DNA of 34,941 bases from Sneathiella sp. (GTDB lineage Bacteria > Pseudomonadota > Alphaproteobacteria > Sneathiellales > Sneathiellaceae), in NCBI RefSeq assembly GCF_002694385.1, contig NZ_NZMB01000016.1:216693-251633 (forward strand). Reading direction: 5' to 3'. Position numbers and translations under genes: made by a program. Positions 1-34,941 of the stretch are shown one piece after another; positions within the stretch are counted from its first letter, which is position 1; every line of letters starts with the position of its first letter. The notes beneath the pieces are model-generated. The model searched no databases, had not been told where the DNA came from, and worked only from the letters and a program-made list of their open reading frames with translations.

Positions 1-302
1 GCGTGATGCAGACGCTTGTAATGGTTATGCACGGCAACAGAGAGAACCTTTTTCGCATGGGACTGTCCGATCACATAATCATCCAGAACCTTGCAGATTT
101 CCTGGGGTGTCGGAACGCCATCACTGGTCTTGACGAGCGTGCTCTTATGCTCTTCCCGAATGATATCCATGCACAGCTCGACACACTCATCGCAGATGAA
201 CACGGTCGGTCCGGCGATCAGCTTTCTTACCTCATGCTGGCTCTTGCCGCAGAAGGAGCAGTACAGGGTGTTCTTCGAATCTCCACCGCTTAACTTGGTC
301 AT
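1..302 (-). CDS. clpX: ATP-dependent Clp protease ATP-binding subunit ClpX, N-terminal part (cut by window edge)
   Basis: The minus strand from 302 reads [20 protein letters not shown] and continues with the ClpX zinc-binding domain: Cys15, Cys18, Cys37 and Cys40 form the C-x2-C...C-x2-C site used for dimerisation and substrate or adaptor recognition. About 100 residues are present. The AAA+ ATPase core lies beyond position 1. ClpX unfolds proteins and feeds them into ClpP. It lies downstream of clpP in the same direction with a gap of about 209 bp, long enough for a separate promoter, although I could not assign one confidently. Identity is firm from the zinc-finger spacing and the clpP-clpX order. 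Confidence 0.95.
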
Positions 303-511
303 AGATACTCCAATTATCCGTTCGACTCTGCATATTAGCCATCGTCATAGCAGGCGACAACCATAATATTTGCCCGGTCGAAATCAATGGTGGTTGCTGT
401 CCCATTCGCGCCGAAAGCACAGAATAGCCATTTTGACTCAACTTTTCGTTAACAGGACGCAAACCGCCCCGTTTTTACGAAAACAAAATGTGACAGCCTT
501 CGAGAGAATGG

Positions 512-1156
512 CTACTTGGACTTTTTGGTGTCTTCCGCACCATCCGACGGCCGTTTCGCAACAACCTCGTCAATGAGGCCAAAATCTCTCGCCTCTTCCG
601 CCGTCATGAATTTGTCACGCTCCATCGATGCCTCGATGACATCGAGAGGCTGCCCGGTATGCTCCACATATAGCTTGTTAAGACGGGCCCGCACCTTCAG
701 GATTTCGCGCGCCTGAATTTCAATATCCGTCGCCTGCCCCTGGGCGCCGCCGGATGGCTGATGGATCATGATCCGGGCATTCGGCAAGGCATAGCGCTTA
801 CCCTTCGTGCCCGCCGTCAGCAGGAAAGAGCCCATGGAAGCCGCCTGACCGATGCAGACGGTCGAGATTTCCGGCTTGATATACTGCATGGTGTCATAGA
901 TTGCGAGCCCCGACGTCACCACGCCGCCCGGCGAATTGATATACATGCTGATCGGTTTCTTCGGATTTTCCGCCTCCAGAAACAGGAGCTGGGCCGTGAT
1001 CAGACCCGCCATGGCGTCTTGCACCTGACCGGTCACGAAAATGATCCGCTCCTTCAGCAGGCGTGAGAAAATGTCATAGGACCGTTCGCCGCGCGCCGTC
1101 TGCTCCACCACCATCGGGACCAGGGTGTTCATATAGGTGTCAATGACATCAACCAT
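512..1156 (-). CDS. clpP: ATP-dependent Clp protease proteolytic subunit ClpP
   Basis: A 214-aa serine peptidase of normal ClpP length. The catalytic triad is visible: Ser107 in GQAASMGS, His132 in IMIHQP and Asp181 in ERDKF. The YINSPGG oxyanion-region motif lies near residues 72-78. ClpP forms the barrel that degrades proteins delivered by ClpX or ClpA in the cytosol. The ATG at 1156 is preceded by an AGGAAG-type ribosome site. There is no long propeptide. The C-terminal tail is charged and lysine-rich, as is common for family members. It is encoded between tig (upstream) and clpX (downstream), the classical proteostasis cluster. Confidence 0.97.
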
Positions 1157-1175
1157 TCTCGATCTTCCTCAATTT

Positions 1176-1223
1176 TTACAGCTGCGCCACGTCAGCATAT
1201 AGGCGCGACGAACGCAACTGTAA
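1176..1223 (-). other. Inverted repeat / RNA hairpin between tig and clpP
   Basis: TTACAGCTGCG at 1176-1186 and CGCAACTGTAA at 1213-1223 form an 11-bp stem with one mismatch (G-U in the tig-to-clpP RNA) around a 26-nt loop. In that transcript the stem is followed by AAAAATTGAGG and the clpP ribosome site, not by a U-tract, so it is not a standard terminator. It could be an RNA-processing or stability element, or an operator. The repeat is directly seen; its role is unknown. Confidence 0.5.
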
Positions 1224-1237
1224 ATCGACCTCGCGGA

Positions 1238-2716
1238 TTATTTCTTGGCGGCATCCTTTTTGGCGGCCGGTTTTTTAGCGGCAGCTTTCTTGGCAGGCGC
1301 TTTCTTAGGCGCCTCCTCATCCTTGGCATCCGCAGATTTCTTGGCCGCAGCCTTCTTCGGTGCCGCCTTCTTTTTCTTCGGCTTTGCGTCCGCTTCCTCG
1401 TCCGGATCCTTCATCAGATCTTCGACAGACACTTTCTTTTCCGTCACCGTCGCCAGTTCAGAGATAAAGTCGATAACCTTGTCCTCGAAAATCGGTGCGC
1501 GAAGTTGCGCCTGCATTTCCGGCCGCTTCTGGAACATTTCGAAGATCATCCGCTCCTGCCCCGGGTAATTGCGGGCCTGGGCGATCATGGCCTGATTGAC
1601 TTCTTCCTGAGAGACTTCAATGTTGTTGATCCGCCCGACTTCGGCCAGCAGCAGTCCGAGGCGTACGCGGCGCTCCGCAATGCCCATATATTCGGCCTTC
1701 AGCTCCTCTTCGGACTGATCCTGATCTTCCAGTTTTTCGCCATTCTGCTCCAGTTCCTGCTGGAACTGCTGCCAGATGTTATCAAACTCGCCCTGCTTCA
1801 TGCCTGGCGGCACATCAAAGTCATGGGCCTCGGCCATGGCATCCAGCATTCCGCGTTTCAGCGCCTGACGGGAAAGCTGGTTATACTGCTGTTCGATCTG
1901 GCCCCGGATGGCGTCTTTCAATGCAGCCAGATTTTCAAGGCCGAGCTTGGTCGCGAATTCATCATTGATCTCGACTTCAGCGGCTTCCTGCACTTCATGC
2001 ACCTTCACCTCGAACACAGCTTCCTTGCCAGCGAGATGCTCCGCGCCATAATTTTCCGGGAAAGTCACCTTGACTTCCACATCATCACCGCCCTTGGCGC
2101 CAACAAGCTGTTCTTCGAAGCCGGGAATGAAGGTGTTGGAGCCAAGCTCAAGCTGATGGCCTTCGGCGGAACCGCCCTCAAAAGCCTCTCCATCGAGCTT
2201 GCCAACGAAGTCGATCAGCAGGGCATCGCCCTCCTTGGATTTGCGGTTACGCGCCACCTTCTCGAAATTTTTCTGCTGACCGGCGATTTCCTTCAGCGCC
2301 TCGTCAACCTTCTCGTCTTCGACTTCAGCGACCGGCTTTTCGAGTTTCAATTTGGAAAAATCCATCGGCTTGAAGTCAGGCATCACCTCAACTTCCAGCG
2401 TAAACTCAAGATCCTTGCCCTCATCAAAGCTGGTGATTTCGATTTTCGGCTGCTGCGCCGGGCGCAGGTCATTGTCATCGAGCGCCTTCTGGCTCATCTC
2501 ATTGACGGTCTGTTCCAGAACCTCGCCCATTACGGACTTGCCGAAACGCTGACGCAGAATGGCGAGCGGTACCTTGCCCGGGCGGAACCCCGGCAATTTG
2601 ACCTCCGCGCCGACAGAAGTCAGCCGCTCGGTTACTTTCGTGTCGATTTCTGCGGCCTCGACCACAATGGTGAAATCCCGCTTTAAGCCGTCAGAGTTAG
2701 TCTGTGTAATTTGCAT
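1238..2716 (-). CDS. tig: Trigger factor (ribosome-associated chaperone and peptidyl-prolyl isomerase) with Lys/Ala-rich tail
   Basis: A 492-aa protein starting MQITQTNSDGLKRDF at 2716. An in-frame start at 2749 would add 11 residues not typical of the family. The N-terminal ribosome-binding domain carries the GFRPGKVP signature loop near residues 43-50. An FKBP-type PPIase domain and a helical C-terminal chaperone domain follow. It binds nascent chains at the ribosome exit. The last 54 residues (439-492) are low complexity, with 20 Lys and 19 Ala in AAKK/APKK-like units resembling a histone H1 tail. Family members of about 430-450 aa lack such a tail, though some relatives have one. It lies between tRNA-Leu and clpP in the same direction. 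Confidence 0.96.
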   Translation of the reverse strand: MQITQTNSDGLKRDFTIVVEAAEIDTKVTERLTSVGAEVKLPGFRPGKVPLAILRQRFGKSVMGEVLEQTVNEMSQKALDDNDLRPAQQPKIEITSFDEGKDLEFTLEVEVMPDFKPMDFSKLKLEKPVAEVEDEKVDEALKEIAGQQKNFEKVARNRKSKEGDALLIDFVGKLDGEAFEGGSAEGHQLELGSNTFIPGFEEQLVGAKGGDDVEVKVTFPENYGAEHLAGKEAVFEVKVHEVQEAAEVEINDEFATKLGLENLAALKDAIRGQIEQQYNQLSRQALKRGMLDAMAEAHDFDVPPGMKQGEFDNIWQQFQQELEQNGEKLEDQDQSEEELKAEYMGIAERRVRLGLLLAEVGRINNIEVSQEEVNQAMIAQARNYPGQERMIFEMFQKRPEMQAQLRAPIFEDKVIDFISELATVTEKKVSVEDLMKDPDEEADAKPKKKKAAPKKAAAKKSADAKDEEAPKKAPAKKAAAKKPAAKKDAAKK

Positions 2717-2806
2717 GAACGATCGTCCGTCATCTTTTATTTGCAACAAACGCTTCCCGTCCTGTCATGTGACGAAAAGCGCCAGCCCGAAAGCCTGTTT
2801 CAATCT

Positions 2807-2891
2807 TGGTGCGGGTGGAGGGAATCGAACCCCCACTTCGTAAGAAACTGGTACCTAAAACCAGCGCGTCTACCAATTCCGCCACACCCGC
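2807..2891 (-). tRNA. tRNA-Leu (anticodon UAG)
   Basis: The minus strand gives a complete 85-nt class II tRNA. The acceptor stem is GCGGGTG paired with CACCCGC, the discriminator is A, and the CCA is encoded at 2809-2807. The anticodon stem CTGGT/ACCAG encloses loop TTTAGGT with anticodon TAG (reads CUA and related Leu codons). A variable arm and the T arm GGTTCGATTCC are present. It lies about 90 bp upstream of tig in the same direction. Confidence 0.97.
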
Positions 2892-3166
2892 GTTCAAAAT
2901 CTCAACCCCCGGGCGCCCACAATCTGGCGCATCCCACAGGGAGCGGCTGTCTATAGCATATGATTTCTTGGATTGACTAGGGGAATTACCAAGAAAGGGC
3001 GAGAAAAGTCAAATGGCGGAAATGAAGGGTGTCGAGGGATAAAAGCAGCCTCAATCGAGCTATAAAGCGAAAAGTCGACTTAAAAGCTGACTAACCTGCA
3101 TCGAGGGCAAAAGAGGACAACCACGAAGCGTCGGCACATGTTGATCCAGAACTCTCTTCCTGGGCG

Positions 3167-3403
3167 CTACTGTGCGGCACGGAACGTTCGTTCAAACATA
3201 TCGAGTGCGAGCACCCTGTTCCCGCCATGTTCACGAAAACCAGTTCTGAGCATGGTTTTTTCGTAGTGGACATGGGGAATGCCCTGGTCATCCTCTGAAA
3301 TACGCAGCACCTTCGCCTGTTCCTGGAGGCTGAGGCTCATATGCCGGTAAAAAATATCCCCGGACGCGATCCGGTCACGTAGGTTTCGTTTTTTGAAAAA
3401 CAT
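3167..3403 (-). CDS. Small conserved-looking hypothetical protein (78 aa)
   Basis: A 78-aa reading frame starting MFFKKRNLRDRIASGDIFYR at 3403, with a basic N-terminus and balanced composition. No signal peptide, membrane segment or known motif is evident. The ribosome site is weak (CGGGTGACAGAGC before ATG). It lies in the same direction as nnr, 92 bp downstream of the nnr stop. That gap contains the palindrome TTACCGGTAA (3452-3461), so it may have its own promoter. Codon use looks coding, and no competing frame explains the interval. I do not recognise the family; it could be a lineage-restricted protein. Confidence 0.6.
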   Translation of the reverse strand: MFFKKRNLRDRIASGDIFYRHMSLSLQEQAKVLRISEDDQGIPHVHYEKTMLRTGFREHGGNRVLALDMFERTFRAAQ

Positions 3404-3495
3404 GCTCTGTCACCCGAAAGAATAACGGTTTTCGTATAGAATATCCGGAAATTACCGGTAAAATGTAAAAAAACGGTTGAAAAATACGTCCAGTT

Positions 3496-4986
3496 TTATG
3501 GAGTTGTAAAGTTTCTTTTCAACTCTCCCAGAAGGGCGGGAATCTTACCTTCCAAATCTTCTGCGATAAGCCCTGGCCCCAGTCTCGCCCCCGCTTCACC
3601 ATGGACCCAGGCGGCGGCGGCCGCCGCTGAAAAGGCGGGCATGCCACCGGAAAGAAATCCGCAAATCAGCCCCGCCAGCACATCACCAGACCCCGCCGTC
3701 GCCAGATCGGACGGGGCGTTGTAATTGATGACTGCCTTGCCATCCGGCGTTGCAATAACCGTATCCGCGCCCTTCAGCAGGACAACCGCCCCAGAGAGAG
3801 CCGCCGCCTCCCGGGCACGTTGTAATTTCGATCCGGAGAGCGAGAATATACGTTCAAACTCCGCCTCATGAGGGGTCATGACCACCTCTCCATCCCGCTT
3901 GGTCCCAATCAGGGAAAACAAAGTCTCCGGATCGCCCTGAAAAACGGTCAACGCATCGGCATCAAGAACAACGTTGGAAGAGCTTTCGAGGGCGGCTATA
4001 ACGAATTCACGGGTCCGCTCACTCACCCCATTTCCGGGACCAAGCAGCACGGTTCCAATACGCCGTTCTTTGAGCCAGTTTTCGAACTCGGCCACCTCCG
4101 CAAAGCTTGCCACCATGACTGCCTCCAGCGTCACCGCGTAGACCATCAGTGCCGAAGGCGGACAGATCAGTGTCACCGCCCCGGCTCCGGCCCGCAATGC
4201 CGCCCGCGCCGCAAGACGCGCCGCGCCCGTTGAGGAAACGCCGCCACCCGTAACCGCCGCATGCCCACGGCTGAATTTCTGCCCCATGGGGGAGAGAACG
4301 GGCAGATCATCGCACCATAGATCCGGGCCGTTCAGATGCGTATCCGGATCGATATCCTCAAGGCAATCAGCTTCAATACCGATATCAATAATACGCAACT
4401 CCCCACACATCGCCCGACCCGGATAGAGGAAATGGCCCGGCTTGGCGCGAAAGAAGCTGATGGTCATGGTCGCGGGAAGGGCCGCCGCATCGACGGCACC
4501 GCTATCGCCATTCACCCCGCTTGGCACATCCACGGCAACAACCGGAGGGGCGGCCCTCCTGACAGCGGCAAAAAAACGCGCCACGTCATCTTCCAAATGG
4601 CGAGAGAATCCGGCGCCAAACCCTGCATCGACCACCAGCTCGACACCGGCAATCTCTGCCTCTTCCAGCGAGAGAATGGGCCCGTCCCAGCGATCGCGCA
4701 TATAGGCCGCATCCCCCTTCAGCAGAACCGGATCAACCAGCGAGACCAGATCAACCTGCCAGCCAGCCGCGTCCAAATGCCGGGCAATGACATAGCCATC
4801 GCCACCGTTATTGCCCGGACCGCAGAGGACAAGACAGCGCCCGCGCGGCCAGCGATCCATGATCAGCCCCGCACATCCCCTGCCCGCCGCCTCCATCAGC
4901 ACGGTTCCGGGCACCCCGCCCTCCATGGCCAGTCGGTCCGCCTGATACATCTCGGAAACGCTGAGCAACTCGGAGGGGTAAGTCAT
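3496..4986 (-). CDS. nnr: Bifunctional NAD(P)H-hydrate repair enzyme (epimerase + ADP-dependent dehydratase)
   Basis: A 496-aa fusion of two domains. The N-terminal YjeF_N epimerase (about 1-215) has the glycine-rich CGPGNNGGDGYVIARHL motif near residues 55-71. It interconverts R- and S-NAD(P)HX. The C-terminal ribokinase-like dehydratase (about 230-496) has TGGGVSSTGAARLAARAAL, then LLGPGNG, and the catalytic-type ATAGSGDVLAGLICG motif. It dehydrates S-NAD(P)HX back to NAD(P)H using ADP. The length fits the bacterial fused form. Its ATG overlaps the upstream amidase stop (ATGA, 4 bp), indicating translational coupling. It is a cytosolic metabolite-repair enzyme. Confidence 0.95.
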   Translation of the reverse strand: MTYPSELLSVSEMYQADRLAMEGGVPGTVLMEAAGRGCAGLIMDRWPRGRCLVLCGPGNNGGDGYVIARHLDAAGWQVDLVSLVDPVLLKGDAAYMRDRWDGPILSLEEAEIAGVELVVDAGFGAGFSRHLEDDVARFFAAVRRAAPPVVAVDVPSGVNGDSGAVDAAALPATMTISFFRAKPGHFLYPGRAMCGELRIIDIGIEADCLEDIDPDTHLNGPDLWCDDLPVLSPMGQKFSRGHAAVTGGGVSSTGAARLAARAALRAGAGAVTLICPPSALMVYAVTLEAVMVASFAEVAEFENWLKERRIGTVLLGPGNGVSERTREFVIAALESSSNVVLDADALTVFQGDPETLFSLIGTKRDGEVVMTPHEAEFERIFSLSGSKLQRAREAAALSGAVVLLKGADTVIATPDGKAVINYNAPSDLATAGSGDVLAGLICGFLSGGMPAFSAAAAAAWVHGEAGARLGPGLIAEDLEGKIPALLGELKRNFTTP

Positions 4987-6404
4987 TGGGCAATAAGCCT
5001 TGAAAGGTCCGGCCGCATGGTCGCTTCCGGGCAGATCTTTTCAAACGCGGCCGCGGCATTCAGAACAGCAAGATCACCGTGCATCGGTCCGACAATCTGT
5101 AATCCGATGGGCAAGCCGTCCGATGTCAATCCACAGGGAATGGAACAGGCGGGCTGCTGCGTCAGGTTGAAGGGATAGGAAAAAGGTGTCCAGTCCACCC
5201 AGGCGCCGACCGACGCCAAATCATCGGGTGCGAGTTTTCCAACTTCAAAGGCCGGTATCGCCAGCGACGGAGTGATCAGCAGATCATAGCGTTCATGGAA
5301 CTGCCGCATCCGCCCGCCCAGTTCACCGCGCATCTGTGATGCCTCCAGATAGTCGGTGAGGGTTATTTTTTCGCCCTCCCTCACCACCTGTTGCAGGCCA
5401 GGGTCAAGTTCGCTGCGCTGCCTGTCATTAAGATGACGAAGGGCGAAGGCGGCCCCCGACCACCAGATGGCGTTGAAAATCGGTAAGGGATTTGCAAAAC
5501 CGGGATCCACCTCCTCGACAATCGCGCCGAGTTCCTCAAACAGCCCCGCTGCATGCTTCACCGCCGAGGCCACTTCCGGATGAACCCGTGCATAACCGAG
5601 CGTTGGACTGAATGCGATTTTTTTACCACGCAGATCGCCCGTCAACCGGCTGATATAGTGGGTTTCTGTCTGCGGCAGCGCCGTCCAGTCCCGGGCGTCC
5701 GGCCCGCTGATGACCTGTAACATCCGCGCTGCGTCGGCCACGCTGCGGGTCATCGGGCCGATATGGGCAACGGAACCAAACGGAGACAGCGGCCAGGCAG
5801 GCACACGGCCGTAGCTCGGCTTCAGCCCGAAAATACCGGTGAAACCGCAAGGGATGCGGATGGACCCACCGCCATCCGTTCCCACATGCAGCGCGCCCAT
5901 TCCGGCCGCACAGGCCGCCGCCGCCCCGCCGCTGGAGCCGCCAGGCGTCATAGCCGGGTTCCAGGGATTACGGGTGATGCCGGTGCGCGGGCTGTCGGTC
6001 ACCCCTTTCCAACCAAACTCCGGCGTCGTCGTTTTACCAAGGATGACAGCGCCCTGTTCCTTCAGGCGGGCAGTAACCGGCGCATCCTCATTCCAGGGCC
6101 CCGCAGCATCAATGCTGAGCGATCCGCGCAAGGTGGGCCAGCCCTTGGTCAGGATCAGATCCTTGATGGTCGTTGGCACCCCATCGACAAGGCCAACCGG
6201 TTCATTGTGCCGCCAGCGCAGTTCCGACTTTCTGGCCTCCGCAAGTGCCCTTTCTTCATCCACGAACACAAATGCATTCAGGGTTTCGTTAAACATCCCG
6301 ATGCGCCGGAGAGCGGCCTCGGTTGCCTCCACCGGTGAAAATTTTCCACTGCGGTACCCCTCCACCAGCTCTGTTGCCGTTAGATGCGCCAGATCATCGC
6401 TCAT
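4983..6404 (-). CDS. Amidase (amidase-signature family)
   Basis: A 473-aa amidase-signature enzyme. The Ser-cisSer-Lys triad is visible: Lys in VPTTIKDL, cis-Ser in TPGGSSGGAAAACAAGMG and nucleophile Ser in GTDGGGSIRIP. It hydrolyses an amide substrate that cannot be named from sequence. It ends without the partner context of GatCAB (no gatB or gatC nearby), so it is probably not the tRNA amidotransferase. The start at 6404 (MSDDLAHLTATELVEGYRSG) is chosen because GGGGAGGG sits 7 nt upstream. The longer frame to 6542 adds an implausible leader. It is translationally coupled to nnr downstream. Confidence 0.93.
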   Translation of the reverse strand: MSDDLAHLTATELVEGYRSGKFSPVEATEAALRRIGMFNETLNAFVFVDEERALAEARKSELRWRHNEPVGLVDGVPTTIKDLILTKGWPTLRGSLSIDAAGPWNEDAPVTARLKEQGAVILGKTTTPEFGWKGVTDSPRTGITRNPWNPAMTPGGSSGGAAAACAAGMGALHVGTDGGGSIRIPCGFTGIFGLKPSYGRVPAWPLSPFGSVAHIGPMTRSVADAARMLQVISGPDARDWTALPQTETHYISRLTGDLRGKKIAFSPTLGYARVHPEVASAVKHAAGLFEELGAIVEEVDPGFANPLPIFNAIWWSGAAFALRHLNDRQRSELDPGLQQVVREGEKITLTDYLEASQMRGELGGRMRQFHERYDLLITPSLAIPAFEVGKLAPDDLASVGAWVDWTPFSYPFNLTQQPACSIPCGLTSDGLPIGLQIVGPMHGDLAVLNAAAAFEKICPEATMRPDLSRLIAQ

Positions 6405-6548
6405 TGTCATCCCTCCCCGAATTTCAACTTCTGTGCGAATGCGAAAAAAGATTAGGCGTTCATGGAAAACGAGGCAAGGCGGCATTCCTTGACGATGCCA
6501 TATTTTTATCCCCATATAACGAGGACTGGTCATCAACAACAATATTTC

Positions 6549-6833
6549 ATGCCTAAACCTATAATCCGCAATCCCAATACCCGGCTTGGCCGATTTATCC
6601 TCGGCTGGTCGCTCATTATCGGCGGAATTTTCGGCTTTCTGCCCATCCTTGGCTTCTGGATGATCCCGCTCGGCCTACTTGTGCTGTCGGCCGACTATCC
6701 TTTCGCCCGACGGTGGCGTCGCAAATTGCAGGTCTGGGTCGGCAAATGGCAGCAGCGTAAAAAGAGAAAAAAGAACCGTGGCCATAATCCGCCCCGTAAG
6801 CTCCCTCCGCCGCCATCATCTGGCGCACATTGA
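6549..6833 (+). CDS. Small membrane protein with basic C-terminal tail
   Basis: A 94-aa protein starting MPKPIIRNPNTRLGRFILGW. One long or two short hydrophobic helices (about residues 11-45, including GGIFGFLPILGFWMIPLGLL) are followed by SADYPFARRWRRKLQ and a Lys/Arg- and Pro-rich tail. The arrangement resembles small alphaproteobacterial inner-membrane proteins related to the PGPGW type, although the exact PGPGW motif is absent. The frame is open from 6462, but residues before 6549 look unlike a membrane-protein start. No strong ribosome site is visible at either. It is divergent from the amidase. Function is unknown. Confidence 0.65.
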   Translation: MPKPIIRNPNTRLGRFILGWSLIIGGIFGFLPILGFWMIPLGLLVLSADYPFARRWRRKLQVWVGKWQQRKKRKKNRGHNPPRKLPPPPSSGAH

Positions 6834-6919
6834 TCCCGGCTTGCCCTCACGTTTCGCTTGAATTCATAATAATTCCGGGCATAACCTGTCTTAAATAACG
6901 ACCAAGACAGGGATCATCC

Positions 6920-8089
6920 GTGAAACATACAAGCAACGTGCTCGGCGCTTATGGCACAACGATATTCGAAGTGATGTCACAACTCGCCGTCCAGCATCAG
7001 GCAATCAATCTCGGACAGGGCTTTCCTGATCAGGACGGGCCGGAAGATATCCGCGCAGCCGCGGCAAAGGCCCTTCTCGACGGGCCGAACCAGTATCCCT
7101 CCATGATGGGTATTCCGGAATTACGGCAGGCCGTTGCCGATCATGACCGGCGCTTTTACGGGCTGGACGTGGACGGACCGACGAATGTTCTTGTCACTTC
7201 CGGCGCGACGGAAGCGTTGGCCGCCTGTATCCTTGGTCTCGTCAATCCGGGGGACGAGGTGGTGCTGTTCGAACCGCTCTATGACTGCTACCTGCCGATC
7301 ATCCAGCTTGCGGGCGGTATTCCCAGATTTGTCCGCCTTGATCCGCCGAACTGGGAGATTGACCCGGACAAACTTCGCGCCGCCTTCAGCAAGCGGACAA
7401 AAATGATCCTGATGAACAGCCCTATGAACCCGACGGGAAAAGTCTTCACCCGTGAAGAGCTGGAACTGATCGCCGAACTCACCCGGCAGCATGACAGCTA
7501 CGCCATCTGCGACGAGGTTTATGAACATATTGTCTTTGGCGAGCGGGAGCATATTCCCCTGATGACGCTCCCCGGCATGTTCGAGCGGACGGCGCGCGTC
7601 GCCTCTGCGGGCAAAACCTTCTCTTTAACCGGTTGGAAAATCGGCTACGTCACGGCTCCAACCGAGATGACGGCGCGCATTGCAAAAGCGCATCAGTTTC
7701 TCACCTTCACCACCGCGCCGGATCTGCAAAAAGCTGTCGCCTATGGGCTCAATAAGGAGGATGGCTTTTACCTCGACCTCAAACAATCCATGCAAGCAAA
7801 ACGGGACCTTCTGCGAGAGGGGTTGCGTGGCATCGGGTTTAAAACCGCCGACTGTGACGGCACCTATTTCATTAATGCCGATATCAGCTCCGTCGGCTTT
7901 ACGGGAAGTGACGAAGAATTCTGCCGCCTGATCACAACCGAGGCCGGTGTCGCCGCCGTCCCGGTCAGCGCTTTCTACCAGTCGGAGGGGGCAAGACGGA
8001 ATTTCGCCCGCTTCTGCTTCTGCAAACGCCCCGAAGTATTACGGGCGGCAATCGACAAATTGCAGGATTTTTTTGCCCGAAAGGGGTAA
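6920..8089 (+). CDS. PLP-dependent aminotransferase, class I/II
   Basis: A 389-aa fold-type I aminotransferase. The N-terminal INLGQGFPD motif, NSPMNPTGK (substrate/PLP Asn) and CDEVYEH precede the PLP-binding Lys232 in SAGKTFSLTGWKIGY; the C-terminal arginine motif lies in ARFCFCK. This subgroup includes methionine and kynurenine aminotransferases (YbdL-like), which transfer amino groups to 2-oxo acids. The exact donor cannot be set. It starts with GTG at 6920, with GGGA 8 nt upstream. It is followed within 50 bp by tRNA-His in the same direction. It is a cytosolic enzyme with no signs of damage. Confidence 0.93.
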   Translation: MKHTSNVLGAYGTTIFEVMSQLAVQHQAINLGQGFPDQDGPEDIRAAAAKALLDGPNQYPSMMGIPELRQAVADHDRRFYGLDVDGPTNVLVTSGATEALAACILGLVNPGDEVVLFEPLYDCYLPIIQLAGGIPRFVRLDPPNWEIDPDKLRAAFSKRTKMILMNSPMNPTGKVFTREELELIAELTRQHDSYAICDEVYEHIVFGEREHIPLMTLPGMFERTARVASAGKTFSLTGWKIGYVTAPTEMTARIAKAHQFLTFTTAPDLQKAVAYGLNKEDGFYLDLKQSMQAKRDLLREGLRGIGFKTADCDGTYFINADISSVGFTGSDEEFCRLITTEAGVAAVPVSAFYQSEGARRNFARFCFCKRPEVLRAAIDKLQDFFARKG

Positions 8090-8138
8090 AGTCCTCTTGA
8101 CCGGCGCGGGCAGTCTCGCTAAACAAAGCCGCTCTTAT

Positions 8139-8216
8139 GGCGAACGTAGCTCAGTTGGTTAGAGCGCCTGACTGTGACTCAGGAGGTCGGGGGTTCAAGA
8201 CCCCTCGTTCGCCCCA
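8139..8216 (+). tRNA. tRNA-His (anticodon GUG)
   Basis: A complete tRNA with the His-specific extra 5' G (G-1 at 8139) opposite discriminator C73 (8213), acceptor GCGAACG/CGTTCGC, and encoded CCA (8214-8216). The D arm is GCTCAGTTGGTTAGAGC. The anticodon stem CCTGA/TCAGG has loop CTGTGAC with anticodon GTG. The T arm contains GGTTCAAGACC. Confidence 0.98.
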
Positions 8217-8222
8217 AATTTG

Positions 8223-8256
8223 AAAGCCCGGAAATTTTCGATTTCCGGGCTTTTTA
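8223..8256 (+). terminator. Rho-independent terminator after tRNA-His
   Basis: AAAGCCCGGAAAT (8223-8235) pairs perfectly with ATTTCCGGGCTTT (8241-8253) around a 5-nt TTTCG loop, followed by more T. It starts 7 nt after the tRNA CCA. Confidence 0.93.
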
Positions 8257-8304
8257 TTTTCTGCGATGGCATATTCCGCCCGGGCTATTCCGCAACGACT
8301 AAGG

Positions 8305-8577
8305 TCAGTCTTCGCGGTCGAGTTCGATCACATCCTTCATATCCGCGCTCAGCTTGAGATCCCAGCGCGATCCATCCGCCTTGCGGGCATCGTCAATTTC
8401 CCAATAAGGACCATCATCATCGAGTTCGATTTCTTCCCAGCTTTGATAGCCGAGATCATTCAGACGCTGGGTCAGCTTTGCCATTTCGTCGGCCGTTGGA
8501 TCCCGGTCGGCAAAAGCGGGAGAACTGAAAGAAAGTCCGGACATCACAATAAAAGCGGACAATACAAGGAACTTCAT
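8305..8577 (-). CDS. Secreted/periplasmic PepSY-like small protein
   Basis: A 90-aa protein with a clear signal peptide: a basic start MKF, a hydrophobic core to about residue 17, and an AFA cleavage site near residue 23. The mature part resembles a single PepSY-type domain: DEMAKLTQRLNDLGYQSWEEIELDDDGPYWEID, then a C-terminal strand ending DMKDVIELDRED. Proteins of this kind are exported and are proposed to inhibit or sense peptidases or bind ligands. No specific role can be given. A GGAAATG-type ribosome site precedes the ATG. It converges on the tRNA-His terminator. Confidence 0.82.
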   Translation of the reverse strand: MKFLVLSAFIVMSGLSFSSPAFADRDPTADEMAKLTQRLNDLGYQSWEEIELDDDGPYWEIDDARKADGSRWDLKLSADMKDVIELDRED

Positions 8578-8733
8578 GACATTTCCAATCTGTTACAATA
8601 TTGAAGAAACATAGGACAACAACATATGGGTCATTTTAGGGAGAGATGAATCCGAAGGGCACACAATTAATTGTGAAAATGCCGCCCCTGATCAGAGCAT
8701 TGCGTACGGATTGAACCGGTACGGGAGGAAAAG

Positions 8734-8937
8734 ATGAACGACAAGCGGCTGATGGAACTCGAACTTAAATTTATGGAACAGGAACAGATGGTCAGCGAGC
8801 TCAGCGAGATGCTGAACCGGCAGTGGCAGGAAATAGAGCTTCTGAAAAACAAACTGACCCGCGCCCAGGACCGCCTCATCACATTGGAAGAGACCCTGCC
8901 CGCCTCTCCCGGCCATGAAAAGCCGCCGCATTACTGA
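8734..8937 (+). CDS. slyX: SlyX family protein
   Basis: A 67-aa coiled-coil protein starting MNDKRLMELELKFMEQEQMV, with heptad-like Leu spacing and the family-typical C-terminus ending PPHY. SlyX proteins are short cytosolic coiled coils of unknown function. A very good ribosome site (GGGAGGAAAAG) sits directly before the ATG. It lies just upstream of the DUF3253 gene in the same direction. Confidence 0.9.
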   Translation: MNDKRLMELELKFMEQEQMVSELSEMLNRQWQEIELLKNKLTRAQDRLITLEETLPASPGHEKPPHY

Positions 8938-9030
8938 TACGAATGTTCGAGCAGTATGGATGCGCACCGCTTGCAATTATCCGTCTTCAGCCTTACAAAC
9001 GCCAGATATCAACCCATGCCGAGGCAAGCG

Positions 9031-9336
9031 ATGAAAAGCGACGACAATCAACCCCACCCATCCGAAACCGAAGAGGATCCGGTTGTCGGCTACATTCTGC
9101 GGGCGGTCAGTTCCGGCCGCGATGTCGCCCCTCAGGAAATTGCGCGGGCCATCGCCGCCGACCGGGCAAAATCGACCGCGCCAAAGGATTTCTGGCGGAA
9201 ATATATGACAGCCGTACGCCAGCAGGCCATCTTTCTCGCCCGGGCCGGACGACTGCAGATCATCCGCAAAGGCGAGATTGCCGATCCGGATGATTTCAAA
9301 GGCCTTTACAAGCTACGCAAAGCGCCATCAGATTAA
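9031..9336 (+). CDS. DUF3253 family protein
   Basis: A 101-aa protein whose C-terminal two thirds looks like DUF3253, a small helical (winged-helix-like) domain: IARAIAADR, FWRKYMTAVRQQAIFLAR, then GRLQIIRKGEIADPDDFKG. The first 25 residues are polar and probably disordered. The start at 9031 (MKSDDNQPHPSETEEDP) follows GAGG at 6 nt. In-frame ATGs at 8956 and 9016 are less well placed. Function is unknown; a nucleic-acid-binding role is only a fold-based guess. It lies 93 bp after slyX. Confidence 0.82.
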   Translation: MKSDDNQPHPSETEEDPVVGYILRAVSSGRDVAPQEIARAIAADRAKSTAPKDFWRKYMTAVRQQAIFLARAGRLQIIRKGEIADPDDFKGLYKLRKAPSD

Positions 9337-9461
9337 TTTTTAATCAATTGCACAATTTTTAATCGCCTATTTTTTAGCCACATCGCCTTTACTCCCCACA
9401 TACTCTCAAAGAACCGCAGTTTTCAGTCGGTTTTAAGTGCGACAAAAGGCCATCGGAATTC

Positions 9462-9477
9462 TGGCACAGCTCGTGCT
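9462..9477 (+). promoter_or_regulatory. Candidate sigma-54 (RpoN) promoter of glnB-glnA
   Basis: TGGCACAGCTCGTGCT matches the -24/-12 consensus TGGCAC-N5-TTGCW with one mismatch (GTGC for TTGC). The invariant GG (9463-9464) and GC (9475-9476) are exactly 10 nt apart. It lies 54 bp upstream of glnB. Nitrogen-regulated RpoN/NtrC control of glnB-glnA is well established in proteobacteria. A TGCAC half-site at 9349-9353 might belong to an NtrC enhancer, but its second half is poor. Confidence 0.8.
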
Positions 9478-9516
9478 ATAGTATGGGCAATGATTATTGG
9501 ACGATGTAAAATCTAG

Positions 9517-9870
<354 letters not shown>

Positions 9871-9933
9871 ATAAGGCCGACTGGCGATCGGCAAAACTTT
9901 ATCCCCTGAATTGAGAAACAGAGAGACGTACAA

Positions 9934-11337
9934 ATGGCTGCTGATATTTTTAAAATGATCAAGGAAAATGAAGTCGAATATGTGGATCTTCGTTTTACCG
10001 ACCCAAAAGGCAAATGGCAGCATCTTGCTATGCATGTGGATGTGGTCGATGAGGACATGTTCGAAGATGGCGTTATGTTCGACGGCTCTTCCATCACGGG
10101 CTGGAAGGCAATCAACGAGTCCGACATGACTCTGATGCCCGACACGTCAACGGCTGTTATGGACCCGTTCGCCGCCCGTCCGACGCTGGTTGTTTTCTGT
10201 GATATTCTTGATCCTCTCTCCGGTGAAAACTATGAACGCGATCCGCGCTCAGTCGCCAAGAAGGCAGAGGCCTATCTTGCCAGCACGGGAATCGGCGATA
10301 CCGCCTATTTCGGACCGGAAGCTGAATTTTTCATGTTCGACGATGTCCGCTTCAAGGTCAGCGGCCATGACAGCTTCTACAAGCTGTCCGACGGGGAATC
10401 CCCCTTCATGTCCGGCGAAGAAATCGAAGGCGGCAACAGCGCCCATCGGCCGCGGGTCAAGGGCGGCTACTTCCCCGTTCAGCCGGTTGACAGCGGCGCC
10501 GATATCCGCAGCGAAATGGTTTCCATCTGCAAGGAAATGGGCCTGTCCGTCGAAAAGCATCACCATGAAGTCGCCCCGAGCCAGCATGAACTGGGTATGA
10601 AGTTCAGCACCCTCGTCGGCGCCGCCGATGAAATCCAGATTCAGAAATATGTCGTGCACAACGTTGCCCATGCCTATGGCAAGACGGTCACCTTCATGCC
10701 GAAACCGGTATCCGGCGATAACGGCTCGGGCATGCATACGCATATGTCCATCTGGAAGGGCGGCAAACCGACCTTCGCCGGCTCTGGTTATGCAGATCTT
10801 TCCGAAACCGCGCTTTACTACATTGGCGGCGTCATCAAGCACGCCAAGGCGATCAATGCCTTCACCAATGCCAGCACGAACTCCTACAAGCGTCTGATTC
10901 CTGGCTTCGAGGCCCCGGTTCTGCTCGCCTATTCCGCACGCAACCGTTCCGCTTCCTGCCGCATCCCCTACTCGCCGAGCCCGAAGGGCAAGCGCGTTGA
11001 AGTCCGCTTTCCGGACTGTACCGCGAACCCCTATCTCGCCTTCGCCGCGATGATGATGGCCGGTCTTGATGGCGTTCAGAACAAAATCCACCCGGGTGAC
11101 GCCATGGACAAGGATCTTTACGACCTGCCGCCGGAAGAGCTGAAAGACATCCCGACGGTTTGCGGATCACTTCGTGAGGCTCTTGAAGCTCTCGATGCCG
11201 ATCGCGAATTCCTGAAGAAGGGCGGCGTTTTCACAGACGATATGATCGATGGTTATATCGCCATGAAATGGGAAGATGTCTTCAAATTCGAACATGCGCC
11301 GCATCCGATCGAATTCGATATGTATTACAGCGTCTGA
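9934..11337 (+). CDS. glnA: Glutamine synthetase type I
   Basis: A 467-aa GSI-beta type enzyme that makes glutamine from glutamate, ammonia and ATP. Visible motifs are [13 protein letters not shown], the catalytic region [29 protein letters not shown], the [12 protein letters not shown] motif, [13 protein letters not shown] and the adenylylation site Tyr396 in [10 protein letters not shown]. The Tyr site implies GlnE/PII-controlled inactivation. It forms an operon with glnB under the sigma-54-type promoter and ends at a strong terminator. Confidence 0.98.
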
Positions 11338-11360
11338 CCCAAGCCGGACGACAACACGGA

Positions 11361-11389
11361 AAAGCCGCTGGGAAACCAGCGGCTTTTTT
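11361..11389 (+). terminator. Rho-independent terminator of glnB-glnA
   Basis: AAAGCCGCTGG (11361-11371) pairs with CCAGCGGCTTT (11376-11386) around a GAAA tetraloop and continues into a T-run. It is 24 bp after the glnA stop. Confidence 0.94.
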
Positions 11390-11433
11390 CATGACGGTAT
11401 TAAACGAATATAGAGAAAACGGCCGGAGCTTCC

Positions 11434-11808
11434 TTAACCCTCGACAGGTCGCGGGCGCCCTTCATCATCAATGGCGACAAAAACATAGGTGCCTTCCGTC
11501 ACCTTTATTTCCTCCGAATCCAGTTTGCGCGACACAATAGTCGTCAGCTTGACAGCAACCGATGTCCGGCCCACCCGACCGATTTCGCCGTAAATACTGA
11601 CAATATCACCTACTTTGATCGGCTGATGGAAAGTCATCGCCTCCACCGCGACGGTCACCACACGCCCCCGCGACCGGCGAGCCGCCAGAATACCGCCCGC
11701 AATATCCATCTGGGCCAGTACCCAGCCGCCAAAGATGTCGCCATTGCTGTTACAGTCACTCGGCATTGGGGCCGTGCGGATAACCGCGTCACGGAATTGG
11801 GTTTTCAT
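11434..11808 (-). CDS. Acyl-CoA thioesterase, hotdog fold (YciA-like)
   Basis: A 124-aa hotdog protein. The signature NSNGDIFGGWVLAQMDIAGG carries the catalytic-type Asp and the central helix, and VEAMTFHQPIKVGDIVSIYG follows, as in YciA/ACOT enzymes that hydrolyse acyl-CoA to the free acid and CoA. The start at 11808 (MKTQFRDAVIRTAPMPSD) gives the family-typical N-terminus. The in-frame ATG at 11859 would add 17 unlikely residues. It is divergent from parE and convergent on the glnA terminator. Substrate chain length cannot be inferred. Confidence 0.9.
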   Translation of the reverse strand: MKTQFRDAVIRTAPMPSDCNSNGDIFGGWVLAQMDIAGGILAARRSRGRVVTVAVEAMTFHQPIKVGDIVSIYGEIGRVGRTSVAVKLTTIVSRKLDSEEIKVTEGTYVFVAIDDEGRPRPVEG

Positions 11809-11927
11809 AATCTTTAGGCTTCCTTCTCGGGGTGATATCAGGGTATAACTTATACGCATTCTGCCCTTTGGGCGACCTGAAATTATCGATAAAACCGTAG
11901 CTATTTCACCCGTAATGAATTGATTTT

Positions 11928-13889
11928 ATGTCCGATCTTTTCCAGCAGACCAAAACCGACAGCTCCGATTATTCCGCCAAGGATATTGAAGTCCTTGAAG
12001 GGCTGGAACCCGTCCGCCTGCGCCCCGGCATGTATATCGGCGGCACCGATGAACGGGCACGCCATCATCTGGCGGCTGAAGTTCTTGACAATTCCATGGA
12101 CGAAGCGGTGGCGGGCCACGCCAACCGCATCGAAGTGGAGCTGTTCGCCGATGGCTCCCTTGCCATTCGTGATAACGGACGCGGCATCCCCATCGACCGA
12201 CACCCCAAATTTACCGACAAATCGGCGCTGGAAGTCATCCTGACGACGCTGCATTCGGGCGGCAAATTCTCCAACAAGGTCTATCAGACATCCGGCGGCC
12301 TGCATGGGGTCGGCGTTTCCGTCGTCAATGCCCTTTCGGACCGGATGACGGTTGAAGTCGCCCGGGACCGCGAACTGTGGCGCCAGGAATATTCACGCGG
12401 CACACCACTGACAGCGCTGGAAAAAGTTGGCGCCGCCCCCAATCGGCGCGGCACTTCCATCCAATTTCATCCCGATCCGGACATTTTCGATGCCGGAACT
12501 GCGCTGCGCCCTGGCCGCCTTTACAAAATGGCGCGCTCCAAGGCCTATCTTTACCGCGGCGTGGAAATCCGCTGGAAATGCGCCGAAGAACTTATCAAGG
12601 ACGAAACCCCGGCGGAGGCAACACTGCATTTTCCGGGGGGCTTGCGCGATTTTCTCGATGCCTCGCTCGATGGCATCAAATGCGTGACGCAGGAACCCTT
12701 TTCCGGCCGCGTTGAAGTAGAGGGGCAGCGCGGGCGGGTCGAATGGGCCGTCGCCTGGCCGATGGACAATACGACCTTTCTCAACTCCTACTGCAATACG
12801 GTACCGACGCCGGAAGGGGGCACCCATGAAATGGGCTTTCGGGGCGCCCTGATGCGCGGCCTCAAGGCATATGGGGAGCTGATCAACAACAAGAAAGCGG
12901 CGCAGATCACGGCGGAGGATATCTTTTCCGGTGCCGCGGCGGTGCTTTCCGTCTTTATTTCCGATCCGCAATTTCAGGGCCAGACGAAGGAAAAGCTGAC
13001 CACCAGCGAGGCGAGCCGCCTTGTCGATCTCGCCATAAAGGATCATTTCGATAACTGGCTGGCGGGCGCGCCGGATCAGGCCAATAATCTGCTGGCCTGG
13101 GTGATCGAAAAAGCGGAAGAGCGGCTGCGCCGTCGTCAGGACAAGGAAACCAGCCGTAAAACGGCGACCAGCCGACTGCGCCTGCCGGGCAAACTTGCCG
13201 ATTGCAGCAAGAGCGGGCGTGAAGGGACCGAGATTTTCATTGTTGAAGGCGACAGCGCGGGCGGTTCCGCCAAGCAGGGTCGCGACCGGCAGACACAGGC
13301 CATCCTTCCCCTGCGCGGCAAGATCCTCAATGTCGCCTCCGCCACCAGTGACAAAATCCGTGCCAATCAGGAGTTGCAGGATCTGGTGCAGGCGCTCGGC
13401 TGCGGGCTCAGGGACAAATACCGGAGCGAGGATCTGCGGTATGAAAAAGTCATCATCATGACCGACGCCGATGTGGACGGGGCGCATATCGCCTCCCTCC
13501 TCATGACCTTTTTCTATCGTGAAATGCGCCCGCTCATTACTGACGGCCATCTCTATCTTGCACAGCCTCCCCTCTATCGCCTGTCGCAAGGCGGCAAAAC
13601 TTTTTATGCCATGGATGACAATCATAAGGACAGGCTGCTGGAAAGCGAGTTTTCCGGGCGTGGCAAGGTGGATATCAGCCGTTTCAAAGGCCTTGGTGAA
13701 ATGCCGCCCGCGCAGCTTAAGGAAACCACCATGAACCCGAAAAAGCGGGTTCTGCTGCGTGTTGACGTGCCCATGGAAGAATTTGGCGAAACCGCGGACC
13801 GGGTGGAAAGCCTGATGGGCAAGAAACCCGAGCTTCGTTTCGCCTTTATCCAGGAAAATGCCCGCTATGTCGCGGATTTGGACGTCTAA
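11928..13889 (+). CDS. parE: DNA topoisomerase IV subunit B
   Basis: A 653-aa GHKL-type ATPase. The Bergerat fold shows EVLDNSMDEAV, DNGRGIPID and GGLHGVGVSVVNAL. The transducer domain is followed by the TOPRIM domain with EGDSAGGSAKQGRDR (from Glu440) and TDADVDGAHI (Asp513, Asp515, Asp517 metal site). The length (about 650, without the long GyrB insert) and QTQAILPLRGKILNVASA favour ParE over GyrB. With ParC (not in this window) it decatenates sister chromosomes. No ribosome site is seen before the ATG (TTGATTTTATG), so the message may be leaderless or weakly initiated. Confidence 0.95.
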   Translation: MSDLFQQTKTDSSDYSAKDIEVLEGLEPVRLRPGMYIGGTDERARHHLAAEVLDNSMDEAVAGHANRIEVELFADGSLAIRDNGRGIPIDRHPKFTDKSALEVILTTLHSGGKFSNKVYQTSGGLHGVGVSVVNALSDRMTVEVARDRELWRQEYSRGTPLTALEKVGAAPNRRGTSIQFHPDPDIFDAGTALRPGRLYKMARSKAYLYRGVEIRWKCAEELIKDETPAEATLHFPGGLRDFLDASLDGIKCVTQEPFSGRVEVEGQRGRVEWAVAWPMDNTTFLNSYCNTVPTPEGGTHEMGFRGALMRGLKAYGELINNKKAAQITAEDIFSGAAAVLSVFISDPQFQGQTKEKLTTSEASRLVDLAIKDHFDNWLAGAPDQANNLLAWVIEKAEERLRRRQDKETSRKTATSRLRLPGKLADCSKSGREGTEIFIVEGDSAGGSAKQGRDRQTQAILPLRGKILNVASATSDKIRANQELQDLVQALGCGLRDKYRSEDLRYEKVIIMTDADVDGAHIASLLMTFFYREMRPLITDGHLYLAQPPLYRLSQGGKTFYAMDDNHKDRLLESEFSGRGKVDISRFKGLGEMPPAQLKETTMNPKKRVLLRVDVPMEEFGETADRVESLMGKKPELRFAFIQENARYVADLDV

Positions 13890-13930
13890 ATCGACCTAGC
13901 CTCCAACCATCTCCGGCGGCTTCCCGCCTC

Positions 13931-14644
13931 TTACTCCGGCGTGCGGGCAAGCCAGCGGCGCATATATTCAGTCGTCTCATCGGGCCGTTCCATGGTTGGC
14001 AAGTGCCCGCAGGTTGAAATTTCCACATATTGGGCCGTTGGAATTTCCACTGCCATTTCCCGCTGGATACGCGGCGGGATCAGCTTGTCTTCCGCTCCGG
14101 CAAGCACCAATGTCGGACATTTGATGGATCCGAGGATAGAGGTCAATTCCTCCCGCTCAAGAAGCGCTCTTTCCTGTCGGAGAAAGGCCTCTTTCCCCAC
14201 ATCTTCAGCCATTTTGAAAATACGCGATGTCAGCGCGTCATCTTCCAGCCGCGAAGGATGGATCAACGTCGGCAGAAGGCTGCGGGTCACTCCCTTGAAT
14301 GCTGACCCCTGTTCCACCAGCCGAATAAAATCGATCCGCCGCTGCCGGTCTTCCGGCGTGTCGCCGACAGCCCGAGCGTCCATAATCGCGAGATGGGTCA
14401 CCCGCTCCGGTGCCTGACGCATAATCTCAAGGGCGATGTAACCGCCCATGGAAAGCCCGGCGAGAGCAAACCGCGGTGGCGCGCTCTCCAGGATCCGCCG
14501 CGCGATATCCGGCATATTGTCATCCTGCGTATGATCGGCAATGGTGATAGTGGCAATATCAGAAAGCGCCGCGACCTGATCACGCCACAGATCAGCCGTG
14601 CACAAAAGGCCGGGAATCAGGACTAGTGAATGTTTCTCTGTCAT
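13931..14644 (-). CDS. Alpha/beta-fold hydrolase
   Basis: A 237-aa alpha/beta hydrolase. The oxyanion region LVLIPGLLCTADLW is followed by nucleophile Ser65 in AGLSMGG, an acid Asp in LAGAEDKLIPP and His in STCGHLPTMERP. The family includes esterases and lactonases; the substrate is unknown. The ATG at 14644 gives MTEKHSLVLIPGLL. A TTG start at 14677 would add 11 residues without support. Neither has a good ribosome site. It converges on parE with a 41-bp gap containing only a small GGCGG/CCGCC hairpin. It is a cytosolic enzyme (no signal peptide). Confidence 0.9.
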   Translation of the reverse strand: MTEKHSLVLIPGLLCTADLWRDQVAALSDIATITIADHTQDDNMPDIARRILESAPPRFALAGLSMGGYIALEIMRQAPERVTHLAIMDARAVGDTPEDRQRRIDFIRLVEQGSAFKGVTRSLLPTLIHPSRLEDDALTSRIFKMAEDVGKEAFLRQERALLEREELTSILGSIKCPTLVLAGAEDKLIPPRIQREMAVEIPTAQYVEISTCGHLPTMERPDETTEYMRRWLARTPE

Positions 14645-14807
14645 TATTATACAAATTGTTGTAATGTTAGGACACAATCGCCCGAGACCGCTTGCCCTAC
14701 TTTTACAGTCAAGATCGGGGATTGAGAACCATTAACTTTAATTTTCGCTTTTTTTAGGGTAAACCGTTGCCAATTGCCCGGTTTTACTCAAATCAGGCAG
14801 GAAATGT

Positions 14808-14835
14808 TTGACACAAAGCGTCAATTCACTAGATT
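14808..14835 (+). promoter_or_regulatory. Candidate sigma-70 promoter of the DEAD-box helicase gene
   Basis: TTGACA (14808-14813), a 16-nt spacer and TAGATT (14830-14835) form a good -35/-10 pair. They would give a transcript start near 14842 and a leader of about 45 nt before the ATG at 14886. An imperfect inverted repeat (GTAAACCG 14759-14766 / CGGTTTTAC 14779-14787) lies just upstream and could be an operator. Confidence 0.6.
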
Positions 14836-14885
14836 GCGCAGAGTTTTACGAAGATTTTATTATTCAGAACGGTATCTCACACTAT

Positions 14886-16292
14886 ATGATATTTGCAGAT
14901 CTCGGACTAAGCCCCGACGTATTGAAAGCGGTTGAAGAAACCGGTTACGTAACTCCCACGCCCATTCAGGAAAAGGCCATTCCTTATGTACTGATGGGGC
15001 GGGATGTTTTGGGCACAGCGCAAACCGGCACCGGCAAGACAGCGAGCTTTACTCTGCCGATGATCGACATTCTCGCGGCCGGTCAGGCAAAAGCGCGCAT
15101 GCCCCGTTCTCTCATTCTGGAACCGACCCGCGAACTGGCAGCGCAGGTCGCCGACAATTTCGAAACCTATGGCAAATATTGCAAACTTTCCATGGCCCTG
15201 CTGATTGGCGGAGTTTCCTTCTCTGATCAGGATTCCAAGCTCGACAAAGGGGTGGATGTTCTGATCGCGACGCCGGGCCGCCTACTCGACCATGTGGAAC
15301 GCGGCAAGGTTATGATGAATGGCGTGAAAACGCTGGTGATTGACGAAGCCGACCGGATGATGGATATGGGATTCATTCCCGATGTGGAACGCATTGTCTC
15401 CCTTCTCCCGCCGCTGCGCCAGACGCTCTTCTTCTCGGCCACCATGTCCAAGGACATGCGCAAGCTGGCTGATAAATTTCTGCATAATCCAAAGGAAGTC
15501 GCTGTCTCGCCGCCCACCTCCACCGCGGCGACAGTAACGCAGCGCCTGCTGATGGTGCAAAAGATCGAGAAACGTCCGGCACTGCGGAAGCTGCTGGAAA
15601 CCGAGAATGTGAAAAACGCCTTCATTTTCTGTAATCGCAAGAAAGATGTGGATATCCTGCTCGGCTCGCTGGTCAAGCATGGCTTCAACGCGGGCGGCCT
15701 GCATGGCGATATGAGCCAAAGCCATCGCATGGAAACGCTTGAGAAATTCAAAAGCGGCGAGATCAAGCTACTGGTCTGTTCCGATGTCGCGGCGCGCGGA
15801 ATCGATGTCAGCGCCGTCAGCCATGTTTTCAATTTCGATGTGCCGACCCATGCTGAGGATTATATCCACCGCATCGGACGCACGGGGCGCGCCGGTCAGG
15901 AAGGGCATGCCTTCACCCTTGCAACCAAATCTGATGGCAAATATCTCGATGCGGTTCAGAAGCTGGTAGGTAAGGAAATTCCTCACCTCTCCCTGGACGG
16001 AATGGAAGATATCTCCGCGGAAGCGGCTCGTATCGCCGAGCGGGAAAAACGCTATAAGCAGGAAGAAAAAGCTGGCGGCCGCAAAGGGCGCCGTCGCAAG
16101 GAAGATCCCAAACCTGCCGCACCACGAAAAAATGCCGACAGTGCAGAAAAACCGGCGCCTGCTCGAAAAGAGCGCAGTAAATCAAACGACAATCGACAAT
16201 CCCGGGAAGATGGGGATACTCCCGTCCTGGGCCTCGGGGACAATGTTCCGGCCTTTTTCAACATTACCTTTCGAAAATCCGCCGGAAAATAG
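14886..16292 (+). CDS. DEAD-box ATP-dependent RNA helicase, RhlE-like
   Basis: A 468-aa helicase with all core motifs: Q motif (GYVTPTPIQ), AQTGTGKT (45-52), PTRELA, TPGRLLD, DEAD at 153-156, SAT, IFCNRKKDVD, VCSDVAARGID and HRIGRTGRAG. A basic Lys/Arg/Pro-rich tail (about 385-455) resembles RhlE-type tails that bind RNA. It probably remodels rRNA or mRNA structures, often in cold adaptation or ribosome assembly. The start at 14886 (MIFADLGLSPDVLKAVEETG) matches the family. A longer frame from a TTG at 14808 begins inside the promoter -35 box. A terminator follows the stop. Confidence 0.95.
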   Translation: MIFADLGLSPDVLKAVEETGYVTPTPIQEKAIPYVLMGRDVLGTAQTGTGKTASFTLPMIDILAAGQAKARMPRSLILEPTRELAAQVADNFETYGKYCKLSMALLIGGVSFSDQDSKLDKGVDVLIATPGRLLDHVERGKVMMNGVKTLVIDEADRMMDMGFIPDVERIVSLLPPLRQTLFFSATMSKDMRKLADKFLHNPKEVAVSPPTSTAATVTQRLLMVQKIEKRPALRKLLETENVKNAFIFCNRKKDVDILLGSLVKHGFNAGGLHGDMSQSHRMETLEKFKSGEIKLLVCSDVAARGIDVSAVSHVFNFDVPTHAEDYIHRIGRTGRAGQEGHAFTLATKSDGKYLDAVQKLVGKEIPHLSLDGMEDISAEAARIAEREKRYKQEEKAGGRKGRRRKEDPKPAAPRKNADSAEKPAPARKERSKSNDNRQSREDGDTPVLGLGDNVPAFFNITFRKSAGK

Positions 16293-16304
16293 ATTACTGC
16301 TCGA

Positions 16305-16331
16305 CAAGGCTTCCTTTGGGGAGCCTTTTTT
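16305..16331 (+). terminator. Rho-independent terminator after the helicase gene
   Basis: AAGGCTTCC and GGGAGCCTT (one T-G pair) form a 9-bp stem around a short loop, followed by a T-run. It begins 13 bp after the helicase stop. Confidence 0.85.
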
Positions 16332-16416
16332 GTTTTCATGCGCTTCTGAAATTCGTACTATCCGGCCTAACTGCTTCCTGATCTCAGGCGATTAACCCGA
16401 AGGAAAGGCAATCCGC

Positions 16417-16659
16417 GTGAAAACGATCTTCATCATGGTAAAATGCGAACTTGGAAAGGCCTATGACGTCGCGGCGGCATCTGTTGAAAATGTCGAGCAG
16501 GTTTCAGAGGTTTATTCTATTTCTGGGAATTATGACCTGATGATGAAGTGTTACCTTAATGAGGATCAGGATATTGGCCATTTCGTTAATGAGCAAATTC
16601 AGACCCTGCCCGGTATCAAGGATACCTTCACCCTGATCACCTTCAAGGCATTCAGTTGA
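16417..16659 (+). CDS. Stand-alone Lrp/AsnC ligand-binding (RAM) domain protein
   Basis: An 80-aa protein that is a complete RAM domain (beta-alpha-beta-beta-alpha-beta): MKTIFIMVKCELGKAYDVA, then SVENVEQVSEVYSISGNYDLMMKCYL and a final FTLITFKAFS strand. The DNA-binding HTH of Lrp is absent. Such free-standing RAM proteins oligomerise and bind amino acids, and are thought to act as effectors or sensors. It starts with GTG at 16417 after GAAGGAAAGG. It lies 132 bp upstream of the amino-acid-type ABC importer in the same direction, so a link to that importer is plausible but unproven. Confidence 0.88.
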   Translation: MKTIFIMVKCELGKAYDVAAASVENVEQVSEVYSISGNYDLMMKCYLNEDQDIGHFVNEQIQTLPGIKDTFTLITFKAFS

Positions 16660-16791
16660 TCGTAAATTGCCTGATTTTCTTTTGCCTGCAAAACAACCTT
16701 TCCCCACGCGGCGAATTTCTTTAAGCTGCTCATTGCTTTAGGGAGGGGAGCGGGGTATCCCGTTTCTGAGACAGCACAGGGAGACTTCATC

Positions 16792-17967
16792 GTGAAAAAG
16801 ACACTTATCAGCATGGCATCCGCATTGGCCTTGCTGGGCGCTCCGGCGCTCGCTACGGCGGCTGACGCCGTCAAGATCGGCTTTGTAACAACGCTTTCGA
16901 CGGGTTCAGGCGCCATTGGCGAAGACATGCGCAATGCCGTCGAGCTTGCCATCGAACATCTTGGCGGCAAAATGGCGGGCCGGGATATCGACGTGATATA
17001 TGAAGATGACGCTTTCAAACCGGAAGTTGGCAAGCAAAAAACCGACAAGCTGGTCAAGAAAGACAATGTGGATTTCGTTGCCGGTTATATCTGGAGCCAT
17101 GTCCTGATGGCGTCTTACAAAAGCGCCGTGGATAATGGCAAGTTCCTGATCAGCTCCAATGCCGGGCCCAGCGCCCTCGCCGGCAAGCTCTGCCATCCGG
17201 ATGTCTTTTCCACCTCCTGGCAGAATGATCAGACCACTATGGCCATGGGCGATCTGCTCAACCAGCGCGGCATCAAGAAGCTGTATATCATGGCTCCCAA
17301 CTATGCGGCAGGCAAGAACATGGTTGAAGGGGTGGAACGCACCTTCAAGGGTGAGGTCATCGGCAAGGATATGACCAAATTTCCGGCTCAGCTCGATTTC
17401 TCGGCTGAGCTTGCCAAGGTGCGGGCGGCCGAACCGGATGCCCTTTTTGTCTTTTACCCGGGCCGCCACGGTGTCCAGCTCCTGACGCAGTACGCGCAGG
17501 CCGACCTCGCGAAAACGGTGCCGCTCTATACTGCCTTCACAATCGATTCTCTGAGTCTGCCCCGGGTTGGGGAGCAAGCTCTCGGCAGCCTGATGACCAT
17601 GTTCTGGTCGCCTGATTTGGACGTTCCGGCCAACAAGAAGTTCGTCAGTGATTTCAAGGCGAAACATGGTACATACCCAAGCCATTACGCCGCCCAGTCC
17701 TATGACACCATCATGCTGATCAACAGCGCCGTGGAAAAGGTGAAGGGAGATCTGTCCAACCGGGATGCGGTGCGGGATGCGCTCAAAGCCGCCGAGTTTG
17801 ACAGTATCCGGGGCGACTTTAAATTTGGCCATAACCATCTTCCGATCCAGGATTTCTATCTCCGCGAAGTCGTCAAGGATGCGGATGGCATGTATACAAC
17901 AAAAATCGTCGCCAAAGTATATGAGGATCATCAGGATCCCTATGCGGCGGAATGCAAGATGAACTAG
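16792..17967 (+). CDS. ABC transporter substrate-binding protein (branched-chain amino acid / organic acid type)
   Basis: A 391-aa type I periplasmic binding protein. The signal peptide is MKKTLISMASALALLGAPAL with an ATA cleavage site near residue 23. The mature start DAVKIGFVTTLSTGSGAIGED is typical of LivK-like receptors, followed by the two Rossmann-like lobes (DFVAGYIWSHV, KKLYIMAPNYAAGKNM, DALFVFYPGRHGVQ). It captures a ligand in the periplasm for LivHMGF. The neighbouring CoA-catabolic genes and the subfamily feel suggest an aromatic or organic acid as an alternative to Leu/Ile/Val, but this is inference. It starts with GTG, preceded by GGGAGA. Confidence 0.93.
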   Translation: MKKTLISMASALALLGAPALATAADAVKIGFVTTLSTGSGAIGEDMRNAVELAIEHLGGKMAGRDIDVIYEDDAFKPEVGKQKTDKLVKKDNVDFVAGYIWSHVLMASYKSAVDNGKFLISSNAGPSALAGKLCHPDVFSTSWQNDQTTMAMGDLLNQRGIKKLYIMAPNYAAGKNMVEGVERTFKGEVIGKDMTKFPAQLDFSAELAKVRAAEPDALFVFYPGRHGVQLLTQYAQADLAKTVPLYTAFTIDSLSLPRVGEQALGSLMTMFWSPDLDVPANKKFVSDFKAKHGTYPSHYAAQSYDTIMLINSAVEKVKGDLSNRDAVRDALKAAEFDSIRGDFKFGHNHLPIQDFYLREVVKDADGMYTTKIVAKVYEDHQDPYAAECKMN

Positions 17968-17993
17968 GCCGCACGGCCCGTTCTAGAAGATAA

Positions 17994-18028
17994 GCCCGCG
18001 CCCGGCCCCGGAAATCGGGATCGCGGGC
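17994..18028 (+). other. GC-rich hairpin between binding protein and permease genes
   Basis: GCCCGCG (17994-18000) pairs with CGCGGGC (18022-18028). An inner CCCG/CGGG stem (18007-18010/18016-18019) sits inside with a 6-nt bulge. No T-run follows. Such hairpins often protect the binding-protein mRNA 3' end or attenuate transcription so that permease levels stay lower; that role is inferred. Confidence 0.6.
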
Positions 18029-18065
18029 GGGCCTTCATCAAACCCGAGGGGGGTCACACAGACGC

Positions 18066-18995
18066 ATGAACTGGTTGCTTCTGCTGGAACAGATCCTGAA
18101 TGGTTTCCAGCTTGGTCTGCTGCTGTTTCTGCTGGCGGCCGGGCTGACGCTCGTTTTCGGCATCATGGACATGATCAATCTTGCCCATGGCTCACTTTAT
18201 ATGATGGGCGCCTATTTCTGCGCCACCTTCACCAGCTGGACCGGATCCTTTCTGCTTGGCGCGCTATTGACGTTACCCGCGGTATTTCTGCTCGGTGTTC
18301 TGGTCGAACTGGTCGCGCTTCGCACCCTCTATACACGTGATCATCTCGATCAGGTGATGGCCACCTTTGGCCTCATCCTCTTTTTCAATGAAGCAACGCG
18401 CCTTATCTGGGGGCCGGTCGGACTGGTGATACCACTCCCTGATTTCCTCAGTCAGACCGTGGAAATCATTCCCGACGCGCCCTACCCCGCGTTTCGGCTG
18501 CTGATCATTATTGTCGGCTTTATTATCGCCGGACTTCTGTATTTCCTCGTTACGCGAACACGGCTCGGCATGCTGATCCGTGCCGGGGCCAGCAACCGCG
18601 AAATGATCGGCGCTCTCGGCATCAATATCCGCCTGCTGTTTACGCTAGTGTTCGGTCTTGGCGCGGCTCTGGCTGGGCTTGCCGGGCTGATGGCCGGACC
18701 CATTCTCTCGGTCGAGATCGGCATGGGCGAAAGCATCCTCATTCTCACCCTCGTCGTCATCGTCATCGGCGGCATTGGTTCTATCAAGGGAGCTTTCATC
18801 GCGGCCATCCTGATCGGACTTATCGATACGGTCGGGCGCTCGTTCCTGCCGGAACTGCTGGATATCTTCTTGCCCTCCGACAGCGCGGCGACAGCAGCGC
18901 CCGCCATTGCCTCCATGCTGATCTATCTACTGATGGCGCTCATTCTCGCCATTCGGCCGCAAGGACTGTTTCCGCCGAAGGGGGTCGGTAAATGA
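18066..18995 (+). CDS. livH: Branched-chain amino acid-type ABC transporter permease LivH
   Basis: A 309-aa integral membrane permease with about 8 hydrophobic segments. The N-terminus LEQILNGFQLGLLLFLLAAGLTLVFGIMDMINLAHG is typical of LivH: the GLTL..G...INLAHG motif. The cytoplasmic coupling-loop region is RAGASNREMIGALGIN, near residue 180. It forms the inner-membrane channel with LivM. Its stop overlaps the livM start by 4 bp (ATGA). There is a 98-bp gap with a hairpin between it and the binding-protein gene. Confidence 0.95.
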   Translation: MNWLLLLEQILNGFQLGLLLFLLAAGLTLVFGIMDMINLAHGSLYMMGAYFCATFTSWTGSFLLGALLTLPAVFLLGVLVELVALRTLYTRDHLDQVMATFGLILFFNEATRLIWGPVGLVIPLPDFLSQTVEIIPDAPYPAFRLLIIIVGFIIAGLLYFLVTRTRLGMLIRAGASNREMIGALGINIRLLFTLVFGLGAALAGLAGLMAGPILSVEIGMGESILILTLVVIVIGGIGSIKGAFIAAILIGLIDTVGRSFLPELLDIFLPSDSAATAAPAIASMLIYLLMALILAIRPQGLFPPKGVGK

Positions 18996-19987
18996 CCATA
19001 ACACCCCGCCATTTCATCAATGCCCTGCTGCTGGTTATCCTGGCGCTGGTTCCCGTCATCACCGACTGGATGGGCGACAGTTTCTACACGGGTCTCATCT
19101 CCCGCATTCTGATCCTCGCCATTGCCGCGCTCAGCCTCAACCTGCTGATCGGCTATGGCGGCATGGTCAGCTTCGGTCATGCCGCTTATCTCGGTGTTGG
19201 CGCCTATGCGGTCGGAATTGGCGCCTTCCATGCCTTCGAGGATGGCATTGACTGGATGCTGAACGGCTATGTCCAGCTAGCCGCCGCCATTGTGGGCTCC
19301 GCTCTCATTGCTCTTGTCATCGGCGCCATCAGCCTGCGCACCCGCGGCGTGTACTTTATCATGATCACCATGGCTTTTTCGCAAATGCTGTATTTCACCG
19401 CCGTCGGGGTGGAAACCTATGGCGCGGACGACGGGCTGTCGATCTATTCACGCAGTGACATGCTGGGCCTGATTGATCTTGGCAACGAGAAAAGCCTCTA
19501 TTATCTGATTTTCATCTCGCTGCTTGTCATACTCTATCTGATGCATCGGCTGGTCAACTCCCCCTTTGGCAATGTCATTCGCGGCGCAAAATCCAACGAG
19601 GCGCGCATGCGCACCATCGGCTTTTCCCCCTATCGCTATCGTCTGACCGCCTTCGTTATCGCCGGAGTGATCGCCGGATATGCCGGTTTCCTGATGGCCA
19701 ACCTTAATGATTTTGTCAGCCCCGACGTCATGCACTGGACCCGTTCAGGCGATTTGATCATCATGATCATTCTCGGCGGGATCGGCAGCCTGTTCGGCCC
19801 GCTCTATGGCGCGCTGGCCTTTCTGATGCTCGAAGAGCTGCTGTCCTCCGTTCCCTACTCCATTGGCGGACTGCATCTTGGCGAATATTGGCAGCTTATT
19901 TTTGGGCCGCTGCTCATCCTCATTGTCCTGTTCGCTCGCAACGGGATTGACAGTTTTCTTCCTGGCAATGCAAGGCGGAGCGAATGA
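18992..19987 (+). CDS. livM: Branched-chain amino acid-type ABC transporter permease LivM
   Basis: A 331-aa permease with multiple membrane segments and the LivM signature LSLNLLIGYGGMVSFGHAAYLGVGAYA near residues 46-72. ISLRTRGVYFIMITMAFSQM and the coupling region GAKSNEARMRTIGFSPYRYR follow. It pairs with LivH to form the translocation pathway. It overlaps livH upstream and livG downstream by 4 bp each, so the genes are translationally coupled. The C-terminus is short and charged. Confidence 0.95.
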   Translation: MTITPRHFINALLLVILALVPVITDWMGDSFYTGLISRILILAIAALSLNLLIGYGGMVSFGHAAYLGVGAYAVGIGAFHAFEDGIDWMLNGYVQLAAAIVGSALIALVIGAISLRTRGVYFIMITMAFSQMLYFTAVGVETYGADDGLSIYSRSDMLGLIDLGNEKSLYYLIFISLLVILYLMHRLVNSPFGNVIRGAKSNEARMRTIGFSPYRYRLTAFVIAGVIAGYAGFLMANLNDFVSPDVMHWTRSGDLIIMIILGGIGSLFGPLYGALAFLMLEELLSSVPYSIGGLHLGEYWQLIFGPLLILIVLFARNGIDSFLPGNARRSE

Positions 19988-20742
19988 GCGATATGCCCGG
20001 GAACATCCTTGTCGTCGAGCATCTGGAGAAACGCTATGACGGACTTCTCGCAACCGATGATTTGTCTCTTGCCGTACGGGAGGGGGAACTGCATGCCATC
20101 ATCGGGCCGAATGGCGCGGGCAAGACGACACTCATCAAACAGCTAACCGGGGAGGTCCGCCCTGATGGCGGCACAATCACCTTTGCCGGGCGCAATATCC
20201 GGCGGCTTTCGGAAGCGGAGCGGTCGCATGTCGGCCTCGCCCGATCATTCCAGATTACCAGCCTATTCAAGGATTTTACGGTACTGGAGAATGTCCGTCT
20301 TGCCGTTCAGGCCCACACCGGCCACTCTTTTCATTTCTGGCGCTATGTAAACAGCGACAAACGGCTGACAGATGCCGCGCTTGAGATTCTGCGCTATATG
20401 GAATTGGACGCCAGTGCCGATACCATCGTCGCCCGCCTCAGCCACGGCGAGCAGCGCCAGCTTGAAATTGCTGTCGCGCTTGCCACAAAGCCGAAGATGC
20501 TGTTGCTGGATGAACCCATGGCGGGCATGTCGGGAGAAGACAGCGAACGGCTCATCAATCGGCTTGCCGCGCTCAAAGCCCGTTACAGTATACTGCTGGT
20601 CGAACATGATATGGACGCCGTTTTCAGTTTGGCCGACCGGATTACGGTGCTTGTCTATGGCCGGGCCATCGCCACGGGCACGCCAGAGGAAATTCGCGAG
20701 AATAAACAGGTCCGCGAGGCCTATCTCGGGGAGGAGGCATGA
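19984..20742 (+). CDS. livG: ABC transporter ATP-binding protein LivG
   Basis: A 252-aa ABC ATPase with Walker A GPNGAGKT (41-48), Q-loop (ARSFQITSLF), signature LSHGEQRQLEIA (H in place of the usual G), Walker B MLLLDEPMAGM and the switch His in LLVEHDMDAVF. The helical stretch typical of LivG lies after the Q-loop. It powers uptake with LivF. It overlaps livM by 4 bp, and livF starts 1 bp after its stop. Confidence 0.95.
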   Translation: MSDMPGNILVVEHLEKRYDGLLATDDLSLAVREGELHAIIGPNGAGKTTLIKQLTGEVRPDGGTITFAGRNIRRLSEAERSHVGLARSFQITSLFKDFTVLENVRLAVQAHTGHSFHFWRYVNSDKRLTDAALEILRYMELDASADTIVARLSHGEQRQLEIAVALATKPKMLLLDEPMAGMSGEDSERLINRLAALKARYSILLVEHDMDAVFSLADRITVLVYGRAIATGTPEEIRENKQVREAYLGEEA

Positions 20743-20743
20743 C

Positions 20744-21448
20744 ATGATTCTGGAAGTGCAGGATATCGACAGTTTTTATGGCCAAAGCCAGGTATTGTTC
20801 GGCATGTCTCTCGCCATCAAGGAAGGCGAAGTCGTCACTCTGATGGGGCGCAACGGCATGGGCAAGACAACCACCATTCGCGCCATTATGGGGCTGACAC
20901 CGGCACGACGGGGGGTCATCCGCTTCCATGGGCAGGCGATCACCGCCCTTCCTCCCTATCGCATCGCCCGGCGCGGCATTGCCCTGGTACCGGAAGGTCG
21001 GCTGATTTCTCCCAATCTTTCTGTGGAGGAAAATTTGCTCGCAACCGCCACATCCGGCCCTTCTGGCAAGGGCCGATGGACACAGGATGCCATCTGGAAT
21101 CTTTTTCCGCGGCTCAGTGAACGTCGCAGCAGCATGGGCAACCAGCTCTCCGGCGGGGAACAGCAGATGCTCGCCATTGCCCGGGCGTTAATGACTAATC
21201 CGGAATTGCTGCTGCTGGATGAGGCCACGGAAGGACTCGCACCGCTGATCCGGCAGGAAATCTGGCAATGCCTGCATGAATTGAAGCAGGAAGGGCTAGC
21301 AATTCTTGTCATCGACAAAAACATTCAGGCGCTCAGCCGAATTGCCAATCGTCATTATATAATTGAAAAGGGAATGATCGTCTGGGAAGGCTCATCTGAC
21401 GAATTAGCAGCCCATGAAAGTATCAAAAACAGATACCTTGGCATCTGA
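20744..21448 (+). CDS. livF: ABC transporter ATP-binding protein LivF
   Basis: A 234-aa ABC ATPase starting MILEVQDIDSFYGQSQVLFG, with Walker A GRNGMGKT (35-42), signature LSGGEQQMLAIARAL and Walker B LLLLDEATEGLAP. These are the compact LivF features. The frame is open further upstream (from 20372), but that part is a shadow of livG. The start at 20744 is supported by GGGGAGGAGG and by family alignment. In the switch region the usual EH pair reads VIDKNIQ, so His is replaced by Asn, as is common in LivF. It is the last gene of the importer operon. Confidence 0.95.
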   Translation: MILEVQDIDSFYGQSQVLFGMSLAIKEGEVVTLMGRNGMGKTTTIRAIMGLTPARRGVIRFHGQAITALPPYRIARRGIALVPEGRLISPNLSVEENLLATATSGPSGKGRWTQDAIWNLFPRLSERRSSMGNQLSGGEQQMLAIARALMTNPELLLLDEATEGLAPLIRQEIWQCLHELKQEGLAILVIDKNIQALSRIANRHYIIEKGMIVWEGSSDELAAHESIKNRYLGI

Positions 21449-21619
21449 CATTCTATCTGATGGAGAATTGTCAATCCAGACCTGCCACAGCCGGTATAAA
21501 GTTAGCTGATGATCGCCAAAAAGTGCAATTTTCAATATAATTTTTTATATCAGAGAGATTAAATAGAGGTTATATAACTGCTATAAAGAACTCCAAAAAT
21601 ATTGACTATCTGACAGGGA

Positions 21620-22660
21620 TTGTTTGACTTGCAACTATCTAACGATTTTGAGAAAGTCCGCGACCTCGCCAAGAAAACAATGGCCCTGATGCAAGAGAGA
21701 GGAATACGGCAAACCCCGCCCAATTATGCCATCTGGTATGAATATATTCAGGAAAGCAACCCGAACCTGACGCGGGCGGTAAATGAAGCGCTTGCAAAAA
21801 ACGGGAAGTTTACGGAAAAGATCGGCGCAGAGCTGTATGACCGTTTCTTCACGCGGGAACAGGAAAGCAAGGCGGTTGAGGAAACCAGTCGGCTGGTCCA
21901 ACAATCCATGGACAGCATGATGGGAGATCTGACCCGGACGAACAATGATATTTCCAGTTATGGGGAACAGCTTCATGACTTCGCGACCCGTGCCGAAGGG
22001 CTTGACGGTGTAGAACTACAAGCCGTGATCGACCAGATCATTACCCAGACCCACTCTGTTTCCGATAATACACGCAGTCTTCAGAACGGGCTGGAAAGCG
22101 CCTCCCGCGAAATTGCTGATCTGAAACGCCGTTTGCAATTTGTTCAGAAAGAAGCCTATACGGATTCCCTGACCGGCATCGCCAACCGCAAAAGCTTTGA
22201 TGAGTATCTCGCGAAAATGATTGCCGAAACCAAGGAAAGCGGGACGACGCTCTGTCTTATCATCGCGGATATTGATCATTTCAAACAGTTCAACGACATC
22301 CATGGACATACCTTTGGTGACCAGGTGATCAAGCTGGTGGCCGCAACGCTATCAAAAGGTATCGATCACCGCGCCATGGCCGCCCGTTACGGCGGTGAAG
22401 AATTTGGCATCATCCTTCCCGATACCCCCATCAGCGATGCCGTCAATCTCGCCAATGATCTCCGGATGGCCATATCGGCAAAAAAGCTGGTCAAGCGATC
22501 CACCAAGACCGAAGTCGGTAAAATCACAATGTCGTTTGGCGTGACCTCTTACGCTCGCCCTGAAGATGCAATTGGCATAATCAACCGCGCCGACAAGGCC
22601 CTTTATGAAGCCAAAAAGACAGGGCGTAACTGCGTCAAACATCTTCGACCGATCATTTGA
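21620..22660 (+). CDS. Diguanylate cyclase (GGDEF domain)
   Basis: A 346-aa protein. The N-terminal helical region (about 1-165), with YAIWYEYIQESNPNL and a long predicted coiled coil, is followed by a GGDEF domain with DSLTGIANRKSFDEYL, DIDHFKQFND and active-site GGEEF (258-262). It should make cyclic di-GMP from GTP. The RxxD product-inhibition site is absent at the expected spacing (DHRA is present instead). No membrane segment is visible, so it is a cytosolic sensor or cyclase. It starts with TTG at 21620; a TTG three codons later (21629) sits better behind AGGG. It is preceded by a 171-bp AT-rich gap with palindrome GTTATATAAC (21569-21578). Confidence 0.93.
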   Translation: MFDLQLSNDFEKVRDLAKKTMALMQERGIRQTPPNYAIWYEYIQESNPNLTRAVNEALAKNGKFTEKIGAELYDRFFTREQESKAVEETSRLVQQSMDSMMGDLTRTNNDISSYGEQLHDFATRAEGLDGVELQAVIDQIITQTHSVSDNTRSLQNGLESASREIADLKRRLQFVQKEAYTDSLTGIANRKSFDEYLAKMIAETKESGTTLCLIIADIDHFKQFNDIHGHTFGDQVIKLVAATLSKGIDHRAMAARYGGEEFGIILPDTPISDAVNLANDLRMAISAKKLVKRSTKTEVGKITMSFGVTSYARPEDAIGIINRADKALYEAKKTGRNCVKHLRPII

Positions 22661-22711
22661 AAAGAGGGTATCCATCTAGCCGACTGGTCTGGTGATTGCG
22701 TCCCCTCTTTT
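22660..22711 (+). terminator. Probable terminator after the GGDEF gene
   Basis: AAAAGAGGG (22660-22668, starting at the last base of the stop) pairs with CCCTCTTTT (22703-22711) around a 34-nt interior. The T-run is part of the stem. The long loop makes it less certain than the other terminators. Confidence 0.5.
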
Positions 22712-22794
22712 CGAGGTGCAATAAAGTCCTGTCTTCCCCCCGACTCATCCATTAGTCTGCTTGCAACGGTAACGGGAAAGAAAGAAAAACCAGA

Positions 22795-23580
22795 ATGTCT
22801 TACAACACTATCAAATTTGACGTTCGGGATGCAGTCGCCAAAATCACACTGAACCGGCCTGACAAGCTCAACGCCTTCAGTGACGAGATGCATGAGGAAC
22901 TTCGCGCCATCATGCCGACCCTTGCAAGCGACAAGGTGCGCGCCGTGCTGATCACCGGGGAAGGACGCGCCTTTGGCGCCGGAGCCGATCTGTCGGGAGA
23001 AAGCGCATCGGGCGGCCCCGCTCTCGATGCTGGAGAGACCCTGGAAAAGAACTACAACCCCCTGATCCTTTTCCTGCGCAATCTTGATAAGCCCGTGATT
23101 GCCGCCGTCAACGGCATTGCGGCGGGCGCCAGCATGAGCCTCGCGCTGGCTTGCGACATCGTCCTCGCCGCGAAGTCCGCGTCCTTCCTGCAGGCCTTCT
23201 GCAATATCGGCCTGATCCCCGATGCCGGCAGCACCTATTTCCTGCCCCGCCTTGTCGGCCCCGGCAAGGCCATGGGGTTGACTATGCTGGGCGAGAAGCT
23301 CCCGGCGGAAGAGGCGGAACGGATGGGACTGATCTGGAAATGTTATGAGGATGCCGAACTCATGCCGGCCGCCGAAGCCCTTGCCGCACGCATGGCTGCT
23401 GGCCCCACCAAGGGCTATGCTCTCATCAAAAAGGCCATGAACGCCAGCCTGGAAAATGATCTCGCGCAGCAGCTTGATATCGAAAGAGACTATCAACGAG
23501 CCGCCGCTGAAACCGAGGACTTCGGCGAGGGCGTTGCCGCCTTCCTGCAAAAGCGCAGGGCTGATTTCAAGGGCCGTTGA
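22795..23580 (+). CDS. paaG: PaaG-like enoyl-CoA isomerase/hydratase
   Basis: A 261-aa crotonase. GRAFGAGADLSGE forms the oxyanion site, and a YNPLI segment and GLIPDAGSTYFLPR follow, with Asp143 where PaaG-type isomerases have their catalytic Asp. Both glutamates used by ordinary enoyl-CoA hydratases are replaced, as in PaaG. PaaG converts the ring epoxide of phenylacetyl-CoA to the oxepin and isomerises later intermediates. It is the first of three tightly packed genes (1-bp gap to paaI). A general beta-oxidation crotonase remains possible. Confidence 0.8.
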   Translation: MSYNTIKFDVRDAVAKITLNRPDKLNAFSDEMHEELRAIMPTLASDKVRAVLITGEGRAFGAGADLSGESASGGPALDAGETLEKNYNPLILFLRNLDKPVIAAVNGIAAGASMSLALACDIVLAAKSASFLQAFCNIGLIPDAGSTYFLPRLVGPGKAMGLTMLGEKLPAEEAERMGLIWKCYEDAELMPAAEALAARMAAGPTKGYALIKKAMNASLENDLAQQLDIERDYQRAAAETEDFGEGVAAFLQKRRADFKGR

Positions 23581-23581
23581 G

Positions 23582-24046
23582 ATGGCAAAGAATGAAGGAT
23601 TAAGCACCGAGGCCATTGCCCGCACTGTGGCCGAGACCATGTATCGTAAAGATGTGGCCTCATCTTCGATCGGCATTACACCGAAAGAAATACGCCCTGG
23701 CCATGCGGTGATGACCCTCCGGATTACCGAAGCAATGCTGAACAGCCACGGGATGTGCCATGGCGGCTATATCTTTATGCTCGCCGATTCCACTTTTGCC
23801 TACGCCTGCAACAGCTATAATCAGAATACGGTGGCCGCCGCCGCCCAGATCAATTTCCTCCGTCCTGTCGTCCTTAACGAGTTGCTCACCGCAACCGCGA
23901 CGGAAATTTCCAAGACCGGCCGGACCGGCCTTTATGATGTTGTTGTAAAAAACGAGGCGGAGGAGACCGTTGCCTGTTTTCGAGGTAATGCCCATACCAT
24001 AAAGGGGCAAATGATTCCGGGACTTAGCGAAAGAGACGAACAATGA
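23582..24046 (+). CDS. paaI: Hydroxyphenylacetyl-CoA-type thioesterase PaaI
   Basis: A 154-aa hotdog thioesterase with the PaaI signature NSHGMCHGGYIFMLADSTFAYACNSYN. The HGG and Asp of this stretch form the active site. PaaI is thought to release CoA from dead-end ring-hydroxylated phenylacetyl-CoA products. The start at 23582 (MAKNEGLSTEAIARTVAET) lies one base after the paaG stop. The longer open frame is a shadow over paaG. It overlaps the paaJ start by 4 bp (ATGA). Confidence 0.88.
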   Translation: MAKNEGLSTEAIARTVAETMYRKDVASSSIGITPKEIRPGHAVMTLRITEAMLNSHGMCHGGYIFMLADSTFAYACNSYNQNTVAAAAQINFLRPVVLNELLTATATEISKTGRTGLYDVVVKNEAEETVACFRGNAHTIKGQMIPGLSERDEQ

Positions 24047-25245
24047 AAAATGCCTATATCTGTGATGCCGTCCGCACGCCCATCGGCCGTTACGGCGGCA
24101 CCCTTTCCGCTGTACGTGCGGATGATCTTGGCGCCATACCGATCCGTGCCCTGATGGAGCGTAACCCCTCTGTCGACTGGGAGAAGGTCGATGATGTGGT
24201 TTACGGCAATGCCAATCAGGCCGGTGAAGACAACCGCAACGTTGCCCGCATGAGCGCCCTGCTCGCCGGATTACCTGAACAGGTTGCCGGGGCGACAATC
24301 AACCGCCTGTGCGGCTCCGGCATGGATGCGACGGCCTCCATCGCCCGCCAGATCATGACCGGGGAGGCTCATCTCGGTATTTCAGGCGGGGTGGAAAGTA
24401 TGAGCCGGGCACCCTTCGTCATGGGCAAGGCGGATACGGCCTTCTCGCGCAATGCCGAGATTTTCGACACCACCATCGGCTGGCGGTTTGTGAACAAGAA
24501 GATGCAGGAACAATATGGCATCGATTCCATGCCGGAAACGGCTGAAAACGTGGCCGAGGATTACCAGATCCGCCGCGAGGATCAGGATCTTTTCGCGCTT
24601 CGCAGTCAGGAAAAGGCCGCGGCCGCACAGGCTAACGGTTCCTTCGATGATGAAATCATCCCTGTCGTCATTCCGCAGCGCAAGGGCGATGCCATTGTTG
24701 TGGACAAGGACGAGCACCCCCGCGCCACGACCATCGATAAGCTGGCCGCGCTGAAAGCCCCTTTCCGCAAGGGCGGATCCGTCACGGCGGGCAATGCCTC
24801 CGGTGTCAATGATGGCGCCTGCGCTATCCTGCTGGCCTCGGATGAGGCGGTGAAACAATATAATCTCACCCCGAAATCCCGTATTCTGGGAACGGCCTAT
24901 GCCGGTGTTCCGCCCCGCATCATGGGCATCGGCCCGGCCCCGGCCAGCAAAAAACTTCTGGAACGGCTCGGCCTCTCTCTCGACGACATGGATATTATCG
25001 AGCTCAATGAGGCCTTTGCCGCGCAGGGGCTGGCTGTCATGCGCGAGCTGGGTCTCAAGGATGATGACCCGCGCGTCAACCCCCTCGGCGGGGCGATTGC
25101 GCTTGGCCATCCGCTCGGCATGTCAGGCGCGCGATTGCTGACCACTGCCACTTACCAGCTGCAGCGGACCAGTGGCCGCTACGCCCTTTGCACCATGTGC
25201 ATCGGTGTCGGCCAGGGCATTGCAACGGTGATCGAGCGGGTCTGA
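24043..25245 (+). CDS. paaJ: 3-oxoadipyl-CoA / 3-oxo-5,6-dehydrosuberyl-CoA thiolase
   Basis: A 400-aa thiolase. The acylated Cys90 sits in [10 protein letters not shown]. The NEAFAAQG motif, His356 in [12 protein letters not shown] and Cys386 in [10 protein letters not shown] complete the active site. The N-terminus [19 protein letters not shown] and the stretch [14 protein letters not shown] are very like PaaJ/PcaF. It cleaves 3-oxoadipyl-CoA to succinyl-CoA and acetyl-CoA. Linkage to paaG and paaI favours PaaJ over PcaF. It is translationally coupled to paaI. Confidence 0.9.
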
Positions 25246-25326
25246 TCGGATAGCGTCCAAATCCGGAAAACCCGGCGTTTTAAAAAGCGCCGGGCATCCC
25301 TTCCAGAGCGACAAAGGATAAGTGAG

Positions 25327-26025
25327 ATGAACGATTTCAAGGGATTTCCCGAAGATTGCCTCACTTTCTTTGCCGATCTGATCACCAATAACAATCGTGA
25401 CTGGTTCCAACGCAACAAGGCACGTTACAAAGACTCCGTCGTCTATCCGATGAGCGATTTTATCGCCGCCATGGCCCCGCGCCTCGATGCAATTGCCCCC
25501 CTGTATATTGCCGATCCGCGACCGCATGGCGGCTCCATGTTCCGGATTTACCGGGACGTGCGCTTCTCCCGCGATCCACGCCCCTATAAAGAGCATGTCG
25601 CCTGCCAGTTCCGGCATCAGGCGGGCCGCGACGCCCATGCACCGGGATATTACGTGCATATCGCCCCTGATGGCGTGCGTTTCGGCGGCGGCATCTATCT
25701 GCCCCCTGCCCCGATCCTCGCAAAAATTCGCAGGACCATCGACGAGCGGGGCAAAGAGTGGCGAAAAATACGGCAAGACGCTGATTTCCGGGTCTATTTC
25801 CCCGAAGGCATCCGCGGTGACAGCCTGAAACGCGCCCCAAAGGGCTATGACAATGATCATCCCGATATTGAGGATATCCGCCGCAAGACCCTCTTCGTCA
25901 TGCATCATCTCAAAAATACGCACGATATAACCCGGCCGGATTTTGTCGACAAGGTCGATGACGCCTTCCAGCGGGCGACGCCCTTCATGCGATTTCTCAC
26001 CAATGCAGTGGAACTCCCTTTCTGA
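25327..26025 (+). CDS. DUF2461 (TIGR02453) family protein
   Basis: A 232-aa protein with the DUF2461 pattern: FFADLITNNNRDWFQRNKARY, MFRIYRDVRFSRDPRPYKEH, then GYYVHIAPDGVRFGGGIY and the C-terminal RKTLFVMHHLKN region. It is widespread in bacteria and without an established function. It is a cytosolic protein with no signal peptide. It lies 81 bp after paaJ. A CCCGGCG/CGCCGGG hairpin (25271-25294) in the gap lacks a T-run, so read-through from the paa genes is possible. Confidence 0.9.
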   Translation: MNDFKGFPEDCLTFFADLITNNNRDWFQRNKARYKDSVVYPMSDFIAAMAPRLDAIAPLYIADPRPHGGSMFRIYRDVRFSRDPRPYKEHVACQFRHQAGRDAHAPGYYVHIAPDGVRFGGGIYLPPAPILAKIRRTIDERGKEWRKIRQDADFRVYFPEGIRGDSLKRAPKGYDNDHPDIEDIRRKTLFVMHHLKNTHDITRPDFVDKVDDAFQRATPFMRFLTNAVELPF

Positions 26026-26114
26026 TGCAGGGCAGCAGAATATTAAGAGTCTTTTAAGAGTGTTTTCCTAAAATTGACGACAAGTGATAACTGGCCCCTG
26101 CAAGGAACTCCGCC

Positions 26115-26339
26115 ATGATGAATATTATCGAGCTGCATCCAGATACGACCGTCGACCTTTACAGCACGGCGCATAATCTGATTGTCCATCAGGGTGAAAA
26201 AGCGCTGGATTTGTTGCGGGCCGAAGCGGAGGAAATGCGCCAGAATGATGGAACGGAAGAAAATCTCTATGCCTGCATTGAGCTGATGCGCGTGGTTACC
26301 GAGCTAATCGACATGGAAGTTGCCGGACCCATTCATTAA
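26115..26339 (+). CDS. Small hypothetical protein (74 aa)
   Basis: A 74-aa acidic, helical protein starting MMNIIELHPDTTVDLYSTAH. AAGGA lies 8 nt upstream of the ATG (a second ATG follows immediately). A clear terminator comes 26 bp after the stop, so it is a real transcription unit end. No known motif, signal peptide or membrane segment is seen. The ELMRVVTELIDMEVAG end looks like an amphipathic helix. I do not recognise it. Confidence 0.75.
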   Translation: MMNIIELHPDTTVDLYSTAHNLIVHQGEKALDLLRAEAEEMRQNDGTEENLYACIELMRVVTELIDMEVAGPIH

Positions 26340-26365
26340 TTCGCAAAACTTGCGACAGGAAGCAG

Positions 26366-26396
26366 AAAAGGCGGCACTGCAAATGCCGCCTTTTTT
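26366..26396 (+). terminator. Rho-independent terminator, probably bidirectional
   Basis: AAAAGGCGGCA (26366-26376) pairs with TGCCGCCTTTT (26384-26394) around a 7-nt loop, with a T-run on the plus strand. On the minus strand the stem ends in TTTT. It sits between the converging 74-aa gene and the ADH gene, so it can serve both. Confidence 0.9.
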
Positions 26397-26419
26397 GTTT
26401 TCGCGATCACTAAATCAGT

Positions 26420-27469
26420 TCAGCTTTGCAGAACGACCCGACCGACAATCTTCCCGGCCCGCAAATCTTCCAGTGTATGATAAGCTTCCTTCATGGGGCG
26501 GGGTGTGATTGCCAGCTCATTCAGCTTTCCTGATTTAGCAAGATCCATCAACTCCCGCATTTCACGGAGATTGCCGACATAGCTTCCCTGAACCGAGATC
26601 GCCTTGATGGGGAACATCGGCAATGGCAAAGTAAAACTGCCACCAAAGAGCCCGACAATGACCAGCTTGCCGCCTTTCGCCAGCACTTTCACGCCAAAGG
26701 CCGCGCTGCTTTCTGCGCCCACAAAGTCGATGGTGGCGTTTACGCCACCACCCGTCATGCCCATAAATGTCTTGAAGGCCGCCGGGTCGGACGGGTCAAT
26801 GGCGCCGACTGCCCCCGCTTTGATGCCCGCTTCCCGCTTTGCCGGATCAATGTCCGCGACATATATTTCCGCATCAGTAACAGATCTCGCAATTGCCATG
26901 GCCGCCAGACCGACACCCCCTGCCCCCAGCACCAGAAGCTTGCCCCCGTCAGCACGCGACTTGGCTTTCTGAAGCGCGCTGTAAGCCGTCAGGCCGGAAC
27001 AGGTATAGGTGCAGGCCAGTTCTTTCGGAAGGGCGCCGTAATCCAGCAGATAGCGTGCATGCGGGACAATCAGGGTATCAGAATAGCCCCCCGCCACATC
27101 CACCCCAAGCTGACGCGGGCGGCTGCAAAGCTGTTCCTCTCCCGAGGCGCAGATGGCGCATTGCCCGCAACCGATCCAGGGATAAACGACCCGTTTATCT
27201 CCGACTTTTACATCGGTCACATTGTCGCCGACGGCCTTGACCGTGCCAACAATCTCATGACCGAGCGTAAAGGGAAGTTCCCTCCCCCCCCGGATGTCCA
27301 GCTTCTTGCCGCCCCCGAGGTCAAAATGTCCTTCCCAAATATGAATATCACTATGACAGACACCACAAGCCGTGACATCCATCAGGACTTCATCACCGAC
27401 AGGTTCCGGCGCATCGCCGGTGTTTTCCACCAGCGGCGCGCCATATTCCTCGAACTGATAGCTCTTCAT
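26420..27469 (-). CDS. Zinc-dependent alcohol dehydrogenase (MDR family)
   Basis: A 349-aa medium-chain dehydrogenase. The catalytic-zinc motif is CGVCHSD (35-41) with GHE at 70-72. The structural-zinc cysteines are 101, 104, 107 and 115. The Rossmann motif VLGAGGVGLAA is followed by an Asp-type NAD site (VADID). It oxidises an alcohol or reduces an aldehyde; the substrate is unknown. It lies 29 bp downstream of the aldehyde dehydrogenase gene, so the pair probably performs alcohol to aldehyde to acid oxidation in one operon. Confidence 0.94.
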   Translation of the reverse strand: MKSYQFEEYGAPLVENTGDAPEPVGDEVLMDVTACGVCHSDIHIWEGHFDLGGGKKLDIRGGRELPFTLGHEIVGTVKAVGDNVTDVKVGDKRVVYPWIGCGQCAICASGEEQLCSRPRQLGVDVAGGYSDTLIVPHARYLLDYGALPKELACTYTCSGLTAYSALQKAKSRADGGKLLVLGAGGVGLAAMAIARSVTDAEIYVADIDPAKREAGIKAGAVGAIDPSDPAAFKTFMGMTGGGVNATIDFVGAESSAAFGVKVLAKGGKLVIVGLFGGSFTLPLPMFPIKAISVQGSYVGNLREMRELMDLAKSGKLNELAITPRPMKEAYHTLEDLRAGKIVGRVVLQS

Positions 27470-27498
27470 TTATTCCCTCCCAGAATTGAAGAATGGGA

Positions 27499-29004
27499 TC
27501 AGGCGATATTGATCCAGGTCGTTTTGAGTTGCGTATATTTCTCCAGCGCATGCAGCGACCGGTCGCGGCCATGGCCTGACTGCTTGTATCCGCCGAACGG
27601 CGTGGACATATCCACATCGTCATAGGTGTTCACCCAGACCGTCCCGGCCCGCAATGACTGCGCCAGTTGATGCGCCTTCGAAATATCGCGTGTCCAGACG
27701 GAAGCCGCCAGACCATAGATCGTATCATTTGCGATTTTGACGCCTTCCTCCATGTCCTTGAAGGTAATGGTGCTGATCACGGGCCCGAAAATTTCTTCCC
27801 GTGCGATGGTCATCTCATTGGATACATTATCAAAAATGGTTGGTTCGATATAAAAGCCACCGGTTTCCTGCAAAACCTGCTTGCCACCGTAATAGAGCTT
27901 CGCGCCCTCTTCCTGGCCCTTGTTAATATAGCCCATGACACGACCGGTCTGATTTTTGTCGACCATGGCGCCAACAATGGCTTTCGGGCTCAACGGATCC
28001 ATGGGCTGCAATGTTGCGGCAACACCGGCAATTTTCTCGACCAGCTCATCCTTGATGCTGTCCTGCACGACCAGGCGGGACGCGGCGGTGCAGACTTCCC
28101 CCTGATTGAAAAAGACGCCCATGGCGATTTTCTTGGCGGCGAGGTCAAGATCTGCATCGGCCATTACAAGACTCGGGCTTTTACCCCCGCATTCAAGACC
28201 GACAGCCTTGAGGTTGCTTTCGCCGGAATAGCGCATGAACATTTTGCCGACCTCGGTCGATCCGGTAAAGGCGAGCGCGTCCACATCCATGTGACGGCCG
28301 AGCGCCTGACCTGCGGTTTCCCCAAAGCCCGGCACAACATTGAAAACGCCATCCGGAATACCGGCTTCGGAGGCCAGCTCCGCAATCCGGAGCGCCGTCA
28401 GCGGCGATTGCTCCGCCGGTTTCAGGATAACGCTGTTCCCGGCGGCAAGGGCGGGGGCAAATTTCCAGGCGGCCATCAGCAGCGGAAAGTTCCACGGCAC
28501 CACGCAGGCAACCACGCCGATTGGTTCACGGGTGATAAGAGCGAGGGAGCGGCGACGATCCGTCGGGGCAATTTCGTCATAAATTTTGTCAATAGCCTCC
28601 GCATACCAGGTAATGGCGCCCGCAGAGCCCGGCACATCGACGGCCCCTGCCCATTTGACCGGCTTGCCCATATCGAGGCATTCCAGCAGGGCAAGTTCGT
28701 TTTTATTCTTCATGATCAGCCCTGCAAATTTTTGCAGGACTGACTTGCGCCGTGCCGGAGCTTCCCGTGACCAGACGCCCGCATTAAAGGCAGCCCGCGC
28801 CGCAGTCACGGCCCGGTTAACATCTTCCGCATCGCATGCCGCGACTTTCGTAAGCACTCGGCCATCCACCGGGCTCACGCAGTCAAATGTCTTGCCTGAG
28901 GCGGCATCAACATACTGCCCATTGATAAAGGCCTTGTTGCGAATTGTGATTTCGCTTTCCAGTTTTTCCCAGTCTTCGCGTGTCGGAGCAGGCTTCGCTG
29001 ACAT
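27499..29004 (-). CDS. NAD(P)-dependent aldehyde dehydrogenase, PuuC-like
   Basis: A 501-aa ALDH with Glu271 in GLECGGKSP and nucleophile Cys305 in NQGEVCTAASR. The VPWNFPLLMAAWKFAPALAAG motif and the C-terminal PFGGYKQSGHGRDRSLHALE typical of PuuC/betaine-type ALDHs are present, ending KYTQLKTTWINIA. It oxidises an aldehyde to the acid; PuuC handles gamma-glutamyl-aminobutyraldehyde but also many other aldehydes, so the substrate is open. It is the first gene of the ALDH-ADH operon. It is divergent from a LysR regulator, with a palindromic operator candidate in the gap. Confidence 0.94.
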   Translation of the reverse strand: MSAKPAPTREDWEKLESEITIRNKAFINGQYVDAASGKTFDCVSPVDGRVLTKVAACDAEDVNRAVTAARAAFNAGVWSREAPARRKSVLQKFAGLIMKNKNELALLECLDMGKPVKWAGAVDVPGSAGAITWYAEAIDKIYDEIAPTDRRRSLALITREPIGVVACVVPWNFPLLMAAWKFAPALAAGNSVILKPAEQSPLTALRIAELASEAGIPDGVFNVVPGFGETAGQALGRHMDVDALAFTGSTEVGKMFMRYSGESNLKAVGLECGGKSPSLVMADADLDLAAKKIAMGVFFNQGEVCTAASRLVVQDSIKDELVEKIAGVAATLQPMDPLSPKAIVGAMVDKNQTGRVMGYINKGQEEGAKLYYGGKQVLQETGGFYIEPTIFDNVSNEMTIAREEIFGPVISTITFKDMEEGVKIANDTIYGLAASVWTRDISKAHQLAQSLRAGTVWVNTYDDVDMSTPFGGYKQSGHGRDRSLHALEKYTQLKTTWINIA

Positions 29005-29093
29005 ATTCTTCCCTCTTGTTAATTATAGGCATTTGCCATCAGTTTAAGCTTTTTCCGAGAATAGCCAATGCTGTTTATTCGCGAAAGATATTC

Positions 29094-29109
29094 TTGACCG
29101 AACGGTCAA
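29094..29109. promoter_or_regulatory. Palindromic operator candidate (RutR/TetR-like)
   Basis: TTGACCG-AA-CGGTCAA is an inverted repeat with perfect 7-bp arms and a 2-bp centre. It lies 90 bp upstream of the aldehyde dehydrogenase start and 91 bp upstream of lysR. It resembles the E. coli RutR box TTGACCA-N2-TGGTCAA and general TetR-family sites more than a LysR T-N11-A box. The repeat is directly seen; the binding protein is inferred. Confidence 0.55.
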
Positions 29110-29199
29110 AAAAAATGTCCGTTACGGCGCTGACACGCGGCTGAACATCTCCTATAAATTTTCCTTACCGGAACAAGCGCCAACCGATAGGGTTGTTTT

Positions 29200-30108
29200 A
29201 TGATACATGAAAATATAAACCTGACCCAGATTCAGACATTCCTCTGGGTTGCCTCTCTCAAAAGCTTTCGTAAAACCGCAGAAAAGATGAACACAACGCA
29301 ACCGGCCATCTCCTCCCGCATTGCGCGACTTGAGGAAACACTCGGTGTCCGGCTATTCGAACGGGATAACAATCTCATCCGGCTGACGCAAAAGGGGATT
29401 GAGCTGCTCCCTTACGCCGAGAAGCTGCTGCGTACATCTTCAATGCTTGTCGACAGGATCTGCCGCGAGGAGGAGCAACAAGGCACACTGCGCCTTGGCA
29501 TATCGGAAACGGTTGTCCACACCTGCCTGCCGGAGTTTATCGGGACGTTGAATGAAAAGTTTCCCTCCCTTGATCTGGAAATAAAAGTGGAAACCACTCT
29601 CAACTTGCGACAGGAGCTGTCGGAGAAGCGACTGGATTTTGCCTTTCTAATGGGACCGGTCGCCGACTTTCAGGTGGAGAATCACGAACTGTTCGAATTC
29701 GAGATGATCTGGACCGCCGCGCCCGCGCTCGGCTTACCGACGGAACGCCCTCTCTCGCTCGACGAACTTGCGGCGAAGCCCATCATCACCTACACACCGA
29801 ATACCCGGTTATATATTGAACTGACGCGTCAGCTTCGCAAATACACAGAACGTCCGGCCCGGGTCTTTCCTTCCAGTTCCGCTGCTGCGATCCACCGGCT
29901 AGCCCTTGACGGAATAGGCGTCGCCACGCTGCCCCGCCAGATGGTTCACCGGGATCTTGCTGCAGGACACTTGCAGGAAATACACTGCGACTGGCGTCTG
30001 CCGGGATTACGCTTCACCGCGGCCTACCCGACCGACCCCTATAATCCGATGACCGAAAAGATCATCGCACATGCGCTCGAAATGACACGTTGCTATCAAA
30101 ATGCCTGA
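29200..30108 (+). CDS. LysR family transcriptional regulator
   Basis: A 302-aa LysR regulator. The N-terminal winged HTH (about 8-65) includes SFRKTAEKMNTTQPAISSRIARLEETLGVRLFERD. A linker helix and a periplasmic-binding-like effector domain (about 92-295) follow. It is divergent from the ALDH-ADH operon, so it is the natural candidate regulator of that operon. The co-inducer is unknown. AGGG precedes the ATG. Downstream, 127 bp separate it from a crotonase gene. Confidence 0.95.
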   Translation: MIHENINLTQIQTFLWVASLKSFRKTAEKMNTTQPAISSRIARLEETLGVRLFERDNNLIRLTQKGIELLPYAEKLLRTSSMLVDRICREEEQQGTLRLGISETVVHTCLPEFIGTLNEKFPSLDLEIKVETTLNLRQELSEKRLDFAFLMGPVADFQVENHELFEFEMIWTAAPALGLPTERPLSLDELAAKPIITYTPNTRLYIELTRQLRKYTERPARVFPSSSAAAIHRLALDGIGVATLPRQMVHRDLAAGHLQEIHCDWRLPGLRFTAAYPTDPYNPMTEKIIAHALEMTRCYQNA

Positions 30109-30235
30109 CATTTCATACCAGTTGCCTGGCCGAAGGATGCGAAAACAGCTATCCGTCAGATCCAACCGTATTCTATAATAGCAGACAACAGGTTCTGGCC
30201 CGCCAGGCGCAATAATATAAAAAAGGAAGTTCAAG

Positions 30236-31003
30236 ATGAGTGAAAAAGAAAAAATAATCATCGAGAAAAAAGGCCCCATCACCACCATCATCATCAACCG
30301 GCCGGAAGTCCGGAATGCCTTGGATCAGGAAACATCCGACCTGCTGGCCAAAGCTTTCAAGGCATTCGAGGCTGACGATAGTCAGAAAGTTGCCGTGGTT
30401 ACCGGCGCGGGCGGGGCTTTCTGCGCCGGGGCCGACTTGAAAGAAACCGCGACCCGTGTTGACTATAAGGCCTGGGCCGGTCATCCAGAAGGCCCGTTTC
30501 ACAAGCCGCTTTCGAAACCGCTGATTGGCGCCATTGCCGGGCATGCCTGCGCGGGCGGCATGGGTCTCGCTCTTTTTTGCGATATCCGGATTGCTGAGGA
30601 AACGGCGGTGTTCGGGATTTTCTGCCGCCGCTGGGGCGTTCCCATGAGCGATGGCACCCCTGTCCGCTTGCCCCGTGTTATTGGCATGGGCCGAGCGCTT
30701 GATATGATGCTGACCGGTCGACCTGTTCCCGCAGATGAAGCCCTCTCTATGGGGTTGGTGACGCGCGTCGTACCCGAAGGCGCGGCCCGTCAGGCGGCTG
30801 AAGAGCTTGCCCTTCAGATTGCCGGTTTCCCGCAGATTGCCATGCTTTCAGACCGGGACGCTGTTTATGCCCAGGAAGGCCTAACGGATATGCAAGCGAT
30901 CACCTTTGAGATGCAGGCGGCAGAGGAAGCCAAACAGAAAGAGGCGCAAGTCGGCGCCGCGCGCTTCGCTGCCGGAGAAGGCCGTCACGGCGCCTTCAAA
31001 TAA
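30236..31003 (+). CDS. Enoyl-CoA hydratase/isomerase-family (crotonase) protein without the two catalytic Glu
   Basis: A 255-aa crotonase. The oxyanion-hole segments GAFCAGADLKE and GHACAGGMGLALFCD are intact. The positions of the two hydratase glutamates are Gly110 and Cys130 (FGIFCRRWGVPMSDG), so a classical hydratase reaction is unlikely. The C-terminus ends AQVGAARFAAGEGRHGAFK. This FCRRWGVP subgroup is widespread but poorly characterised. It probably acts on some acyl-CoA. AAGGAAG precedes the ATG. It converges on the Lrp gene with only 4 bp between stops. Confidence 0.9.
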   Translation: MSEKEKIIIEKKGPITTIIINRPEVRNALDQETSDLLAKAFKAFEADDSQKVAVVTGAGGAFCAGADLKETATRVDYKAWAGHPEGPFHKPLSKPLIGAIAGHACAGGMGLALFCDIRIAEETAVFGIFCRRWGVPMSDGTPVRLPRVIGMGRALDMMLTGRPVPADEALSMGLVTRVVPEGAARQAAEELALQIAGFPQIAMLSDRDAVYAQEGLTDMQAITFEMQAAEEAKQKEAQVGAARFAAGEGRHGAFK

Positions 31004-31007
31004 GGGG

Positions 31008-31463
31008 TCAGAAAACCGGATATCCTTTCCAGGGTTTGATCGCCCGTAAGGCGAAGGTCGAGCGCATACTCGCAACATGAGGCAGGCGGCCAAGACTGTT
31101 GCGATGGATGCGCTCGTAATCGGTGACGCTGCGCGCCGCAACCCGCACGATATAATCCGCATTTCCCGTCGTCAGATGGCATTCCAGAATGTCGGCGCAG
31201 GCCATCACCGCCTGTTCAAACATATCCAGTATTTCCTGATTTTGCGATGTCAGCGTAATCTCGACGAATACATCCGCCTCAAGGCCGAGGGCCTGCTTGT
31301 CCAGCTTGGCTGCATATCCGTGGATGACCCCGGCCCCTTCCAGATTCTTGATCCGGCGATGGCAGGCAGAAGGTGACAGATTGACCCGATCTGCGATTTC
31401 AGCAATCGGCATATCGGCATCCATCTGTAATTCGGATAATATCTGTCGATCGAAGTGATCTAT
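31008..31463 (-). CDS. Lrp/AsnC family transcriptional regulator (apparent ATA start)
   Basis: A regulator with an N-terminal HTH (PIAEIADRVNLSPSACHRRIKNLE) and a C-terminal RAM ligand domain (ALGLEADVFVEITL to TFALRAIKPW). The first ATG (31424) gives only 138 aa and cuts off the first helix. In frame upstream lies IDHFDRQILSELQ, the normal Lrp N-terminus, with an ATA codon at 31463 exactly where Met is expected. No ATG, GTG or TTG exists between there and the stop at 31481. GGGAAA lies about 9 nt upstream of the ATA. The full form would be 151 aa, typical of Lrp. It is divergent from alanine dehydrogenase, which it probably controls. Confidence 0.85.
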   Translation of the reverse strand: MDHFDRQILSELQMDADMPIAEIADRVNLSPSACHRRIKNLEGAGVIHGYAAKLDKQALGLEADVFVEITLTSQNQEILDMFEQAVMACADILECHLTTGNADYIVRVAARSVTDYERIHRNSLGRLPHVASMRSTFALRAIKPWKGYPVF

Positions 31464-31533
31464 TGAAAAATTTCCCGTCTAAGAGCTCGATTTCAAAATT
31501 TTACACCAAAAAAGCGTAGGCTGAAAACCTATT

Positions 31534-31567
31534 TCGAAAATTTTTCCTGCGGAAAATATATTATAAT
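31534..31567 (+). promoter_or_regulatory. Candidate Lrp box and -10 element of the ald promoter
   Basis: TCGAAAATTTTTCCT (31534-31548) matches 12 of 15 positions of the E. coli Lrp consensus YAGHAWATTWTDCTR. A TTTTCC-TGC-GGAAAA inverted repeat overlaps it (31542-31556). TATAAT at 31562-31567 is a perfect -10 hexamer without a good -35, as expected for an activator-dependent promoter. It lies between the divergent Lrp-type regulator and ald. Confidence 0.5.
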
Positions 31568-31603
31568 TCGAGCATCTAAACTCTGTTGTGGGAGGCAGCA
31601 AAG

Positions 31604-32722
31604 ATGATTATCGGATGTCCGAGAGAAATTAAAAACCATGAATATCGCGTCGGACTGACGCCGGAAAGCGCCGCAGAGCTGATCGCCCATGGACATGATG
31701 TCCTGATCGAAAAAGAGGCGGGCGCGGGTATCGGCGCTTTCAACACCGCTTATGAGGCAGTGGGAGCGAAAATCATCGATACCGCGGAAGAGCTGTTCGC
31801 TCGCGCTGATATGATCATCAAAGTGAAGGAACCGCAGGCGAGCGAGCGGGCGATGTTGCGTGAAGGCCAGATTCTCTATACTTATCTGCATCTCGCTCCG
31901 GACCCTGCTCAGACGCTCGATCTGATACAATCACGCGCGGTCTGTATTGCCTATGAAACGGTGACCGATGCGGGCGGCGGCCTCCCCCTCCTGAAACCGA
32001 TGAGCCAGGTAGCCGGGCGTCTTGCGATACAGGCGGGGGCGACGGCACTTGAAAAATCCCATGGCGGAAGGGGGGTCCTGCTTGGGGGTGTGCCCGGTGT
32101 CATGCCTGCAAAAGTTGTTATTATCGGCGGCGGCGTGGTCGGCTTCAACGCGGCGCAAATGGCCGTTGGCATGCATGCGGATGTGTCAATCCTGGATCGC
32201 AATCCGGCGGCGCTGGAGCGCCTTGAAAATCACTTTGAATCAAGGGCGCGGGTTCTCTATTCCACTTCCGCCCTGCTGGAGCGCTTGGTACTGGAGGCGG
32301 ATCTTGTTATCGGCGCTGTCCTCATTCCGGGCGCTGCCGCGCCGAAACTGATCCGCCGCGACCTAATCGCCCGAATGCAGGAAGGCGCCGTTGTCGTCGA
32401 TGTCGCCATTGATCAGGGGGGATGTTTTGAAACCTCCCGCCCCACAACCCATGCGGAGCCAACCTATGTCGTCGACGGCGTGGTTCATTACTGTGTTGCG
32501 AACATGCCCGGCGGCGTTGCCCGCACCTCCACCTATGCCCTCAACAATGTCACCCTGCCCCATGCCGTCCGCATTGCCAACAAGGGATGGCGGGAGGCGC
32601 TCAAAGCAGATCCGCATCTGGCCAACGGCCTGAATGTCTGGAATGGCAAGGTGACCTGCGAACCGGTTGCCCGTGACCTCGATCTCGAGTACACACCGCT
32701 AGCTGTCGCTCTGCAGGAATAA
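31604..32722 (+). CDS. ald: Alanine dehydrogenase
   Basis: A 372-aa NAD-dependent enzyme that interconverts L-alanine with pyruvate and ammonia. The family length is about 371. The N-terminus MIIGCPREIKNHEYRVGLTP is typical. Catalytic Lys75 (KVKEPQ), His96 (YTYLHLAPD) and Asp270 (VAIDQGG) are at the canonical numbers. The Rossmann motif is IIGGGVVGFNAAQMA. The start at 31604 is supported by GGGAGG; a TTG at 31586 adds only six residues. A Lrp/AsnC gene is divergent upstream, a classical arrangement. A terminator follows. Confidence 0.97.
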   Translation: MIIGCPREIKNHEYRVGLTPESAAELIAHGHDVLIEKEAGAGIGAFNTAYEAVGAKIIDTAEELFARADMIIKVKEPQASERAMLREGQILYTYLHLAPDPAQTLDLIQSRAVCIAYETVTDAGGGLPLLKPMSQVAGRLAIQAGATALEKSHGGRGVLLGGVPGVMPAKVVIIGGGVVGFNAAQMAVGMHADVSILDRNPAALERLENHFESRARVLYSTSALLERLVLEADLVIGAVLIPGAAAPKLIRRDLIARMQEGAVVVDVAIDQGGCFETSRPTTHAEPTYVVDGVVHYCVANMPGGVARTSTYALNNVTLPHAVRIANKGWREALKADPHLANGLNVWNGKVTCEPVARDLDLEYTPLAVALQE

Positions 32723-32739
32723 AGCGGATCAGAAGACAA

Positions 32740-32772
32740 AGGACGGCAGGAGAAGCTGTCGTCCTGCTTTTT
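32740..32772 (+). terminator. Rho-independent terminator after ald
   Basis: AGGACGGCAG (32740-32749) pairs with CTGTCGTCCT (32756-32765; one G-U) around a GAGAAG loop. GC and five T follow. Confidence 0.88.
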
Positions 32773-33258
32773 CCTCGGACCGAGATTATGCTTTCTAGCA
32801 TTCTCGCAAAAAAATTATTTTGGGCGGCCGCTATCCCTGCACCCCAACTGACCAACATTTCGCTTCCCCATAATATTCCTTGGAATGCCTGATTTTCTGC
32901 GGAAAAGGGGCTCTTTTCCAGAATGGCGCACCCGTGCAAAATGCTTCAAAAATCGGCCTACTTCATCTATATTCATTGTAAATATTCTATGTTGTAATGT
33001 GATTAATTTTTACTTAATATTGATATTTGAATATTGGCAAATATTTCATAAGGAAAATTATCTGACAGTCGGCCTCCCACCGGCTAACGCCCTTGCTTAG
33101 CCTGTAAGAGTTAATCAACCCTCCGTCAAACTGACACAAAATCTGTCGGGATGTCAGGTCGTGGCTAAGGGGAGTAATGTCAACGGGCCATGTAGGAGAC
33201 TTTTTATTCAAGTTACTGCAAAACAACCAAGAATAACATTTGCAGAGAAACTGGAGAG
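32773..33258. other. Long AT-rich non-coding stretch before the AraC-domain gene
   Basis: No convincing gene is seen in these 486 bp; a 71-codon frame at 32885-33100 looks non-coding. It holds an AT-rich inverted repeat ATATTTG/CAAATAT (33023-33029/33038-33044). It also has two nested inverted repeats: CTTAGCC/GGCTAAG (33096-33102/33163-33169) and CTGACA/TGTCAG (33131-33136/33152-33157). These could fold into a leader RNA or be operators. No remains of an AraC N-terminal domain were found. Confidence 0.5.
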
Positions 33259-33657
33259 GTGAATAAATTGACAGGGAACATCGAGGGGAAATTCCCGGAC
33301 GCACTGGAACTGAAACAATTTATCATCAGCAGTGAAACTATGTCGCAGTTCCAAAAACGTGTCAGAATGCGGCTTTTGACCATCATTGCGGACGGCAACC
33401 TTTCCATCGAGGCCCTGTCCCATGACATGGCAATGAGTTCCCGCACTTTGCAACGCCGCCTCAAAGGCGAAGGAACAAGCTATCAGAACGAAGTCAACCA
33501 TCTGCGCGAAGATCTGGCCCGCTACTATCTGATCAACACTAGCTATACGGGCTCCGAGATTGCCTATCTTCTGGGATATGGTGATGCAAATTCCTTTTTC
33601 CGCGCCTTCCATAGCTGGACAGGACAGACCCCACGATCCCTCCGCCGGAAACATTGA
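33259..33657 (+). CDS. AraC-type DNA-binding domain protein without sensor domain
   Basis: A 132-aa protein, nearly all of it the AraC/XylS DNA-binding domain. The first HTH is LSIEALSHDMAMSSRTLQRRL and the second is TGSEIAYLLGYGDANSFFRAF, ending in the family motif WTGQTPRSLRR. Full AraC regulators are about 280-340 aa with an N-terminal effector domain, which is missing here. It could be a naturally short regulator or the surviving end of a decayed gene. The start is GTG at 33259 with GGAGAG very close, or TTG at 33268 with better spacing. It lies 243 bp upstream of the giant surface protein gene. Confidence 0.85.
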   Translation: MNKLTGNIEGKFPDALELKQFIISSETMSQFQKRVRMRLLTIIADGNLSIEALSHDMAMSSRTLQRRLKGEGTSYQNEVNHLREDLARYYLINTSYTGSEIAYLLGYGDANSFFRAFHSWTGQTPRSLRRKH

Positions 33658-33783
33658 TTTTTTCGGGGTATTGGGTGATGCACTCCTTTACTTGCGAAAT
33701 TCTAAAAATCCGAATATTCGTTGCATTTACAACTATAATTAATAAGTATCCCCCTATTTCCCGTTAGTATTCTTGCAAAATAC

Positions 33784-33814
33784 GCCATTATTTTAGATTT
33801 TACTAAAATATGGC
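33784..33814. repeat. Inverted repeat upstream of the giant surface protein gene
   Basis: GCCATTATTTTAG (33784-33796) and CTAAAATATGGC (33803-33814) are complementary apart from one extra T, around a 6-nt ATTTTA centre. It lies 86 bp before the ATG at 33901. There is no T-run after it on the plus strand, so an operator or leader hairpin fits better than a terminator. Confidence 0.6.
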
Positions 33815-33900
33815 ATATCCTGCTAGTGCTTGATCGCCTTTCTCACCATTAGACTTTTCTTGAAGTCAGTTTGCGTATGTGTTGAGTAATAGGCGTTCAA

Positions 33901-34941
33901 ATGACTCGTCAAAAGACGATGGTCGATTCTCGGGCAATGGTTGCCGTACAGTCCGGCGCAGTTATTGCTATTCCTGCCGATTTCGCTTCAAAGCTTACCT
34001 TCTCACAATCCTCCGACTCCCTCGTTCTGACCTCCATGGACGGAATTGAGATTATTCTGAGAAATTACTTCGCAACACGGACACATGAGGAACAACCTCT
34101 TCTCCAGATTGGAGAGAACGGCCCGTTCCTCGAGATCGAGCAGGTCATCGACAAAATCGAGAATTTTGATGCAACCTATATGACATCGCAAGATGACCCT
34201 CCCAGATCGGGCGCCAGCTTCACGCTGTATAATCATGAAGAAATAGGAGACGGGCTCGATATCTCCGATCTTTTGTCCGGAACGAATATCACCCTTAACA
34301 CGCCCGGATTCGCACGACATGCCAGCGAAATTGGAGCAGATTCCGCGCGTCTCCCTCCCCCGAATGTTGGATCGATCTTCTCCGGCACCGCCGATATCAC
34401 CGCGCCGACCCTCACCATCACCGCCGATGACTTCTCCCTCGCCGAAGGACAGAGCACCACGGTGTATTTCACCTTCTCCGAGGAGGTTACCGGCTTCGAT
34501 ATCAGTGATGTGGCCGTGGAAGGCGGCCTTCTCTCCGCCTTCACGCAGCTCGATGGCAGCCACTGGACCGCCACCTTCACGCAGGACGGCGCCGATCCCC
34601 CCGCCCTCACCGTCGCCGATCACAGCTATACCGATCTCACCGGCAATCTCGGCACAGGCGACAGCCTATCGGGAACAGCTGATATCGTTGCCCCGACATT
34701 GACCATCACCGCCGATGACTTCTCCCTCGCCGAAGGCCAGAGCACCACGGTGTATTTCACCTTCTCCGAGGATATCACCGGCTTCGATATCATCGATGTC
34801 ACCGTCGAAGGCGGCCTTCTCTCCGCCTTCACGCAGCTCGACGCCAGCCACTGGACCGCCACCTTCACGCAGGATGGCGCCGATCCGCCTGCAATCACCG
34901 TGGCCGATCACAGCTATACCGATCTCACCGGCAATCTCGGC
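33901..34941 (+). CDS. Large Ig-like-repeat surface/secreted protein (adhesin-like), N-terminal part
   Basis: An open frame of 347 codons with no stop before the window end. The start ATG (MTRQKTMVDSRAMVAVQSGA) is the first after an in-frame stop at 33883. Residues about 13-60, with SGAVIAIPADF, SDSLVLTSMDGIEIILRNYF, resemble the short N-terminal module of giant type I-secreted adhesins. No Sec signal peptide is seen, which fits type I secretion. From about residue 165 there are Ig-like repeats of the Big_12 kind (TVYFTFSEEVTGFDISDVAVEGG). It probably forms a long cell-surface fibre for adhesion or biofilm. Secretion genes are not in the window. Confidence 0.82.
   Translation, partial: MTRQKTMVDSRAMVAVQSGAVIAIPADFASKLTFSQSSDSLVLTSMDGIEIILRNYFATRTHEEQPLLQIGENGPFLEIEQVIDKIENFDATYMTSQDDPPRSGASFTLYNHEEIGDGLDISDLLSGTNITLNTPGFARHASEIGADSARLPPPNVGSIFSGTADITAPTLTITADDFSLAEGQSTTVYFTFSEEVTGFDISDVAVEGGLLSAFTQLDGSHWTATFTQDGADPPALTVADHSYTDLTGNLGTGDSLSGTADIVAPTLTITADDFSLAEGQSTTVYFTFSEDITGFDIIDVTVEGGLLSAFTQLDASHWTATFTQDGADPPAITVADHSYTDLTGNLG
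34393..34941 (+). repeat. Tandem 288-bp repeats encoding 96-aa Ig-like domains
   Basis: Unit 1 is 34393-34680. Unit 2 starts at 34681 and is cut at 34941. The period is exactly 288 bp (96 codons). The units are nearly identical over long DNA stretches, for example in the segments coding ITADDFSLAEGQSTTVYFTF and SHWTATFTQDGADPPA. Such high identity suggests recent duplication or gene conversion and probable further units downstream. Confidence 0.92.

What the first reader, a model, noticed from the sequence alone, without database searches (positions are those of the whole stretch)
33901..34941. Start of a giant surface protein with near-identical 288-bp tandem repeats
Two consecutive units have an exact 288-bp period and long identical stretches at DNA level, including synonymous sites. 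This points to recent expansion or ongoing homogenisation, and probably to copy-number variation. The N-terminal module without a Sec signal resembles type I-secreted adhesins. The gene continues beyond the window, and the rest may hold calcium-binding repeats and a secretion signal.
Basis: partly seen in the sequence, partly recalled or inferred. Interest (0 to 1): 0.5.

Follow-up and report, generated by a model that had tools for sequence, protein, structure and literature searches.

The report
Repeat-bearing type I-secreted surface adhesin
The window ends inside a gene for a secreted surface protein built from repeated immunoglobulin-like blocks and calcium-binding repeats, probably used to stick to surfaces; it is an ordinary member of a known class, though it seems to lack the cut site by which many of its relatives may be released.

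Summary
The 288-bp period is real and the frame runs off the window, but the units are 89-91% identical in DNA, not near-identical. The window ends because contig C5 ends inside the array. The gene resumes on contig C27, which shares exactly 99 nt with the window's end; six other contig-end pairs also share exactly 99 nt, the mark of an assembler k-mer junction. The joined frame codes for at least 1,395 aa: N-terminal module, at least three Big_12 Ig-like units, two RTX blocks and a T1SS target domain. One LssB-type transporter sits elsewhere in the genome. The genus is Sneathiella. Three orthologues, the window's included, were found; two of the three assemblies break in the array. Of 29 distinct N-terminal modules examined, 25 carry [TAP]AAG or P[EQ]AG at the LapG-type site, one PASG, and three none: the window protein and its two orthologues. 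A side finding, a Dvh-like receptor pair with a Cys-to-Ser LapG paralogue, is more unusual. Overall: new member of a known kind.

The parts
33901..34941 (+). 5' part of the adhesin gene (347 codons, open at the contig end); continues as the 1,081-codon frame at the end of contig C27, minus strand
33901..34299 (+). N-terminal module (aa 1 to about 133), BapA_N/retention-like, shared across the genus; no [TAP]AAG or P[EQ]AG motif in the site region
   Evidence: (BapA_N E 0.0082, 16.3 bits, below cut-off 27)
34300..34380 (+). linker between the N-terminal module and the first Ig-like unit
   Evidence: position only
34381..34668 (+). Big_12 Ig-like unit 1 (288 bp, 96 aa)
34669..34941 (+). Big_12 Ig-like unit 2 (273 of 288 bp in the window)
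34843..34941 (+). 99-nt stretch identical to the end of contig C27: assembly-graph junction inside the repeat array

Best explanation
The gene encodes a type I-secreted RTX adhesin of a Sneathiella species (Alphaproteobacteria). Shown from sequence: an N-terminal module without [TAP]AAG or P[EQ]AG, then at least three 96-aa Big_12 Ig-like extender units, a T1SS-143-like stretch, an RTX block with a T1SS_VCA0849 domain, and a second, partly duplicated RTX block ending in a C-terminus conserved in the orthologues. Inferred: the C-terminus is exported first by the unlinked LapB/LssB-type transporter with its HlyD and TolC partners; calcium folds the RTX blocks outside; the Ig-like units act as a spacer rod that holds the C-terminal region away from the cell; the N-terminal module stalls in the outer-membrane channel and tethers the protein. 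Because the LapG-type cut site is missing, this adhesin is probably not released by that route, unlike many of its paralogues. Unequal recombination or slippage between units homogenises the array and may change its length.
For: Big_12 above cut-off in both contig pieces (143.9 and 85.4 bits, cut-off 27) and RTX above cut-off (99.8 bits, cut-off 23); T1SS_VCA0849 48.8 bits, cut-off 17.6. Exact 99-nt overlap of C5 and C27, with six other exact 99-nt contig-end pairs as control. Orthologues: 63% identity over the C-terminal 1,080 aa in S. sedimenti, 64% (best segment) over residues 146-1080 in a Sneathiella MAG. N-terminal modules of this family match in 18 of 24 genus genomes, own included, in open frames of 130 to 2,886 aa. 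One of 84 matches to the LssB-type ABC family passes its cut-off, with OEP, HlyD and C93 frames beside it. Site classes over 29 distinct modules: 17 [TAP]AAG, 8 P[EQ]AG, 1 PASG, 3 none.
Against: The N-terminal module is below the cut-off of BapA_N; neither the BapA nor the LapA retention model of NCBIfam was listed for the window protein at E 0.01; its predicted fold has low confidence (pLDDT blocks 23-52 over residues 1-160). TIGR03660 (T1SS-143) is below its cut-off (39.8 versus 66.05 bits). The LapG-type protease on C11 is far below NCBI's LapG equivalog cut-off (88.1 versus 320 bits). No link between this adhesin and the C11 transporter was tested. The C5-C27 join is inferred from overlap and orthologues, not from reads. 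The own paralogue on C11 has PEAG, not AAG, so whether that class is cleaved is also unknown.
Confidence: 0.82

Rival explanations
1. A fully released, soluble RTX exoprotein: the N-terminal module is not an anchor, and the protein leaves the cell entirely.
For: The N-terminal module matches known retention families only weakly, and the orthologous group lacks the cut site by which LapG acts on retention modules. RTX exoenzymes such as serralysins match its RTX part, all below their cut-offs.
Against: The same module is found in many long frames of the genus, most of the examined ones with a LapG-type motif or its P[EQ]AG variant, and the genome has C93 genes beside its T1SS. No catalytic domain reached its cut-off in the two pieces; one sub-cut-off match, PF15698 Phosphatase (17.3 bits, cut-off 28.4), falls on the Ig-like units.
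Confidence: 0.2
2. The two contig pieces belong to two different genes with similar repeats, so the true gene is something else.
For: The repeat array is what broke the assembly, and units on both pieces are alike, so a false join is possible.
Against: The S. sedimenti orthologue has the N-terminal module, Big_12 units, RTX blocks and the same C-terminus in one 1,296-aa frame; the MAG has both halves on one scaffold around a 100-N gap. Only C5 and C27 of the held contigs matched the repeat, and the exact 99-nt overlap fits one junction.
Confidence: 0.04
3. The missing cut site has been replaced by another site for the same protease, so release works as in the paralogues.
For: A stretch that aligns with the one before the paralogues' site is kept (EIEQVIDKIENF), modelled as a helix at residues 79-87, with low confidence; V. 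cholerae LapG cuts substrates that vary in consensus (passages of PMC6890996).
Against: No [TAP]AAG, P[EQ]AG or PASG in the site region of the window protein or the two orthologues; changing the di-alanine to di-arginine abolished cleavage in the V. cholerae assays (passages).
Confidence: 0.3

Closest known systems
LapA-type RTX adhesins (LapA, MapA, FrhA, CraA)
   Same: N-terminal module without a Sec signal evident by eye, tandem Ig-like extenders, RTX blocks, T1SS target domain; LssB-type ABC with HlyD and OEP in the genome
   Different: Not linked to T1SS genes; no [TAP]AAG site; much shorter than LapA (LapA's length is recalled); second RTX block, 40% identical to the first over a 293-column alignment
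BapA-type adhesins (Pfam BapA_N, NCBIfam NF033677)
   Same: Weak N-terminal match: window 16.3 bits; of ten further modules scanned, two pass the cut-off of 27 (L026 28.5, L010 27.7 bits), three match below it and five do not match
   Different: The window protein itself is below cut-off
Dvh adhesin system of Desulfovibrio vulgaris (DvhA/DvhG/DvhD)
   Same: C93 proteins and PAS/HD-GYP receptors beside the T1SS genes; both S. sedimenti receptors match the DvhD structures 9rc0 and 9rbz, one also the periplasmic 9rc2; dCache matches are below cut-off
   Different: Two receptors and two C93 genes, one with Ser in place of the catalytic Cys; the window adhesin is encoded elsewhere
Tandem-repeat extender regions of MpIBP, MhLap and AhLap
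   Same: Highly alike beta-sandwich repeats: 77-100% identity within an adhesin in Table 2 of PMC7493085 (passage); here 91-93% in protein
   Different: Big_12 family; calcium in the linkers untested here

Membership tests
Type I-secreted RTX adhesin | RTX nonapeptide repeats | tested here: met
   HemolysinCabind 99.8 bits, cut-off 23
Type I-secreted RTX adhesin | T1SS C-terminal target domain | tested here: met
   TIGR03661 48.8 bits, cut-off 17.6, residues 617-717 of the 1,080-aa C27 part, so internal; the final block did not match it but has a C-terminus conserved in S. sedimenti and the MAG
Type I-secreted RTX adhesin | Tandem Ig-like or cadherin-like extender units | tested here: met
   Big_12 in both pieces, 288-bp period
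Type I-secreted RTX adhesin | ABC, HlyD and TolC partners in the genome | tested here: met
   C11 locus; not next to the adhesin gene
Type I-secreted RTX adhesin | Secretion and adhesion shown | not testable with these tools
   needs cells
LapA/LapG-controlled adhesin | [T/A/P]AAG cleavage site after the retention module (motif from PMC13090378, passage) | tested here: not met
   absent in the window protein and both orthologues; present in 17 of 29 distinct modules
LapA/LapG-controlled adhesin | Retention module | tested here: inconclusive
   BapA_N below cut-off, no retention model listed; fold prediction of low confidence
LapA/LapG-controlled adhesin | LapG-type protease in the genome | tested here: met
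   Peptidase_C93 69.3 bits, cut-off 27, on C11, with GDCED. The stricter NCBI LapG equivalog cut-off is not met (88.1 versus 320 bits)
LapA/LapG-controlled adhesin | LapD receptor (LapD_MoxY_N) | tested here: inconclusive
   no match, but nothing rang in the 14 control genomes either
BapA-type adhesin | BapA prefix domain above cut-off | tested here: not met
   16.3 bits versus 27

The most novel reading that the evidence does not exclude
Sneathiella runs a Dvh-like release switch with a twist: two degenerate HD-GYP receptors, one LapG-type protease that keeps its Cys, and one genus-wide LapG paralogue with Ser in its place that binds but does not cut retention modules. The window adhesin and its two orthologues form a class without the cut site, held or shielded by the Cys-less paralogue, so that the cell has both releasable and permanent adhesins on one type of exporter.
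Probability: 0.12. Interest if true: 0.6.

Novelty: new member of a known kind. Interest (0 to 1): 0.27.

Why it matters
For the finding itself, modestly: it explains why the contig ends here, shows that the repeat array of this orthologue breaks the assembly in two of three genomes, and gives evidence of array homogenisation within a genus. The site comparison gives a testable split between adhesins that can and cannot be released by a LapG-type protease. The C11-type locus suggests that Dvh-like receptors, described for sulfate reducers in the paper whose passages I read, also occur in Alphaproteobacteria.

Tried and rejected
HlyD-protease fusion: in the own genome the HlyD and C93 frames look fused, but the 20-kb stretch holds 381 N, some around the junction, and in S. 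sedimenti they are two genes; dropped.

'Near-identical repeats': dropped after the unit comparison.

Downstream secretion genes: looked for on C27 and not found (six downstream frames scanned; no LssB-family match on C27). The rest of C27 was fetched but its frames were not scanned for families.

RNA elements: at Rfam's gathering thresholds only two tRNAs in the window.

Structure: one AlphaFold2 job on a 3-row alignment gave mean pLDDT 53.2; ten-residue blocks over the Ig-like units 39-83, over residues 1-160 23-52. I ran no fold search on it. The solved-structure search with the window protein gave one match, E 0.033, to a capsid protein, taken as chance; the C27 part matched RTX regions of 36 distinct sequences, one of them named a large adhesion protein.

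LapD: no match, but the control failed, so no conclusion.

The scan of named genomes used two short peptide patterns and gave three loci (4 of 27 stretches confirmed); L110 (Nostocales) is a 45% partial match to residues 528-986, which hold RTX repeats, and was not followed. Records of the own genome may be left out there.

Papers: PMC13090378 (start of abstract and passages), PMC6890996 (passages), PMC12153261 (passages; not used in the argument), PMC7493085 (passages). All others only as search listings with the start of the abstract. PMC5869472 is not held.

Full report
What is in the window. The last 1,041 bases are an open frame from ATG 33901 to the window end, translated. TRF finds a 288-bp period at 34414-34941. 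Pfam gives two stretches of Big_12, an Ig-like domain (143.9 bits, cut-off 27), so one 288-bp unit is about one 96-aa domain.

Why the window stops there. The window is G000:C5:216693-251633 and C5 is 251,633 bases long, so the window ends at a contig end. The repeat matched only one other place in the held contigs, the end of C27 on the minus strand. The ends of C5 and C27 share exactly 99 nt. As a control I compared all 60 ends of the 30 contigs for exact overlaps of 20 to 200 nt: seven pairs share exactly 99 nt, C5/C27 among them (three of the seven pair the two ends of one contig), and three pairs share 89, 25 and 20 nt. I read 99 as the assembler's k-mer. Inference: unit 2 shares no run longer than 41 nt with unit 1 or unit 3, so the 99-mer does not recur in them, and a break there suggests at least one further copy that was collapsed and lost, hence four or more units. 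Only reads could show this.

The rest of the gene. The C27 part is one frame of 1,081 codons that starts inside a unit. With the 33-codon overlap the protein is at least 1,395 aa. It holds one further full Big_12 unit (85.4 bits) and RTX repeats (99.8 bits, cut-off 23), a T1SS_VCA0849 domain above cut-off at residues 617-717 and a T1SS-143 match below cut-off. Two stretches of the C-terminal half are 40% identical over a 293-column alignment, so the RTX module is partly duplicated; S. sedimenti aligns along the whole of it. Six frames downstream on C27 were scanned: three without a match, a TonB-dependent receptor, an erythromycin-esterase-family protein and a Crp-type regulator. None of the 84 LssB-family matches of the genome is on C27.

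How alike are the units. u1/u2 88.9%, u1/u3 91.0%, u2/u3 90.3% in DNA, 91-93% in protein. Of the differing codons 18 of 26, 14 of 23 and 15 of 22 are synonymous. So the array looks constrained at protein level and is not freshly copied in this species. In S. sedimenti the two units are 97.2% or 97.9% identical depending on register, with a 261-nt exact run. Between the two species units are 70-72% identical in DNA. Homogenisation within each lineage predicts this; independent expansion in each lineage predicts the same. Against any claim of rarity, Table 2 of PMC7493085 gives 77-100% identity among repeats within three RTX adhesins (passage).

Relatives. One search found the orthologue in Sneathiella sedimenti CAU 1612 (63%, residues 1-1080) and in a Sneathiella MAG (64%, residues 146-1080), plus a partial cyanobacterial match not followed. 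The MAG has a 100-N gap directly between the N-terminal module with a repeat remnant and the region after the array. So two of three assemblies break in the array. The upstream neighbours differ between the window species and S. sedimenti. In one search, 19 of 95 genomes matched the window protein: 18 of the 24 genus genomes (own included), and G042, which matches only in the Ig-like part.

The N-terminal module. One search lists 33 N-terminal matches; 29 had a locus and were examined, the window included (four without loci were not). L109, a duplicate of L009, was dropped from the count. Classes in the site region: [TAP]AAG 17, P[EQ]AG 8, PASG 1, none 3. The three without are the window protein, S. 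sedimenti (L008) and the MAG (L009), that is, the orthologous group. PMC13090378 gives [T/A/P]AAG as the conserved LapG site, preceded by a helix and a DP motif (passage), and PMC6890996 reports that changing the di-alanine abolishes cleavage (passage). The own paralogue on C11 has PEAG, of unknown cleavability. BapA_N is matched below cut-off by the window protein and above cut-off by two of ten further modules. The fold prediction of this module is poor.

The likely exporter. One of the 84 LssB-family matches passes the cut-off. Beside it on C11 are an OEP, a HlyD frame, two Peptidase_C93 matches and two HD-GYP proteins with PAS matches. The better C93 protein scores 88.1 bits against the LapG equivalog cut-off of 320. 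The own sequence has 381 N there, so I read the clean S. sedimenti locus L135. Its two receptors match DvhD structures: the first 9rc0 at 1.4e-46 and the periplasmic 9rc2 at 1.3e-17, the second 9rc0 at 1.6e-43 but not 9rc2; the paper's data section names these entries as DvhD. By my reading the HD motif is SQ in the first (as the paper says of DvhD) and MN in the second. One C93 protein has GDCED; the other aligns to 4fgo (a LapG structure by recall; the table says periplasmic protein) without its Cys. Of 24 genus loci searched, 22 gave the second protein; after counting S. sedimenti once, Ser stands in the Cys column in 21 of 21 with a residue there, the Asp is kept in 20 of 20 and the His in 19 of 20. 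The Cys of the first was read in two species only. That this locus exports the window adhesin is inference.

Verdict. A type I-secreted RTX adhesin, new member of a known kind. That I found nothing printed on Sneathiella adhesins rests on (one paper, a sponge-symbiont study; 10 of 35 papers listed), listings only. For the Ser-bearing LapG paralogue and for Dvh-like receptors in Alphaproteobacteria: listings only; the main text of PMC13090378 has no word beginning 'alphaproteo', and its supplement was not read.

Noticed in passing
L135:6547-7263 (S. sedimenti) and genus loci L111-L132: A LapG-type C93 paralogue directly after HlyD has Ser in place of the catalytic Cys in 21 of 21 distinct genus loci with that residue; a second C93 gene keeps GDCED in the two species read.
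   Followed up: partly
L135:4491-6575 and 14007-16166; own genome L046:6607-8742 and 16004-18133: Two HD-GYP receptors homologous to DvhD lie at the T1SS genes in an alphaproteobacterium, both with degenerate HD motifs in S. sedimenti.
   Followed up: partly
L046 (G000:C11:50000-69999): 381 scattered N bases, concentrated over the C93 and HD-GYP genes; cause unknown (assembly ambiguity or masking).
   Followed up: no
L005:16030-18177: The RTX region of the adhesin is partly duplicated (40% identity), so a T1SS_VCA0849 domain lies inside the protein, before the final block.
   Followed up: partly
window 33259-33657: An AraC-type frame of 132 aa upstream covers only the C-terminal DNA-binding part of full-length models; possibly a remnant, possibly a short regulator.
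   Followed up: no
window 1241-1308: Short tandem repeat of 15/30 bp at the C-terminal end of the trigger factor frame 1238-2749.
   Followed up: no
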